Origin: a virus
Direction: 5' to 3' (one strand)
Virus record (IMG/VR): IMGVR_UViG_3300018041_000006
Span: 1 to 62,097 of that record
DNA length: 62,097 bases
Part shown: piece after piece, positions 1-62,097 of the stretch
Layout of the letters: each line of letters starts with the position of its first letter
How positions within the stretch are numbered: position 1 is the stretch's first letter
Program-made: the position numbers and the translations under genes
Notes under the pieces: generated by a model
Told to the model about the DNA's origin: nothing
Seen by the model: only the letters and a program-made list of their open reading frames with translations
Databases searched by the model: none

Positions 1-545
1 ATAACTACCATTGGATCCTTATGATCACCTTCTGAAGGCCACGTGTATTCTCCTTGACCATAGTCATGTTTAATCCACTCATCACCTTTAAGAGAAACTC
101 CTAATTTTTTAGCTTGATGACGAGCTAATACTTTTTTAGCTAGGTGAAAACACTCATGCGGTAAAACATCCATCATTGCAGCGAATAAGCTACCGCTTGC
201 TTCAGCCTCGCCTTTTAAACGATCCATAGTTATCCACAAAAACATATCAGCGCCGCCGTTCATTACGTTAGACATACCATAAAGAAATGCATCAGTAGGT
301 TTAGTATCATATGCCTCAGCCTCGGCCTTTTTTAAGCCTGTCCACTTTTCAATATCTTCCGCGATTGAGAACATACCGACTGCATCTGGGCCCAAGGCTA
401 ATAGAACCTCATCGTCTATTTTAATCTCATCGCTAATATCAAATTGCAACTTAACTACTTTAGTAACTACACCTGCATCAAGTGCTTCTGTTAGTTTAGT
501 GGTATTCTCACTAATAAATTGTTCGAATAATTCTACGTGTTTCAT
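1..545 (-). CDS. Capsid-targeted HExxH protein (3' end cut by window edge)
   Basis: The frame is open from the ATG at 543-545 to the window edge, about 181 codons, and its C-terminus lies outside. The N-terminus reads MKHVELFEQFISE, the shared leader of this phage, followed by a second hydrophobic-x-Glu site at LTE20|A21. Residues 130-134 are HECFH, a match to the HExxH zinc-metallopeptidase motif, with a further His at 143. The rest has no family I recognise. It is the last gene of the leader-bearing cluster, 67 bases after the 891-aa polyprotein-like gene. I infer a head-packaged protein, possibly a metallopeptidase. A short HExxH match can arise by chance, and the third zinc ligand cannot be assigned because the protein is incomplete. 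Confidence 0.8.
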   Translation of the reverse strand, partial: MKHVELFEQFISENTTKLTEALDAGVVTKVVKLQFDISDEIKIDDEVLLALGPDAVGMFSIAEDIEKWTGLKKAEAEAYDTKPTDAFLYGMSNVMNGGADMFLWITMDRLKGEAEASGSLFAAMMDVLPHECFHLAKKVLARHQAKKLGVSLKGDEWIKHDYGQGEYTWPSEGDHKDPMVV

Positions 546-612
546 AATATAATGTTTTGATTACAATGAGTGCCATGGTTTAATCCAATACTCAAAAAAA
601 ACTTTTTTAAGT

Positions 613-3288
613 TTACCAGACATAGTCCATATTTTGAATCTTTTTAATTCTATCTTTAATAGACTTTGCATAGTTCTTAACTTCTCTTTCGTAATAACTA
701 CCTTCATATCCAGCATTCTTTTCTTGTTCTGCGTTATTTGTATAGTCTACGTATCTTCTAAAGTCATCTAATAGATTTGACATTGCGTTCGAAGCATCTC
801 TTAAAGAAACACTTCTTCCTTTAGGATCTGTTCCAATAATCGGTTCACCGTATTTAGATGTTTCTTTATTAGCAATTCCATTTTTAATTTGCTCAGCAAC
901 AACATCAATGGCCTTTAAAACTTCAGCGTCTATTGGCATTTGTGCTGCTCGATTTGCAAGAATTGTGTGGTATCTGTCCTTATTTTCTTTTCTAAAATCT
1001 TTATCAGACTTGAAGGCAATTGCTCCTTTTTTAGATTGCTCTCTTTCAGTTCTTTTTGCAGATGATGAGTATCTTGCATCTAGTACGTCAAGATCTAATA
1101 CATACGCTCTGTCGGCTAATTCTGCAACTTTTGTTAGACTTGATATTCCTGAACCCCATTCATCCTGTGTACTTGATTTTGAGAATCCTATACTATCATC
1201 TCTTTTTGAAGTTGTTACTGTTGATTCACCTCGCATCCATCCCGTAGATAACCATTGATTCTTGCCATCTGTCATTGCAAGTAGTGTGTTTCCAGGAATA
1301 CTTTTTACACCATATGAATATGACTTTGCATATGGGTTTTCTTTTTCATTTGTTGTAAAGTAAAAATATACAGCTCTATTTCTTTTTTCTTTTTTAGCAG
1401 AAATTGGATCCATTTCAATAATATCAATATCTTCAATTTTATCTAGTTGAAGTTTTGACATTGAATAAAATGACTTTGCTAGATTCTTTGGCATTGATTT
1501 TGCACCTGCTAGAATAGACTGTAGCTTTGAAGACTTAAATGCTTCATTAACTGTGTTATTACTTAAAGATTGTACATATGATTTAAAAGACTCATATATG
1601 AATTTGTCCTCTTTTTTGTTTCTCTTTGATTCAAATTCTCCATTTTGAGCCATTGATAATAATGCAGTTGCTATTTTTTCAGCCTTAGCACCCTTATGTC
1701 CATAAGTTGCAACTGTTTCTCTAGCATCATCAGGTAACATGTCAGCTAATTCCCATGGATCATATTCTCCTAAAAGATCTAGTAAAATATTTTTAGCTTC
1801 TTTTTCTTCTTTACCTTCACTTACTGCTCTATCCTCTTTAATTGTTACTGGATATTTTTTACCGTCAAATTCAAATTCTTTATCTCCAGCATCTTTTGCT
1901 TTTTTAGCAGCCGCAACAAATGCTCTACCTTCTTTAATTGTTACTGGATATTTTTTACCATCAAATTCAAATTCTTTGTCTCCATCGTCTTTTGCTTTTT
2001 TAGCAGCCGCAACAAATGCTCTACCCTCTGTAGTTACTGATTCAAACTGTAAAGAATCAAGCTTAATATTCATTGAAACCATGTCCATTGGTCCTTTACC
2101 ATCTTCATAGTCTACTGTAGCCATTGATCCAGTCGGTGAAAATTCTATAATCTTAAATCTACCAGGGAATCTGATATTCTCACCATAAACGGTTTCACCT
2201 TTCTCAACAGCCTTGATAGCTTTCTTAATTTTAGGATGAATACCTTCGTTAATTGCCGATTCTTCAATATACTCAGCTAATCCATCATCACACCATCCAT
2301 AGTCACAATCACTTAGTACCTTTTCAAGGTCTTTTCTTTTACCTTGCATTGTAATTACCGGGTGACCTCCACCTGGACCATCCATCATTTTATCAGTGAT
2401 CTTAACTCTATTTTTCTTTAAGAATTTTAAGAAGTCTTTATCATCTGGATCTACTGCATCCATTTCTACACGAGCCTCACAAATCTTAGATTCGTCATAA
2501 CCATCATAGTCATCATAATAGTCTTCATCACCTCCAGTATACCATGACTGGTTTGGATCCGATGCTGCTTCTTTGGTAAAATCATGTCTTTTCCAGTTAT
2601 ATTTAGCAGTTGTTACGAGCGCTGGAAAAAGAGGTTTTTTACCTTTATCTCTTGTTTCTAGACTTCCAAATGCAATAGCAATACCGAAATCTCTTAAAGA
2701 TTTAGAAACCATTTTGATTTTTTTCGTAAGACTTTTATCTTCTAAGTCTTCTTCAGAATATCCATTCATTCTAGCAAGCAATTCATAATAGTCCATTCCT
2801 CCGAATTCTCCATAGCCTTCGTATTTACCTTCAAACCAAGAATTTCCTCTATTATCATACATCCAAACGTCAATTGTATTCTCTTTGTCAGAACCGATTT
2901 GCTCTTCAGTATCTTGTGTCATCCATGAGAATTGACCCTCTGCGATCATAAAAGATTCAGTAATTTCTTCTTCAGATTCTTCTTCATTAATATTTAATAC
3001 CGACAGCGCTCTAGACCCTATTTTTGATAGTGATACTCCATCTTCAGAAACATTAAAATATCTAGAATTCCTAGAGATCCATTTTGGGGCACTTTTTGAA
3101 AATTCAGAAACTAATTTTTCAAAATCTTCGCTTGTAATTGTTGTTGTTCCAACAGTTGACAATATTTTATTTCTTACCTTTGCTGCAAATCCAATTGTAA
3201 TTGCTGGGTGATTTTCAGTATATTGTCTTTTTACAACGATTTTCTTTGACTCGCTTAGATTGCGAGAAAATTCATTAAAATCAATCAT
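613..3288 (-). CDS. Modular capsid-targeted protein with tandem repeat (putative polyprotein)
   Basis: 891 aa, start MIDFNEFSRNLSE, a variant of the shared leader. Internal sites of the form hydrophobic-x-Glu|Gly/Ala/Asp stand at IAE117|G, INE348|G, IKE453|G, IKE485|D, VSE491|G and VNE582|A, plus VTTE421|G. Residues about 421-485 hold two nearly identical 32-residue repeats beginning GRAFVAAAKKAKD and ending GKKYPVTIKE. A related element occurs in the neighbouring 612-aa protein. A CTS-like stretch SFKSYVQSL (568-576) precedes the C-terminal module 583-891. That module is basic to mixed in charge and shows no catalytic motif I recognise. I infer a head-internal protein cut into several pieces by the prohead protease. 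Product functions are unknown. The ORF is certain; the polyprotein reading is inference. Confidence 0.9.
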   Translation of the reverse strand: MIDFNEFSRNLSESKKIVVKRQYTENHPAITIGFAAKVRNKILSTVGTTTITSEDFEKLVSEFSKSAPKWISRNSRYFNVSEDGVSLSKIGSRALSVLNINEEESEEEITESFMIAEGQFSWMTQDTEEQIGSDKENTIDVWMYDNRGNSWFEGKYEGYGEFGGMDYYELLARMNGYSEEDLEDKSLTKKIKMVSKSLRDFGIAIAFGSLETRDKGKKPLFPALVTTAKYNWKRHDFTKEAASDPNQSWYTGGDEDYYDDYDGYDESKICEARVEMDAVDPDDKDFLKFLKKNRVKITDKMMDGPGGGHPVITMQGKRKDLEKVLSDCDYGWCDDGLAEYIEESAINEGIHPKIKKAIKAVEKGETVYGENIRFPGRFKIIEFSPTGSMATVDYEDGKGPMDMVSMNIKLDSLQFESVTTEGRAFVAAAKKAKDDGDKEFEFDGKKYPVTIKEGRAFVAAAKKAKDAGDKEFEFDGKKYPVTIKEDRAVSEGKEEKEAKNILLDLLGEYDPWELADMLPDDARETVATYGHKGAKAEKIATALLSMAQNGEFESKRNKKEDKFIYESFKSYVQSLSNNTVNEAFKSSKLQSILAGAKSMPKNLAKSFYSMSKLQLDKIEDIDIIEMDPISAKKEKRNRAVYFYFTTNEKENPYAKSYSYGVKSIPGNTLLAMTDGKNQWLSTGWMRGESTVTTSKRDDSIGFSKSSTQDEWGSGISSLTKVAELADRAYVLDLDVLDARYSSSAKRTEREQSKKGAIAFKSDKDFRKENKDRYHTILANRAAQMPIDAEVLKAIDVVAEQIKNGIANKETSKYGEPIIGTDPKGRSVSLRDASNAMSNLLDDFRRYVDYTNNAEQEKNAGYEGSYYEREVKNYAKSIKDRIKKIQNMDYVW
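1840..2030 (-). repeat. Two tandem ~96-bp coding repeats (GRAFVAAAKK...YPVTIKE units)
   Basis: Two adjacent in-frame copies inside the 891-aa gene encode almost the same 32 residues. They differ at one residue (KAKDDGDKEF versus KAKDAGDKEF) and at a few synonymous positions. Each unit begins just after a hydrophobic-x-Glu or VTTE site and ends with IKE, so each repeat could be released as a separate peptide. Confidence 0.85.
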
Positions 3289-3307
3289 TTTATTGCTTGT
3301 TTTATTT

Positions 3308-3319
3308 TTTTATATATTC
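3308..3319 (-). promoter_or_regulatory. Promoter-like element before 891-aa gene
   Basis: The minus strand reads GAATATATAAAA, 20 bases before the ATG at 3288. It overlaps the stop codon of the preceding gene. It is one of the recurring AT-rich elements. Confidence 0.35.
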
Positions 3320-5151
3320 TTTATAAATTTTTCAAATGTTAAAAACTCCGATTCATTAGTAGACACGCTGTCTTCTAATTTTGTTTTTAGCTCATTGTAC
3401 ATTCCATGAATTTGCTTAGGAGTTAATTTTTTAAATAGCTTTTCATCGTTGTCAAGCATTGCATTTCTTACTTGAGTTGCTGAAATATTTTTACCAGTTC
3501 TTGGAATCTCGAATAGACCAAAATCATCTCTGACTCCGAGATCTTCTCTATATTCTGGTTTATCTACTTGGTATGAATAAGTTTTAAGCCTATCAGTTCC
3601 AGTACCCCAAAGTACAGGTTCATAGCCGTCTGCCCTCATTGCATTAAACATGTGGTCTATACCAGCAGTTGGAAGAACATAAACTTTTTCAATAGGATAC
3701 TTTGACTTTAATTGATTAAGCATTGCAATTTGAGTTTCCTCGTCATAAGGTCTCTTAAATGCATCCTCTGGTTTTTTAGTCTTTGATTTAATTAAAAATA
3801 TAACTACTGGATAACCATTTTGTTTGTTAATAGTTTCTATTACCTTAGCATGTCCCAATGTAAATGGCTGAAAGCGACCAACAAACATATTTACTGGCTT
3901 TTTACCTTGTTTAGGGTAACTAACAGTCAGTGCTTCAGTAATAGGACTTACTTGATGTTTTAGGTTTTCGTGATTTAAAAATGTTTTAAAGCTCATGAGA
4001 TTTGATTCATTGTTTTGAAGCATTACAACTGACTCTATTTTATCAACGATCTCGTTAATTTGAGACATTAAGTCATTGTTAATAATTTCAGTTTCTTTAA
4101 GTCTTCTTTTTCTAAAAGAACCTAGCGCAATTTTATATAATTCTTCTAGCACCTGGTTAGCTACTAACTCTATTGTTTTTTCATTAGTGATAAACTTAGT
4201 GTTTAGTGAAAAACTTGGTGAGTCAGAAAATTCAGCAGACTCAAATTTAACTCCAATATATTTGGTTGCGTTTTTATCAACATATGCATTAAATAATTGA
4301 GAGATTAGTTCAATATATCTTTTGTCAGAATCATTTTCGTTTAATTCTAGGTTTTCAATATCATATGTTGTAAAATATTCAACTAAATCTAGTAGTGCTA
4401 TCTGGTATATGTCAGATGGTTTTCTGTTTTCTTTTATAAGATCTTCTCCTTGACATATCTTAAAACTCTTTACACTTTTACCTTCGAAAAAATTAATAAT
4501 AATTGAATCAATCTCACCATCTAAATCTTCATTAAGAGCAGTTGAATTTAATCCTCTATTAAATATAGAATACATTTTTCTAGAAAAGCTTAGAGACTCA
4601 AACTGTGCATCGAAATCAGTATCGCTTAAATTTAGTAATTTTGTAATCTCATCCTTTTGATAATCAGAAAGTTTTCCTTGGTGTAAAATTTGAGGTCTTT
4701 GTACTTCTAGGATGTCAGCCCACTTTTCTAAGATTTTAGGATCTCTGATTACTTTCTTTATTAAAGTAGGGTCATTAGGACTCATTACTTGTATATGTGA
4801 AAGCATCAAATTATTTTTAGGTATTCTGTCGTACTTTATATTGACTGTTTTTGAATCGGTCATATAATCAAATCCAAATCTCCAGTCTAAAGGCATTTGC
4901 TCTTTAATATGATCGGGCTGTGATTCAAAATAGGTCACTGCATTTTCATAGTACTTTACAATTGTTCTATCAACCTTATCCATTGGTGATTTATTTCCAC
5001 TCTTATGATAATTATATCCTTTATCAGTTTTTTGAACATGGAAAGAAGACGCTTGTATCTTTTCTGCAACAACGCAGGTTAGATTTAGCATTTTTTGAAA
5101 ATCATTAATATTGCTTTCGCTATAATATGTTCTTAAATTTTGTAGTGCCAT
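3310..5151 (-). CDS. Ligase-like / cytidylyltransferase-like fusion protein
   Basis: 613 aa. The C-terminal domain (about 418-590) is a nucleotidyltransferase of the NadM/cytidylyltransferase superfamily: GRFQPFTLGH at 425-434 is the nucleotide-binding HxGH-type motif, and GKNISATQVRNAM is the ISxTxxR-type motif. Such enzymes transfer NMP to small molecules such as NMN. The N-terminal half (about 35-235) looks like a diverged covalent nucleotidyltransferase (RNA/DNA ligase fold): KTDKG at 41-45 resembles motif I, RFGFDYM at 91-97 motif III, and DSIIINFFEG with FKI near 215-231 motifs IV and V. A leader-like stretch MSFKTFLN (386-393) and ITE406|A precede the C-terminal domain, and the last residues FLTFEKFIKN are again leader-like. 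The next gene is another ligase-like protein, suggesting joint nucleotide/RNA repair or NAD metabolism. Substrates are unknown. Confidence 0.85.
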   Translation of the reverse strand: MALQNLRTYYSESNINDFQKMLNLTCVVAEKIQASSFHVQKTDKGYNYHKSGNKSPMDKVDRTIVKYYENAVTYFESQPDHIKEQMPLDWRFGFDYMTDSKTVNIKYDRIPKNNLMLSHIQVMSPNDPTLIKKVIRDPKILEKWADILEVQRPQILHQGKLSDYQKDEITKLLNLSDTDFDAQFESLSFSRKMYSIFNRGLNSTALNEDLDGEIDSIIINFFEGKSVKSFKICQGEDLIKENRKPSDIYQIALLDLVEYFTTYDIENLELNENDSDKRYIELISQLFNAYVDKNATKYIGVKFESAEFSDSPSFSLNTKFITNEKTIELVANQVLEELYKIALGSFRKRRLKETEIINNDLMSQINEIVDKIESVVMLQNNESNLMSFKTFLNHENLKHQVSPITEALTVSYPKQGKKPVNMFVGRFQPFTLGHAKVIETINKQNGYPVVIFLIKSKTKKPEDAFKRPYDEETQIAMLNQLKSKYPIEKVYVLPTAGIDHMFNAMRADGYEPVLWGTGTDRLKTYSYQVDKPEYREDLGVRDDFGLFEIPRTGKNISATQVRNAMLDNDEKLFKKLTPKQIHGMYNELKTKLEDSVSTNESEFLTFEKFIKNI

Positions 5152-5159
5152 AGTTTCTT

Positions 5160-5474
5160 TTAATTAGGCCAAATCATTACAGTTCCTGCATCATGCCATT
5201 CACTATACCAACCTCTTTTATTAAGTTCTTTTTCCCACCTTTTGTCTACCCCAAATATTCTATTTTTGTGGTCCATTGAATAGTAGTCATAAATTCTTTT
5301 ACCTTTGTACTCGTCTCCATTTTCTCCAGAAATCCATATTCCACCAGGAGAGCCATTGAATTCTTCAGATTGACTTACAAAATCAAGATATTGTTCTAAC
5401 CATACCATCATTTCATCCCTATCTATAGATTTAGCTTCATTTACAAATTGTTCGAATATCATTATGTGTTTCAT
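5160..5474 (-). CDS. Small capsid-targeted protein
   Basis: I choose the ATG at 5474, giving 104 aa starting MKHIMIFEQFVNEAKS, because this places the shared leader exactly at the N-terminus. An in-frame ATG four codons upstream (5486) would overlap the previous gene. The predicted cleavage is VNE13|A14. The remaining ~90 residues are rich in Trp and charged residues (WISGENGDEYKGKR, RGWYSEWHDAG) and match no family I know. The start lies one base after the stop of the ligase-like gene, so the two are probably translated from one transcript. I infer a head-internal or injected protein. Confidence 0.85.
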   Translation of the reverse strand: MKHIMIFEQFVNEAKSIDRDEMMVWLEQYLDFVSQSEEFNGSPGGIWISGENGDEYKGKRIYDYYSMDHKNRIFGVDKRWEKELNKRGWYSEWHDAGTVMIWPN

Positions 5475-5475
5475 T

Positions 5476-6756
5476 TTACCTACCATATTTTATTATTCCT
5501 AAAAGTTGATTAAATGGAGCAAAAGTTCCAGTTAGCTTATAGGTTTTTCCTTTGTATATAAATACTAGTCCTTCGGAAGGAACTACTGATTCGATTCCTC
5601 CAATTCTTTCTAGTCTTGTGAGTTCAGTTTCTACTCTTTTAATTTGATCTATGTCTCCTCCTTTTTTAATCTTTGCAGCTTCTTCTCTAAAATGTTTATG
5701 TAATCTTTGCATTTCTTCACTTGGATTTGCTGCTACAAAATTAGAGGCATTCTTTAAAATAATAGATCCTAATTCTAAGAAAAGATCTTCAAAAGGTCTA
5801 ATGTTTTCTTTGTATTTCTTTTTAACATCTTCTTTATCAAACTTTTTAATTGCAGCAAGTTGTGTCTTATCTACTAATTTACCAATTGATCGTAGATCTA
5901 AAGTTTGCTTATCGCCATATGCCCATCTTAAAAGAAGACCTTCTTTAACATCTTGTGTTAATTCTCCAAAATATTTTTCGATTTGTTCTCTCCACCAAGC
6001 CTCATGGTATCTAGATACTTCATCAGAATCTTCAAGATTGTATTGTTTTCTTAAAGCTTCAATTTTTTTAAAAAACTTATCTTTATTCTCTTCAAAGTTA
6101 ATATCTTTTGCTAGCTTTATAATTTGTGGAGGAATAATCGTAAATGTTTTCCCAATATTTGCCTGTACTTTAGACAAAGCATCGGCAACTGCCTTTGCTG
6201 AACCCTTAACATCACCAATAATATTACCTTCACCGTCAGTCTCTTTAATGCCGTGAAATTGAATTACATCTCGGTCATACCTAATTACATTTGGATTTTT
6301 CGAGTAAATCAGCTCCATATTCATAAAGTTTTTACCATTGTTAAAAACTTCTTGATCTTTTGTTGAAAGCTTTATTAGTTGATATGCTAAATCCTCTGCT
6401 GCAAATTGAAAAGTATCTTGTACTCCTTTACTTGAGTGTCCTTCAAACTTTTCCTTAAACTCCGTAAGATTCATTGGAAATTTTAAACCTCCTTTATTTC
6501 TAGCAAATTTTACTTCACCATCTTGAATTGTAGCAAACAGATTTTGACCATCTGTCTTTTCAGTAGCTTCTTCTTCAAAATTTAATTCACCTTGCAGACC
6601 AACTTCAACTAATTTTTTAAAATCTCCAAATGTTAATGACTTATCATCAAATGGATGGCTCATATGGCCTGCAGCTCCGCCTTCTAATACAAGATCATCG
6701 CTGTTAAACCCTGATGCTTTCTCATTTAAAAATTCTTGGTATGTAAATAATTTCAT
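5476..6756 (-). CDS. Capsid-targeted RNA-ligase-like nucleotidyltransferase
   Basis: 426 aa. It belongs to the covalent nucleotidyltransferase (RNA/DNA ligase) superfamily. Motif I is EKTDGQN at 66-72 with K67 as the candidate AMP acceptor; FARNKGG follows at 84-90, MNMELIY at 145-151 fits motif III, EGLVFIYKG near 395 motif IV, and YKLTG with K406 motif V. The family member GGAAGHMSHPFDD block at 26-38 is intact. The N-terminus MKLFTYQEFLNEK is very close to the T4 internal-protein leader MKTYQEFIAE, with LNE12|K and a second site VLE25|G. All visible catalytic motifs are kept, so I expect an active ligase or nucleotidyltransferase. The leader suggests it travels inside the head and acts in the newly infected cell, perhaps on cut host tRNA. 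The substrate is inferred. Confidence 0.88.
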   Translation of the reverse strand: MKLFTYQEFLNEKASGFNSDDLVLEGGAAGHMSHPFDDKSLTFGDFKKLVEVGLQGELNFEEEATEKTDGQNLFATIQDGEVKFARNKGGLKFPMNLTEFKEKFEGHSSKGVQDTFQFAAEDLAYQLIKLSTKDQEVFNNGKNFMNMELIYSKNPNVIRYDRDVIQFHGIKETDGEGNIIGDVKGSAKAVADALSKVQANIGKTFTIIPPQIIKLAKDINFEENKDKFFKKIEALRKQYNLEDSDEVSRYHEAWWREQIEKYFGELTQDVKEGLLLRWAYGDKQTLDLRSIGKLVDKTQLAAIKKFDKEDVKKKYKENIRPFEDLFLELGSIILKNASNFVAANPSEEMQRLHKHFREEAAKIKKGGDIDQIKRVETELTRLERIGGIESVVPSEGLVFIYKGKTYKLTGTFAPFNQLLGIIKYGR

Positions 6757-6770
6757 CTTATTACTTATTA

Positions 6771-8609
6771 TTATCCTAGCGATGAGGTCAACATTCCTAC
6801 TGCTGCTCCGTAATCACCATCTGTTTTTGATAGTATACCATCAACCACTTCTTGGGCTTTACCTTCGTCAAAGTCTTCGCCAAATGCTTTTTGAAGAACT
6901 GTAAATGCATATTCTTTAAATTCTTCGTCAGACTTAATTTCTCCTTCATTTACAGTTTCAGTTGATTCGAATGCAAACTCTGAATTATTACCTTTTGAAA
7001 ACTCATCATGTTGATCTGCGGGTACAATTGCTAGCATACCAACGTCCTTTTTTCTAACTTTTAAATCTGTAATAGCTTTTTGTTTAGCTTTCCATAAAGA
7101 TTCTGCTTCAAATTCATGCTTTTTACCATTATGGAATGCATAAAATCTAGTTTCATTAGTTACAGATTCTCCTAATGCAAATAAGAAATCTCTATCTAAT
7201 TCTTCACCATATCTATCGTCAAAGATTTCTTCTAAATCTTTTACAGTAACTCTACCTTTATAATCATTTTCAATATCGTCAATTACATCCATATGATCGC
7301 TTTGTAGAATGTCTTCGCCATACGCTGAATCCCATGCGTCAATAATGTCGCTTGCTTTATATTTCTTGGCTTCATTTGTTACAGATTCTCCAGCAAATTC
7401 TTTCGCATTTTCTTTATCTTCTTTATCCACATTTTTTACTGGATATTCTTCATCTCCAACTTTAAAAGTTTTATCTCCTTTAGCGATTGCCTTTGCCCTA
7501 GCCGCACCAAATTCATTACCTTCTTTTACTCTAGATTCTAGAATTTGTAAACTATCAAATAACGTATTAAAAGTGTTAATTAATTCTTGAGCAATTTTAG
7601 TATCTCCAATTTGGTCTAAGTACAATGCTGTACCTTCTACAATTGCAAGTCCACTCCAACTAGCAGCATTAGAAATTCTACTTGATTCATTATACTCTAA
7701 TTCATCGGTAAGTTTTCTAGAAGATATGTTAACTTCAATTCCTCCTAAACTTTCAACTGGAACAACAATAGATCCTAAAGATCCTTTAATTCTTCTTGAA
7801 CAAGCTGCTGCTTCTCTATGAAAATTTGCGTCAACCATCGCTGCGTTAAAAATAACTTTTATTGCTCCTCGAAGAGCATCTCCACCATCATATTTTTTAA
7901 GATCTAAAATTGCAGGGTATCTTTTATTGAAAATATGATTATATTGAGTTGCTACTTTTTTTGCATCTCTTTTACCCGTTACAATTACTGCCTCATTTAC
8001 ACTGTATGATTCAAAAGCAGGTCTTAGATTATCATCTTCATAGGTATCTGCCATATACCATTTATTATCTCTTTCGTCGTATAGATATATGAATTCTGCC
8101 CAAGACTGTTTAGCATCTCCTATAAAAGTTCTAATTGCTCCAGCATTACCCGTTAATGGATCTTCACCGTCATTATAGTAGTTAATTGAGTTTGGGTCTG
8201 AATCAAGTCCAGAACCTGCTCCATTTTTTAAAACAGTGTAGATGTTTTTCTTTTTTGATCCACTATATCCTTTCTTTATTAAGGGTAACATGTTTTCTGG
8301 GTATCCATCGTAGTGCATATATACTGCTTCGATGTCTCCTTTTCTATCTATTTTTCCAAAAAATGATCTTGTTCCTTCTTCTACTAGTGAAAGTGATTCA
8401 TTTAAATCAGTGCCTTCTAGTCTTGAAAAGAATTCTGTTCTTTTTTCTTCTTCTAGTTCAGAAACTTTAGTTACTCCATATTCTGATAATAGATCTCTAA
8501 AACTCCTAGCCGATTCTTCTCTAACCTGATTGTTTTTAGATTCTAGCTCGGCAGCTGCCTTTTCGTTTTTAATTTTAGTGTATTCGTCAAACGATCGTAA
8601 TGTATTCAT
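6771..8609 (-). CDS. Multi-module capsid-targeted protein (putative packaged polyprotein)
   Basis: 612 aa, N-terminus MNTLRSFDEYTKIKNE. Regularly spaced candidate prohead-protease sites divide it: LNE71|S, VEE78|G, VNE206|A, VKE363|G, TNE413|A, TNE486|T and VNE555|G. Two sites share the string ESVTNE and two more are FES..VNE-like. Between them lie compact modules: 79-206 with YMHYDGYPENMLPL, 207-363 with alternating helix and strand, 364-413 with FGAARAKAIAKGDKTFKVG and EYPV (related to the repeat in the 891-aa protein), 414-486 acidic, 487-555 with FYAFHNGKKHEF (resembling free-standing small phage proteins), and 556-612. I infer that it is packaged whole and cut into several peptides. No catalytic motif was recognised. 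Confidence 0.9.
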   Translation of the reverse strand: MNTLRSFDEYTKIKNEKAAAELESKNNQVREESARSFRDLLSEYGVTKVSELEEEKRTEFFSRLEGTDLNESLSLVEEGTRSFFGKIDRKGDIEAVYMHYDGYPENMLPLIKKGYSGSKKKNIYTVLKNGAGSGLDSDPNSINYYNDGEDPLTGNAGAIRTFIGDAKQSWAEFIYLYDERDNKWYMADTYEDDNLRPAFESYSVNEAVIVTGKRDAKKVATQYNHIFNKRYPAILDLKKYDGGDALRGAIKVIFNAAMVDANFHREAAACSRRIKGSLGSIVVPVESLGGIEVNISSRKLTDELEYNESSRISNAASWSGLAIVEGTALYLDQIGDTKIAQELINTFNTLFDSLQILESRVKEGNEFGAARAKAIAKGDKTFKVGDEEYPVKNVDKEDKENAKEFAGESVTNEAKKYKASDIIDAWDSAYGEDILQSDHMDVIDDIENDYKGRVTVKDLEEIFDDRYGEELDRDFLFALGESVTNETRFYAFHNGKKHEFEAESLWKAKQKAITDLKVRKKDVGMLAIVPADQHDEFSKGNNSEFAFESTETVNEGEIKSDEEFKEYAFTVLQKAFGEDFDEGKAQEVVDGILSKTDGDYGAAVGMLTSSLG

Positions 8610-8646
8610 TTTTGTATAATACTTTATTTTATGATTATGTTACCTT

Positions 8647-8656
8647 TTATATATCT
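8647..8656 (-). promoter_or_regulatory. Promoter-like element before 612-aa polyprotein gene
   Basis: The minus strand reads AGATATATAA, 38 bases before the ATG at 8609 and overlapping the uvsW stop codon. It would separate the replication unit from the leader-bearing cluster. Confidence 0.4.
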
Positions 8657-10155
8657 CCATCAAATTTAACCTTTTTGATGTCATATTTAAACTTTTGTTC
8701 TTTATAAATTTTTTGTCTAGCCTTTGAGTGCCTCATTAAATAATTATCCCAGTCCGGTGAAGTTATATCATCGACAAAATCTATAATCGTAACACTGTCT
8801 TTTGATTCATGCTGTCTAAGTCCTCTACCAATAGACTGCCTAATAATTACTTCTGATTTAAACGATTCCGTAAAGAAGATATTGTGAATCTTTTTAATTG
8901 AAATACCGGTAGAGAAGGTACCATAGCTGGCAACGATAACAACTTCATCTCCTGCTTCCATTTTCTTTTTATATTCTTCGCGTATGTCTTTATCGGTTCC
9001 ACCATCAACATAATAAATCGTTTTATCGCTCTCCTGTCTAAGCTTTTCGTATATTTTTTGGCCATGCTCAATGCGGTGGAAAAGTACAAGGGAATTGCCA
9101 CGTACTCTGGAAATAATGTTGCAAATAAAGTTAAGGCGGCCTGGTGAATTAATAATATAATTTTGTTCAAATTTAAATACGTCTTTATTTTCATATTTGT
9201 TATGTGCCATTTCGCGAAATGCCTCTTTTGCACCGTCAGGAGCATAATCCATTTCAATAACTTTTACGTTACATTTTGCAATATGTCCTTCATTCTGAAG
9301 AAAATTTGCGCTTACTTCAGTAATAAGAGGTCCGGTATATGCCATTAACGTTAGCCTATCGAGAGTTCCTGATTTTGGAATGGTTCCAGAAAGACCATAT
9401 CTATATTCTGCATTTTTACATTTTGATAAAATTGTTTTAATAGATTGAGATTTTGCTTTATGTGTCTCATCGATAATTACAGCGTCAAATTGGTCAAAAT
9501 ATTCATTTTTCTTTTTAATTAGTGATTGATATGTCCCAATTACTACATTCCGACCTGCTCTAATTGTTTGACCGCTATAAATTTGCTGTATTTTTATATT
9601 TACTTGATTTTTGTAATTATAATCCATAAAGTCTTCGCTTGCTTGTATTACAAGTGAAACGTTTGGGACAATAAATAAAATCTTTTCGGCTTTTTGTTTT
9701 TCTAGGATATATGCAACTGTTAAAAAAGAAATTAACGTCTTACCTGCAGAGGTCGCAAGCTCTGAAAGACATTTTCTAAATTTTAAAATATTAAATGCTG
9801 CTTCTATTTGGTAATCGCGAGGTGTAATCTCTGAATCTTTAAAAAAGTTTAGAACCCATTCTTCAAATCCATCCGGGGTAATTTCTTTATCAAATAGTCT
9901 AGAAATTCCATTAATTTTAAGTTCATATCCATAATCTTTACATATGTCCATAACTTCTTTCCATAATCCGGCTGGAATCCACTTATCATCTTTTACATAA
10001 GAAATATAACCATCCCACACTCCTTTTTTGACAAGTGGATTAAATCTCCACGAGTCAATTCTTTTTGTTAGTGAAATATTCAACTGTTCTAGTTCTAGTG
10101 AAGTTGCCTCATCTATCCTTAGTAGTTGATTGTTTTCGGTTAAACTGAGCTCCAT
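8647..10155 (-). CDS. uvsW: UvsW-like RNA-DNA / DNA-DNA helicase
   Basis: 502 aa, close to the length of T4 UvsW (about 500 aa). It is a superfamily 2 helicase: Walker A ATSAGKT near 134-140, DETH near 230, LSGTI after it, and the C-terminal RecA-domain motif QSIGRGLRQ. The N-terminal ~110 residues match the substrate-specificity domain position of UvsW (RFNPLVKKGVWDGYI). In T4 the enzyme unwinds R-loops and branched DNA, shuts down origin-dependent replication and promotes recombination-dependent replication. Its partner UvsY-like gene lies just upstream, the same pairing as in T4. It does not carry the shared leader. Confidence 0.93.
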   Translation of the reverse strand: MELSLTENNQLLRIDEATSLELEQLNISLTKRIDSWRFNPLVKKGVWDGYISYVKDDKWIPAGLWKEVMDICKDYGYELKINGISRLFDKEITPDGFEEWVLNFFKDSEITPRDYQIEAAFNILKFRKCLSELATSAGKTLISFLTVAYILEKQKAEKILFIVPNVSLVIQASEDFMDYNYKNQVNIKIQQIYSGQTIRAGRNVVIGTYQSLIKKKNEYFDQFDAVIIDETHKAKSQSIKTILSKCKNAEYRYGLSGTIPKSGTLDRLTLMAYTGPLITEVSANFLQNEGHIAKCNVKVIEMDYAPDGAKEAFREMAHNKYENKDVFKFEQNYIINSPGRLNFICNIISRVRGNSLVLFHRIEHGQKIYEKLRQESDKTIYYVDGGTDKDIREEYKKKMEAGDEVVIVASYGTFSTGISIKKIHNIFFTESFKSEVIIRQSIGRGLRQHESKDSVTIIDFVDDITSPDWDNYLMRHSKARQKIYKEQKFKYDIKKVKFDGDI

Positions 10156-10182
10156 TCATGGCACAGTTTTTTTCTTTACCTA

Positions 10183-10611
10183 TTACAGATCTTTAAGTGC
10201 TAATCTGTTTCGGATGGCAAAACCCATATTATCTAGAGTTTTTACCGATTCTCTAAAAAATTCTAGTTGATTTTGAAGATGTGATAAAATAATATTATCG
10301 TCAGCTAAATCTGCTTCTAAGAATTTTTCTTTCTGTTTTTCTCCTAATTTATAATCATATTCATAATACCTAATGTAAGCTTCTCGATACCTTTCAGCTA
10401 ATTTTTTTTGCTGCTCTTTTATTTTTACATTAATATATGCTATCTGATCAATTAGTATTTGTCTATTTGAAAGAACCATCGCAATAGTATCTTCCATTCC
10501 ATTTATATACCTAAGAGACTTAGATAGATCTCCTATCTTTTTAGTCCATTCGGACCGTTGGTCACTTAATTTTTTATCAAGTGCTAGTATTTTTTCTTTA
10601 CTATTTGTCAT
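10183..10611 (-). CDS. uvsY: UvsY-like recombination mediator
   Basis: 142 aa, close to T4 UvsY (137 aa). It is highly charged and helical throughout. The C-terminal third, ending in LDNMGFAIRNRLALKDL, resembles the T4 UvsY end (GFAIKHIQDMR region), and the preceding helices have the same character. UvsY loads the UvsX recombinase on gp32-covered ssDNA. The neighbourhood supports this: uvsW lies directly downstream and gp61 and gp32 lie just upstream. The gene starts immediately after the stop of the 74-aa gene. The assignment rests on remote similarity and position, so it is moderate. Confidence 0.6.
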   Translation of the reverse strand: MTNSKEKILALDKKLSDQRSEWTKKIGDLSKSLRYINGMEDTIAMVLSNRQILIDQIAYINVKIKEQQKKLAERYREAYIRYYEYDYKLGEKQKEKFLEADLADDNIILSHLQNQLEFFRESVKTLDNMGFAIRNRLALKDL

Positions 10612-10836
10612 TTAAAATAATGATTTATCTTTATTTCCTCCTTTTTTAATAAACTTACTTGCTTTCAGTTTTTTCTTATATTTAGGATTGTTTATTTGGA
10701 TATTTGACTCTTCATGAGAATACTCAGAAGCTCCAAATCCTAATAGCATTTTTAATCCTTTAAACCTGTCTCGGTCTTTATAGAAATCATCTAAATCATT
10801 ATCAACCATTTCAGTAATATCTTCTAAACGTACCAT
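10612..10836 (-). CDS. Small basic protein between primase and UvsY-like gene
   Basis: 74 aa. It begins MVRLEDITEMVDNDLDDF and ends with a Lys-rich tail (KYKKKLKASKFIKKGGNKDK). The first residues resemble the N-terminus of T4 UvsY (MRLEDLQEELKKDV), which is curious because the adjacent downstream gene looks like the rest of UvsY. The start overlaps the end of the primase gene by 13 bases and the stop abuts the next ATG, a tight translational coupling. The function is unknown. It may be an independent basic accessory protein of the recombination or replication machinery. Confidence 0.75.
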   Translation of the reverse strand: MVRLEDITEMVDNDLDDFYKDRDRFKGLKMLLGFGASEYSHEESNIQINNPKYKKKLKASKFIKKGGNKDKSLF

Positions 10837-11897
10837 AGATCTAATTGACTTGATGTAAAATACTTATCTAATTCCTTAATTGCAGGATTACTTAATTCAA
10901 AGCACTTAATGACCAAGTCATTTAAATCTTTTATATCATATGTATCTAATTTATTTTCTTTTAGAAATTTAGACCACATAAAAACAGATCTGCCTTTTTT
11001 AAGTTTTTCCATCATTTTCTTTTTACCAGTATCGTCGTTATCAAACATATACCTAACGGTTGCCATTTCATCGAACTCTTCAGTGTTGCGACCTGCTGTT
11101 GCTAACGCAATGCTATTAGTCATGAACTTGGCGTCAATTGGACCTTCAAACATAGTTACTGGACGCTGAAAGTTTACTTGCATAATACCAAATAGTGTTG
11201 ATAACTTTGTTACTTTTTCTAATTCCTCCTTTGATAGCTCTAGTTCTTTACCAAGCTCTTCATATAATTTAGGCAAATCATACGTTAAATATCTACTACC
11301 CTTGCCTTTCATTCTTCTACTTTGAGCAGACATAATCTTACCGTCTCCAGTAAAATTAAGAATCCATAAACGATTGTCTTTTGTGCTAAATAAAAACTCT
11401 TCGCTTTTTTTATGAAGCAATCTCTTTTTTAAGTAGAGCCAAATCCAATCTCCAGGTTCTATTTCTTTCGCACCAAATCCTTTTTTAAACTCATCGACTG
11501 TTATTGCTAAGTCACTTACACTTTGAAATACTGAGTGTGTTAGTGTGTCTGCCTGTGATGTTACTGATCGATTGTGTTTGATATAGTCAATTATCGTAAA
11601 TGAGTCCTCTGAATTAGGAAGTCTTACCTCGTGATCCTTTAGAAGGGTCTTAACGTCTGTGTGAGTTCCGCAGTTGTAACAATGATATTGGAGCGTGTCC
11701 CAATACATATTACCCCTCTTTTTAGTATCGTCATTATGCGAATCCCCACAATAAGGACATGCCATAGTAATTCTACCAGGCATGTCCTTTAGCATTTGCT
11801 TATTGGGGTTTGAATGTGCCGTCAGACATACGTCTTTCAGCGCTTTCATAATCTTTAATCTAAGCTCTTCAGTAAGTTGATTAGATGTCGAGGTCAT
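10824..11897 (-). CDS. 61: DNA primase (gp61-like)
   Basis: 357 aa, near T4 gp61 (342 aa). The N-terminal zinc ribbon is visible as C47, C50, C73 and C76 (CPYCGDSH and HCYNCGTH). The TOPRIM-like core is in the C-terminal half, with MFEGPIDAKFM and the acidic MFDNDDTGKK. It makes RNA primers for lagging-strand synthesis with the gp41 helicase and lies in the replisome. The start overlaps the gp32 stop by 17 bases, so primase and SSB are made from one transcript in a fixed ratio. In T4 these two genes are not adjacent, so this order is a lineage feature. Confidence is high. Confidence 0.93.
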   Translation of the reverse strand: MTSTSNQLTEELRLKIMKALKDVCLTAHSNPNKQMLKDMPGRITMACPYCGDSHNDDTKKRGNMYWDTLQYHCYNCGTHTDVKTLLKDHEVRLPNSEDSFTIIDYIKHNRSVTSQADTLTHSVFQSVSDLAITVDEFKKGFGAKEIEPGDWIWLYLKKRLLHKKSEEFLFSTKDNRLWILNFTGDGKIMSAQSRRMKGKGSRYLTYDLPKLYEELGKELELSKEELEKVTKLSTLFGIMQVNFQRPVTMFEGPIDAKFMTNSIALATAGRNTEEFDEMATVRYMFDNDDTGKKKMMEKLKKGRSVFMWSKFLKENKLDTYDIKDLNDLVIKCFELSNPAIKELDKYFTSSQLDLWYV

Positions 11898-12786
11898 TCA
11901 AGAAAGAATCTAGATCGTCTTCATTAGAGACATCAGTTGTAGTCGTCGAACTTGATGATACCGCCTCTGCGACTTTTTCTTTCTTAGGCTCTGTCTTTTT
12001 TGGAGCTGAAGATGTTGATACTTCTGTAATTGCATCACCTGGATTCAAGTACATTTTTAGTACGCCATTTACGAAATCGCGGGTTTCTCCATCCCATGCT
12101 TTATAGTCATAAGTTGCCAAAGATGGAGCAGTTTCCAACTCTCCTTTGATTGTACCCATAACTTCTTTGCTGCGTTCTGCTTCTTCTCCGTTAATAGTGA
12201 TTGCTGAACGAGAAGAAGAGAATTTAGACTTATCATAGTTATTGTACTCTCCCTGTCGTGTAATAATCAACTCGAAGTTTTTACCTTCAAAAAGGTCGAA
12301 TACTTGAGTTGGTTCACCGAAGTCTGGCTTCAATTCAGCGTCGATCTTTTCTTTGATTTTGTAACCGAACTTAAATACTTTGTAAGTTCCTTCTAGATCT
12401 GGATTTTGTGGATCCTTAATAATTTTAATCAAAGAATAATATTGCTGGCGACGCTTAAGCTTTTCAGAAGCTTTGCGATCTACTGCGCTATCACTGTTGC
12501 GCATTTTCCAGAATACATCTGCGATTGGGCATTTTTCACCAACTGTTGATGGAGAATCTACCAATTTACCGTTACCATTAGCATCTGTTAGCCAATGTAC
12601 GTATTTTTGAATAAGAGAATTACGTGGATTCTCTGGATTTGGAACGAATCGAATAAGTGCCTTATAAGTTCCGTCTTTGCCGTCATCTGCTGTTGGTTTA
12701 TAAACCTCATTTGCTGATGAACTTGCTTGGGGCTGATGCGTTTCTACGTCTTCTACACCCAAATTAAAAATGTCAAAATCTGCCAT
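11881..12786 (-). CDS. 32: Single-stranded DNA-binding protein (gp32-like)
   Basis: 301 aa, the same length as T4 gp32. The OB-fold core contains DPQNPDLEGTYKVFKFG, matching the T4 DPAAPENEGKVFKYRFG stretch, and NYDKSKFSSSRSAI, matching its NYDESKF stretch. A Ser/Thr-rich linker and the acidic tail DDLDSFLNDLDI follow; in T4 the tail recruits gp61, UvsY and the polymerase. The zinc-binding subdomain of T4 gp32 is degenerate: the whole protein has one Cys (in GEKCPIAD). It lies at the head of a replication operon behind a 299-base gap holding two promoter-like elements. Confidence 0.93.
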   Translation of the reverse strand: MADFDIFNLGVEDVETHQPQASSSANEVYKPTADDGKDGTYKALIRFVPNPENPRNSLIQKYVHWLTDANGNGKLVDSPSTVGEKCPIADVFWKMRNSDSAVDRKASEKLKRRQQYYSLIKIIKDPQNPDLEGTYKVFKFGYKIKEKIDAELKPDFGEPTQVFDLFEGKNFELIITRQGEYNNYDKSKFSSSRSAITINGEEAERSKEVMGTIKGELETAPSLATYDYKAWDGETRDFVNGVLKMYLNPGDAITEVSTSSAPKKTEPKKEKVAEAVSSSSTTTTDVSNEDDLDSFLNDLDI

Positions 12787-12830
12787 AATACTTAAAATTT
12801 AAACCTTTAATACTGTTAATGTTTGTGTAT

Positions 12831-12840
12831 GTTATATACC
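12831..12840 (-). promoter_or_regulatory. Promoter-like element before gp32 (proximal)
   Basis: The minus strand reads GGTATATAAC, 45 bases before the gp32 ATG. It resembles the recurrent GATATATAA element of this genome. No clear -35 partner is visible. Confidence 0.4.
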
Positions 12841-12980
12841 TTTAAATAATAATGTTTCACTTTACAAGGACAAGACACTTATTCTTTTTTGAACTTATGC
12901 GTTCTAACATTCCCTAATTTGGGCTATTGACTTTTAGAATTTAGTGCCAGTCGATTGTTAGTATTAAACATCATCGTATA

Positions 12981-12990
12981 TTATATATCT
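12981..12990 (-). promoter_or_regulatory. Promoter-like element before gp32 (distal)
   Basis: The minus strand reads AGATATATAA, identical to copies before other operons. It would give a leader of about 190 bases for gp32, long enough for a translational operator of the kind T4 gp32 uses on its own mRNA. A weak AT-rich dyad (TTTGAAA/TTTCAAA) lies at 13027-13045. Nothing else in the 12787-13085 gap is recognisable. Confidence 0.4.
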
Positions 12991-13085
12991 CTTATTTTGA
13001 TAGTTTCACTTAAGTTTTAGAACTTTTTTGAAACATTTTTTCAAAGCGTGCATATAACTTTCAGGTCTTTGAAGGAGAGATAAGG

Positions 13086-13739
13086 TTAGCTTTCCAGGCT
13101 TCTAGAAATCATTGCTGTCAGGAAGAAAGCGTCGACTAAATCATCAAGGGGCTTTGGAATCTTTTTCCCAAACTCTTGTTGTTTTATCCAAGAATATAAA
13201 GGGCTTTTCTCTAGATTTTTATCCTCAATTCTATTTTCTAAAAAGGCTTCAAATAATTGAGACTTATTCATATTTCCTTTCCCAGCAAACTTCTTAATCG
13301 AGGTTGGAGCGATGGTCATTAGGTCTTCGGGTTTTAGAGTCTTAAGAAGCTTTAGTTTTAAGATTGCTGCTCCGGCAGCCATATCAATCATATTATTAGT
13401 TCCCATCTTTGAACCATATGATGTACCTTCAAATGCAATTATAAAAGGCTCTCCTGAAAAACTGTCTTGTAAAACTAAATTGATAATATCATCAGCCATC
13501 CTATCATATCTTTTTATTTTAGATAGCTCGACACTTGAGAATTCATGTTCTTTTGTAAAATCAGGCTGACTAACAAGAGTTAAATCTTTTAATAAAGACA
13601 TTTCCTCTTGAAGAATTTGATCTTTTTTAGTACCAGTACCTGGCTTCATATAAGAAATAAAATGATAACGCTTACTCTTATCATTATAAAGACATATTCC
13701 CGGTGAATTAAGGGAATAATCAATAGCTAAATAATTCAT
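13086..13739 (-). CDS. RuvC-like RNase H-fold nuclease (Holliday junction resolvase candidate)
   Basis: 217 aa. The acidic residues of the RuvC/RNase H fold are in order: D7 in MNYLAIDYSLNSPG, E104 in IIAFEGTSYGS, and D199, D200 and D203 in KPLDDLVDAFFLT. RuvC enzymes cut four-way DNA junctions. T4 uses endonuclease VII (gp49), so this may be its functional replacement for clearing junctions before packaging. The neighbours fit a recombination role (gp32, gp61, UvsY-like and UvsW just downstream in the same direction). The start codon follows directly on the stop of a leader-bearing gene (TAA then ATG). Confidence 0.8.
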   Translation of the reverse strand: MNYLAIDYSLNSPGICLYNDKSKRYHFISYMKPGTGTKKDQILQEEMSLLKDLTLVSQPDFTKEHEFSSVELSKIKRYDRMADDIINLVLQDSFSGEPFIIAFEGTSYGSKMGTNNMIDMAAGAAILKLKLLKTLKPEDLMTIAPTSIKKFAGKGNMNKSQLFEAFLENRIEDKNLEKSPLYSWIKQQEFGKKIPKPLDDLVDAFFLTAMISRSLES

Positions 13740-14120
13740 TTACATGTTTTTTCCAAGAGCAGCGCCTAACGCAGCACCTACTAATCTTGAAGTTAAAAGG
13801 TCATAGAATACTCCTTTTTCAATACCTAAAACTTTTGCTACTAATTTACCAACTGATTTTCCAAGAGCAAATCCAGCAAGCCCTCCAAAAATAGATCCAA
13901 GTAGACCCTCATTAGTTAACTCATCATTAAATCTATTAATATCTACAATACCATCTTCATTGGTATATTCTAGCATAAATTCATCTAATGCTGCATCTAC
14001 TTTCTCCTCTAACTCTGGGCTCCATTCTTCTTGTAAACCTTCTGTTAAAATTCTTAGATCGTCTTCAGTAACTGACTGCTCTGCTAAGTATTCGTTAAAT
14101 GTTCTAATGTCCTTTCTCAT
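13740..14120 (-). CDS. Capsid-targeted glycine-zipper membrane protein
   Basis: 126 aa. The N-terminus MRKDIRTFNEYLAEQ is a shared-leader variant with LAE14. Further sites are LTE27|G and LTNE71|G. The last site lies exactly before a hydrophobic segment rich in spaced glycines and alanines (GLLGSIFGGLAGFALGKSVG, then LVGAALGAALGK). After cleavage, residues 72-126 would be a free glycine-zipper peptide able to insert in membranes. The acidic 28-71 part could hold it soluble or scaffolded before that. I infer an injected membrane-active peptide or a core protein. No homologue is recognised. Confidence 0.85.
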   Translation of the reverse strand: MRKDIRTFNEYLAEQSVTEDDLRILTEGLQEEWSPELEEKVDAALDEFMLEYTNEDGIVDINRFNDELTNEGLLGSIFGGLAGFALGKSVGKLVAKVLGIEKGVFYDLLTSRLVGAALGAALGKNM

Positions 14121-14130
14121 AATGTATATA

Positions 14131-14682
14131 TTAGTCTATTTCAAGTTCCAAATTTAGTTTGTTATAAAAGAATGTGATTTCAAAAGTACTAAATTCTGCT
14201 ATATTTTCACTCATATTAAGATTAAGCTCATTTATTGAGTTCATAATTGGCTTTTCAAACTTTAAATAAGCAACACTTGCACCTTCTGCATCTAATATTC
14301 TTAGAGTTAAATCTTGAGTAAACGCCTCCTTAGTACTTCTTGCATAATAATATAGTAGAGTGTCTTGAAGGATCCAATAGTTTATAAATCCATCTAATAA
14401 TTGCATTGTAACTGTAAACTGTCGCTCAACTGTGTTTTGAATAGGTACAGCTCCTCTGTGGTATCTAGTCGTACCGTCATTATCAGCCTGTGTCACTGGA
14501 TCAAATGAAATTCCAGGAACATTAATACCTTGTACTGAATAGTTAACAAAGTCTATTGGTTCTGCCATTAAGTTACCGGGTATCTTATTTAGATATTTAC
14601 GATACTTGTTAGCTACCTCTTCCGGAATAAAGTTTCTCGGAAACCTAAAATCATAGGTATTATTTCTACTATTTAAAATCAT
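14131..14682 (-). CDS. Tail-tube-fold protein (gp19/gp54-like)
   Basis: 183 aa. The C-terminal half alternates strands and a helix in the order of T4 gp19-type tube proteins: FTVTMQLLDGFINYWILQDT, then DLTLRILDAEG, then FSTFEITFFYNKL at the end. The first ~60 residues (RFPRNFIPEEVANKY) are extra. It follows the fibre and adhesin genes and overlaps the stop of the 700-aa gene by one base. It is probably a tube, tube-cap or baseplate-junction subunit. Similarity is by pattern only, so the exact T4 counterpart is open. Confidence 0.55.
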   Translation of the reverse strand: MILNSRNNTYDFRFPRNFIPEEVANKYRKYLNKIPGNLMAEPIDFVNYSVQGINVPGISFDPVTQADNDGTTRYHRGAVPIQNTVERQFTVTMQLLDGFINYWILQDTLLYYYARSTKEAFTQDLTLRILDAEGASVAYLKFEKPIMNSINELNLNMSENIAEFSTFEITFFYNKLNLELEID

Positions 14683-16784
14683 TATGCAATTTCAAAATTA
14701 CCTTTAAAAATCATAGTCTCTTCACTGCCATTATCTAACGCAATATAGAATGTTGTAGTTGACATAGATCTAATTTCAGAAATATTACCTTGGTCTATTC
14801 TAAACAATATTTCTCCAGAATTAATATCTATATTTTTATTAGGAACATGATTAAACCGTTTACGAACATTACCATCTACAAAATTTAAAGTAATATTTTC
14901 AACAGCATCAAAATTGATTAACTCTAAATCATCTCCTCTTTTTTTCGCGATTTTAAATTTATAGTAGGATGTAAAGGGTGCTATTGAAATAACTAAATCT
15001 TCTCCATTTACATAGTTTGGAGTATCAACATCTTCAATTGTTTCTAAGACACTAGAACCAGATTCATTAGATATTTGAACAGAATTTTGAGTAGCTACAA
15101 TATTATGTCTTTCAATAAAAGTTTTTACGTTTTTAGTTGTTCTAGGAATAGAAGCAATTATAGCATCTCTAACACTTCTGTTTTGGGATAGATTAGGTAA
15201 AGTATTAAATACTTCGGTGATAGTATTCCTTCCCGAAATCTTAACAGCTTGTAACTTTTTACCATATTTTCCAACCTTTGGATAGGTTAAACTTGCCCTC
15301 TTTACAATTTGAGTATTATCAGTTTCATTATAAATTCTCATAGTAACATCTATTGAGAAATTAACTGCGGTACTTGCATTCAGTACAACTGGTCTAAAAA
15401 TGATTGGAGTATCAAAATCTTCTACCTGTGTAAAGGTGGTGTCATATGTTTTAATTTGACTTAAGCCAATTTGTTCATATTGCTCAACGTCATACATTAC
15501 AATAATATCATCAGAACTAGTGTTAATTCTATTATTGATATATGCCTCAAATGCACTTGAACTGCCATCACGTTCTCCATAAATTCTAAAATAATCTCCA
15601 TCAGTAGCTTCTTCTACAACGGCAGTAAAGTCTTGGTACTCATCTTCTCTAGATACACTAAATTCATTTTCTTCTCCTAAATAAATATAGTCATACCCCA
15701 TTTCTGTAGATAACCTATCGATCAAGCTAAATTTTATAGTATAATTTGATGAAGGATCTAGATCAGAGCTTCCACCTGTATTATTACCATAGAAAAAATC
15801 ATTAAATTGTGGATTTTGATTAGCCAGAACAGTTGGAACTTTAATCTCTATGAATTTAGCAAATAAAGTCTCTCCTAAAATAAATGGTTTAGGATTAGAT
15901 ATTTCGTAGTTAGATTGATTTAAGTATACTAATTGTGTTAGATTATTTTGAATTCCTCCATTGCGATCTGCTAATATTTGAAATAGAAAACCTTCATAGT
16001 TTCTACTTGCAAAATTATAACCGCTTCTTAAATGAAGCCTTACAGAATCATATCTTATAAAATTAATATCATTAGATGCATTGGTCTGTGAACTTAATAA
16101 ATCACTTTCATTACCACCTAACCAACCTGAGTTATTATTAATATAATTAAATGTTTGATATTGTCCTGTTGAATCATAACCTAGAAGAGCCCATTTTGTG
16201 CTTTCTCCAGGAACTTGAACTGCATGATACCTACCTGATGAATGTCTAATATCGTTTCCAGTATCTTCATCTGGATTCGAAAACAAAGGATTCGCTTTTT
16301 CCGAAACATTAATTACACCACCTTTTAAAAGTAAAGAACTACTATCGTAATAATATTCAACAGATCCGTATGATGTTGGATTATATGTTAAAATGGTATT
16401 CCCACCAACAATAGCATATGAACTTGTTCCAATAACTCCATTTATTTTAAATAGACTAGGATCTGGAAGATAGCTTCCAGTCCCATCTCCTAAGTTAAAC
16501 TTATATGTTTTACCGACTTGTAATAATAATTTTCTAGCAGCAAAGTTTTCAATGGCTATATATCCATTGGTATATGTCACATCAAAATTAACGACTTCAC
16601 CTCCAAGCTCGTGTATTAAATGTCTCTTTGAAAAAGAATCTCCCGAAACAGTATCAAGAACCTTGATCTCACTACCATTATCATCAACCTCAATATCATA
16701 ATTCGTTGGGTTGGATTGATCGTGATAGATGAATTCTAAGAGTACATCTTCATCGATTCTAAAGTATGTTGATGATTGTGCCAT
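14682..16784 (-). CDS. Virion structural protein, fibre/baseplate region
   Basis: 700 aa. The protein is rich in Tyr, Asn, Ser and Asp and predicted mostly beta, typical of phage fibres and baseplate-attached proteins. The N-terminus is MAQSSTYFRIDEDVLLEF. No catalytic or binding motif was found. It lies between the DUF6808-like membrane-anchored gene and the tube-fold gene in the tail block. It may be a fibre, whisker or adhesin component. Confidence 0.75.
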   Translation of the reverse strand: MAQSSTYFRIDEDVLLEFIYHDQSNPTNYDIEVDDNGSEIKVLDTVSGDSFSKRHLIHELGGEVVNFDVTYTNGYIAIENFAARKLLLQVGKTYKFNLGDGTGSYLPDPSLFKINGVIGTSSYAIVGGNTILTYNPTSYGSVEYYYDSSSLLLKGGVINVSEKANPLFSNPDEDTGNDIRHSSGRYHAVQVPGESTKWALLGYDSTGQYQTFNYINNNSGWLGGNESDLLSSQTNASNDINFIRYDSVRLHLRSGYNFASRNYEGFLFQILADRNGGIQNNLTQLVYLNQSNYEISNPKPFILGETLFAKFIEIKVPTVLANQNPQFNDFFYGNNTGGSSDLDPSSNYTIKFSLIDRLSTEMGYDYIYLGEENEFSVSREDEYQDFTAVVEEATDGDYFRIYGERDGSSSAFEAYINNRINTSSDDIIVMYDVEQYEQIGLSQIKTYDTTFTQVEDFDTPIIFRPVVLNASTAVNFSIDVTMRIYNETDNTQIVKRASLTYPKVGKYGKKLQAVKISGRNTITEVFNTLPNLSQNRSVRDAIIASIPRTTKNVKTFIERHNIVATQNSVQISNESGSSVLETIEDVDTPNYVNGEDLVISIAPFTSYYKFKIAKKRGDDLELINFDAVENITLNFVDGNVRKRFNHVPNKNIDINSGEILFRIDQGNISEIRSMSTTTFYIALDNGSEETMIFKGNFEIA

Positions 16785-16785
16785 A

Positions 16786-17607
16786 TTAAAATCTTAACCA
16801 TTTTGGAGACCAATATAATCCAAAATTAATTGTTGGTCCTATTCCTATTGTTTTTTCGTTCGTTAAAGATACGCCATATCCGATTCCTATTCCTCCGGAC
16901 CAGCCTCCTGTATTCTCTTTTGATCTATTGTTTAGTTTATTATTTATCAAATTTATATTTTCAATAGATCCTATAGTTAATCCAGGATATGAAGTTGAAA
17001 TTTTAACTTGATCTATACCCTCTATATTTTCAATAGCCGCCCTAAGAGTTAAATTTTGATTAGCCAATAAAGAAACATTGGTTGAATTCCAGCCCTTTAG
17101 CGTTCTCATTACTGTTAAAGAACCTGAAATATTTCTAGAATTACCATTTCCAAAATCATCATTTCTTTGAAATTTAATAACTGCAGTAGAATCATTTACT
17201 TGCGTAGTGGTAGTTGCTGCAATAATGCTGTCTCTAATTTGAATTTCACTCATTAATAAACTTTTTACACCTTCTAATTCTTCATTTAGAGATAAAGCAT
17301 CTATGTAATTAGAAGTAAGATCTTTGTTTATTTTCTGCAAATCGCTTATGTCAAATTGATAACTAGATATTTGTGAAACTAAATCTCCATTCTTGTTTTT
17401 AAAATTTCTAATAGAATCATTAGCAGCTATATAATTATTTAAATTAGTTTCTGCAAGCATTTCAGTTTTTCTAAGATCTTCTTTTAAATTATCAATACGA
17501 TTGCACTGTTGCATCATAAACATAACTAAAACTCCTCCAGCAATAAAAGCAAGAGTATTTTTATCCAAAGATTTAATCCAGTTAAATATGTTAATTAATT
17601 TAAGCAT
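16786..17607 (-). CDS. Membrane-anchored coiled-coil protein with beta C-terminus (DUF6808-like, possible lysis role)
   Basis: I choose the ATG at 17607, 273 aa starting MLKLINIFNWIKSLDK. The longer frame (17676) reads back into the upstream gene and gives an implausible Arg/His-rich N-terminus. One transmembrane segment (TLAFIAGGVLVMFMMQQC) is followed by a coiled coil (about 45-130). The C-terminal ~60 residues are Gly-rich and strand-like and end SPKWLRF, with a terminal aromatic as in outer-membrane beta proteins. The plan resembles DUF6808-type proteins of Bacteroidota phages. A spanin-like role, linking inner and outer membranes at lysis, is possible but not shown. Confidence 0.7.
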   Translation of the reverse strand: MLKLINIFNWIKSLDKNTLAFIAGGVLVMFMMQQCNRIDNLKEDLRKTEMLAETNLNNYIAANDSIRNFKNKNGDLVSQISSYQFDISDLQKINKDLTSNYIDALSLNEELEGVKSLLMSEIQIRDSIIAATTTTQVNDSTAVIKFQRNDDFGNGNSRNISGSLTVMRTLKGWNSTNVSLLANQNLTLRAAIENIEGIDQVKISTSYPGLTIGSIENINLINNKLNNRSKENTGGWSGGIGIGYGVSLTNEKTIGIGPTINFGLYWSPKWLRF

Positions 17608-17618
17608 GTATATAGTTA

Positions 17619-19547
17619 TTATAATGGGCCGCCTCCACCTATGTTTCCTCCACCTACAATGTTTATGGTTTCCCAAGAATTTGTATCGGTTGGATAAGAA
17701 AAGGTAAACTCTAGTTCTATTGGTGCATTTGTTGCAAATGCCTTTGATATATCTCCACTGTCAACAATTGTTGTTACTGTATCTGAACCTGAAGGATTTT
17801 GAGACTGGGTTGCTAACGCTATCTGAGTAGTTCCTGGTTTTATAAAACCCCATAGTTGAACATCATCATTAGTATCGTCTGCCCCATAATTTAATAGATT
17901 AGCCCTTATTGGAAACATTATTTGGCTAAATGCATTCTTTAAATTAGCAAACCTTCTTAAGTTAATTAAAAAGGGATCGTTAGCAATACTAGAATCTCCA
18001 ATTAAAGCATCATTAGATGAAACTTTATCAACCTGTGTAAAATTACTAATATGACTAGAAGTAAGAATATCAAACGATAATCTAGCCCAAACAGTCACCA
18101 TATTTCCAACTTTAGTCATTCTAAGGTTACTTGATCCCAAATCAACAATTGTGGATATTTTAGTTTGTCCAGTACTACCACTTGTAAAAATATCATTAGT
18201 AACATATGTATTAACCCCTGTAATTACATCATTTCCTTGAGTTGGATTATCAAACCAAAAAGATTGATTGCTTAAAGGAACCATCCATTTATTATCTACA
18301 TTAATAGGTATCCATTCGAAATAGTCGCCAAGTGTTCTTCTTGAAATAGTAGTATTGTTACTTAGTGCAGCTGTGATTCCAAGTTGTAGATTTCCTTGAC
18401 CGCCTGGCTTCCAAGTAATACCTGGAGATGTAGTATTTGTAGTTCCCGTTGAATTTAAATAAATTTTTTCGGAAACAACTGCCCTATCATTTAATCTAAT
18501 AACACTTGAAATAGAATCAGTTCCACCAAAAACTCCACCTATATTTACCTTTTCAACACCGCCTAATGTAATACTTGCTTCATTATTAGCAGAATTTGCA
18601 TAATCAGAATCACCCTGTATAGAAATATATGAAGTTTTTGAAGGGTTTGATAATCTATTAAAATCTACCCATGCTCCATCTCCATGATAGCCCTCATACT
18701 TGTCTTTAGATGTGTTAAATCTAATAATACCAACATCGGGAATTGGTCTTTCTGCAGTTGTACCGTTAGGAATTAGTATTCCTCCATTACCGGTAAAACT
18801 TGATAAATTTCCACCAACTGATAATTCTCCACCAACATCTAAATCTGCATTAATGGTAACATTATTATTAAAAACCGAGGTACCATTAAATATAGAATTA
18901 GGATCTATAGTTACGTCTCCTCCGGCTAAAAAGTTAACTCCATTGCTATTTGCTATTTCAATAGATTGGTATCCATTTAAAGAAATAACTTGAGACTGTA
19001 TTGACAATTTAGTTGATGTTGAACCTGTTTCTGGTTGAATAATCCAATTAGTACCTGGAGTACCGTTACCATTATAATCACTCGTAGATTCTCCTCTAAT
19101 AGTTAGATTTTCTAAATTATTTCCATAAGGTAACCATTTCTGAACATACGAAAAAACACTACTTTGTCCGATGGTTAATTGAGAGTTGACATCAATATCT
19201 CCATTATTTATACCTTCTTCATATAAAGTATCACCAATAAAGACGGCAGTTTCTTCAGCATTAGTGTCATCTTTTGGCTTAACTATAAATGCATTATGCT
19301 GTGAATGCTGCATTCTATCCCAATAGTTTATAGAAGATCCTTGATCTCCTTTAACGCCTTGATCTCCTTTAACACCTTGATCTCCTTTAATGCCAGAAGC
19401 ACCAATAGATCCAGAGTCTCCTTTAACTCCTTTAGGTCCTTCTTTACCGCCATTGGTAAGAATTTGGTCAAAGTTATAATTTACTTTTTCCCACTTAATA
19501 AAATCGGTATCACTAGGATACAATATTTCTTTAATATTGATTGGCAT
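17619..19547 (-). CDS. Tail fibre with collagen-like repeat
   Basis: 642 aa. The N-terminal ~33 residues are followed by a collagen-like Gly-X-Y run (about 34-68: GPKGVKGDSGSIGASGIKGD and onward, including three KGDQGV/S units). The remainder is beta-rich and Asn/Ser/Thr-rich, typical of trimeric fibres, and ends GGGNIGGGGPL. Collagen repeats usually trimerise phage fibres and act as flexible stalks. The gene lies in the fibre block, directly after the 2301-aa gene. It is a candidate for host recognition. Confidence 0.85.
   Translation of the reverse strand: MPINIKEILYPSDTDFIKWEKVNYNFDQILTNGGKEGPKGVKGDSGSIGASGIKGDQGVKGDQGVKGDQGSSINYWDRMQHSQHNAFIVKPKDDTNAEETAVFIGDTLYEEGINNGDIDVNSQLTIGQSSVFSYVQKWLPYGNNLENLTIRGESTSDYNGNGTPGTNWIIQPETGSTSTKLSIQSQVISLNGYQSIEIANSNGVNFLAGGDVTIDPNSIFNGTSVFNNNVTINADLDVGGELSVGGNLSSFTGNGGILIPNGTTAERPIPDVGIIRFNTSKDKYEGYHGDGAWVDFNRLSNPSKTSYISIQGDSDYANSANNEASITLGGVEKVNIGGVFGGTDSISSVIRLNDRAVVSEKIYLNSTGTTNTTSPGITWKPGGQGNLQLGITAALSNNTTISRRTLGDYFEWIPINVDNKWMVPLSNQSFWFDNPTQGNDVITGVNTYVTNDIFTSGSTGQTKISTIVDLGSSNLRMTKVGNMVTVWARLSFDILTSSHISNFTQVDKVSSNDALIGDSSIANDPFLINLRRFANLKNAFSQIMFPIRANLLNYGADDTNDDVQLWGFIKPGTTQIALATQSQNPSGSDTVTTIVDSGDISKAFATNAPIELEFTFSYPTDTNSWETINIVGGGNIGGGGPL
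19345..19440 (-). repeat. Collagen-like coding repeat
   Basis: An 18-base unit, seen on the plus strand as ccttgatctcctttaacg, is repeated with small changes and encodes GVKGDQ units. It is part of the fibre gene and not a CRISPR-type repeat. Confidence 0.85.
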
Positions 19548-19548
19548 T

Positions 19549-22500
19549 TTATGCTTGTATTTTTATCAAAGCTCTCAAGCTATAAGTGTAGCCTAGCTTT
19601 TTATTATATATTAGTCTAAAATTCAGTGGCTTTTGACCATGCATTCTATATGTAAAGTCAGAGTCTTTTTCATATCCATTATCAATTAAAGATAGATCTT
19701 GCGTTGATATTATTTCAGATGGAATTCCTTTTCTCTTCTTAGAAAAAATATTTATATTGTCTATAGAATATAAATTAACCATATTATTTAAAGCATATGA
19801 TAGAACGTCGTCATTTATTGTTGTTTGATCTCCTTCTGATTTTTCAGGAGATACAAACTTTTCTATCGTTTTATTTAAACCATCTTCCCCAATAATTTTA
19901 GAAACTAAATCTTCCATGTAAAAATCTACAATTATCTGAGAATCATCTTCAAAAAATACAATATCTGTTTCATTAGATCTATTTTTAACAATAAAATCTA
20001 GTTCTGATGCTGAACTGACATTCGACGTAGTAAAGCTATATATGCTATATGAAGGCTTATATTTAATAACAGTAGATCCTAAATATGATTTTTCTTCTAA
20101 CGTCTCTACAGTACCCGGTAAGTAATCTATTTCTCCACCTGCCCTAGATCTAATATAATAACCATCTTCCCATGATGATTTAAATACATTAATATCTCGC
20201 TTATCAATAGCAGTCTCACCTATTAAAGGATATTGAGGTAAATATTTACTACTTTCTGTAAGTTTAGTAACTCCAATTGTATTAATATCATTTACCTTGT
20301 GATAAAAATGATTTTTAATTAAACCCCACTCTGAATCGTGTTTCCCTTTATCAGAAATAAATCCTACGTTAAATGCAACTCCTAATCGATTATACCTATT
20401 GTAAAACGCAAGAGATTTATTAACATCGTAGTTTGTAGATAGATTAAGTTTATAGTAAGGCTCTTTTAAATTTTTAAATAAAGGATCGTATTCTCTTTGA
20501 TCTCTAATGACTTTGTTAAACGAGTAAATATCAGTAAACGTAACAACCGGAGTCAAATCAACCGTATATTTTCCATTATGTCTAATCAAGAATGGATAAT
20601 ATTTTTGTCCTTCTTCTAAAGTATATCCTATTGTTTCCTTTTTTAGCTTATAGCTCTTTGGAGTATCTGTGTCTATTTCAGAAATTATACTCGAGTTCTT
20701 TATTATTTCATTACCATCATCAATTCTAACTCTAAATTTATTAGATATTTCATTTCCAAAGGAATCGATAATAGTATATTTTATATCTTCTGATCCAGTA
20801 TTTATCTTATCAAATACATTGCTTGCAGAAAGTTGCGATAATAATATTTGGTGAGCGTTTACTCCACCACCCTCATATGTATACGATGCGTTAGACTGTG
20901 CCTGAATAGGAATTGTATATGGATTAACGACTTGAATTACTCCATTTTGATCGTAGTAGTAAGGTACCCCAGAAACTTGAATTTGATCTACACTTATAAC
21001 TTTAACAACATCTAAATAATAATAAGTTCCAAATCCATAATCTATTTTTAACCTACCATAGCTTCCATCTTCAGTAGATGCCATCTGTGTATCAAATGCA
21101 GGTAAACTTCCATCATTATGTGGAATTCCATTTAATATATATGGGAACGCTGAAGGAGACCAGTTGATAGAAGAAACCTCAATCGCACCGTCGATTCCAA
21201 CATCTGCATATCTATAGAATGGCTGACCATTTATATCGTTGTCTAAAACTATTTTATGTTGAAGTTCATATAGGTATTTTCTGTTTAAGTAATCACCGAT
21301 AAAAGAGTCTTCAATATTAAGCTGTATATAGAAAATAACATACTTGAATTTCTCGTTCTTAATAAATTCATACTGTATGCTGTTGGTATTAGATGAATTA
21401 TTTACTTTTACAATTGTACTAAACTTATAACCATTAAACTTAGAATTTTTAACAGATTCCGAATTATTTGAATTTAAGTCTTTCTTTTCTTTAAAGGTAA
21501 ACTTTAAACCTTTAAATATGGTACTTGCAAAATCATCAGTTGATCCTCCTGATATAATGGTATATTTTTTTGATAGATTAGTTTTTGTAAAGAAAACCGT
21601 GCTTAATGTAGCATTTGGATCACTAGGATCTTCAAATTCAACCGTAAGCTCTCTACCGTCATTAACCATGAATAGATCAAAATAGTCATTATCAACATCT
21701 ATAAATGTTGATCTATCTAACTCAAATCCTTCAACAAAATTAATATAACTAAAACCATCATTATGCATATCGTACGTGAAATATTCAGGCCATTGATCTA
21801 AATAAAACCACTCATGTGTAAATGCATCTCTATTTCTACCCTCAACTCTAATATCTGGAGAAAAATTAGTTCTACCGAACGCTTCATTTGTATTTAAATA
21901 ATAAGGTTCTTCTCTAACATTTAAAGTATCTTTTAATACCCACTTATTAATGTTAGGAACAACTCTCGAATTAGTTGAAAATTCTTTTAGGTAATTTTCC
22001 TTTAATCTATCATATTCTGAATATATCTTTTCAAGATTATCCTCTTTTGAATCTTCGTCCTTTAATATTGGTAAAAGATTTGAAAAATATTCTCTAGGAT
22101 TTAATCCAAAATCAGAAGATAATATTTCACTTTGATCTAGATTACCAATACTTGAATTTTCATATGGCGCATAATTAATATTTTCACGAGTTTCATAATT
22201 TAATTCCTTTAGTTCGGAATTAGAGGTATCATAAAAATCAAAATTCATGTCATATATGTCATATGCTGAAAATAAACCTAGATAGATCTTGTTTTTAACA
22301 TATGCTAAATAATCTCCAGAGACTAAATCATTCTTTGATTCTAAAATTAATTTGTAGTAATTATCTTTTAAGTCGGGATCTTCAACAATATCTAAAACTT
22401 TATTATACCTTTCTTTATATTTAGTAGGTAAGTAGTCTCCAATTTCTATTTCAGATATAACATCACTATTAACATATACTGATTTTTTTGAAGAGTGGCC

Positions 22501-25500
22501 TCCTGTAAAATAATAGGAAGTATAGTAATCTAGAACATCATTACTTAATTCTAAATTGTTATTGACGTCCATTAAATCAGATTCTAGAAATTGAGTACCA
22601 TTATTATTAGAAATCAATATTGTAGAATCCATTAATTTATATCCATCAACATTATTTAATATGAAAATATTATTGTCAATGTTGTACGCATCATAATCTG
22701 TATTATTTCTAATTATACCAGCAATTGAAAACGCAATGTCTGAAAAACTACCAAGTGCTGAAAACCTATTAGAAGTAAATCCTTTTTTAGGAATATTACC
22801 AGAATTATCGGCATAAAATATTCCTTCTAACTGATTAACATTTGTGTATATCTCTTTAGATGCGATAATACTAGAAACTGTTGTAACATTTATATTATTA
22901 TCAACTAAGCTTGTAAGTCTTTCCCTAATCACTACGCTTTCTGCTAGATCACTAGATTCTAAACTTAAACTATATCTAGCATAGAAATTTAGAGTTTGCT
23001 GAGGATAGTTTTGAGGATTAACCGGAATGTCAATCCACTTAGAATTTAATGATAACCAAGTAGAATTTGAATCTTGTCCAGAAGTAAATTCAATATAATT
23101 ACCAAATTCATCAGAAATCGATATAGTTTCGTTTCCTACATTTTTTATAATCTTAAACCTAACCGCCTCTTTTTTAACTTTACTAACTCTAATAATATCA
23201 TTACTATTTGGAGTATCAACAACTTGTAATTTAATAAAGTCTTTACCTGCTTTTTGGTTTTCAATAATAGATAATGATTTATTCTTACTGGTAATACCAA
23301 GCATCGAATTTATTTCTGAGTCAGTTGCTTTTATAGAAACATTATATCTTGAAGCGGTATACGCATTTGCAGCATCTAAATTATAGAATTTTTGATTTAA
23401 TCTGGCATATGATAATACCCCAGCATTTTGAAGTAGTTTATATTCAGGTATACAGAATGTCGGATCTTCTCCTCCTAAATATGAGTCTAATGACTTAAAT
23501 TTAATTAGTCCATTTTTTATATAAGCTATCTCTCCAGTACCTGAATCAAAATCATCTACATATAGTCCAAAATATCTATTTACAGAATAGTCTTTTGCAT
23601 CCTCATCATTAAACATAAACTCTAAGTTTACTAGATTTGCACATGCAACTTTATTTCTTCTAAATCCATCAGTTATAAAATCATTCTCATCTATTAATGG
23701 AGAATCCTTTTTAACAAAATCATCGTATATAAACTCTGGCTTATTAACAAAACCTCCTTTTAATAAATCAACCCCATTAAAAGTTGAACTTTCTCCTTCC
23801 TCCATAGTGATAGTTAATGGAGTTTCAGGGAAAAACTCATCCTGTACGTGCGATCTTAAATATTTACCAATCGATGAGGAATTACTTAAATCAAAAACTT
23901 TAACAATTTTAGAATTTCTTGTAATTTTTGTAATTCTATCTAATTTATCATCAGATAAATCCGTGAAATTAGTTTTTGGAAGAGGATCTTCTACTCTGTA
24001 GATAACAAATTTCGTTGGAAGATTATTATCTAACCAAATAGGTGCCATCATTCTATAATCTTCACTATACAGCTTAGAAGAATTAACACGAGTACCGTAA
24101 TGATAATCTTCCTCAAATTGTTTAGAATAATCATCTAAAACCGAGTAATCAGAATAATTTCTTTTAGTATCAAATGTAGAATCTATCGGAGTAGACGTAT
24201 TTCTATAATATGATGCTAAATCATAAGAAAACTTAGAACTAGGACTTAATTCATATTTTTTATATCTAGAATCGGCGAGCCCTCTATTCGCATTTATTGA
24301 ATCAAAATATATTCTATCCTCGCTATCTACTACTAACTTAACATTAGTACTGAGTTTTGGATTAGTTCTCAATAGAGGCTTAGATAAATTATCTAGCTTG
24401 TAATTTTTTTCAGCTTTTAAATTTGGCCCAGGATTTTCTGGAATGGCCTCTTCTATATATGGAAGCGTGTATTCTAATCTATTAGAATCATTACCACAAT
24501 CTAAACAAGAACTATATAAGTTCAGTGTAGATTCACTAAATATTCCTAAAGTTGTAGCATCTGAAAATTCTACTAAGTCGTAATAATTTTCTAAAAGAAC
24601 CTTTGCTTCATATTCAGTGTTAGCTATAATTCTATGAACATATTCAACACACCCACATATGTTTTTAGAAAAAACAGTCCTAGATTGACCATTTATATAA
24701 TCAATGAAATCAGATATGTAATTAGTCTCATTAATTCCATGCTTACCATCTATTAGATACAATGGATATGAATTTGCACTCTGTCCAATTGTATTGGGTC
24801 CACACTTATAAAAAGCATAATATACTTTATATCCTCCAGTGTTTAGGTCTACTGTACTATATTTAGGATCTCTTGTCACGCTTGGGCATTCTTTACCTTC
24901 CCAAATAGAACCTGAATAACTAGGAACTGAACCTCCGTTAATGTCATTCCCTATGTAATGAGATCCTGTCCAAATAAAATATTGATTAGGAGAAATGCTG
25001 CCATCTGCAGCTCCTATTACATCATAATCAATAAGCTTGTTGTAATTTGAATTTTCAGCACCAGAAGGATCTGTATATAAATAGATGTTATTTTTTACTA
25101 TGGTGAGTAGGTCCAATGGAGAACTAGACATATAGAATACTTCAACATCGATCTTAGGATAATGACAAAAACCAACAAACTCAGAAGCGCTATTACATTG
25201 AGATACTTGTATTGTTTTTTGCTGTAATACTGGATCTCCTGCAGTTGCACATGAAATAGTAGTAGGTAGCCAATTTTGTTGAAATTGATCCCAAAAGTAA
25301 CCATAATCGACTGAAGTCGAATACATCCCTGAAGTAGCAACGTTCGTCGTATGGTTATTATCATAGAAATTTTGAACGGCGTCTTCTGGAGTGCTAAAGA
25401 TGCTTATACTATTATTAACTAACTCATCTATGGTATTATAGGAAGGGCCTCCAGGGCCAGTGTAATAGTAGTATGGATTATTTAAAGGACTAGAACAAAA

Positions 25501-26454
25501 AGTACTAGAAGTCGTTGCATATAAAAGATTAATTTGAATACCTGAAGAACCTGGACATAATAGTGGTGTCCATCCTGCAGCATCAGGTTGAGTTCCAGGA
25601 TCTATTGAAGGAACTAAAACTAAATTATTTTGGCTGTAGTCTGTTTGACTACCTCCTGCCATTAACCAAACACTACTAGTTCCATTACCATTAATGTAAA
25701 ATTCAGATATAGAGTCTCCGTAAGATCCAGGGTATAAAGGTTCTAATCCAAATGTAGAATATACAGCAGGATCAGTTAAATTAGGTACATTTGCAGCGGG
25801 TGGTTCTCCAACTGGATTTGGGAAAATTAATAAATTAATAGAACCTTGAGTATGCGCATATATTATTTGTTCGATTAATGTATACGTTTCTGTTCCATCA
25901 TAATACAACCAAGCAGTTTGAATTCCGCTACAATACGATCCTTCATTTAAATCCCCAGTAAAATATACTTGGAATTTTTTAACAGAATCTGGAAGTCCTA
26001 CAACTGGGCCACCACCACTAGTTCCAGAAGTTCCACTAGTCCCAGAAGTTCCACTGGAACCATATGTACATGTTGTCGTGTTCTCCCATTTTAGTTGACT
26101 ATTAGGATCATAATCAGCAATAAAGGCGCTTCCACTGGATAAACTACCATCAAATGATATAGATGAATATACACCAGGTGAACATTCATAACCTGAATTT
26201 CCTAATAACCCCTGTAACTGATTAATATAAATACGTACTTTAAATAGGCTTAGATCTGAAATAGATGCATTATCTGAAAGTCCATGAGGATTTCCATTAA
26301 TATCAATCTGATCATACCATACGATATAGGTATCTGGTAAAGTTCCAGGGTCTGCAGGAATTCCATTGACCGCAAATAAAGTGTCATGCTGTGACGTGCA
26401 AATATTTGGGTCTGCTGTCAGCCCTGACTTATAATATACTTGAGTTTGAAACAT
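19549..26454 (-). CDS. Giant tail/adhesin protein with SGTSG repeat
   Basis: 2301 aa, the largest gene here. The N-terminal ~660 residues are Cys- and Gly-containing and carry an SGTSGTSGTSGTSG stretch near residue 140, a low-complexity linker found in many Bacteroidota phage fibres. From about residue 670 the composition changes to Asp/Asn/Tyr/Lys-rich, beta-dominant sequence up to the C-terminus. This suggests two parts: an N-terminal host-facing or decorating part and a long C-terminal virion scaffold. No enzyme motif was seen. Promoter-like sequence precedes it. The position suggests a baseplate-attached fibre or adhesin. Confidence 0.85.
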   Translation of the reverse strand: MFQTQVYYKSGLTADPNICTSQHDTLFAVNGIPADPGTLPDTYIVWYDQIDINGNPHGLSDNASISDLSLFKVRIYINQLQGLLGNSGYECSPGVYSSISFDGSLSSGSAFIADYDPNSQLKWENTTTCTYGSSGTSGTSGTSGTSGGGPVVGLPDSVKKFQVYFTGDLNEGSYCSGIQTAWLYYDGTETYTLIEQIIYAHTQGSINLLIFPNPVGEPPAANVPNLTDPAVYSTFGLEPLYPGSYGDSISEFYINGNGTSSVWLMAGGSQTDYSQNNLVLVPSIDPGTQPDAAGWTPLLCPGSSGIQINLLYATTSSTFCSSPLNNPYYYYTGPGGPSYNTIDELVNNSISIFSTPEDAVQNFYDNNHTTNVATSGMYSTSVDYGYFWDQFQQNWLPTTISCATAGDPVLQQKTIQVSQCNSASEFVGFCHYPKIDVEVFYMSSSPLDLLTIVKNNIYLYTDPSGAENSNYNKLIDYDVIGAADGSISPNQYFIWTGSHYIGNDINGGSVPSYSGSIWEGKECPSVTRDPKYSTVDLNTGGYKVYYAFYKCGPNTIGQSANSYPLYLIDGKHGINETNYISDFIDYINGQSRTVFSKNICGCVEYVHRIIANTEYEAKVLLENYYDLVEFSDATTLGIFSESTLNLYSSCLDCGNDSNRLEYTLPYIEEAIPENPGPNLKAEKNYKLDNLSKPLLRTNPKLSTNVKLVVDSEDRIYFDSINANRGLADSRYKKYELSPSSKFSYDLASYYRNTSTPIDSTFDTKRNYSDYSVLDDYSKQFEEDYHYGTRVNSSKLYSEDYRMMAPIWLDNNLPTKFVIYRVEDPLPKTNFTDLSDDKLDRITKITRNSKIVKVFDLSNSSSIGKYLRSHVQDEFFPETPLTITMEEGESSTFNGVDLLKGGFVNKPEFIYDDFVKKDSPLIDENDFITDGFRRNKVACANLVNLEFMFNDEDAKDYSVNRYFGLYVDDFDSGTGEIAYIKNGLIKFKSLDSYLGGEDPTFCIPEYKLLQNAGVLSYARLNQKFYNLDAANAYTASRYNVSIKATDSEINSMLGITSKNKSLSIIENQKAGKDFIKLQVVDTPNSNDIIRVSKVKKEAVRFKIIKNVGNETISISDEFGNYIEFTSGQDSNSTWLSLNSKWIDIPVNPQNYPQQTLNFYARYSLSLESSDLAESVVIRERLTSLVDNNINVTTVSSIIASKEIYTNVNQLEGIFYADNSGNIPKKGFTSNRFSALGSFSDIAFSIAGIIRNNTDYDAYNIDNNIFILNNVDGYKLMDSTILISNNNGTQFLESDLMDVNNNLELSNDVLDYYTSYYFTGGHSSKKSVYVNSDVISEIEIGDYLPTKYKERYNKVLDIVEDPDLKDNYYKLILESKNDLVSGDYLAYVKNKIYLGLFSAYDIYDMNFDFYDTSNSELKELNYETRENINYAPYENSSIGNLDQSEILSSDFGLNPREYFSNLLPILKDEDSKEDNLEKIYSEYDRLKENYLKEFSTNSRVVPNINKWVLKDTLNVREEPYYLNTNEAFGRTNFSPDIRVEGRNRDAFTHEWFYLDQWPEYFTYDMHNDGFSYINFVEGFELDRSTFIDVDNDYFDLFMVNDGRELTVEFEDPSDPNATLSTVFFTKTNLSKKYTIISGGSTDDFASTIFKGLKFTFKEKKDLNSNNSESVKNSKFNGYKFSTIVKVNNSSNTNSIQYEFIKNEKFKYVIFYIQLNIEDSFIGDYLNRKYLYELQHKIVLDNDINGQPFYRYADVGIDGAIEVSSINWSPSAFPYILNGIPHNDGSLPAFDTQMASTEDGSYGRLKIDYGFGTYYYLDVVKVISVDQIQVSGVPYYYDQNGVIQVVNPYTIPIQAQSNASYTYEGGGVNAHQILLSQLSASNVFDKINTGSEDIKYTIIDSFGNEISNKFRVRIDDGNEIIKNSSIISEIDTDTPKSYKLKKETIGYTLEEGQKYYPFLIRHNGKYTVDLTPVVTFTDIYSFNKVIRDQREYDPLFKNLKEPYYKLNLSTNYDVNKSLAFYNRYNRLGVAFNVGFISDKGKHDSEWGLIKNHFYHKVNDINTIGVTKLTESSKYLPQYPLIGETAIDKRDINVFKSSWEDGYYIRSRAGGEIDYLPGTVETLEEKSYLGSTVIKYKPSYSIYSFTTSNVSSASELDFIVKNRSNETDIVFFEDDSQIIVDFYMEDLVSKIIGEDGLNKTIEKFVSPEKSEGDQTTINDDVLSYALNNMVNLYSIDNINIFSKKRKGIPSEIISTQDLSLIDNGYEKDSDFTYRMHGQKPLNFRLIYNKKLGYTYSLRALIKIQA

Positions 26455-26496
26455 TTAATACTAGTCTATCTTTTTATAGAATATAATCCTATACTC

Positions 26497-26504
26497 TATA
26501 TATC
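26497..26504 (-). promoter_or_regulatory. Promoter-like element before giant adhesin gene
   Basis: The minus strand reads GATATATA followed by GAG, 43 bases before the start. It lies in the 64-base gap between two large structural genes and matches the recurring element. Confidence 0.4.
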
Positions 26505-26518
26505 AATTAAAGCTAGTA

Positions 26519-29500
26519 TTAAATCGAGAGCTGGGCAGCCTTAATAGAGTTTTTGTTAGTGCCACTAGCTTTGTATTTTGCGAACACTTCAACATCAAAA
26601 GAAAATTGTTCTCCATCTGAATCAAATATATCTAAACCTAATTTTTTAGCATATGTTAGATTTGATATATTAGTGCTCATTATACCACCAACTTTACCAG
26701 TATCTGTAGTTGCATTATTACCAGCATAATCAGTCATTCTATATTGAAAAACAATATCTATTGAGACCGAATTTGTTTCTCCAGTTTCAATATATTTTTT
26801 ACCAAACTTATTATCACCGTCAACTAATAAAGATTCTGGATTAATTGGTGCAATAAATAAATACGAACCACATGATTTACCTCCTAATAAATATTGATCG
26901 TTCGCGTCAAATGACATTTTTAATGTTCTATCATAGTTAACTCCGCCAACAGTGCCTATTAGTCCATTAGTATGTTTATATCCTAGCTGAATTAATCCGT
27001 TATTTGCATCAGATTCTAAAGTAGCGGTTACTGGCATTGTACCTACCACCCCAGCACTAATTTGATTTTGTAAGATTGATTGTACTTCAGCGCCAGTTAA
27101 CCCGGCAGGGTCGACTGCAGATGATTGATAAGAGTTGTAAATATTAACTAAATCAGGGTGATCCTTGTGTAAATATATACCACCATCATAATTTGATGAT
27201 GTTACATTTGTTAGGTTTGTAACATTAACTAGGTTTTCTGAAAATGCTCCGGAAACATCATATGTCAAAGAGTTAGAATCATATGTTCCAAATGTTCCAT
27301 TCCATATAAAATCAGATCCTGATCCATTTCCTGTAGCACTAGGAAGAGAAGTTACGTCATATGACATTAAATATTCATAATCGGCAATTGAAGACGTTGT
27401 TGGAGAAATAGCAGGAATATCTAAATATAATTTATTTTCATTAGAAATATCCATAAATCTAGAGTATATAAACTGACCTCTTCTTTGTGCAGATTGATAA
27501 GGCGCACTAAAGTTATATTCTACAGAATTAGTACCGAAAGTGAGCGATAATGCGTCACCTGATATATTTTGATACTGTATTGGAACCATATCGTATTTCG
27601 CTTCGGTAGTATAATATGTGTCATTTACAACTTTTTCAGGTATTTCAAAATTAGGATCTGGATCTATACCAAACCCATATGAAATTGCATTAGATGCTGA
27701 CGCTGAAGATCTAAAAGATGGTAGACTTCTATCTCCTATAATCCTTGCAATTAGCTCTAACTGAGATGCATTTGTATTTTCTAATAAAAGTTTAAATGTC
27801 TTAGTAACAATATGCCCTTTTTTAACAGTTAAGTCTGCAGTTTCATCAGCATAATATCCAGCAAATACTTTATTATTAGTATTTCTTTTTATATTAATAA
27901 CAGTACCCTCTTCATTTACTAGTTTTACAGAAAGTTCACCTTTAATTCCGGAAATAGTCTCTTGAAGAGATTTAACTTCATTTTGTAAATCTGTAAGTTT
28001 ATCAAAAAGAGAAATTGGAGTTTGTTCCGGTGATAAAAATCCAGAAGCAATTGAAGTTGCATTATGTGAAAAATACTTTTCATTAGCAATAAATGAATCA
28101 TCTATGTGGCTATATACTCCTTTTGATTCTAATTCATCATTAATCCTAACAACAGCAGATTCTGTTTCATTTTCACTAACAAGTGTTGATATGTTAGTAG
28201 TATCTAATTCTCCTTCCGGAAACTCTATTCTAACAACATCGCTCCAGTCGCTAGTTATTGGATTAGATGGAAAACCAGCCTCTGAGACCGACTTAACTCT
28301 AATATCTACAACCTCACCCTTTTGGATTGGAATATCTAGCTGGTTAAAATTAATTTCTTGACCATCTTCAACCGATCCTTCAGCCCAATAAAATTTACCA
28401 GTAGTCTCATCTTTTAGTCTTTGTCTAACACCAGTCTTAACTTCATTCCAATTAGAAAATACTCCAGTTTTTTCAGTTTCATTTGACTTAAATGGAATTT
28501 GAGCAATTTCAGAAGACTTACCACTAGTTGATAAATATCTGTACTGCACAATAAACTGAACAATATTTTGAGGTATTGTTTCAGCTGCTAATTTAGGTTC
28601 TGGAATTGACCAAAATCCTCTAATTCTAAATTTAGGTTCAATCTTAGTGACATTAGCATCACTTGAAATTGACTTAATCTGATTTACTATAGAGCTATAA
28701 AGTTTTGTTTCAGCAGCTCTACTTTCAATTAGAGATCTTAATTCATTTCTGTCTCTGTCTCTTTCGATTAGAGAAGAATATTTTCTAGTAGAAACCTTAG
28801 ATCTCTTCTTAACAATAGTGTCATCTAATTTTTTAACAGCCTCTTCAACATTAATCTTATCAGAAGTTAATTTTTTAACTTTATTAATAGCATCGTTTTC
28901 AGTTAAATGCTTGTTTATTTGAACAACTTGAAAGTTAGTTGCTTCTAATGTTGGAGAATCTGGAGTTTTTCCAAGAGTAGCCGGTGGAATTGCATCTTCT
29001 TTAAGTGCTTTAATAAATTGACCGAAGTCGGCAACCTCTTCTTTATAATAATCAGCAAGACTTTTTACTTGACCACTTTCTAAAGTTGTGGTTAAATCAT
29101 TACTATATATTGATACTCCAGGAGACCAATTTTCTGCTAAAATGTTTGAATCAGGATCAATTGCTTTAAAGAAAACAACCATGCTTTCATTAAATCCAAG
29201 ATTGATTTCAATTTCAACCGCAATATTATTAGCTTTATAAATTCTAAGAGAATCTGCTCCTATTTTTATAGGTTCATATCCTTGAATTAATTCTAATTCA
29301 ACCTGTCTAGTTGAACTATCAATATTCTTTACTCTGTATTTTGTACTGTTTTTTCCACTATTAACCGCAACCTCATCTCCAACTTTTAAAACTTCGGTAT
29401 CTTTTAATTCCTTCTCAGAATCAGTATATGTTAATTTATCTAGAGTGTATACTTTAATATTCCTTTGAATAGAATTACCTCCAGAAACTACCGTTTTCTG

Positions 29501-30160
29501 TATATTATCAATAGAAGTTACATCGAATGTTCCATAATATTGAGTGTTTCTATATGGAAGGTCTCTAACTTCCTCATCATTATAGAATGGTATATTATTT
29601 GCAGCTAAGCCTGAAATAACTTCAGAATAAATTAATCCCTCTTTATCTTTTAATTCAGTATCAAAATATTCTTTAGCATAATCAAACGTTGTTTCAATGA
29701 TAAGCCTCTTAATTAAAACTCTTTCAGTATCTGAACCGACTTGAGAACTTACATCAAATTTTGTAGTAAGGAGAGGTGTTAAAAAATCTTCGAAAAAATA
29801 ATTTGATTTTATCCCAAACTCTGAAGGCTTATTAACTGAAGTTATATCATTTGCAGGGCTCTTTAAATTCCCAGTATATATTCTTTGGTATGTTCCGTCT
29901 GCTAATTTAATTTTTGAAGTTCCATCTGTTAAGTCTGTTAACGCTTTTAGATTAGTATCTAATCTTTCAAGCTCACGTTGCATATATCCAAATGCTGGAA
30001 CATAAACAGTTTTCGTGCCATCTCCCGTCAAAAGTTCCAAAGGTATACTTTTCTTATCGGTGGTTACTGCCTCATTAATTCTCTCAAATGTCTTAAGAGA
30101 ATTTACATTAATTTCAAGCAATTGCTTGATAACTGTTGAGATTGAATTGTTTGTGTTCAT
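26519..30160 (-). CDS. Large baseplate/tail structural protein with FN3-like region
   Basis: 1213 aa. The N-terminus contains a helical attachment region (FGYMQRELERLDTNLKAL). A region around residues 520-680 looks fibronectin-III-like (RGFWSIPEPKLAAETIPQ; VSEAGFPSNPITSDWSDVV). A short coiled coil (LQNEVKSLQETISGIKGELS) follows, and the rest is beta-rich. No catalytic motif is visible. It lies between the 648-aa and 2301-aa tail proteins and is probably a baseplate-fibre connector or adhesin. The T4 equivalent is unclear. Confidence 0.82.
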   Translation of the reverse strand: MNTNNSISTVIKQLLEINVNSLKTFERINEAVTTDKKSIPLELLTGDGTKTVYVPAFGYMQRELERLDTNLKALTDLTDGTSKIKLADGTYQRIYTGNLKSPANDITSVNKPSEFGIKSNYFFEDFLTPLLTTKFDVSSQVGSDTERVLIKRLIIETTFDYAKEYFDTELKDKEGLIYSEVISGLAANNIPFYNDEEVRDLPYRNTQYYGTFDVTSIDNIQKTVVSGGNSIQRNIKVYTLDKLTYTDSEKELKDTEVLKVGDEVAVNSGKNSTKYRVKNIDSSTRQVELELIQGYEPIKIGADSLRIYKANNIAVEIEINLGFNESMVVFFKAIDPDSNILAENWSPGVSIYSNDLTTTLESGQVKSLADYYKEEVADFGQFIKALKEDAIPPATLGKTPDSPTLEATNFQVVQINKHLTENDAINKVKKLTSDKINVEEAVKKLDDTIVKKRSKVSTRKYSSLIERDRDRNELRSLIESRAAETKLYSSIVNQIKSISSDANVTKIEPKFRIRGFWSIPEPKLAAETIPQNIVQFIVQYRYLSTSGKSSEIAQIPFKSNETEKTGVFSNWNEVKTGVRQRLKDETTGKFYWAEGSVEDGQEINFNQLDIPIQKGEVVDIRVKSVSEAGFPSNPITSDWSDVVRIEFPEGELDTTNISTLVSENETESAVVRINDELESKGVYSHIDDSFIANEKYFSHNATSIASGFLSPEQTPISLFDKLTDLQNEVKSLQETISGIKGELSVKLVNEEGTVINIKRNTNNKVFAGYYADETADLTVKKGHIVTKTFKLLLENTNASQLELIARIIGDRSLPSFRSSASASNAISYGFGIDPDPNFEIPEKVVNDTYYTTEAKYDMVPIQYQNISGDALSLTFGTNSVEYNFSAPYQSAQRRGQFIYSRFMDISNENKLYLDIPAISPTTSSIADYEYLMSYDVTSLPSATGNGSGSDFIWNGTFGTYDSNSLTYDVSGAFSENLVNVTNLTNVTSSNYDGGIYLHKDHPDLVNIYNSYQSSAVDPAGLTGAEVQSILQNQISAGVVGTMPVTATLESDANNGLIQLGYKHTNGLIGTVGGVNYDRTLKMSFDANDQYLLGGKSCGSYLFIAPINPESLLVDGDNKFGKKYIETGETNSVSIDIVFQYRMTDYAGNNATTDTGKVGGIMSTNISNLTYAKKLGLDIFDSDGEQFSFDVEVFAKYKASGTNKNSIKAAQLSI

Positions 30161-30162
30161 GT

Positions 30163-32109
30163 TTACCTAATAATATCTACTTCAAATTGATACGTTACTG
30201 GATCAATACAAATTACTTCAATATATGGTTTATTCGTGATTAAATCTGCTGGAGAAATATCGGCTATTAGCTTATCAAAGTCTCCAGATTTTCTAGTTCT
30301 AATCTTAATGTTATTACCATCCATATTGATAGTTTCAAATGTAATTCTAACAACCTGGCCCTCTTTCCATTGAGTGGTTGAATCATCAATGTATATATTT
30401 AAATCATCATTCGCAGTACCGGTAGAAAACTTATTAATAAAGCTAATTCTATTTGTAAAAGGTTTAAGTTTACACCATATACCATACTGACTTAAGCCAC
30501 TACCATTTATCTGAATATCAAATAATTGATTTGTAGTTATAGAACCAGAAACAGATTTAGAAGCTATATCCCATTTAAATAATCCTAAATTTTCATATCC
30601 TTTAGTAGTGTTGTTTACTTTAATTTTATTTGGAACAGACTTATCAACCGAAGTCCCAGCTCCATCAAATATAACATTTGTATTATATTGTAACTCAACT
30701 GGAATTGTTCCATCAATTAAAGAATTTAATTTATCGTGTGCCTTTGTGATTAGCTTTAATAAAGCATCAGAATCTTTTAATTGAGCTGATGTATTTTGAA
30801 AATCTTGTTCCAGTTCAGTAACTCTAATATCTAAATCCTCTGCAGTTTCTGTTGCTAAAACAAGTTGTTCTATTTGGTTTAACCTTGTCTCTAAATCTCC
30901 ATATCTATCATTTGCTCTAATAAGCAACTCTGCGGCATTCTCTAATAATGTCGTAGTGTCCATGAATAGATCCATAGAGAACGTAGTAAAATCATTAATA
31001 TTAGTTTCTACCCCTACGTTATCAAGTGACGTGTTAAACTTTAAATTTAATTTTAGTGAAAACGCATTTCCATTTAAACCAGTTACTTCGTTTGGCTTAT
31101 ACTTAATTTGTTCATTAATTCTTGCTCCACCGCCACCAATGCTCTTAATATCATCAAGTATTAAAATACCGTATAAATTGGTAGATCTATTTGCAGGAAC
31201 CGAAGAACTATATAAGTCATAATAAACAAGTACTGCATTAAATTTAAAATCACTTCCTTTTTTATTATAGTCGTTAAAATTCTTAACTTTACTATCACTT
31301 GTTATTCCATAATATGATTGAGGATTCCAATCGATACCTACTGAATTGGTACCATTCGTGTTTATATCGTAAAAAGGCCCTAATGCCTGATCATAACTAT
31401 CAACTATTGGCGAAAGATTTAGATTAGGATCTGGGTGTGTTTGATTATCTCTACCTTCAATCCAGTCCGGGTCAGCATATAATTGGTTTGCCGTTGTATT
31501 ATAATTCGATGGCTCAAATAATACAGTCGGTGTAGTTCCTGCAGATGACGGAACATTAATATAAACTTCATGATAAGCGTTCCCTTTATATGCTATATCA
31601 TTTTCAGCATCAATAGATCCTAAATATTTAACTACTCTGTCGTATACCTGACCGGTTTGAGTTGAATTAGAATCTTCTGTGTAATTGCCATTGTTTGATT
31701 CTGTTGAGTCTGCTGATTTAAATCTAACAGCACCAACTTCACTCATCATTTTAAAAAACAGCTTTTCAGCATCTGATTTTAATAAAATAGGATCAAAATC
31801 ATCATCTTGTAGAATAATTTCCTCAGCGTTTAATGCATAATTTTGAAATGTTAACGCAAAATCAACATTTGCACCATTTCCAGAAGGAACATAGTTACTT
31901 CCTGAAGATTCTAATAAATTACTATAATCAATAGTATTAGAACCTAAACTAGATGTTGTAAAATCTGGCAAATCTAATAAAGCATATCTACTAAACTCAA
32001 ATTTAAGATCTGCATTATTAAAAGCACGTGTAATATCTCTTGCAGCTGAGGCAAAAGCATACATTGTACCTCCTTGAGGTTGTGGTATTCTAACTAATGG
32101 AGTCGCCAT
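30163..32109 (-). CDS. Tail structural protein with central coiled coil
   Basis: 648 aa. A beta-rich N-terminal part, starting MATPLVRIPQPQGGTMYAFA, is followed by a helical stretch at about 385-475 (LLENAAELLIRANDRYGDLE, ETAEDLDIRVTELEQDF) that looks like a trimeric coiled coil. A compact beta C-terminal domain ends it. This is a fibre-like arrangement. It is nearly contiguous with the 1213-aa gene (2 bases apart), indicating one operon. The exact role is unknown. Confidence 0.8.
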   Translation of the reverse strand: MATPLVRIPQPQGGTMYAFASAARDITRAFNNADLKFEFSRYALLDLPDFTTSSLGSNTIDYSNLLESSGSNYVPSGNGANVDFALTFQNYALNAEEIILQDDDFDPILLKSDAEKLFFKMMSEVGAVRFKSADSTESNNGNYTEDSNSTQTGQVYDRVVKYLGSIDAENDIAYKGNAYHEVYINVPSSAGTTPTVLFEPSNYNTTANQLYADPDWIEGRDNQTHPDPNLNLSPIVDSYDQALGPFYDINTNGTNSVGIDWNPQSYYGITSDSKVKNFNDYNKKGSDFKFNAVLVYYDLYSSSVPANRSTNLYGILILDDIKSIGGGGARINEQIKYKPNEVTGLNGNAFSLKLNLKFNTSLDNVGVETNINDFTTFSMDLFMDTTTLLENAAELLIRANDRYGDLETRLNQIEQLVLATETAEDLDIRVTELEQDFQNTSAQLKDSDALLKLITKAHDKLNSLIDGTIPVELQYNTNVIFDGAGTSVDKSVPNKIKVNNTTKGYENLGLFKWDIASKSVSGSITTNQLFDIQINGSGLSQYGIWCKLKPFTNRISFINKFSTGTANDDLNIYIDDSTTQWKEGQVVRITFETINMDGNNIKIRTRKSGDFDKLIADISPADLITNKPYIEVICIDPVTYQFEVDIIR

Positions 32110-32127
32110 TTATTTTACTTATTTTAT

Positions 32128-32718
32128 TTATGCAATTGTTGCGTTGTGTGAACTAATCACGTACCATGTATTATTAGCGCTGAAAAATCTTAAAGTTACA
32201 GATGAATTTAAATCATCTAAACTAATTGAAGTTGCTCCAATATTAACATTGTTTTGTCCTCCCACACTAATTGAGCTTCCAGAAGTACTGATAACAGTTA
32301 CTTCTTGACCTTCTTCTCCAGTAGGTAAGTCAAATGATACTCCACTGAAATAAGTCGACCCTGCCATTTCGGTAGGTGCAGTTGATGTAGAACCATTTCC
32401 TGAGCCAGGTGCTCCAATCATTCCTGATTTTTGAATTTTGCTCTGTAAATCAACATCTCCTCCAAAATCAGCGGCAACGCTAAATACAGCAGACGTAGAA
32501 TCTACTGATAAAATTGGAAGTGTTGAAGATCCATTCAAATAAGTTAAGTTAATAGAAGACGCCGAAATACTATCAACCCCAGAGATCGTACTTGTAGTTG
32601 GATCTATAAGAGATGTAATATCAGCAACTTCATCATTAATAGCCGTAAAGTTAGCGTTAATTGTTAACCTAGAAGATGATAATGAATCTGTTCCTAGAAT
32701 TTCTGTAATGTTTGCCAT
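32128..32718 (-). CDS. Small fibre/whisker-like structural protein
   Basis: 196 aa, Ser/Thr/Gly-rich, beta-predicted. The N-terminus (MANITEILGTDSLSSSRLTI, then NANFTAINDEVADI) resembles attachment segments of other fibres in this block, such as the start of the 642-aa collagen fibre. The C-terminal part (GQEVTVISTSGSSISVGG; FFSANNTWYVISS) looks like a small fibre head. It is probably a minor fibre or decoration. No homologue is recognised. Confidence 0.75.
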   Translation of the reverse strand: MANITEILGTDSLSSSRLTINANFTAINDEVADITSLIDPTTSTISGVDSISASSINLTYLNGSSTLPILSVDSTSAVFSVAADFGGDVDLQSKIQKSGMIGAPGSGNGSTSTAPTEMAGSTYFSGVSFDLPTGEEGQEVTVISTSGSSISVGGQNNVNIGATSISLDDLNSSVTLRFFSANNTWYVISSHNATIA

Positions 32719-32729
32719 CGTTTAATTTT

Positions 32730-35465
32730 TTAGTTTACTTTTAGTATATTTTTGTGAGCGGTGTTAATATTCCCATTAGTATCCTCAACTTCTAATGAAA
32801 TTGTGTATTCTCCAGGGTTCTTAAAGAGATATGTTAACACCATATCACCATAATATATATCACTATTATCTGGATATGTATTATTGGTTATTGTCCATTT
32901 TCTTAATTTCATCCCCGGCATCTTTGAATATTCAGGACAAAATGTAACGTGGGTCGATCTATTAATAGATCTCCAATCAGTAAATATGTCTATCTCGTCA
33001 AATGTAGGATTGTATGTTACTTGGTGAACCTCTCCAATTATGTTGCCATTTGTAATTGAAACCGAATCATATTCATAGGTTCTCGAATCCTGTTTACCAA
33101 CTGCTAGTATATATGCAACCGAATCAACTATACCATCTGGTTGTCCATTTTCTTGACCAACTAAATTATAAATAAATTTATTAATAATATTATCTGATGA
33201 GTTATTTAATTCGTCAACTATTAATTGCCACCCCGCGATATCAGATAGAGATGTTGGTGTTGGTGATTGAATAGTTATAGATCCTGATTCTAATTGATTT
33301 GTTGTTGGATTAATATGGTCTATTGTAAGTACTGAACTATTTTGAATATCTTCAATTATAAAAGAAGCTGCTAAATCAGCACCAATTCTAGTAGAATTCC
33401 ACCAAACATCAGTTGTCCAATTCCAAGAAAAATCACAATTATTCCAAAAGTACGGACCGCTTGTTTCTGAATACCCAGTATCAGAATAGAGATCTAAGTA
33501 TCTGACAACTGTAGAAAAGTTTTCATTAACTTCTTCGCTCGATTCATGTGGATAATTTGCTCGATTTAGTCCAATATACCAACTTCCTATAGATTCATCA
33601 ATTTTATTAGGATTATGTAGTGGCAAATCCCAATATCCACCTACACTATTCCAATTAATCTTTTGTCTATCACTCCATGTGTTTTTTCGTAAAGTTTTAT
33701 AAAATCCATAAAACTCTACTTCTTTCTGATCAACAAAAACCATTTCTCTTTTTAGATCTCTAGACATATGTCCAAAAAGATCGTATGTTCTCATTTCAAT
33801 ATCATAATTTCCTGAGTATGGTAAAAATATTGGAAAAACAATAAAGTCTTCTATTGGTCCTCTAAAAGAGTGAGACCAATTAGGTCCATTAATAATCCAT
33901 TCTATTTCATAAATCCATCTTTTCCACCAATCATTCCAAGTTACTAATAGATTAGGATTAGGATCTACAGCATCATTCCAATTAAATTCAGCAGAATCCC
34001 ATGTATAATCAAAGGTATCTTTACCGTCTAAAATTATAGGACATCCTACTGGAATATCTTCATTAAAAGTTTCAAGACTATTATCATGATAATCTTCATA
34101 AAACAAAGTTATTGCGTTTCTTAAATTTTCTAATTGAATTGAAGAAAGATTGCCATAATCTTTAAATTCTGTATTTAGTAAAGTTTGATAATCTTGATAC
34201 CCAGATCCTGTAGTATCGTTAGGATCAAAAACTTTTTTAAGAATAAGTGAAATATCTTCAATAAAAGTTTTTCTATTTCGTGGAAATTGTTTATATTTAA
34301 TATCGATACCCTCTGTAAAGAATGCGATTGCGTTTTGATTATTCCAGATATTTAAATTTTTCTGCGCAAAGAAATCGCCTTCACCAACAATATCTACTAT
34401 TTTAGCATTTAGAGGAAGATACTCTCTTTGGAGTTTAGACTTTAGGCCGTAGAGTTTAATTAAAACTTCTTCGGGCGTAAAATCAAATACTTCATCTACT
34501 GTTGGAATATCCCAAACATCAACTCCTCCATTAGGAACATTTATTTTATATACTAAACTAAACCTGCTAGTCTTTTTAAGATTACTAGAAGGTATTTCAA
34601 ATGGAAGGCTCTTGCGAACAGCTTCTCCATACTTGCTTGAGTTAGGAACAGGTATTGCTTGTAATTTACCAAATGAGCTGCTTCCTGTATTTATATTTAA
34701 CCAATACTCTTTTAACGTGATATTGTTATATCCAAAGAAATCAATTGCATTGAGAATTGCCTTATAAGTTCCTATAAATGGTTGAATATTTGAAAGTTCT
34801 AAAAGTAATTCTCTTCTTTTTTGATTCATGAGAATATAATCGGGAGACATTTCAGTAATGTCATGTTCTTTAAATAGAATAAAGTCTCCCTCATCTAGAG
34901 TTGCTCCTAAATTTTGAAGTAATAATCTAAGTCTTTCATCTTCACCCACAACTTCGCCGTACACAAAAATCTTAGCGATTAATGTTTTATTAGATCCATC
35001 GATAGAGTATACTAGAAGTGTTCTTTGGTGCCTTCCTTCAATCTGAGAACTTAGCGCTATATTAACTTGAATTGCTTCGTTGTCAAGACTGTTTAATACT
35101 TTAACACCTCCATTTATTGAAGAAATAGTAGAATTATCTAAAACATTTATGCTATAATAATCTTTTACATCGATTTTAGTTAAACCACCTTCTATTTTAG
35201 CACCATAAATAATTATATCACTCGAGTCATAATTATCTTCTTTCCACTCAAATGAAATACTAGATGTACCGGTTTCAGAAACAGGTTTATTTAAATATGT
35301 TCCTCCATTATATTCTACCTCTTCTAAAAAGAAAAGGTTAATAGATTCATATAAGCCAGTTGAAACCTCTTCTAAGTATACCGAAGTTTCAAATACTCCC
35401 TCAGAATTAATAGTAGTATCTAATATACTAGAAGTTCCATTAAATATTTTTAAGTTAGAATACAT
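32730..35465 (-). CDS. Baseplate wedge protein (gp7-like) with C-terminal PKD-like domain
   Basis: 911 aa. After a beta N-terminal part, residues about 175-265 (EDERLRLLLQNLGATLDEGD; GTYKAILNAIDFFGYNN; ITLKEYWLN) resemble the wedge/gpI-type tail proteins. The C-terminal ~60 residues (MVLTYLFKNPGEYTISLEVE) are PKD/Ig-like. Aromatic-rich WNW/WNN patterns fill the middle. It lies directly upstream of the fibre genes and downstream of gp6 and a 90-aa gene, the place where T4 wedge genes sit. I infer a wedge component carrying fibre-binding domains; the gp7 match is by position and pattern only. Confidence 0.65.
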   Translation of the reverse strand: MYSNLKIFNGTSSILDTTINSEGVFETSVYLEEVSTGLYESINLFFLEEVEYNGGTYLNKPVSETGTSSISFEWKEDNYDSSDIIIYGAKIEGGLTKIDVKDYYSINVLDNSTISSINGGVKVLNSLDNEAIQVNIALSSQIEGRHQRTLLVYSIDGSNKTLIAKIFVYGEVVGEDERLRLLLQNLGATLDEGDFILFKEHDITEMSPDYILMNQKRRELLLELSNIQPFIGTYKAILNAIDFFGYNNITLKEYWLNINTGSSSFGKLQAIPVPNSSKYGEAVRKSLPFEIPSSNLKKTSRFSLVYKINVPNGGVDVWDIPTVDEVFDFTPEEVLIKLYGLKSKLQREYLPLNAKIVDIVGEGDFFAQKNLNIWNNQNAIAFFTEGIDIKYKQFPRNRKTFIEDISLILKKVFDPNDTTGSGYQDYQTLLNTEFKDYGNLSSIQLENLRNAITLFYEDYHDNSLETFNEDIPVGCPIILDGKDTFDYTWDSAEFNWNDAVDPNPNLLVTWNDWWKRWIYEIEWIINGPNWSHSFRGPIEDFIVFPIFLPYSGNYDIEMRTYDLFGHMSRDLKREMVFVDQKEVEFYGFYKTLRKNTWSDRQKINWNSVGGYWDLPLHNPNKIDESIGSWYIGLNRANYPHESSEEVNENFSTVVRYLDLYSDTGYSETSGPYFWNNCDFSWNWTTDVWWNSTRIGADLAASFIIEDIQNSSVLTIDHINPTTNQLESGSITIQSPTPTSLSDIAGWQLIVDELNNSSDNIINKFIYNLVGQENGQPDGIVDSVAYILAVGKQDSRTYEYDSVSITNGNIIGEVHQVTYNPTFDEIDIFTDWRSINRSTHVTFCPEYSKMPGMKLRKWTITNNTYPDNSDIYYGDMVLTYLFKNPGEYTISLEVEDTNGNINTAHKNILKVN

Positions 35466-35737
35466 TATCTAATATTTATGTCATCTTTTTTAACGGTAAA
35501 GTTTTTCCACTGTTGTAATTGTTTAACCGACCTTATAAGGTTCATTAAATAATCATTTAAAAATCCAATAAACTCTCGCATTGTTTGATTTCTTTGTATA
35601 TGCGAAGACAGATTTCTTTGCATCAGTTGATCCGAATAATTAAAACCAAGATTTAATCGATTATCCTTTCTAGTCTTAGCACCTTCATATAAATTAGAAA
35701 GTTTGTATTTTAATAAGTCTTTAAATAACGATTCCAT
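35465..35737 (-). CDS. Small baseplate-region protein
   Basis: 90 aa, helical and basic (MESLFKDLLKYKLSNLYEGA; YLMNLIRSVKQLQQWKNF). It is coupled on both sides: its ATG overlaps the gp6-like stop by one base and its stop overlaps the next ATG by one base. The tight coupling suggests a stoichiometric baseplate assembly component. I do not recognise the family. Confidence 0.75.
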   Translation of the reverse strand: MESLFKDLLKYKLSNLYEGAKTRKDNRLNLGFNYSDQLMQRNLSSHIQRNQTMREFIGFLNDYLMNLIRSVKQLQQWKNFTVKKDDINIR

Positions 35738-37566
35738 TATAGTGATTTTCTATTTCCAGCTTGAGTTCTTGTATAAATAGTTCTAGGAACTGGTACATCA
35801 TCAAATGTAACAGAAAGACTTGCTTCTTCATTTATAGAAGGAACATCTTTAATTTCGTCTCCATCTCTATCTAACCAGCCTCCTCTAAATACTGCAACTT
35901 CTTCTTTATCCATAATAATATCTCCCCATTGATCTAAACCTGCGATATCCGATGGTATAGAGTCTCCCGGTCCAATTTGAATCTTTTCAACCTCATTAAT
36001 TTTCTTAAAGAAGATATACTTTTGTTTACCATTGCCAATATCTTCTAGAACAACAGGCTCTTGCGCTGCAATTGTAGTTGTTATCGATTCATAATATCCA
36101 ATCCTTCTAGCAGTTTCTTCAGTTTCAGATCTAAATTGAACATTAACAGAATCTACGCCATCAACTTCTTCTAGAATATAGATAATATCACTCTTAGGAA
36201 GTTTATCTCTTCGAGTAACATTTAATAAGTAGTTAGAAACTGCAGATCGGATGTCATTAAAAATATCTTCTTTGCTAAAACCTTCAAAATATCTAACAGA
36301 AATATCCATTGTATATTTTCTAACTTTAGGTTTAACAAATTTAACCTCAGTAGTAACCATCATTTGTCCACTTTCCTGTAACACATCGGTCATTTTATCA
36401 TATTCTGACTGATCAAAAAACATCTCCTGCTCAGGCATAGAAAAATAATCTTGGTTTTTTGATAGTTTTTTTCTAATATCAGGAACTGCAAATATGTAAA
36501 TAACATTGTCATCATCTATGTAGCCATCATCGCTAGTATTGTATGCGTCTATATATGAAAATAAACCATATCTAGATAAAAAGTATTCATAATTATCAGG
36601 AGTTGCTAACACGAATGATTTAGATGAAAGCGGTGCTATTATTTTTGTAAATTCTGTAGATTCTGGCTCAGCTCCCATTTTAGGAGAAGAAGTTATTTCT
36701 ACTGTTAATAGTTCATTTAAATCAAAGAAGTTACCAGAACCATCTCTGCCTTCATCTATCCATTTAATAGTAAGGTCTTCAGCATCTTCTAAATTACCTT
36801 CAGCACCTTGATGTATTATATACTCAATTTCAATAGTTGATCCTAGTTGAGGAATCATTCCAAAATTGTTAGTACCAAAATAAACATCTAATCCTCCAGA
36901 TATTCCTGTTTTTACAATAAATCCTTTATCTCCAGCATTCATTTCATAGACAGAATTAAATTTTGTCCACTGTTCTCCATTTACTGAAACTTTAATTAAA
37001 TTATGATCAGTTTTACCAGAAACTTGAACATTATATGTTTGAAAAGATTCTCCAGTACCTGTTAGTGTTTGAGTTTCTGCCTTTCCTTGAACGATAACAC
37101 CCTTAATTGCCTGTACTTGAGATTTTGAAATTCTAAACGAATCTTTAGAAGTTCTTAACATATAAGACAATCCATTTGCATCAAATTTAAGTTCAGCATT
37201 TGCTGGAATTGTAATACCATCTCCAGCTATTTTAGTAAATTCACCAGATTGCATATTTAATCTAATTGAAATCTCACCAGTTGCTGCAAACCCTCTAGTA
37301 GGATCATGTCCAGCAAGTCTAGCTAAACCATAAATAGATTCTGGCTGTTGGGCAGTATATATGTTTTGCTCAACTGTAGAATCTTCAATATAGAACATTA
37401 TTAATTCCGAAAGTTCAGATAATACTCTTAGTATTTGAGCAAATGGTGAAGCATTAGAGAACAGCGTATTAGATCTCTTATACACTCTAGCAATATATGT
37501 TCTGGTATCATCATATATTTGACCAGCTACTGCTCTCGTCTTTGTTAAAAACTTTAATTCAGCCAT
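35737..37566 (-). CDS. 6: Baseplate wedge protein (gp6 / baseplate J-like)
   Basis: 609 aa, near T4 gp6 (660 aa). The N-terminal helical region (FLTKTRAVAGQIYDDTRTYI; FAQILRVLSELSELIMFYIE) and the later J-like region (RAAVSNYLL-type helix at IFNDIRSAVSNYLLNVTRRD, then SDIIYILEEVDGVDSVNVQF) follow the order of gp6/gpJ proteins. Two gp6 copies with gp7 and gp53 form the wedge core that rearranges when the sheath contracts. gp25 lies directly upstream, the pairing found in many contractile phages. Confidence 0.85.
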   Translation of the reverse strand: MAELKFLTKTRAVAGQIYDDTRTYIARVYKRSNTLFSNASPFAQILRVLSELSELIMFYIEDSTVEQNIYTAQQPESIYGLARLAGHDPTRGFAATGEISIRLNMQSGEFTKIAGDGITIPANAELKFDANGLSYMLRTSKDSFRISKSQVQAIKGVIVQGKAETQTLTGTGESFQTYNVQVSGKTDHNLIKVSVNGEQWTKFNSVYEMNAGDKGFIVKTGISGGLDVYFGTNNFGMIPQLGSTIEIEYIIHQGAEGNLEDAEDLTIKWIDEGRDGSGNFFDLNELLTVEITSSPKMGAEPESTEFTKIIAPLSSKSFVLATPDNYEYFLSRYGLFSYIDAYNTSDDGYIDDDNVIYIFAVPDIRKKLSKNQDYFSMPEQEMFFDQSEYDKMTDVLQESGQMMVTTEVKFVKPKVRKYTMDISVRYFEGFSKEDIFNDIRSAVSNYLLNVTRRDKLPKSDIIYILEEVDGVDSVNVQFRSETEETARRIGYYESITTTIAAQEPVVLEDIGNGKQKYIFFKKINEVEKIQIGPGDSIPSDIAGLDQWGDIIMDKEEVAVFRGGWLDRDGDEIKDVPSINEEASLSVTFDDVPVPRTIYTRTQAGNRKSL

Positions 37567-37583
37567 TTAATTTTTTTAATTTT

Positions 37584-37940
37584 TTAAGTAGTTGCAACAG
37601 TGACCATATATTGACTATCAATGGTTATGTCTATATATGCCTCATCTCTAACCTGCCCTCTAACAAAAGAAACTTTAGCATCAACTTTATATTTAGTTGC
37701 TAAAGGGCAATATGTAGAAATTTGCTTATCAATCTCATTTTTTATAGCAAATTCGTTTGCATTTAATTCATATATCATATCATTTAAACTGCATCCAAAA
37801 TCAACATCCCCAAGAACCTCTCCCTTATTCGTAAATAAGATAGTTTCTATTTGAGCAATCAATTGATTAACCTCATTTTTTATATGAGGTTCCCTAGGAT
37901 TAAAATTAGGATCGCCGAGTGTTTTGATATACAGTTCCAT
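37584..37940 (-). CDS. 25: Baseplate wedge protein gp25-like
   Basis: 118 aa, near T4 gp25 (132 aa). The conserved region is NEVNQLIAQIETILFTNKGE then VLGDVDFGCSLNDMIYE, and the C-terminal part YIDITIDSQYMV matches the family's closing strands. gp25 is the wedge subunit that nucleates sheath assembly. Despite the 'lysozyme-like' family name, it has no lytic activity. It precedes gp6 by 17 bases. Confidence 0.88.
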   Translation of the reverse strand: MELYIKTLGDPNFNPREPHIKNEVNQLIAQIETILFTNKGEVLGDVDFGCSLNDMIYELNANEFAIKNEIDKQISTYCPLATKYKVDAKVSFVRGQVRDEAYIDITIDSQYMVTVATT

Positions 37941-37956
37941 ATTCTATTTATTATAA

Positions 37957-38799
37957 TTAGCTGTGGAACATCCAGTCAACGCCTTCATCTCCTTTTATTT
38001 CTTCTTTAATTTCAGCTAGCTCTTCGTCTCCCATTGATTTAATAGCATCATAATCAAAGTCAACATTTCCAGGTAGTGCGAATTTAAATATTCCAAGCTT
38101 AGCGCCCAATGATTGTTTTACTCGAGCACTGACATATCTAAAAAATATTTCATCATTAAACAATGCACAATCTTCGATAGTCTCATACACCTGTAGAACA
38201 ACATCACCCTTAGGAGTGTCACCCATAAATTTAATTTCACCGTTCAATTGTGAATATGCAAATGAGATTGGATTCTCTAGAATTTGTCTAGATAAATCCA
38301 TTAGCGACCTATTAACAACATAGTATTGAAGCTGCTCAGCAAACTCAGCAGGTCCTGAACCTTCATATGCATTTTTAAATAACATTCTATCTAGAGTAAA
38401 GTCTCCTTCTGCACTAAATCTAAAATCTAAACTAGATCCCGCATTCTGCCAACCACTACTTAAATCCCAAAGTCCAAATATAGAAAATACTTCACCAGCT
38501 CCTGAGCTATCAGCACCTGGGAGATGTAAAGCCCTGTGCGATTTAAAATATTCACTTTCAAAAACTTCATGCGGAACATGATAAAAGTTCTCTTGAACAG
38601 AATATTCATAGTTTTTATAGAACCACTTTTTAGCCCTATTAATAATGTTAACAATTTCGCGGGTTGGTAAATTTACAGGCACCATACATGCTCCTGTAAT
38701 TTCATCGCCTAGTTCATCTAGAAACGAATTTAAACAATCATTTCCAAAATCCCTAGGAGTACTAGCACTACCAACACTACCACTTCTAATTTCTCCCAT
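37957..38799 (-). CDS. Neck / head-completion protein candidate (gp13/gp14-like)
   Basis: 280 aa. The C-terminal part (FFRYVSARVKQSLGAKLGIF, FALPGNVDFDYDAIKSMG, then an acidic helix ending DWMFHS) has the same order as the T4-like neck proteins: helix with AxxK, an LPG motif, then an acidic helix and a final hydrophobic Asp-containing tail. The middle is Gly/Phe/Tyr-rich. If right, it joins head and tail. It sits next to gp25 and the amidoligase-like gene. The similarity is pattern-based and no T4 number can be given safely. Confidence 0.5.
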   Translation of the reverse strand: MGEIRSGSVGSASTPRDFGNDCLNSFLDELGDEITGACMVPVNLPTREIVNIINRAKKWFYKNYEYSVQENFYHVPHEVFESEYFKSHRALHLPGADSSGAGEVFSIFGLWDLSSGWQNAGSSLDFRFSAEGDFTLDRMLFKNAYEGSGPAEFAEQLQYYVVNRSLMDLSRQILENPISFAYSQLNGEIKFMGDTPKGDVVLQVYETIEDCALFNDEIFFRYVSARVKQSLGAKLGIFKFALPGNVDFDYDAIKSMGDEELAEIKEEIKGDEGVDWMFHS

Positions 38800-38800
38800 T

Positions 38801-40114
38801 TTAAGATTTTATTTTTTTACTTACGACAATTTCCGCATCTTCAAATCTTGCGTAATCATCAATCATTCCTTCTCTAAAAATACCGCCAATCATTCTTCCT
38901 TTAAATACGCCATCAGTACCAAATATGTAGCAATTTTTTGCAGTGCAACTACCATGAAAATATGATGACTTTATTTTAGAATTAGAAATTTCAGTACTTT
39001 GGTATAAATTACATTTTTCTAATGTTGATTTATCTACCTTACAATTATGAAAATCAGATTGAAATACATTACCATCTACTATACAATCTACTAAATCTAC
39101 ATCTTTAAGCTCGTAACACACTGGAAATTCGCCATCTTTAATCTGAAGTCTTGATATATCTGAATCATAATTAATAATACCCTTTGTTAAACCTCCCAAA
39201 GATATAATATCGACAATTCTATTTTTAATTCTACCCCACTGCATTTCAATAATAGCATCTATTTCTTGTAGATCAACCATTATATGAATATCTGGAAAAT
39301 ACTTCTTAATATTTTTATGACTTGCTAATATGCTTCGATATGGTAAATTCTTATTTAGAATCTTTTTTAATTCTAATCTATTTTCTTCTGTAAAATTAAA
39401 GTCTGAACATGACTTCCAAATTTGAACAATAAATCTCTCAAGAAGATATAAAATATCTTCTTGTCTATGTTCGTAGTCTTTTCCTCCAATATATCTAAAC
39501 TCAAGATAATTTTTTACTTTCTTATCAAAGTTTATTCCATAATATTTAGTATTTGGAAAATTAAAATTATTATGGGAAATTTGAGAGCTATCAAAATAAA
39601 ATGATTCATTTTTTGGCATAATCCACTTAATAGATTTGGCATATATAGAATCTTTTCTATTAGGAAAGAATTTGTATACTTGATCTTCATTAAAATCAAG
39701 AATAAATTTTAAAGTATTCATTCTTGAAATCATATTTTTATCTTCCAATGAGTGTTTTTGGAATGATAAATTTAAATGGATTGATGATCTTTCTGTAGTA
39801 TATCCATTTTCTCTAATCCATGCTAGCATTTTAATTATTATAATTCTAGCGTTTCGATATGGTACTGCTCCAGTGACTAACTCAATTAGACCTTTACCCC
39901 CGCTCATGTCGGGCTCTATTTTAAATGTTTTTTCGTCTGGCTGAAAGTCAGAGTGAGCCTTGGTCTCAATACGAATATCACGACCTAAAAGAACCTTGAG
40001 CATATCTCTGGTCTCTTCTAGATCGTGATTTGAGTAGAATTCAAACTCAACGCCTATTTGAGAAGCATTGAGTATTGAATTTCTATCTGAATTTTTATTT
40101 AATGTTTGCATCAA
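38801..40114 (-). CDS. Amidoligase-like protein with C-terminal pentapeptide/beta-helix-like region
   Basis: 437 aa. Residues 20-115 fit the GCS/GS-type amidoligase family: IGVEFEFYS (E23, E25), KIEPDMSGGKGLIELVTGAV (E67, D69, E78) and SSIHLNLSF (H113, N115). These positions match the acidic metal-binding and ScGxHxH-type motifs that form an amide bond using ATP. The C-terminal ~110 residues contain short repeated strands (VDLVDCIVDGNVFQSDFHNC; LEKCNLYQSTEISNSKIKSS) like a pentapeptide or right-handed beta-helix. The gene lies between the neck-like and S1-like genes inside the structural block. It may ligate a peptide or amino acid to a virion or host protein. The substrate is unknown. Confidence 0.7.
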   Translation of the reverse strand: MMQTLNKNSDRNSILNASQIGVEFEFYSNHDLEETRDMLKVLLGRDIRIETKAHSDFQPDEKTFKIEPDMSGGKGLIELVTGAVPYRNARIIIIKMLAWIRENGYTTERSSIHLNLSFQKHSLEDKNMISRMNTLKFILDFNEDQVYKFFPNRKDSIYAKSIKWIMPKNESFYFDSSQISHNNFNFPNTKYYGINFDKKVKNYLEFRYIGGKDYEHRQEDILYLLERFIVQIWKSCSDFNFTEENRLELKKILNKNLPYRSILASHKNIKKYFPDIHIMVDLQEIDAIIEMQWGRIKNRIVDIISLGGLTKGIINYDSDISRLQIKDGEFPVCYELKDVDLVDCIVDGNVFQSDFHNCKVDKSTLEKCNLYQSTEISNSKIKSSYFHGSCTAKNCYIFGTDGVFKGRMIGGIFREGMIDDYARFEDAEIVVSKKIKS

Positions 40115-40136
40115 CTAATATGATATTATACTCTAT

Positions 40137-40147
40137 TGTATATATCA
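40137..40147 (-). promoter_or_regulatory. Promoter-like element before amidoligase-like gene
   Basis: The minus strand reads TGATATATACA, 23 bases before the ATG at 40114. It is the recurrent element of this genome, in the 50-base gap after the S1-like gene. Confidence 0.4.
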
Positions 40148-40164
40148 TAAGTAGTTGAGTGAAC

Positions 40165-41448
40165 TTATTCAGGAAGTTTTAAGAAGATCTTTTGAGAATC
40201 TTTATCGACTCTACTTATTTGTACAGTTATGGAATCTCCCGAGTTATAAAGATCTATGATACCATCTGGCAATTCACTAACGTGTAATAATCCAACCAAA
40301 CCTTCTTCTACGGTTATAAAAATACCATAATCTTTTTTAGTTTTTACTTTGGCTTCTACAACACATGGAATTTTAAATCTTTTTTCTATATCTTTCCAGG
40401 GATTGTTAATCGTCTCGGCCTTTTGGCTTAAAGTAATCTTAGAATTACTAATAATATCTTTTACCCAAAATTCTACAGAATCTCCTGGTTTAATTTGTCT
40501 AGATTTAAAGTTCTTTAAAGTTTCTTCATCTAAATCATTTATATGGATCATTCCAGTTAAACAATTATTAAATTCAACAAATACACCATATTTAGCAGTT
40601 CCAGTAACAGATCCAGTTTGCTTATTTTCAATATCAGCTTTAAGATTATCTATTTCTGTAGGAATCATCGCCTGTAGGTATTTTCTATGAGAAACTACAA
40701 TTGTTCCACGTTCATTTGAAAAACTAACAGGAACAACATATAATTCTTCGCCGATAATTGACTCAAAATCATGTAATTTATTAATTCCGGCAAGAGAACC
40801 TGGCATAAAACATTCAACTCCCTGGATATTAACAATATAACCTCCATTTTCAATCATATGTGAAACTTTACCAACCCATGCAGTATCTGCGGTATCAATG
40901 CCAGCCTGAAGATCTATGAATACTTTTTGCTTCATTCCTCCAGAAATAGAACCAATAACCATCGAATTAACTCCTGTATTTCCAGGATCAGTGATTAATA
41001 CTGCAACTTCATCACCTGGCTTATAATCTTCTAAAACCGATCCAGGTTCTTTTGAAAGCTTTACGTAAACCATTTCTCGATAACTGACATCAACAGTCAT
41101 CCAATGTTCACTCACACCATATATTTTTCCATCAACAATGTCTCCTAAATTAATAATTGTTCTTAGGTTAATTGAATCTTCGTGCGCTGAATAGGTATCA
41201 TATAGCTGTTGAGCATATGGTTCTCTTGAAAAAACTTTATCTCTTCCGTTAGTTTTAATGTGTGGATTTGGCGTGCGAGTCCTGGTAATACATGTTGCTT
41301 CATATGCCTCCCAGTCAAAATCTCCTTCAGGAGTTAGCCAATTTTCTTCTTCAGTCTTTTGTTCGATTACGTTAGAAGTAGACTTTTCTTCTAATACTAA
41401 GGATCCCTTATCTAAGGTAGTAATCCTTTTACGTTGTTGTTCTGACAT
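40165..41448 (-). CDS. Ribosomal-protein-S1-like protein with four S1 domains
   Basis: 427 aa. Four OB-fold S1 domains are visible: about 99-168 (GDIVDGKIYGVSEHWMTVDV), 190-256 (WVGKVSHMIENGGYIVNIQG, ending VSHRKYL), 277-344 (TGSVTGTAKYGVFVEFNNC, ending ITLSQKAE) and 360-425 (VEAKVKTKKDYGIFITVEEG). The N-terminus has an FDWEAYE stretch, resembling the FDW-type start of Bacteroidota S1 proteins. Host S1 has about six domains, so this is shorter. Its own promoter-like element precedes it. I infer an RNA-binding factor that could bias ribosomes toward phage mRNA in a host that does not use Shine-Dalgarno pairing. It could also be a virion or RNA-handling protein. Confidence 0.85.
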   Translation of the reverse strand: MSEQQRKRITTLDKGSLVLEEKSTSNVIEQKTEEENWLTPEGDFDWEAYEATCITRTRTPNPHIKTNGRDKVFSREPYAQQLYDTYSAHEDSINLRTIINLGDIVDGKIYGVSEHWMTVDVSYREMVYVKLSKEPGSVLEDYKPGDEVAVLITDPGNTGVNSMVIGSISGGMKQKVFIDLQAGIDTADTAWVGKVSHMIENGGYIVNIQGVECFMPGSLAGINKLHDFESIIGEELYVVPVSFSNERGTIVVSHRKYLQAMIPTEIDNLKADIENKQTGSVTGTAKYGVFVEFNNCLTGMIHINDLDEETLKNFKSRQIKPGDSVEFWVKDIISNSKITLSQKAETINNPWKDIEKRFKIPCVVEAKVKTKKDYGIFITVEEGLVGLLHVSELPDGIIDLYNSGDSITVQISRVDKDSQKIFLKLPE

Positions 41449-41478
41449 TTATTTTTTAGATTAAAGTGTAATACAATA

Positions 41479-41488
41479 TTATATATCT
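41479..41488 (-). promoter_or_regulatory. Promoter-like element before S1-like gene
   Basis: The minus strand reads AGATATATAA, 31 bases before the ATG at 41448. It is identical in sequence to the copies at 12981 and 54287. Confidence 0.45.
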
Positions 41489-41489
41489 A

Positions 41490-42203
41490 TTAAACCGTGA
41501 TTCCTTTCCAAGGTATTACGGTTGGTATTAAAACAGGTGGAGCAGGCACAAGACCTACATAAATTCCACTTATTGTTTCTAAGTGATTTTGAAAACCTTC
41601 TACTAAATCATTTAACATTTTAGAAAGAGCAGTGTTAAAATCTTGTTCATTATCATATTTAGAAAATGCATTTTTAAATCCACGTGCAACAGGAACTGGG
41701 TTTCCTGGGAAAAGAACAAGAGTTCCTGGGGCCGGAGTTGTTATTGGTGGAATTGTTGGAATTGGTAAAAAAGATCCAGGAGTAAGAGTAGTTGACCAAT
41801 AAAGAACAACTGCTGCACCAATTGGCAACATTAAAGGAATTGATGGCTTAATTCCAGTAGAATGCATAGTCTTAAGAACCCCTAATATCGCAGTTGCTAT
41901 TCCTTGTTTTGCTGTTTCCATTGCAGCATTGTATACTGCTGGATTAATAGGTCTAATTGTACCTAAATGTTCTTGTCTTGCAGTAGAGATTGCTAAATGA
42001 TATTCTTCAGCTATTTTATTAGCTGTTTTTTTCATTTCAGAATCAATATCTAAAACCTCAACGGTTTGTGTTGGGTCATTAGGGTCCGGTTCCGGAATTA
42101 GTAATGGAGACGGCATATCTTCTGCTGGAATAACACCAGACGCTGTTCCGTTAGTTCCTTGAAAATACAAATTCATATTAATTTTAAAAGAATCGAATGC
42201 CAT
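41490..42203 (-). CDS. Proline-rich baseplate-region protein
   Basis: 237 aa. The N-terminal part is helical after MAFDSFKINMNLYFQGTNG. The C-terminal half has a hydrophobic Pro-rich stretch (SIPLMLPIGAAVVLYWSTTL, then LPIPTIPPITTPAPG). It shares a one-base overlap with the upstream 264-aa gene and follows the gp5-like gene, so it probably belongs to the hub assembly. It has no recognisable catalytic motif. It may be a small tail-tip or assembly protein. Confidence 0.72.
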   Translation of the reverse strand: MAFDSFKINMNLYFQGTNGTASGVIPAEDMPSPLLIPEPDPNDPTQTVEVLDIDSEMKKTANKIAEEYHLAISTARQEHLGTIRPINPAVYNAAMETAKQGIATAILGVLKTMHSTGIKPSIPLMLPIGAAVVLYWSTTLTPGSFLPIPTIPPITTPAPGTLVLFPGNPVPVARGFKNAFSKYDNEQDFNTALSKMLNDLVEGFQNHLETISGIYVGLVPAPPVLIPTVIPWKGITV

Positions 42204-42997
42204 TATAGAATAGAGTTAACGGTTAATTCTTGATTATAGTCATCAAGTTCATTAAAATACGTCTTAATTGTAGTTTTTCCAGATCCTTCAATTACCTCAT
42301 ATTTAGATACTTCTCCTGAATCAACTCTTTGATCTAGACCCTCAATAAGAGTAAATAAAATAGAATCTCTAGCATGTTTATCGCTTGGTAAATCACCGGA
42401 CTTTTCAATATTATATGTAATATTTCCTTCAGTAGCAGTTCCAATAACTTGATTTCCATGCATTAGCACGTCTTCTTCAAAATATTCACCAACAATAATC
42501 TTACCATTTACACTCATTTTAAAAGATTTTATGTAGTCTTCACACTTTTCTTTAATAAGCTTAGGTCTAATTATTATATTAGACCCTGAAGAAGTAATAG
42601 GTCTTTTACTACCCTCTTTATTAAAACTTGCTAGCTCATCATACAATTTTTTGCTGCCTTTAAATAATCCAATTGAAGATAGTACTATTATGTTATTAAA
42701 TTCTTCAGAAATATGCTCGTATATAAAATTTTTAGCAGATTTTTTAGATGTAAAAATAGGATCTATAGTTGAACATGCACTGACTACGTTTCCACTAGAT
42801 AGAGCATTTTTTAAGTTTTCTTTAGCTCCAGAGTTTTCTATCTCTCCAATAAAATTAAAAGTTTTATCATTTGATGTTTTTAAACTTCTTGCAATCAAAT
42901 CCTCACATGCCAAAATAATATTTTCGGCAACAGTGCTATGTGACGATGTTACAATATAACTTTCTTCGTAGGTTTCAATAAGTTTATCAAATGTCAT
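42203..42997 (-). CDS. Hypothetical protein in hub gene block
   Basis: 264 aa, mixed alpha/beta, starting MTFDKLIETYEESYIVTSSH. No motif recognised. It sits between the gp5-like spike gene and the Pro-rich gene and overlaps the latter by one base. The position suggests a baseplate or hub component, perhaps an assembly factor like T4 gp26, gp28 or gp51, but sequence support for any of these is absent. Confidence 0.7.
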   Translation of the reverse strand: MTFDKLIETYEESYIVTSSHSTVAENIILACEDLIARSLKTSNDKTFNFIGEIENSGAKENLKNALSSGNVVSACSTIDPIFTSKKSAKNFIYEHISEEFNNIIVLSSIGLFKGSKKLYDELASFNKEGSKRPITSSGSNIIIRPKLIKEKCEDYIKSFKMSVNGKIIVGEYFEEDVLMHGNQVIGTATEGNITYNIEKSGDLPSDKHARDSILFTLIEGLDQRVDSGEVSKYEVIEGSGKTTIKTYFNELDDYNQELTVNSIL

Positions 42998-43003
42998 TTT
43001 TTA

Positions 43004-43702
43004 CTATTTTTGCTGAATAAAACCAGGTCCTGTATTATTATTTATCTGTGTTTGTAGGTTAAGCATCGCTCCTAATTGAGGCGGAAGCGGAGGACCGGAA
43101 GGTCCAACTCCAGTTGGATGTGTGTGTCCATTAAACTGCGATATGATTTCAGATAAAAGATCAGCAAGAGTTTGGCCTTTAACTGCAGGCTCTGTCGTGT
43201 CTGTCCCAGACGTTGCAATATAGATTTTATCAGAGTTAATAAATATTTCTCCATCCGTAGAAAATCTAATCATAGGGGCATCTGTTTGGGACTCTCCAGT
43301 GGTCATAACTAAACCATCTTCTGGGGAATAATATAATCTAACCCCTCTTTCTTCGTCATACACGAGTGACACTACGTTTTCTGGGTTAGCACTGTTTTGT
43401 AAAACTTCCGATTTAAGTGCTTCATTTTGATTAACCTGAAACCAATATTCAGGGTGATAAACGTCTCCATTATCAAATCTAACAGCAACAATGTCTCCAA
43501 TTCTTGGAACAAAATGCTTTCCAGAAGTATCTCGATTCATAGGACTTGCCCATGGAATAACTTCATTTGGAAGTAAATCAAATTTACCAAACACTTTTAC
43601 TCTACACCTTCCGTTAAGTAATGGATCCACGTTGTCTACTACTTCGCCAATCCAATGAGTATCTCTAATATTGTCTTTATATAACTCTGTAGTTGTTGAC
43701 AT
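43004..43702 (-). CDS. Baseplate spike protein, gp5 OB-domain without lysozyme
   Basis: 232 aa. The N-terminal ~85 residues form a gp5/gpV-type OB domain (HWIGEVVDNVDPLLNGRCRV; FVPRIGDIVAVRFDNGD; YHPEYWFQV). A short beta-prism-like segment follows (MIRFSTDGEIFINSDKIYI), then GHTHPTGVGPSGPPLPPQ and a short tail. T4 gp5 carries a central lysozyme domain of about 170 residues; nothing like it is here. The OB domain binds the gp27-like hub encoded two genes upstream. Confidence 0.78.
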   Translation of the reverse strand: MSTTTELYKDNIRDTHWIGEVVDNVDPLLNGRCRVKVFGKFDLLPNEVIPWASPMNRDTSGKHFVPRIGDIVAVRFDNGDVYHPEYWFQVNQNEALKSEVLQNSANPENVVSLVYDEERGVRLYYSPEDGLVMTTGESQTDAPMIRFSTDGEIFINSDKIYIATSGTDTTEPAVKGQTLADLLSEIISQFNGHTHPTGVGPSGPPLPPQLGAMLNLQTQINNNTGPGFIQQK

Positions 43703-44958
43703 TATTTATGTGCATTTTCGTTAAGAGGCCCTTCACTATCCGGTGCAGTTCTATCATAAACACTAATTTTTCCAAGGGAATCATTATCTGTTGGCGTAGT
43801 ATCATAGACATTTGAACTTTCTAAAGTTTCATTATCAACAATATTAGATCCTGAATACACGTTTTCATAATTTAGAGGAGGCTTTTGACCTGGAACTGAA
43901 TCATACGCATTAGCATTAATCGGTTGCTCATTTTTAAGAGGTACTGGGTCGTATACTTCTCCGAGTCCTATTGAAGGTCCACTAGAATTATTTCCATTTC
44001 CAACAGCACTTCCTACTAGGTTAGCAATACCATTAATAGACCCCGTGCTTACTGCATCCTGAATTGAAGATGCCAAATTTAATCCATGTACATTTCCTAA
44101 AAGAGCTCGCGCTATAACATTATCAACTGTCCTATCAATAGCACCACTAACAACCTGTCCCGCTTTTTCTTTAGCAACGTCACCTATCATTTGGCCTAAA
44201 GTTCTGTCATCTTTAATGGCATTATTTGCATACTCTCCTGTATATGAAGCATTTTCAAAAAATATTTTAATTTTTGGAGCAGCTGGCTCAGATGGGCTCC
44301 TAGAAAGATCAGCAAAAATGCTATCAGTTGAGTCTGGATCAAATTGACAATATCCTAATTCTACTTTAAAAAATGGTCTAACATTTTTAACGCTATTATC
44401 TTTTCCAAAAACGTCTAAGTTTTCATTACCTGTTAATTGTGCGGCTCCATTTGAAAATCTTTGAGCAGATGATACCGCAAAATCTCTTACTTCAGAAACC
44501 CAAACCCACATTCTAAAACGCCTAATGTTTTTTGGTAAAACTTCAACCCATCTATCAAAATCAAAGGCTGCTCTTTTATATAAATCTATCATCCCAGAAG
44601 TAGTTAGCTCTACAGTCTCTAAACAACTTATTTCAAGTGCTGGATCACCTGCTCCCCAATAAGGTTCTGCAAGTTTTCCATATTTTCGGGTAGCATCTAA
44701 ACCAGAAACACTTTGCCAAAACCAAGGAAGCTCACTATTTACTCTTTTTAAAATTTTGATAAAATTTTCAAGCGATGTCGCTCTTTCTTCATCTTGTATA
44801 ACATTTCTAAGATAATTAAGAGCCTCTCCATTAAAAAGAGGAGATTCTTCAGAATAGTAATCAAACATAAAAAAGAACGACAAGTATGTAGGATCTTCCG
44901 CCATATTACTATAGCGATACCCTTTTCTAAAATCATTTATGGATTTAAAATCTTGCAT
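43702..44958 (-). CDS. Baseplate/tail-tube-junction protein with C-terminal YD repeats
   Basis: 418 aa. The central part has tube-fold character (IRRFRMWVWVSEVRDFAVSS; VRPFFKVELGYCQFDPDS), suggesting a baseplate tube protein such as T4 gp48 or gp54. A helical linker follows, and the last ~90 residues contain about five short repeats of the form [VA]YDxxP/xA (GEVYDPVPLKNEQ; NAYDSVPGQK; NVYDTTPTDN; SVYDRTAPDS). The start is one base from the gp5-like gene's ATG region and the stop overlaps it. The T4 equivalence is inferred from fold pattern and place. Confidence 0.65.
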   Translation of the reverse strand: MQDFKSINDFRKGYRYSNMAEDPTYLSFFFMFDYYSEESPLFNGEALNYLRNVIQDEERATSLENFIKILKRVNSELPWFWQSVSGLDATRKYGKLAEPYWGAGDPALEISCLETVELTTSGMIDLYKRAAFDFDRWVEVLPKNIRRFRMWVWVSEVRDFAVSSAQRFSNGAAQLTGNENLDVFGKDNSVKNVRPFFKVELGYCQFDPDSTDSIFADLSRSPSEPAAPKIKIFFENASYTGEYANNAIKDDRTLGQMIGDVAKEKAGQVVSGAIDRTVDNVIARALLGNVHGLNLASSIQDAVSTGSINGIANLVGSAVGNGNNSSGPSIGLGEVYDPVPLKNEQPINANAYDSVPGQKPPLNYENVYSGSNIVDNETLESSNVYDTTPTDNDSLGKISVYDRTAPDSEGPLNENAHK

Positions 44959-44966
44959 ATTCTAAT

Positions 44967-46481
44967 TTATGTATTTATTGAATTTACTGCAGACATTCTT
45001 GCCGGCCATTCCCTTCTAATTAATGTAACTTCTTGATAAAAGTTACTTCTTTTCATTCTATATACAATATCAATTGATTCTATTAAATAGTAACCAGAAA
45101 GAAATTGGTCTAGCATTTGATCTGGTTCTTTTTCGTCACTTTTTGGAATATCTACACTAGAATCTGTAAATCCTTTATCTTTTTTTGCTTCTTCTAGATT
45201 TTGGGCACCTTTAATTGCTCTTGAATCCGTGTGATATAGAAGTACTGGTATTTTTTGAAATCTATAAAGAGATGGGTTAAAAGATTCTAAAGTTATTTTT
45301 AGCTTTAATTTTTGAGTTTCATCAATATTTCTAATATTATGTAGCTGTGAAAATATATGATTCTGGTGGACATTTCCTAAACCTTCTGTGCCAACGTCTT
45401 GTCTTCCCATATATTTATGTTTAATTAAGCTAGAATATTCTTCAGATTCTCTATTTCCTTTTAAAGGTTCTTCAATATCTTTTAAATTTTCTGCATTAGC
45501 ACTAAGTGCTTCAACTGTAAATTCATCTAATCTTTCATCTGGAGACTCTGCATTGTCATCATAAATTTGAACATCTCTAAAATGACCATGTGCTTCTACT
45601 ACGATGTTTGATTTATTTTCAATTTCATACTTAGCAATATATTGATTAGTTGGTTTTAACTGTACATTATTTGTTAAAATAAGTTTTGTTTCAGTTGAAT
45701 CAATACTTTCATCAGTATGGTTTTCTTCTGCCATGCTAGTATTTAAAGAAGTCATATTGTCTTGAAGTTCATCTAATGAAAGATTTTTAGAATTTAAAAT
45801 TCTGTTTACATCTATAAAATTTAAATAATAATACGGATCTACGAAGTGGGTTTGAAAAGAATCATCAGAAACATACGATGACTTTACAATATTTCCTATA
45901 AAATCAACATAATTAATATATGCCTGTATTCTAACTTGAGGATCGGTTGTCTCGGTTATATTTGAAGCTAATCCTAATCCTAATTCTTCAGAAACTTTTT
46001 TAATATGTTCTATTGATGTATTTTCTTCTAAAAACTGACAATTTTCAGAAAATATCCTAGGAATTTTTACCCTTCCACTTATTGAAATCTTTTTAGGATC
46101 TCCTTCTTTTTTAGGAACTGCTGCTATATTTAAAACTTCAAAATCCATGTGAATGGATTTAAAAGTACTCTCGTTTTTTGAATTTATAAAAACTGTAAAA
46201 TTATCGCCGTCTCTAGGAAAAGCATCAACGGCAAATACATTTTTAGTATCTACTATAGTAACGTCACATGTTGGTAAAAATCCGCTATTAGATAATTCAA
46301 ATTGAAGAATATCGGTTTTTTCAAACTTATAATTATTCATAAATATTACAGGTTGGTCAATACCGAATGTCTTTGAAACTTTATCAGTCTCACCATTACC
46401 TTCTTCAAATGAAGGAGTTTCAATCTTTTTAGGTTGAATAGAAGGCTCAATTAGAGCTAATATGTTGTTATCTAATTCCAT
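44967..46481 (-). CDS. Baseplate hub protein (gp27/gpD-like)
   Basis: 504 aa. The N-terminal region (DILQFELSNSGFLPTCDVTI; NVFAVDAFPRDGDNFTVFI) and the following stretch (FLEENTSIEHIKKVSEELGL; YSFIGNI-type helix at YVDFIGNIVKSSYVS, then THFVDPYYYLNFID) follow the order of the gp27/late-control-D hub family. gp27 trimers hold the gp5 spike at the tail tip. The gp5-like gene lies two genes downstream and gp53-like just upstream. Confidence rests on order plus pattern. Confidence 0.7.
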   Translation of the reverse strand: MELDNNILALIEPSIQPKKIETPSFEEGNGETDKVSKTFGIDQPVIFMNNYKFEKTDILQFELSNSGFLPTCDVTIVDTKNVFAVDAFPRDGDNFTVFINSKNESTFKSIHMDFEVLNIAAVPKKEGDPKKISISGRVKIPRIFSENCQFLEENTSIEHIKKVSEELGLGLASNITETTDPQVRIQAYINYVDFIGNIVKSSYVSDDSFQTHFVDPYYYLNFIDVNRILNSKNLSLDELQDNMTSLNTSMAEENHTDESIDSTETKLILTNNVQLKPTNQYIAKYEIENKSNIVVEAHGHFRDVQIYDDNAESPDERLDEFTVEALSANAENLKDIEEPLKGNRESEEYSSLIKHKYMGRQDVGTEGLGNVHQNHIFSQLHNIRNIDETQKLKLKITLESFNPSLYRFQKIPVLLYHTDSRAIKGAQNLEEAKKDKGFTDSSVDIPKSDEKEPDQMLDQFLSGYYLIESIDIVYRMKRSNFYQEVTLIRREWPARMSAVNSINT

Positions 46482-46488
46482 TTTAACC

Positions 46489-47046
46489 TTATGATCGATT
46501 AATGTTTGACTTTATGTTTGACTTAGATTCTTTAAGTATTTCATCTACAACTGAATCACTCTGAGCCTGTACACCAAATGTAATTTTTCCAGCATTAATT
46601 TTATAAGTCTTTTTTCCAACTGGAAGGACGTTTGGCGGTAATAAGTTTTCTTTATTATATTTCTTTTGAAGAGTTTTAATCCTATTTTGATCCTTTTTAC
46701 TTAATCTTTTAGTATCGATAAATTGTTGCTTTACAATGTTCTCTTCAACTTGCTTAGGTCTTTCATATTTTGCAAGAGGTATTTCTCTAATTGGAACAAT
46801 AATTTTCTCGCCTTCCTTTATTGAAAATGGGTCTGAAATATTATTGTACTTAAGTATAATATCTAATGCAGTTGGATCACCATAGTGTTTTGCGGCTATA
46901 AGATCTGGCCTTGCCTGTTCGTAATCATTAACAACATGTTCCGCTTCAATAATAGCGTTATCTTTATCGCTAAATAATATAGTAGGAACTGAAAGAATTA
47001 ATTTAGTTCCATCTGTAATTTTGTCAAGTATTGTCTTTAAATTCAT
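46489..47046 (-). CDS. 53: Baseplate wedge protein gp53-like with LysM domain
   Basis: 185 aa, near T4 gp53 (196 aa). A LysM-type core is visible: DLIAAKHYGDPTALDIILKY, then NNISDPFSIKEGEKIIVP. gp53 is the LysM-containing wedge clamp that joins neighbouring wedges. A Lys-rich segment (RLSKKDQNRIKTLQKKYNKE) and a short C-terminal tail follow. It precedes the hub gene by 7 bases. Confidence 0.75.
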   Translation of the reverse strand: MNLKTILDKITDGTKLILSVPTILFSDKDNAIIEAEHVVNDYEQARPDLIAAKHYGDPTALDIILKYNNISDPFSIKEGEKIIVPIREIPLAKYERPKQVEENIVKQQFIDTKRLSKKDQNRIKTLQKKYNKENLLPPNVLPVGKKTYKINAGKITFGVQAQSDSVVDEILKESKSNIKSNINRS

Positions 47047-47061
47047 GTAACTAAAATTATA

Positions 47062-48840
47062 TTAACCAGCGTTCATATCAGAAGATCTACGATACATTGC
47101 GTCTGACATAACCTTTCTTCCATATGGATCTGTAATTTTTGAATCCGGAGCCTGTGGTCCGTTTTCAGGTTGAATATACATTCTTCCTCTACCAGCGTTA
47201 AACATGCTTTCAATTTCACCCTTATCTCTAGGTCTTCCAGGTTTAAGAGTTATTGTAACTTTTAGCTTACTTGGAAAATCTTCATACCCTAAAGGTCCAT
47301 CAAATTCAAATTTTGCATCTTGTAGTGCCAAATTTCCAATGACCATCATTGGTGCAAGAGGATTTCCGACAGTTAAGTGCCATTGTCCAGTAGGATCTCC
47401 ACTAACAAATGCAGCAGCAATTTGAGACCCTTGTGGTCCATTAAATAACTTCATCAATCCTCCTCCAATAACATTATCTAATATTTTAGAATTACCAAAT
47501 CCTTTACTAATATCTTCCCATCCACCAGACATTGCTCCCATGAATTGGTCCTTTAAACTACCTAAAAATCCACCGTAATCTCCATTTTTAAGCTTTTGAT
47601 AATCTCCAAATCCTTTTTTACCAGTAGATCCACTTCCAGTGTATCTGGTTGCCCCTCCCCAGAAAGGTGCTGTATTATATGTTAGGGCTAAAATATTAGC
47701 CATAGTGTCCATAAATGCAGCCTTAGGTGATGTATTGCCATAGCCTCTAATATCATAATGGAATGTTAGGGTAAAATCTTGTTCAAAGATTAAACCTTGA
47801 TCTCGAGAAAGAACATTTTTTATAATATTGTATGGTCCAAAAACTTTATTCGGGTAAGTTTCTTTTGTAGGGTCATATCCAGCTCCCCTGCTTTGAATCA
47901 TTGCTGATTCTTCAGCACTTCTACCCGATAGACCACCTTGAATTGCAGAAAGAAGAGGGCTACCGTCAATTGCAGCACCTAAAGCCCCTCGATTTCCTTT
48001 AGAAGATTGTATTTCTTGTAGTTGTGATTCTACATCTTTCCACTTGAATCCAACTTTAAATTGAACAATAGATTTTAATTCATTACCAAGATGTGGTGAA
48101 AGCCAAGTTACTGCTCTTGCCAAATCAGGTTGGTGAGCATCAATTGCCTTTCCTGTATTATCAAAGGTCCTAGGACTAATTATGTCATCTGGGGTTGCGT
48201 ATGGAAACCTTCGTAAAGTTAGCAGATAGTTATTACTAATTGCTCCATAATGTTCACACTGTATAAAATCAGTTAAGTCATAATCATATCCTAAACTAGA
48301 TGAAGACTTTTTTACCTCTTCTACAATGTTCCTAGCAGTTGGATTAATAATTGGGTTAACAGCACCGTTTATTGTAGGTGGACCATATAGAGATTTTGAC
48401 ATCTCTTCTTTATTAGAGGTTGTTTCAATCCCGCTTTTTCCTCTAATGTTATTAGTCTTAAATAAATTCCATCTATTAAATTTTGAATTAACTGCCTGTC
48501 CAGGGTCGACCGTATCTCCTGCATCTTCTGTTTTTCCAGTACTGCCTGACCCAGAAGTCTCGACATTAACTTGATACTTTCTAGCTTGTTGTTCAGTTTG
48601 ACCTCCATAAAATCCTTTAGAATCAGCATTAATGTCCTGCAGAATAGTTCTTCCCGACGGCGTTGCCTCTCCGTTTTCTTCTACTGGATTATCTTTAGCC
48701 CCTTCGATTATATTTGAGGATGTAAATTCTCTGCCGCTTAAAACCTCTCTGTATAAGTATAGATCTCCATTTTTGCCGACATATTGTAGGGCTGAAGAAC
48801 TACCAGGAATAGCGTCTGTAATAGCAGTAATTATTGACAT
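47062..48840 (-). CDS. Tail/baseplate structural protein
   Basis: 592 aa. The N-terminal ~150 residues are Gly/Ser/Asn-rich. The middle (NNYLLTLRRFPYATPDDIIS; FTLTFHYDIRGYGNTSPKAA) and the end (GQWHLTVGNPLAPMMVIGNL; KLKVTITLKPGRPRDKGEIE) have the strand pattern of tube-fold proteins. This suggests a baseplate tube or tube-initiator. It leads the baseplate operon, just behind a late-promoter-like element. I could not assign a T4 number. Confidence 0.7.
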   Translation of the reverse strand: MSIITAITDAIPGSSSALQYVGKNGDLYLYREVLSGREFTSSNIIEGAKDNPVEENGEATPSGRTILQDINADSKGFYGGQTEQQARKYQVNVETSGSGSTGKTEDAGDTVDPGQAVNSKFNRWNLFKTNNIRGKSGIETTSNKEEMSKSLYGPPTINGAVNPIINPTARNIVEEVKKSSSSLGYDYDLTDFIQCEHYGAISNNYLLTLRRFPYATPDDIISPRTFDNTGKAIDAHQPDLARAVTWLSPHLGNELKSIVQFKVGFKWKDVESQLQEIQSSKGNRGALGAAIDGSPLLSAIQGGLSGRSAEESAMIQSRGAGYDPTKETYPNKVFGPYNIIKNVLSRDQGLIFEQDFTLTFHYDIRGYGNTSPKAAFMDTMANILALTYNTAPFWGGATRYTGSGSTGKKGFGDYQKLKNGDYGGFLGSLKDQFMGAMSGGWEDISKGFGNSKILDNVIGGGLMKLFNGPQGSQIAAAFVSGDPTGQWHLTVGNPLAPMMVIGNLALQDAKFEFDGPLGYEDFPSKLKVTITLKPGRPRDKGEIESMFNAGRGRMYIQPENGPQAPDSKITDPYGRKVMSDAMYRRSSDMNAG

Positions 48841-48844
48841 ATAT

Positions 48845-48870
48845 TGGGATATTTTTATTTATATATCCCA
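48845..48870 (-). promoter_or_regulatory. TATAAATA late-promoter-like element within a dyad
   Basis: The minus strand holds an exact TATAAATA (48856-48863), the T4 late promoter sequence, 16 bases before the ATG at 48840. It sits inside an inverted repeat, TGGGATAT ... ATATCCCA (48845-48852 and 48863-48870). The dyad could form a hairpin at the 5' end of the mRNA or be an operator. Confidence 0.55.
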
Positions 48871-48882
48871 GTTAATATATTA

Positions 48883-49488
48883 CTACTTCCACTCGCCCAT
48901 ATCCATTTCTCTAGAAGTTGGATTATAGAACATATTTTCTAACCATTCCTCGCTATCTGGCATTCTTTCCCCTAAAAACTTTTTAAGATGTGTTATAAAT
49001 TCACCCTTCGAATTAAATGAATATTCACCATTAGACGCTCGATATGGCTGTCGAGTAGACATCTCATAAATATCTTTTATTTTCTGTTCTATCAGAAAAG
49101 TTTGTAAATTATTAAATAATTCTTGCTGTTGGTCTAAAGTCTTTGTGCAAAATATAGAATCTACAATAATAGTGTATTTTTTCCAATTAGGACCATCAAA
49201 TAAATTTTGAATTAGGTCATCAGAATTTTTGTAGTTTACACGCTTTGCATTAATGCGAGTTTCTTTACCTTCAAAATCTCTTATAAATCTACCCCCAAAA
49301 AGATTTTGCTTTAAAAAGTAAATATTATCATAAAACTTTTTAATTCTAATCTGATACTGTGGATTGAGATCGTCAAACTTAACGTCATAAATCATACCTC
49401 GAACTGGTATGAGGATATTTGGTTGTTGTGTTGTTGAAATTAAAGCTTGTACGTATTCACCTTTTGAAAAAATTTTATGCTTAATCAT
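48883..49488 (-). CDS. Hypothetical protein
   Basis: 201 aa, mixed charge, starting MIKHKIFSKGEYVQALISTT. The end is acidic (MPDSEEWLENMFYNPTSREM). No motif recognised. It begins a run of small genes with 4-base to 8-base overlaps (48883-51413), typical of one transcript. It is probably a phage-specific accessory or assembly protein. In the same place T4 has assembly and chaperone genes, but similarity is not visible. Confidence 0.75.
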   Translation of the reverse strand: MIKHKIFSKGEYVQALISTTQQPNILIPVRGMIYDVKFDDLNPQYQIRIKKFYDNIYFLKQNLFGGRFIRDFEGKETRINAKRVNYKNSDDLIQNLFDGPNWKKYTIIVDSIFCTKTLDQQQELFNNLQTFLIEQKIKDIYEMSTRQPYRASNGEYSFNSKGEFITHLKKFLGERMPDSEEWLENMFYNPTSREMDMGEWK

Positions 49489-49879
49489 TATCTATAAATT
49501 TAACAGCATCAAATTTACTAAGAACTCCTTTTTTTGGATAGTCACATCTGTCGATTATAACTAGATCTACAAAATTATTTTCGAATAAATTATCAATAAA
49601 AGATCTAAAATTATCTACAGTATCCTTATCTAAATTCTTAAATAAAAAGGCAACATTTACGCGTGGTTTACCTTCAAATTTAGTTTCAATATTCTTAAAT
49701 AGTTTTTGTATATAAAGAGATATTAAAACATCAGATGGTTCGTTATCATCTGGATCGCTTTTAAGCAGGCGTGTAAATATCTCATTATGAGAAATTACCA
49801 AATCATATGAATTTGATCTGACATGTCTATCAAATTCAGATTTAGTTTTACACCATATGCCTGCTACTTTTAATGTCAT
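49481..49879 (-). CDS. Hypothetical protein
   Basis: 132 aa with an alternating alpha/beta pattern (VAFLFKNLDKDTVDNFRSFI; FVDLVIIDRCDYPKKG), consistent with a small Rossmann-like fold. No catalytic motif was seen. It overlaps both neighbours (by 8 and 4 bases), so it is translationally coupled. Confidence 0.72.
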   Translation of the reverse strand: MTLKVAGIWCKTKSEFDRHVRSNSYDLVISHNEIFTRLLKSDPDDNEPSDVLISLYIQKLFKNIETKFEGKPRVNVAFLFKNLDKDTVDNFRSFIDNLFENNFVDLVIIDRCDYPKKGVLSKFDAVKFIDND

Positions 49880-50202
49880 TTTTTAATAACTCCTTCTAAA
49901 GAATTAATTTCTTTTTGAAGGGTTTCTATTCTTTTTTTAATGTCGTCTTCGTTATGTAGGGATATATCACCCCATTGCTTAATAACGGAAACTCGATACT
50001 TATCAAGTTTAGTACCTGACTCAATTCCTAGATCTAACATAACATCTGTTAAAAAATCAACAATTGAATCTTTTGAAGTTTGATCTCTATCAAAGTCATA
50101 TACTTTTCTAGCGACAAATTCTTCGCCGGCGCCGTTAACGGAGTCGTCATATACAACTTTAACGACTCCGTTATCTGCCGGTTCTATAGTGATAGAAACC
50201 AT
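49876..50202 (-). CDS. Hypothetical protein
   Basis: 108 aa. A beta N-terminal part (MVSITIEPADNGVVKVVYDD) is followed by helices ending in a predicted coiled coil (KRIETLQKEINSLEGVIKK). No family is recognised. The 4-base overlap with the next gene and the adjacent start suggest coupled translation. Confidence 0.72.
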   Translation of the reverse strand: MVSITIEPADNGVVKVVYDDSVNGAGEEFVARKVYDFDRDQTSKDSIVDFLTDVMLDLGIESGTKLDKYRVSVIKQWGDISLHNEDDIKKRIETLQKEINSLEGVIKK

Positions 50203-50622
50203 TTATCCTCTAGATTTTTTTAATTCACTAGCGTTTCTCATTAAAGATCTAGCTTTTTTCTTATCTTCTCGATATGTTTCTTTATCTTTAACAGTCAAGA
50301 GAGCCCATGCTTCTTCAAGAAGTTTAATTTCTTCAGCATTATAACCAATATTAGACCAGGTTTGCTTTACAGACTCTAGCTTTGCTTCTAGGATTTCTGC
50401 ATTTCTAGATTCTAAAATATCCATGTGCTGTTCGTGTAGCTTTCTTCCATTTTCCATGTTTTGTCTACGCAAATTTGTTCTTACTTCTCCAAGAAATGGA
50501 AGTTTCGAAATAACTTGAAGTACTCCTCTTTGTTTAAGCATGTATCGTCTTTGACGTCTAGTCAAAAGCATTACTTCATTTTGCTGCTCTGTAGCTTCTT
50601 TACTCATTTGTTCTTTACTCAT
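50203..50622 (-). CDS. Hypothetical basic helical protein
   Basis: 139 aa, strongly basic and helical (TRRQRRYMLKQRGVLQVISK; KKKARSLMRNASELKKSRG). Two in-frame ATG codons lie five codons apart (MSKEQ/MSKEA), and either could start the protein; I give the first. No motif was recognised. Nucleic-acid binding would fit the charge but is inference only. Confidence 0.7.
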   Translation of the reverse strand: MSKEQMSKEATEQQNEVMLLTRRQRRYMLKQRGVLQVISKLPFLGEVRTNLRRQNMENGRKLHEQHMDILESRNAEILEAKLESVKQTWSNIGYNAEEIKLLEEAWALLTVKDKETYREDKKKARSLMRNASELKKSRG

Positions 50623-51178
50623 TTGTATAATAATTAGAAATAAAAGATTGAATTTGTTCTCTTAATTGTTCTTGTAGGTTATTTATCTGATTTTCTACCA
50701 GCATCCCGATTTGTTCATTAAGATCTTTAGGCTCTAAATCCATCTGATCTTGTAACATTTCATATACTGTTTTAGATGGAATATTGACTTTAACTGGCAT
50801 TTCTGCTTTGTTTTTTCTACTCATCTTCGACAACATTTCCATCATTACGTTAACCTCTTCTTTAACCTCTTCTTTTGGTAAATTTACAGGTTCTGTCGTA
50901 TTAGTTACTGCTGTATTAGTGTTATCTTCAACGGGACCTGTTTTAGGAGAAGTTAATCCTATAGAATTTCCAAAAGAAGATGCATGGTGTTTTGCATCGT
51001 TTTCATCGACGGCTTCAATTAAATATTCATTAACAAGAGAAGAATTAATTCGAGTACCATCTGTAAAATATAGCCATTTTCCACCTGGTTGATCCGGTGA
51101 AACCTTTACAATTTTACCAGCAGATTCACTTTTAGACCATACATAAATTTTTTCTGAAATTTCAGTATCGCTATTCAT
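50615..51178 (-). CDS. Hypothetical protein with SH3-like N-terminus
   Basis: I choose the ATG at 51178 (MNSDTEISEKIYVW), 187 aa. A longer form from 51241 (MKRITQLIERTIKLL) would overlap the upstream gene by 26 bases and is possible. Residues about 1-50 look like a small beta domain (KIVKVSPDQPGGKWLYFTDG). The middle is low-complexity Asn/Thr/Glu, and the end is a helical region (LEPKDLNEQIGMLVENQINN). Function unknown. Confidence 0.65.
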   Translation of the reverse strand: MNSDTEISEKIYVWSKSESAGKIVKVSPDQPGGKWLYFTDGTRINSSLVNEYLIEAVDENDAKHHASSFGNSIGLTSPKTGPVEDNTNTAVTNTTEPVNLPKEEVKEEVNVMMEMLSKMSRKNKAEMPVKVNIPSKTVYEMLQDQMDLEPKDLNEQIGMLVENQINNLQEQLREQIQSFISNYYTNE

Positions 51179-51215
51179 AATATTTTTTAATTTTGTTAAT
51201 AATTTAATTGTTCTT

Positions 51216-51413
51216 TCAATTAATTGAGTTATCCTTTTCATACTCTTTAGACATGAACTGTTTTATAAACTCAAAAGATTCAGTAGAACCTATTACAGCA
51301 TCCGATTTAGAATATCTAGATACCCAATGTTTTATAAACTCTTCGTTACCAACTTTTAAAAGATGGTTTTTTAGTTGGTCTATTTCCGGTAATATAATTT
51401 TGTTAAATCCCAT
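51216..51413 (-). CDS. Hypothetical small protein
   Basis: 65 aa, helical (PEIDQLKNHLLKVGNEEFIK; STESFEFIKQFMSKEYEK). It starts directly after the helicase stop (one base away), suggesting coupling to the helicase. No family recognised. Confidence 0.65.
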   Translation of the reverse strand: MGFNKIILPEIDQLKNHLLKVGNEEFIKHWVSRYSKSDAVIGSTESFEFIKQFMSKEYEKDNSIN

Positions 51414-53159
51414 TTATTTTATAGTTTTAATACGTTCTAAAAATGATGGTGGAAAAAGCTCCGATTTATTTATCAAAGAAAGAAAGCAAGCATCTAGAAT
51501 ATAAGTAATAGCCCAGTCTTCTTCATTTCTAACACTTCTCCCAACACCTTGCATAATAGTTATGCCAGTTTTCCAATCATACCAATTTGGCATTGTATTC
51601 ATTTTTGCTTTAATTAATGGATCTCCAATATTAGGATATGGTACTTTAAAAAATACTTGAAATCGGCTAATATCGTCTTTTAGGTCTAATCCCTCAAGCA
51701 ATGACGGTCCCATGAAAATTGCATCTTCTTTTTGTTTAAACAGATTCAAAAGATCATTTTTTTCTTTTGAATTTTCATAATCCATTAAACGAAATGCGTG
51801 CTTACTATTTTGTTTAATATACCTTGTAAACTCATAAGATCCTGTATGAATAATACCGCGCTGTCCTTTATGCTTTTCTATTATTTTATCTAATAATTTT
51901 ATTACTTTAGGCAAACTTGTTTCCTTTTCACGGCGGGAAAGCTTATGCTTATTAATAAACACAACTGGTGATTTATCATAATTAAAGGCATTATCAAGTC
52001 TAATAAATTTAGCACCTTTAATCCCCATAACCTTTGCAAATTCTCTAGGCCCTCCAATAGTAGCACTCATAAAAACCTTAAACCCTGCCTGTTCGTGTAA
52101 ATACTTTTGAATCATTATAGATTCTTCAGTACACATAAATTTTACTTCTTCGCTATCTTGATTCCACACCATAGATTCAACACCAACTTCAGAAATTAGT
52201 TTAGTATAATCGTCAATTTTACAATGAATATCTTTAATCCTATCAAATCTCCCGAACGCTGTTTTCCAGGTAGGTGTTAATTGCTTTTCAGTAGTTTGAC
52301 CAAAAATACGCTTAGTCATTTGTTCAGCAGGAGCCTTAACTGCGTTAAATTGAACTAATATTTTTTGTAGTTCTTTTAGTTTAGAAAACAAAACATTTCT
52401 ATCTTGAACCCGGATTAAATCACCAATTAAATCATTAACATATGCCTTGCTAATATTTGGAGAAGGAAGGCCCTGCTTAATTAAAAACTTAGATTGGTTA
52501 TTTAAAAGGTCGGGAAGGAAATTATCTATACGAGGAGAAAAATGATTCTGTACAATATCATCTATTTTATGGGCCTCATCAAAGAACGTAAAATCTCTCT
52601 TCTTAAATGGAATCGGCCGCTCAGCTTCTTCCATTTTAGGAGCTACATAATTTCTCTGTAGTAGCCAAAATGCATAGTTTAATATTGTAACTGGGGAATC
52701 AATTGCTCTAAGCCTAAGTTGAATATAATCACAAGTCTTAGAACAGTCTAATTTTGCAAGTGCCTGATCGTATCCCATATTTTTCATACGGCATTCGCCT
52801 AATGAAAATTTAAGACCATTTACATGACAATCGTAATTATCAATACCTTTGATTGAAGGCCATCTTAGTTTTAATCTATAAATATCAGATTCATATTGAT
52901 CTTGTAGAGAAAGATCAGATGTAATTAGGTATCCTCGCTTTCCCATCTCTTTTAAGATCCAAGAACACCACATAGCGATAATGGATTTACCAGTACCTGT
53001 AGGTGCATCAATCACCACAGTTTGATTCGAATCCTCGATGTATGATTCAATAATGGCTTCTATTGTTTCCCTCTGACCCCTTCTAAATGTAAACCCAGTG
53101 CCAAATACTTCTTTCTCTAGACCTTCGTCAATAATTTCTTTTAGTGGCCGTTCCAACAT
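51414..53159 (-). CDS. XPD/DinG-family superfamily 2 helicase
   Basis: 581 aa. Walker A DAPTGTGKS is at 51-59 and DEAH in FFDEAHKIDD near 197. The C-terminal RecA domain carries GPSLLEGLDLKDD and the arginine-finger region QGVGRSVRNEEDW. Four cysteines, C111, C123, C139 and C143, are spaced as in the 4Fe-4S domain of XPD, DinG and FancJ helicases, which act 5'->3' on DNA. A role in branched-DNA or R-loop unwinding during replication or repair is plausible. The gene overlaps the dCMP deaminase stop by 19 bases, linking it to DNA metabolism. Confidence 0.88.
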   Translation of the reverse strand: MLERPLKEIIDEGLEKEVFGTGFTFRRGQRETIEAIIESYIEDSNQTVVIDAPTGTGKSIIAMWCSWILKEMGKRGYLITSDLSLQDQYESDIYRLKLRWPSIKGIDNYDCHVNGLKFSLGECRMKNMGYDQALAKLDCSKTCDYIQLRLRAIDSPVTILNYAFWLLQRNYVAPKMEEAERPIPFKKRDFTFFDEAHKIDDIVQNHFSPRIDNFLPDLLNNQSKFLIKQGLPSPNISKAYVNDLIGDLIRVQDRNVLFSKLKELQKILVQFNAVKAPAEQMTKRIFGQTTEKQLTPTWKTAFGRFDRIKDIHCKIDDYTKLISEVGVESMVWNQDSEEVKFMCTEESIMIQKYLHEQAGFKVFMSATIGGPREFAKVMGIKGAKFIRLDNAFNYDKSPVVFINKHKLSRREKETSLPKVIKLLDKIIEKHKGQRGIIHTGSYEFTRYIKQNSKHAFRLMDYENSKEKNDLLNLFKQKEDAIFMGPSLLEGLDLKDDISRFQVFFKVPYPNIGDPLIKAKMNTMPNWYDWKTGITIMQGVGRSVRNEEDWAITYILDACFLSLINKSELFPPSFLERIKTIK

Positions 53160-53647
53160 ATCACTTGCTCTACTTTAATATTAGCTTTTTGTAAAAGTTC
53201 AACACCACTCATGTCTCGGTAATCTTCAGAGTAGTACACTCGATTAATACCTGCCTGAATGATCAGTTTAGCACAGTCAAAGCAAGGTGCAGTTGTTGTA
53301 TATAAATCAGCGCCATCGGATGTCATAGTAGACTTAGCTAATTTAGTAATAGCATTCGACTCGGCATGTAAAACTTCTTGTTTTGTAACTCTTTTTGAAC
53401 AGCATCCATTATCACACTCATATCCTTTATCCATCAATGTAATTGCATGGTCAGGATTATCATAGTACCTGATTTGATCCTCTTCGCATGTGTTATCAAA
53501 TCCTCTTGGAGTTCCATTATAACCAAATGAAACTAGCTGTTCGTCCTTAACAATAACGCAGCCTACCTTTCTGCGATTAGCATAAGATAGTTTCGCAAAT
53601 TGATATGCGGTTTGCATGTAAATTTTTTCAATAGGTATTCTAGGCAT
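53141..53647 (-). CDS. cd: dCMP deaminase
   Basis: 168 aa. The zinc deaminase motif HAESNAI (about 93-99) and PCFDCAKLI are intact, with the extra Cys cluster CDNGCCSKR typical of phage dCMP deaminases. The enzyme turns dCMP into dUMP, feeding dTTP synthesis for an AT-rich genome, and T4 has the same enzyme (gene cd). A strong terminator at 53657-53691 lies just upstream of its start, so its transcription must begin within or downstream of that hairpin or by read-through. Confidence 0.92.
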   Translation of the reverse strand: MPRIPIEKIYMQTAYQFAKLSYANRRKVGCVIVKDEQLVSFGYNGTPRGFDNTCEEDQIRYYDNPDHAITLMDKGYECDNGCCSKRVTKQEVLHAESNAITKLAKSTMTSDGADLYTTTAPCFDCAKLIIQAGINRVYYSEDYRDMSGVELLQKANIKVEQVICWNGH

Positions 53648-53656
53648 GCTTCAAAA

Positions 53657-53691
53657 AATAAGGTCTGCAAATATTATATGCAGACCTTATT
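53657..53691 (-). terminator. Intrinsic terminator after the acidic core-like gene
   Basis: A 13-bp inverted repeat (AATAAGGTCTGCA with TGCAGACCTTATT) is followed on the minus strand by a T-rich tract. It stops transcription from the 180-aa acidic gene. Confidence 0.85.
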
Positions 53692-53714
53692 AAAAGTTTA
53701 TATTAAGTAATTAA

Positions 53715-54257
53715 TTACTCTTCTCCTACTGTATCTTCTGGACTTCTTCCAGCTGCCCATGCTTCTTTAGCCTCATCAATCTTCTTGCAGTAAGCCTCTT
53801 TAAGACTTTCACAAGCAGCTTCAAATGCTTCTAGAGTCATTTCTTCTCCTTTGACTTCAGAATGAGCATCTTCATTAGCCTTAGTAGCTAGAGCAGCAAC
53901 TAGAGCTGCATTTTCTTTCATGTATGATTCTAAAGTGTGATCTTCATAGTCGTCATTGTGGTATCCAACTGCTTCGGTTTTACAGCTTTCTCCATAAATT
54001 TCAGAAAGCATTTCTGAAACAGTTTTAGTTTCTTCAACTTCTTCAGTTTCTTCAACTTCTTCGTCAGATTCTTCAACTTCTTCAGTTTCTTCAGTTTCTT
54101 CGTCAGATTCTTCAGCTACTTCAATGTCTTCAGGAGTTTCTTCAACTTCATCCTCAAGATCTTCAACCTCGCCTCTATCTACGATGTCTTGTTCGATTTC
54201 TTCAGAACGGTCCGCTTCTTGGACGTATTGTTCAAATGATAAGATTTTCTTTGCCAT
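53715..54257 (-). CDS. Very acidic capsid-targeted protein (core/scaffold-like)
   Basis: 180 aa with an extreme Glu/Asp content. The N-terminus MAKKILSFEQYVQEADR is a leader variant with VQE14|A15. Residues about 30-78 are imperfect repeats of EETEEVEESDEEVE, followed by a more ordered helical part (ALVAALATKANEDAHSEVKG; FEAACESLKEAYCKKIDEAK). In T4 the acidic prohead core proteins (gp67, gp68 and the IPs) are leader-bearing and cleaved in the head, so this is a candidate core protein or packaged acidic protein. It forms its own transcription unit between a promoter-like element and a strong terminator. Confidence 0.85.
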   Translation of the reverse strand: MAKKILSFEQYVQEADRSEEIEQDIVDRGEVEDLEDEVEETPEDIEVAEESDEETEETEEVEESDEEVEETEEVEETKTVSEMLSEIYGESCKTEAVGYHNDDYEDHTLESYMKENAALVAALATKANEDAHSEVKGEEMTLEAFEAACESLKEAYCKKIDEAKEAWAAGRSPEDTVGEE

Positions 54258-54286
54258 TTTATTTAGTTTTGTTTTTTTCTTACGTA

Positions 54287-54296
54287 TTATATATCT
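54287..54296 (-). promoter_or_regulatory. Promoter-like element before acidic gene
   Basis: The minus strand reads AGATATATAA, 30 bases before the ATG at 54257, in the 41-base gap after the cupin-like gene's stop codon. Confidence 0.5.
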
Positions 54297-54298
54297 AC

Positions 54299-54604
54299 TT
54301 AATCTAATAATATTTTTAGTGTTAGTTCCGTAGTTCCTTTTATAATTCTATGGATAACTCCTTCAGGAATAAAAATACTGCAGTTTTTTTCTAGTTTAAC
54401 TGGAAACTCGTTATCAAATTGAAACTTCCAATCACTTTCATTAAGAGCTATTACAGTCCTATCTTCATTATCCCAATGCCATTTATATAAATGCTCTGGA
54501 TAGCTAGGATCAAAATGTCTAATAATATAACCATCGTAACGCTCTTCGGTGAAAGGTTTGCGTTGGTCATTTATCATATCAATCATTTCTTCATATGTTA
54601 CCAT
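54299..54604 (-). CDS. Cupin-like small protein
   Basis: I choose the ATG at 54604 (MVTYEEMIDMINDQRK), 101 aa, because the longer form (54664) reads deep into the upstream gene. The sequence HLYKWHWDNEDRTVIALNES followed by FPVKLEKNCSIFIPEGVIHR has the beta-sandwich pattern of a single-domain cupin. The metal-binding His pattern is incomplete, so activity is uncertain. It overlaps the end of the previous gene by 7 bases and does not carry the shared leader. Confidence 0.6.
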   Translation of the reverse strand: MVTYEEMIDMINDQRKPFTEERYDGYIIRHFDPSYPEHLYKWHWDNEDRTVIALNESDWKFQFDNEFPVKLEKNCSIFIPEGVIHRIIKGTTELTLKILLD

Positions 54605-55137
54605 GGTTGATCTGATTTTAAACCTAGTTGTTTTCCAAATAGAGTTGGACCATAACATGCCCAAAATCCTGTTTTAGAAGGATCCATTTTCTTTTGTAGA
54701 TCGCATTGATGGCGGGCCCAAAAGCTTGCTGCCCTACCAGGATCATCGTTCTTAATTGTTAAGTTAGGATCTCCCCATTCAATTTTAGTCGCAAGTATAT
54801 TACCCTCTTTATCAGTCCTACCGCTGTTATGGTATACTATAAATTTTTTACTACCTCCTTTTTCAGGGGAATCAAGTTTTACTTTAATTGTATTTCCTCC
54901 TCTAGGTTTATAGATAGCAGGCTTTCCAACCTCTAAGTTTTTTGCCATCCAGCCTGAAGGACCTTTAAGAATTACATTACCCTTATCCCAATATTCTTTA
55001 ACTTCTTCAAAAAGCTCGGCATACTTTTCACTACCAAGTCTAAAAAATGAATTAGTTAAATCTAAACCTTCATCAATATGCGCTTTTAGTTCTGGTGAAA
55101 CGTTTTCCCAATCTTCAAATGTCTTTATAAACTTCAT
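54598..55137 (-). CDS. Capsid-targeted protein with phage GDPN/RHxC domain
   Basis: 179 aa, leader variant MKFIKTFEDWENVSPELK with a candidate site IDE23|G24. The C-terminal ~110 residues carry a pattern I have seen in other phage proteins: a strand with KKFIVY, then GDPNLTIKNDDPGRAASFWA, RHQCD, and an aromatic FWACYGPTLF end. The conserved His/Cys (RHQC, FWAC) suggest a metal- or structure-related site. The domain's function is not known to me. It is encoded in the leader-bearing cluster, so I infer packaging. Confidence 0.78.
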   Translation of the reverse strand: MKFIKTFEDWENVSPELKAHIDEGLDLTNSFFRLGSEKYAELFEEVKEYWDKGNVILKGPSGWMAKNLEVGKPAIYKPRGGNTIKVKLDSPEKGGSKKFIVYHNSGRTDKEGNILATKIEWGDPNLTIKNDDPGRAASFWARHQCDLQKKMDPSKTGFWACYGPTLFGKQLGLKSDQPW

Positions 55138-55140
55138 ATC

Positions 55141-55425
55141 TTACTTTTCTAAAAGGTCTTTTCGATCTAGTTGTTTATAAACCTCTTTACGTGTTTTTTC
55201 CATCTTTTCAGCATATTCTGGATCTTCGTTCCTGTTAAATACAACCTGTTGTGTTAATGAACCACTGATTGCTTTTAAATCTTTTTTACGGGTTTTAATT
55301 AACCATGCTGCCAAATCTTTAGGTGAAAGGTCTCTAAATCTTCCTTCAGCATCTGGAAAATCTGAATCTTGCCATTTTGGAGAATTTTCAGACACGAATT
55401 GTTCAAAGTATCCAATAAATTTCAT
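55141..55425 (-). CDS. Small capsid-targeted protein
   Basis: I choose the second ATG (55425), giving 94 aa with MKFIGYFEQFVSENSPKW, so the leader is at the N-terminus; the ATG at 55428 differs by one codon. The site is VSE13|N14. The remainder is basic and helical (IKTRKKDLKAISGSLTQQVV). It overlaps the stop of the upstream kinase gene by a few bases. No family is recognised; an injected basic peptide is the inference. Confidence 0.78.
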   Translation of the reverse strand: MKFIGYFEQFVSENSPKWQDSDFPDAEGRFRDLSPKDLAAWLIKTRKKDLKAISGSLTQQVVFNRNEDPEYAEKMEKTRKEVYKQLDRKDLLEK

Positions 55426-56369
55426 CATGACGGTCTGTTTTTATCTTTAGCATAAGGCTGAGAATTATCTTGTATCCATCTCTTGCCTAGCGGATTTTGA
55501 ACGGGTGTTCTTAAATGTCTATTGATTTGTTTTTCAATTTCATTAAAAAGATCTTGATTGTCATATGATGAGTTATCAACAATTAGCAACCTATCTGCAC
55601 CAAAAAGTTTTTGAAATTTACCTAAGTTATATTGAACATCATTCCACATTTTTTCAACAATGGCATCAGGTAGTTTGCGTGCTCTATTTCTATTTCTTTC
55701 AAGAGCAACTTCAAGCGATGTATTTACGAATATCATGTACGTATCGTATCCTAAGTCTTGATACAATTTTCTTTTAGACTCAATTTTTTCAAAATCTTTA
55801 CCAGTACCGTCAATAACTTGGCCTAATCTACCACTTATGTAATTAGATTGCATCTTTCTAGTAACCTCCTTAGCTTTATTCCTAACCTTCATGACCTCTG
55901 CCCATACTTCAGTATCTTTAGCGTATTGCGCTAGTTTACCAGCATCATATCCAGCATCTTTAAGTTTCTTTTCAAAAGCATTGTCGTTATTAACTAATTT
56001 TAAACCAGTTGCATAAGAAACTGAAGAGAGTGCTTTTTTAGGAAAATCAAATAATTCTGTAGCAACGTAAGATTTTCCAGAGCCAGGGCCTCCTGCCATA
56101 AAAAAAGCTTTAAGTATTCCTGGATCATTTACGCCTTCATTAATTTCAGACTCTGATATAGCTCCTTTCTGATTAAACATAGATCTATTTACAGTTATGA
56201 CCCCAGAATCATCTTGTAGTTTTATAACATATTCATCTACATCAACTACTGTGTATTCTTGACCATAGTATAGTACTTTAGTATCAAGCTTAATCGCTTT
56301 AAAATCGTCCTTGCTTATTTTTTCTCCGTATTTCTTTACAAAGTCTTCAAATAGCTTAATATATTTCAT
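55425..56369 (-). CDS. Capsid-targeted zeta-toxin / kinase-like P-loop protein
   Basis: 314 aa. The leader is MKYIKLFEDFVKKYGEK; a small beta domain follows (about 25-65), then the site INE78|G79. Immediately after lies MAGGPGSGKSYVATEL with Walker A GGPGSGKS at 93-100, then KLVNNDNAF, VIDGTGKDFEKI, a lid-like VALERNRNRARKLP, and C-terminal helices. This order fits the zeta-toxin/polynucleotide-kinase-like family, which phosphorylates nucleotides, sugars or RNA ends. Predicted cleavage at 78 would free the kinase domain. I infer that it is injected with the DNA. The exact substrate is open. Confidence 0.8.
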   Translation of the reverse strand: MKYIKLFEDFVKKYGEKISKDDFKAIKLDTKVLYYGQEYTVVDVDEYVIKLQDDSGVITVNRSMFNQKGAISESEINEGVNDPGILKAFFMAGGPGSGKSYVATELFDFPKKALSSVSYATGLKLVNNDNAFEKKLKDAGYDAGKLAQYAKDTEVWAEVMKVRNKAKEVTRKMQSNYISGRLGQVIDGTGKDFEKIESKRKLYQDLGYDTYMIFVNTSLEVALERNRNRARKLPDAIVEKMWNDVQYNLGKFQKLFGADRLLIVDNSSYDNQDLFNEIEKQINRHLRTPVQNPLGKRWIQDNSQPYAKDKNRPS

Positions 56370-56388
56370 AGTTAAATATCTTTATTGT

Positions 56389-56700
56389 TTAATTAAAAAA
56401 GTGTCGATCCCAGTCTCTAAGTAGATTCTTAGCCCTTCCTCCATTGAAAACCTTGTTAAGAAGATACTGTACCTCTTTTCTTAATAATTTAGCTTGATCT
56501 TCAGTTGACCATTCTGCTTTAATTCTTGTCTCACGATCCGGATCTAGAATTACCTTAATTCCAGCCTTCTCAAGCTCTTCTCTTCTTTCGTCAGTAAAAT
56601 GCTTTTCAATAGAACCATAATAATCGGGTAAATATGCCGACCCGCTCGGTTTATGTTTCTTTTCGTTGACGAATTTTTCGAACAGTTTTATGTGTTTCAT
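56389..56700 (-). CDS. Small capsid-targeted protein
   Basis: 103 aa. The leader MKHIKLFEKFVNEK is almost the consensus of this family, with VNE13|K14. The body is basic and helical (FTDERREELEKAGIKVILDP; STEDQAKLLRKEVQYLLNKV). No enzyme motif is visible. Its start overlaps the stop of the upstream ADP-ribosyltransferase-like gene by one base, so the two are coupled. Confidence 0.82.
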   Translation of the reverse strand: MKHIKLFEKFVNEKKHKPSGSAYLPDYYGSIEKHFTDERREELEKAGIKVILDPDRETRIKAEWSTEDQAKLLRKEVQYLLNKVFNGGRAKNLLRDWDRHFFN

Positions 56701-57341
56701 TATGCTCTTTTAATATTTTCTGCCGGAATTGTTTCATATGAAACTGCTGATCTGGCTTCTTTTGGCATCAAAGGATCTTCCCATAAATTTAAACCCTTCG
56801 TGTCAATCTCTAAAACAACAGGATCCTGTATATCAAATAAATCTTGAACCATCTTAACTCCTTTTTTAGATCCTACAACAAATGCAGCGTTGTATGTTTG
56901 TTCAGTGTTTGAGTCTCCGACCGAAGAACCAAATTGATCTGAATGAGCAGATGCATTTCTAGGCTCTAGTCCATTAGTTAAAATAGATTCAACATTTGCC
57001 GATGCTGCAACATGATACGCCTTTCTTAATTTAGAAGGATATACTGTAAATATAAAACTAATGCCGTTCCCCATATAATACCCTACGCTCGTCTTCACTG
57101 CCATCATATCTCCATCTTTAGCAATCTTTTTAATTGAATTGATTGCCTTTTGCATCTTTGGAGGTATAACCTTAGTTTGATTAGGTAAATCTATACTTAA
57201 CGTAGTACCTGATCCGCTAACTTCATAGCCTTCTCCTTCTAAAAACTTTCTAACTTTTTCTTGTGTTGAAATAGGATCTGCAGCCTCGCTTACATTCTGC
57301 ATCGAATCCCATTCTTCAAATAATTTTACATGTTTATTCAT
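56700..57341 (-). CDS. Capsid-targeted ADP-ribosyltransferase-like protein
   Basis: 213 aa. The leader MNKHVKLFEEWDSMQNVSEA has VSE19|A. The C-terminal half resembles the ART/DarT/KptA-like fold: RKAYHVAASANVESILTNGL (H110 as the NAD-binding His), a central Tyr in the strand TYNAAFVVGS, VVLEIDTKGL, and a final acidic strand SYETIPAENIKRA with E203. This His-Tyr-Glu order with the closing 'IP..I' tail is typical of these enzymes. T4 packages its own ADP-ribosyltransferase (Alt) and injects it to modify host RNA polymerase, which gives this gene a clear functional parallel. Target and activity are not shown. Confidence 0.7.
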   Translation of the reverse strand: MNKHVKLFEEWDSMQNVSEAADPISTQEKVRKFLEGEGYEVSGSGTTLSIDLPNQTKVIPPKMQKAINSIKKIAKDGDMMAVKTSVGYYMGNGISFIFTVYPSKLRKAYHVAASANVESILTNGLEPRNASAHSDQFGSSVGDSNTEQTYNAAFVVGSKKGVKMVQDLFDIQDPVVLEIDTKGLNLWEDPLMPKEARSAVSYETIPAENIKRA

Positions 57342-57356
57342 GATATATTTATATCT

Positions 57357-58061
57357 TTAAAATTTAGGTATACCTCCTATTTTTGTCGCCCTTCTTCTCC
57401 AAACGTCCATTACTTCCTTTCTTGTTTTAGGAGTTAAATATTTTTGGGTGTCTAAATAATTGTTAACAGCGTCGATCATTTCGATTTTTCTCTTTTTTGC
57501 CTCATATCTAAGACCTTGTAGATTTGCGTCTACTTCTTTTGGTAAGATTAAGTAGTGATATTTTGGTAAAAAATCTAGTTCAATTAACTTTCTTAATTCT
57601 GTATCATCTTCCTGTGGCTTTCCCTTTCGGTAATTACCAACACTAACGCCATCTTGGGTTATATGTTCTATTTCATGTCTCATAACATCTGCAAGATGCA
57701 TGTATGTATTTGACCATTCTCCTGGAAGCCATTTTGGGTTAATTGCAAAATCAATTATAATATAAGGAGTCTGATCTTCCCACTCATCTTCTTTTTCATC
57801 ATAGACTTCGTCTCTACCATCAGCACCAGTACTATTAAGTATTTCAAATCCATTTCCTTTAAAGTATATACTTGCTTCTAAGTCAAATTCTATTCCCCTG
57901 TCAGTATCCTCAATCTGATCGATATATGTTGATTCTTTTTTACCAGAATTAAAATCGTTAACCCATTTTGTAAATACTTTTCGCACTAAGGATCCTGAAA
58001 GAGTATCCCAACTCTTTCTACCCTCATTTAAAAAAAGGTCTATTGATTTAATGTGCTTCAT
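57357..58061 (-). CDS. Capsid-targeted HExxH protein
   Basis: 234 aa. The leader is MKHIKSIDLFLNEG with LNE13|G14. Residues 128-136 contain MRHEIEHIT, with HEIEH at 129-133 as a zinc-metallopeptidase motif. A downstream Glu in LPKEVDANLQGLRYEA could be the third ligand of a gluzincin-like site. The N-terminal half is beta-like (RGIEFDLEASIYFKGNG; PYIIIDFAINPKW) and the C-terminus basic. With the HExxH protein at 1-545 it makes two leader-bearing metallopeptidase candidates. It begins just after a strong terminator, so it has its own start of transcription. Confidence 0.75.
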   Translation of the reverse strand: MKHIKSIDLFLNEGRKSWDTLSGSLVRKVFTKWVNDFNSGKKESTYIDQIEDTDRGIEFDLEASIYFKGNGFEILNSTGADGRDEVYDEKEDEWEDQTPYIIIDFAINPKWLPGEWSNTYMHLADVMRHEIEHITQDGVSVGNYRKGKPQEDDTELRKLIELDFLPKYHYLILPKEVDANLQGLRYEAKKRKIEMIDAVNNYLDTQKYLTPKTRKEVMDVWRRRATKIGGIPKF

Positions 58062-58081
58062 ATTCTATATATTATAAAAAA

Positions 58082-58105
58082 AAGGGGATCGTTTCCGATC
58101 CCCTT
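58082..58105 (-). terminator. Intrinsic terminator with GAAA loop
   Basis: The minus strand reads AAGGGGATCG, then GAAA, then CGATCCCCTT, followed by an unbroken T run. This 10-bp GC-rich stem with a GNRA tetraloop is an excellent rho-independent terminator for the 79-aa gene. The AT-rich TATAATATAT sequence directly after it (58069-58078) may start the HExxH gene. Confidence 0.92.
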
Positions 58106-58127
58106 CAACCTAAAAATAAAGTAACTT

Positions 58128-58367
58128 TTAGCTATTTATGCTTTCATTACTTTTTTCATCAACTTTCTCAGTGAAAGTTTTATTTAGAGATTCTAGACAG
58201 CCTTCAGCATCTGCAATTTGCTGAATCAATTTATCCATCTCTTCAATAATCTGAGGGTGTTCTCCAATACCCACAGAATTTGAGATGTAAACCTCTAGTG
58301 CTGCTATCGCCTCTAATCGTCTAGCGCTATATCTTGCCTTTAACGCCTCTACCTTAAGATTTGCCAT
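58128..58367 (-). CDS. Hypothetical small helical protein
   Basis: 79 aa, two predicted helices (LEAIAALEVYISNSVGIG; IIEEMDKLIQQIADAEGCLE). No leader and no motif. It resembles small helical phage proteins of unknown role. It ends just before the strong terminator at 58082-58105, so it is the last gene of its transcription unit. Its start directly follows the stop of the small membrane protein gene. Confidence 0.75.
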   Translation of the reverse strand: MANLKVEALKARYSARRLEAIAALEVYISNSVGIGEHPQIIEEMDKLIQQIADAEGCLESLNKTFTEKVDEKSNESINS

Positions 58368-58568
58368 TTAATTATTTCTTTCTTTTAGTTGATTAATAAT
58401 TTCTTGAAGTCCTCCAAAAGTGATTGCAGCTCCGGCAAACATCCAAAACTCTGGGGTTGTAATTTTAAAAAATGCAACAATCCAAAAAATTAAAGATTGG
58501 AATCCTAGTTGATTGTTACCAAGAGTCTTAAAAGCTCCTGTAAAAAAGTTACCTATTTTCTGTAGCAT
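58368..58568 (-). CDS. Small membrane protein (holin-like possibility)
   Basis: I choose the ATG at 58568 (MLQKIGNFFTGAFKTLGNNQ), 66 aa, because an upstream ATG (58601) would overlap the UVDE stop by 14 bases. Two hydrophobic stretches are visible (SLIFWIVAFFKI; FWMFAGAAITFGGLQEII). It ends in a charged helix (NQLKERNN). The size and two-segment plan fit a holin or other phage membrane protein, but no holin family is recognised. Confidence 0.6.
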   Translation of the reverse strand: MLQKIGNFFTGAFKTLGNNQLGFQSLIFWIVAFFKITTPEFWMFAGAAITFGGLQEIINQLKERNN

Positions 58569-58587
58569 ATTACTTATAATTTGTATC

Positions 58588-59502
58588 TTATATAAGAACA
58601 CCAGTAAATTGTTTCACATATTGTTGTATTGCTAATTCTTTTGCCTTTGCTTCGATCTCTATGTCAAGATTCATGCCGTAATCTTCAATTGGCTCATACA
58701 CATAATCAGCATGCGCTCTCATAATAACAGAAGCGTCCTCGTGAAGTTTCTTTGCTGATGAATAATGACATAGTTGTCGAATGCCTTTTGGCCAGGTTTG
58801 AGCTGCCAATTCAAGTGCTTCCCTTTCTGGCATTGGGTCATTGTAGCAACGATGATGGTGGTAATCAAATGTAATTGGAGTACCGCAAGATTGCCAGATT
58901 TCGTATAGGTCTTCGACTCCATATTGTGCTGGTTTGTCGTCGTTTTCTAGAACCAGGCGTGACTTAACTGTTTCGTCTAGTCGATGGAAGTTTGTAATAA
59001 ACCTTTTAATTGCAGCGGGCTTATCGCCATATGTACCTCCAGCATGGATATTGATTGGAGCTTCATGGGTTCTTGGTAGACCCATTGCATCCATAATTTC
59101 ACCATGCTGTCGTAATTCTTTGAGTGTTTTTAGGACAACATCTTCCCGTTCTGAAGTTAGGATATTAAACTGACCCGGATGGAATGTGATACGTTGACCA
59201 TATTTTATTGCAAGAGTACCTGCACCCTTCAATAGATTCTTAATCTTTGTCCAGTTTGGAAGGTCTTCAAGTTCATATTCAGACATCCATGGAAATAAGT
59301 TAGAACTCATCCGGTACATCTTAATACCATGTTGATTATTCCATTTAATGATTTCAACCATGTCGCGAACGTTGTTCTCTGCCAATTCTCCAGCATACTC
59401 GATACCTTTTGCTTGAAACGTTCGCTTAATCATACCGCGACCAATTTTTACACCTTGTTTATCAAGAGTAAGGTTAATGCAACAATATCCGTAATTTACC
59501 AT
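58588..59502 (-). CDS. uvsE: UV damage endonuclease (UVDE family)
   Basis: 304 aa with a TIM-barrel pattern. Recognisable blocks: GYCCINLTL, KMYRMSSNLFPWMS, RITFHPGQFN, INIHAGGTYGDK, RLVLENDDK, ITFDYHHHRC and CHYSSAK. The His/Asp/Glu residues in these blocks match the metal-binding residues of UVDE enzymes. The enzyme nicks 5' of UV lesions and starts excision repair. T4 uses endonuclease V (denV) instead, so this phage took another route. The start overlaps the end of the 68-aa membrane protein by 7 bases. It carries no capsid leader. Confidence 0.93.
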   Translation of the reverse strand: MVNYGYCCINLTLDKQGVKIGRGMIKRTFQAKGIEYAGELAENNVRDMVEIIKWNNQHGIKMYRMSSNLFPWMSEYELEDLPNWTKIKNLLKGAGTLAIKYGQRITFHPGQFNILTSEREDVVLKTLKELRQHGEIMDAMGLPRTHEAPINIHAGGTYGDKPAAIKRFITNFHRLDETVKSRLVLENDDKPAQYGVEDLYEIWQSCGTPITFDYHHHRCYNDPMPEREALELAAQTWPKGIRQLCHYSSAKKLHEDASVIMRAHADYVYEPIEDYGMNLDIEIEAKAKELAIQQYVKQFTGVLI

Positions 59503-59702
59503 TTTATAAAAGTTGAAATAAAACCAATAATCATCCTAATTAACGCAATTGGCCAAAATAAACCTACGATAATTCTTTCTAGAAGAGAAAACCGTAATTT
59601 TTCGAACTCTTTACCTAAAAAATTAATCAGAGAATCATATATGAAGTTAAAAATAACGCCACATAATAAATAATATACTAACTCTTGACTAATTAATCCC
59701 AT
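59496..59702 (-). CDS. Small membrane protein
   Basis: 68 aa, with two hydrophobic segments separated by a basic loop (LVYYLLCGVIFNFIYDSLI; LERIIVGLFWPIALIRMIIG). It is coupled to the UVDE gene by a 7-base overlap and to the upstream gene by 10 bases. No known family; possible lysis or membrane function. Confidence 0.72.
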   Translation of the reverse strand: MGLISQELVYYLLCGVIFNFIYDSLINFLGKEFEKLRFSLLERIIVGLFWPIALIRMIIGFISTFIKW

Positions 59703-60109
59703 TCTTTTTCAAATGTATACCAGTGATCAGCAGATGCACAATCGCGGGCGGCTTCAGTTACTATAGTTATAGAGTCTTCAAGAGAAATTGTTTCAGTAAT
59801 AAATCGGACATTCATTTCTACTAAATGTTCGTTTTTCAATTTGGAATGAGACCAACTACCTAAACCACTGATTAAACGACTTGTAATATCTTCAGGACTA
59901 TTAAACCTGGTGCCCCAATATAGATCATCTGGGTATTTTTGATTGTCATTTAGTTCAATGACTAGTCTTTTAAGTTCATCAATTCCTATCTCAGATTGAA
60001 CTCGATCGACAATTGATCTAATTTGAGATTTAGATTTAAGAGCGGCTTGATAACCGCCTCCTCCAATTCCATTACATTTAATTTCTTCTGCGACAAATGT
60101 GTAATTCAT
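59693..60109 (-). CDS. Hypothetical protein
   Basis: 138 aa, starting MNYTFVAEEIKCNGIGGGGY. It has acidic and helical stretches (RSIVDRVQSEIGIDELKRLV; ISLEDSITIVTEAARDC). No leader and no motif recognised. It leads the short unit that also holds the membrane protein and UVDE genes, behind a strong terminator at 60164-60192. Confidence 0.7.
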   Translation of the reverse strand: MNYTFVAEEIKCNGIGGGGYQAALKSKSQIRSIVDRVQSEIGIDELKRLVIELNDNQKYPDDLYWGTRFNSPEDITSRLISGLGSWSHSKLKNEHLVEMNVRFITETISLEDSITIVTEAARDCASADHWYTFEKEWD

Positions 60110-60163
60110 ATTGCTTATCTTTTAACTATATAGCTAATATAAACCTTTTTTACGACATAAAAA

Positions 60164-60192
60164 AATCCGGTGATAAAAAAATTCACCGGATT
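60164..60192 (-). terminator. Intrinsic terminator after leader-bearing gene
   Basis: A 10-bp inverted repeat AATCCGGTGA / TCACCGGATT with an A/T-rich loop is followed on the minus strand by TTTTTTTATG. It ends the transcript of the 172-aa leader-bearing protein. Confidence 0.9.
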
Positions 60193-60218
60193 CAATATTT
60201 TTTTAGAAGTGTAAATAT

Positions 60219-60737
60219 CTACAGTGTTTTGATATTATTCTTTTTCATCCATTCAGCTAGTTTTTCATGTGCTGCATTAAAGACTCTAGATCTATTGTAA
60301 TCTTTGCCAATATTCTTAAAGTATTCTTTAGCCAAATAATATGCAGGTTCCACATCCTCGTTATTAGCAATCTTATCTTTAATTTGCTTAGAAAGATCTA
60401 AGGCAATTGCTGCACCTTCAAAAAAGAATGCAGTATATCCGGTGATATCGTTGTAATGGTCATTAATTAGTTTAGCAGCTAACTTTCCAAGAGCTTTTTC
60501 TCTTTTATCGGTACTAAACTTTTGCTCGTCACTAAGCGTATTCCACCATAAGTAAATGTAGTTATGCTCAGCATCATAAACAGGATCCATGAAACCACCT
60601 TCAATAATTTCTTTCATTTGATCTTTGATCCATTTAGGCCATTTTATTTTTCCATTAGCCTTAACCCATTTACCGTATTCAAAGCCGCTCCAAAAACCTT
60701 CGGTAACAAATTGTTCAAATAATTTAATATGTTTCAT
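60219..60737 (-). CDS. Capsid-targeted protein of unknown function
   Basis: I choose the ATG at 60737 (172 aa, MKHIKLFEQFVTEGFWSG). The 7-codon-longer form (60758) would begin only 5 bases from a promoter-like element, whereas the chosen start gives the usual 26-base leader. The site is VTE13|G14. The body is aromatic- and Lys-rich (YGKWVKANGKIKWPKWIKDQ; NYIYLWWNTLSDEQKF). It forms a single-gene unit between a promoter-like element and a terminator, like the acidic gene at 53715. No enzymatic motif is visible. Confidence 0.85.
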   Translation of the reverse strand: MKHIKLFEQFVTEGFWSGFEYGKWVKANGKIKWPKWIKDQMKEIIEGGFMDPVYDAEHNYIYLWWNTLSDEQKFSTDKREKALGKLAAKLINDHYNDITGYTAFFFEGAAIALDLSKQIKDKIANNEDVEPAYYLAKEYFKNIGKDYNRSRVFNAAHEKLAEWMKKNNIKTL

Positions 60738-60762
60738 TTTTTCTGTATATGATTTCATTAAT

Positions 60763-60772
60763 GTATATATCT
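60763..60772 (-). promoter_or_regulatory. Promoter-like element before leader-bearing gene
   Basis: The minus strand reads AGATATATAC, 26 bases before the ATG at 60737. It directly follows the terminator at 60778-60803, giving a compact terminator-promoter junction. Confidence 0.5.
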
Positions 60773-60777
60773 AATAG

Positions 60778-60803
60778 AAAGGGCCTGAATTAACAGGCCC
60801 TTT
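60778..60803 (-). terminator. Intrinsic terminator
   Basis: AAAGGGCCTG pairs with CAGGCCCTTT around a 6-base loop. On the minus strand it is followed by TTTCTATT. It ends the unit that includes the vWA/DUF2828-like gene, the 46-aa gene and the gap between. Confidence 0.88.
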
Positions 60804-60804
60804 A

Positions 60805-60923
60805 ATCACAGGATCGTATTTAGAGTTTGCTTGTCTTAAAGAGTTGCTGGATCGATCCTTATTATCAGATTTCTATTTGAACTTAATTAATTGAATATAA
60901 AATAAAGTTTGCTGTAAGAAATC
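60805..60923 (-). ncRNA. Possible small structured RNA (speculative)
   Basis: The 119 bases between the 46-aa gene's stop and the terminator hold no gene. On the minus strand GGATCG (60853-60858) can pair with CGATCC (60811-60816), closing a 36-base loop. The position just downstream of a Ro60/DUF2828-like gene suggests a possible Y-RNA-like partner. No conserved Y-RNA features can be verified by eye. Confidence 0.2.
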
Positions 60924-61064
60924 TTAAAAGTTTTTATATCTTTTGGTTTTAAACAAGAGAATTATTTCGCGCACTAGTAGGCCAGTAGGATTGTGAGCTG
61001 GTTTCATCCACTGTACACCTTCCTTTGGATAAAAATGATAACGTTCCCATCTTGCCATAGTCAT
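60924..61064 (-). CDS. Small protein, 46 aa
   Basis: ATG at 61062-61064, stop TAA at 60924-60926; translation starts MTMARWERYHFYPKEGVQW and ends FKTKRYKNF. It lies 7 bases after the stop of the vWA/DUF2828-like gene. It is basic and aromatic and has no recognised homologue. A second in-frame ATG is two codons later. The short length keeps confidence moderate. Confidence 0.45.
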   Translation of the reverse strand: MTMARWERYHFYPKEGVQWMKPAHNPTGLLVREIILLFKTKRYKNF

Positions 61065-61071
61065 TTATATA

Positions 61072-62097
61072 TCATATCTTTACATCAGCATATCTGTCGC
61101 TTAAAATGGTCTCATCCATAATTGATACTGGATTAAACTCTTTTGCAGTTAAGACTGAAGTCATAATCGCAGGTGAGAAGCCGCTGATCAATGCAGTTCC
61201 AGTTTTGTCAAATGCAACTGGCACATCACCTCTACGAGACTGAATATTCCAGTAGACAATCTTTGGCATCTTGTAACCAGCATCACGGTACTTGGTCTCA
61301 ATCATTTGCTGAGCAGTTGGATTCCATTCAGTCACTGCCGATTCGCCCATCCATCGACGAGAAGCAGTCGCCTCATCAAATTGCATATCTGATAGGATCA
61401 AGATCTTGTCAGGCATTTGATCCTGTGATACGTTGTGCTTCTTTGCTTGATCTAATACTAAATCAAAAGCCGCTTCAAGATTAGTGTTCATGCCCCAATC
61501 AGAGCTTGACATTTGACGGTAACGATCTTTAAGATCTCCACTCAAAACTTCAAGTTCAGGTTCGCCGCTAAATGTCAAGAAAGCATCTTTAAAAGGACCC
61601 TCATTTCTCTCAGCAATGTACATACCCAACGAGATAGCAACATTCAAACAGGTTACGTTTGCATTATTACCTGCAGCACAACTCATTGAACCAGAAACGT
61701 CGACCATTGGCAAAATCATGTCATTCGCACCTTCTAAGTAATTAGGCAATGCCTTCCACTGTTCAGTCGCTACTTCTTCATTTCCAAATTGCAATGATTT
61801 AATCACATCGTATGGGTAAACTGAGCTAGCATTAATCTTAGTCTCGCCTTTCTTAAGAGATTCCAAGTAGTTAGTGTAGCTTTCATTAGCATTTTTCATA
61901 AATGCACGTTGGTAACGAGCTGCAGCAACAGATGGCACTTGAGAGAACTCAATAGCATCCCATTCTTTAGCACACATTTGCTGTTCAACCACTCGAGTCA
62001 AATTAACTAGAAGCTGACGATATCTTTTTGGGCTTAGACCCATAAAGTTACGCAACTTAGCTGCAGTTTTACCTTGACGTGGCATCCATTTAGCACA
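61072..62097 (-). CDS. Ro60/TROVE-like vWA protein (DUF2828-like), 5' end outside window
   Basis: The frame stays open to the window edge; the residues before the first ATG (CAKW then MPRQGKTAAKLRNFMG) continue the family's pattern, so this is a C-terminal fragment of at least 341 residues. Helical RNA-binding-type repeats come first. The vWA domain follows, with a MIDAS metal site at D129, S131 and S133 (MVDVSGSMS, counting from that internal ATG) and a later DMQFDEATAS acidic turn. Ro60-related proteins bind misfolded and Y RNAs with exoribonucleases. Here a role in RNA quality control or turnover during infection is inferred. No capsid leader can be judged, since the N-terminus is missing. 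Confidence 0.8.
   Translation of the reverse strand, partial: CAKWMPRQGKTAAKLRNFMGLSPKRYRQLLVNLTRVVEQQMCAKEWDAIEFSQVPSVAAARYQRAFMKNANESYTNYLESLKKGETKINASSVYPYDVIKSLQFGNEEVATEQWKALPNYLEGANDMILPMVDVSGSMSCAAGNNANVTCLNVAISLGMYIAERNEGPFKDAFLTFSGEPELEVLSGDLKDRYRQMSSSDWGMNTNLEAAFDLVLDQAKKHNVSQDQMPDKILILSDMQFDEATASRRWMGESAVTEWNPTAQQMIETKYRDAGYKMPKIVYWNIQSRRGDVPVAFDKTGTALISGFSPAIMTSVLTAKEFNPVSIMDETILSDRYADVKI

Follow-up and report, generated by a model that had tools for sequence, protein, structure and literature searches.

A phage protein with a capsid-targeting-like leader and a predicted ADP-ribosyltransferase fold whose active site is non-canonical

Is the small protein encoded at this locus an ADP-ribosyltransferase (ART) that travels in the phage head and enters the host with the DNA, and if so, with what kind of active site? 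The window, meaning the whole stretch of DNA that was analyzed, spans 62,097 bases and comes from IMG/VR as a linear record. Its ORF at 56700–57341 on the minus strand was confirmed and is a member of a same-strand gene run (Table 1). Baseplate and tail-sheath families were found in the window, so the phage is contractile-tailed. The overlapping contig L001 carries an identical copy of the 213-residue protein, a 122,950-base contig of a sister phage (G001) carries a homologue at 73% to it (L002), and gp144 of Sphingomonas phage PAU is a full-length homologue with 31% identity. Counting the window, L002, and PAU, there are only three distinct full-length homologues. The PAU host strain was moved to Sphingobacterium, going by the title of White and Suttle (2013) as given in PMC10537231, and a Bacteroidetes host is therefore likely for the window/PAU phage group.

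Searches of Pfam, NCBIfam, and PHROGs with the single protein gave no match above cut-off; a PARP match stayed below threshold (0.049). Scans of the genome contigs gave no relative. A match to XaC1_497 (E 0.08) is a weak lead. The match in L018 was rejected as a relative since it is an unrelated long protein, and the pattern matches in L014 and L070 were rejected as unrelated proteins. In the sister phage (L055 8267–12895), the ART-like gene is flanked by DnaK-like and DnaJ-like genes, by sequence reading only.

Table 1. Coordinates of the ORF, its lobes, its leader, and its active-site positions in the window
Feature	Position	Strand	Remarks
ORF, leader + two folded lobes	56700..57341	-	213 aa, ATG start; homologues L002, PAU gp144
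N-terminal leader, residues 1-19 MNKHVKLFEEWDSMQNVSE	57285..57341	-	capsid-targeting-like; predicted cleavage after VSE19
N-lobe, residues 22-101, alpha-beta-alpha-beta-beta	57039..57278	-	no known family; model pLDDT mostly 79-95; kept in L002, PAU
C-lobe, residues 107-213, predicted ART fold (KptA/DarT-like)	56703..57023	-	models + profile matches
H110 (YHVA), invariant ART histidine	57012..57014	-	invariant in all 13 aligned domains
F154, central aromatic (Tyr in canonical ARTs)	56880..56882	-	column F or Y in 13/13 sequences
EDPLM 188-192, loop before last catalytic strand (ARTT-loop position)	56766..56780	-	D189-P190-M192 invariant in clade
S198, invariant Ser beside catalytic-Glu position	56748..56750	-	DarT1 E152 aligns with R197
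E203, proposed catalytic Glu	56733..56735	-	varies in the clade; falls on DarT1 E158 and not on catalytic E152
Leader-bearing gene island	53715..58061	-	53715, 54598, 55141, 55425 (P-loop kinase/zeta-like), 56389, 56700, 57357

A leader shared with neighboring genes

Capsid-targeting leaders are well studied in T4. The T4-type capsid targeting sequences are N-terminal propeptides of 10-20 residues that are cut off by the prohead protease (PMC5694885, PMC3012670). The leader of the window protein reads MNKHVKLFEEW..VSE/A (the slash marks the presumed cut), and the neighboring genes open with similar leaders (MKHIKLFEKFVNE, MKYIKLFEDFVKK, MMKFIGYFEQFVSE, MKFIKTFEDWENV, MKHIKSIDLFLNE, and others), so that an N-terminal leader of 10-20 residues is common to unrelated cargo. 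In the window, a strict leader pattern was found at 6/57 gene starts compared to 2/321 internal-Met controls (Fisher p = 2e-4), a test that is partly circular since the pattern was composed after viewing the window leaders. In G001, the same pattern was found at 11 of 135 gene starts and 5 of 822 internal methionines (p = 7e-7). The preliminary description had called the protein capsid-targeted; its claim of a capsid-targeting-like leader holds, and the leader is shared with neighbors above chance.

Because of the circularity, the contexts in G001 and PAU are the stronger evidence. In G001, one leader gene (MKYLRLFEQFIKEA) lies between the portal (phrog_213, 4.7e-75) and the head maturation protease (phrog_207, 1.9e-35), and another (MKYVKLFEQFLIAE) has the protease on one side and the major head protein (phrog_138, 1.7e-46) on the other. 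In PAU, a leader of the form MKT[LI]xxL[YF]E is present on 13 of the 26 genes examined around the portal, the protease gp151, and the MCP, and the PAU leader genes gp142 and gp154 are annotated as internal capsid protein. Since the leaders of both phages sit among portal, head protease, and MCP genes, there is good support for a T4-type capsid-targeting role of the leader. Near the same place, sites ending in E are seen in all three homologues: VSE/A in the window, INE/A in L002, and LFE/S in PAU. The motif [ILV]xE shows a weak enrichment with a loose leader pattern (22/40 compared to 45/152). The cut would probably lie between VSE19 and A20. In the AlphaFold model, residues 1-18 are disordered (pLDDT <50), and the fold starts at 22-23.

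The leader is also seen on other cargo. In the window, the gene at 55425–56369 (minus strand) has the leader MKYIKLFEDFVKK followed by a P-loop kinase or zeta-toxin-like domain (AAA_33 8e-10, Zeta_toxin 1e-8), and its product is a candidate for another packaged effector. The gene at 57357–58061 (minus strand) opens with the leader MKHIKSIDLFLNEG; the protein behind it contains HEIEH, may be a metallopeptidase, and has no Pfam match. Beside the 73% homologue, L055 11312–11881 (plus strand) joins a leader to a GNAT-like acetyltransferase domain (3e-5, just under the Pfam cut-off). On the L001 contig, G002 2047–2313 has the leader joined directly to the apparent C-terminal part of this same protein, without the GNAT domain, which looks like a loss of cargo with the leader retained. 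Another deletion between leader and C-terminus is seen in the gene remnant at the start of contig L003 (430–560): a leader-like start, MKHIKKYNQF, is fused in a different frame to the final 33 residues encoded by the ART-like gene (KGLEFWEDPLMPKEAKSALTFQTIPGYKIKRL). Leader-like starts (MKFLEFITEE and MVMITKFHLFERSKN) together with ART-like YHxT domains are present in L023 8824–9630 (minus strand) and in L043, the latter apparently with two such domains.

Predicted fold and active-site residues

The first AlphaFold model, built on an alignment of three sequences, had a pLDDT of 59 and is too weak alone; with it, KptA/Tpt1 already headed the Foldseek matches, followed by DarT1. Scanning DNA for the motif YH[VI]x..ESI..GL gave about 30 phage ART-like domains. 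Alignment A3, which holds 13 ART-like domains in the MAFFT register, was the input for an enriched model and for a profile. The model made with A3 reached a pLDDT of 82 and a pTM of 0.72, and its Foldseek list was headed by KptA/Tpt1 (best E 4e-5), with DarT1 and further ARTs behind, so that the top ranks were held by ART-superfamily structures only. In BFVD, the top match was a 208-residue protein (29% identity, TM 0.67) that, by its length and identity, is probably PAU gp144, and phage KptA/DarT-like proteins came after it. Independent of structure, the A3 profile matched DarT1 at 5e-6 and KptA at 1e-4, with only KptA below these, down to 0.11. DarT1 and KptA were also at the top with a clade-only profile, but with E of only about 0.1 (0.08).

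An ART fold in the C-lobe is thus well supported by predicted models and profile matches alike. This agrees with the ART/DarT/KptA-like core in the preliminary description, and the structure comparison does not point to a fold unrelated to ARTs. The TM-scores to KptA are low (0.35-0.45), which means that the two-lobe arrangement is not matched and that “KptA N-lobe” is not a suitable label for the N-lobe. A profile match of the N-lobe to PAU gp141 was judged a chance local match and rejected.

The same description had named H110, a central Tyr strand, and E203, in that order, as the catalytic set. Of these, H110 stood as the ART histidine, being invariant in every aligned relative. The central aromatic of the strand is F154, found in all three family members, and Y150, which is conserved in the three close homologues only, lies upstream of the strand. 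A hand register with the central Tyr at V155 was dropped since the MAFFT register gives an all-aromatic column at F154. E203 did not hold up in the close homologues or beyond, as its column reads Glu in the window and L002, Asp in PAU, Gln in the L003 remnant, and Thr in both L042 domains. This makes the H-Y-E reading wrong.

The catalytic glutamate of DarT1 is E152, and the crystallized chain carries E152A (PMC11543638). E203 lies five to six residues downstream of this catalytic-Glu position. In the clade, the Glu column itself is R, K, D, or S, and a conserved acid is absent there. The neighboring S198 column is Ser in the window, L002, PAU, both L042 domains, and the L003 remnant. It is Glu in the short phage relatives L020, L030, L038, and L039, so the superfamily has both Glu and Ser types, and the window protein is of the Ser type. 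Invariant across the clade are Y109, H110, I120, G124, D189, P190, M192, S198, and I210, D189 being the sole invariant acid. Compared to the H-Y-[EDQ] clade, the first-strand His is present, while the central Tyr and an E, D, or Q at the start of the last core strand are missing. As read from the alignment, the residue set of the protein is H110-F154-S198 plus an (E/D)DPxM motif, so it is not a canonical H-Y-E enzyme. A protein without the Glu could still be active, since H-Y-[L/I/V] is given as an indicator of mono-ADP-ribosylation in PARPs (PMC11281641).

Proposed packaging and function

The proposed explanation, to which we would give an even chance, is an effector with an ART fold and a non-canonical active site that is packaged and injected; its packaging, cleavage, injection, NAD+ use, activity, and target are all inferred. 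The T4-type leader would carry the protein into the prohead, where the head protease would probably cut it off after VSE19. The mature protein would then be an internal head protein that travels inside the capsid and leaves it together with the DNA. The C-terminal ART-fold lobe would most likely bind NAD+ via H110 and F154 and, early in infection, would act on host nucleic acid or protein by mono-ADP-ribosylation or a related NAD+-dependent reaction. S198 may stand at or beside the usual place of the Glu, with the conserved D189-P-x-M loop possibly assisting. One could go further and propose that the capsid delivers a clade of ARTs whose active site is built in a new way (H-F-S and an invariant D-P-x-M loop), active on a host target and part of a one-leader, PAU-type cargo set of kinase-, acetyltransferase-, peptidase-, and ART-like proteins; this fuller version is tentative and, taken whole, possible but somewhat unlikely. 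Elsewhere in the window, a 613-residue protein (3310–5151, minus strand) has a C-terminal nucleotidyltransferase domain (CTP_transf_like 1.3e-8; PHROG NMN adenylyltransferase 1e-4), a possible link to NAD.

The main rival is a packaged pseudo-enzyme, which would have kept the ART fold, lost catalysis, and exerted its effect as a binder of nucleic acid, of ADP-ribose, or of a host protein or host defense enzyme, with T4 internal protein I as inhibitor for its model. A Phe at the Tyr position and an Arg, Lys, Asp, or Ser at the Glu position would suit such a protein, as would the shrinking of the L003 gene to a remnant, and the T4 internal proteins are described as diverse defense proteins with only the CTS in common (PMC3012670). 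However, H110, the aromatic, D189-P-x-M, and S198 stay fixed or almost fixed in relatives with as little as about 23-35% identity, the two tandem copies in L042 among them, and such retention exceeds the expectation for a freely drifting active site; we consider the pseudo-enzyme a possible but somewhat unlikely account. It is improbable that the leader is some other kind of shared N-terminus and that the protein acts after new synthesis in the infected cell. The leader genes are indeed scattered across more than one region, but in two phages they lie between portal, protease, and MCP, their post-leader sites end in E, and in the model the fold follows directly after the disordered residues 1-18.

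Two further readings concern the reaction. A canonical H-Y-E enzyme using H110, a central Tyr, and E203, and acting like Alt on host RNA polymerase, would fit with the ART fold, with H110, and with an acidic residue at position 203 in all three full-length homologues. It is very unlikely given the Thr of both L042 domains and the Gln of the L003 remnant at that position, the alignment of E203 with DarT1 E158, and the central Phe. Least probable of all is a KptA/Tpt1-type RNA 2'-phosphotransferase for RNA repair, even with KptA/Tpt1 as the best structural matches across both lobes: PF01885 has no match in the window, the N-lobe has nothing that corresponds to LRH and IRAVQGHS of E. coli KptA, AFVVGS replaces the histidines of HVHLS, and an hhalign comparison with the E. 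coli enzyme covers the 19-residue YH..GL motif alone.

With the leader, one can list directly what a PAU-type phage would inject, including an ART fold whose active site is altered. If active, the window protein would widen the range of working ART centers; if dead, it would be a packaged binder or decoy with an ART fold. PAU has been cultured, so these alternatives are accessible there.

Comparison with known systems

PAU gp144, a homologue that has no named function, has the same leader-lobe-lobe layout and differs in having Asp in place of E203 and a shorter leader, MKTLTSLLFE/S. KptA/Tpt1 shares a fold alignment across both lobes, whereas the window protein has another lobe arrangement (rmsd about 11) and lacks the family's motifs along with a PF01885 match, which places it outside that family. 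DarT1 is the best profile match among solved structures, and DarT1/DarT2 have in common with the window protein the YH..SIL..GL start and the IPxxxI end; the catalytic E152 is, however, replaced by R197 beside S198, and with neither that Glu nor a PF14487 match the protein is not a DarT.

The T4 internal head proteins IPI-III are not known as ART folds. Their likeness is that of diverse small cargo with the leader alone in common (PMC3012670). With T4 Alt, which the preliminary description had offered as an analogue, the window protein shares at most the presumed delivery route (a short cleaved N-terminal leader, packaging, and injection) and the ART superfamily. Homology to Alt did not stand, as Alt belongs to the R-S-E clade (PMC5512222) and the first position of the window protein is His; no Alt/VIP2 match was found for it in Pfam, PHROGs, or NCBIfam.

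According to Iyer and co-workers, about 44% of phage ARTs, from several families, are in contexts suggesting head packaging (PMC9503650), and injection has been proposed for ART domains in polyvalent proteins (PMC5512222). The most frequent viral ART families given there are N4-like, PART, ORF28, p0068-like, Alt/VIP2, and Mod (PMC5512222, PMC9503650), and the H-F-S/(E/D)DPxM clade was not found among the ARTs in the passages of these two papers that were consulted. The closest relative outside the full-length family is a 742-residue, polyvalent-looking protein (L042 6897–9125, plus strand) that matches Kinase-PolyVal weakly and contains two clade domains in tandem, with an (E/D)DPEMP motif. 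Head-packaged ARTs of several families have already been described, and the general idea is known; new are the ART clade itself, the pattern of residues that marks it, and the link in PAU-like phages between this clade and a T4-type leader.
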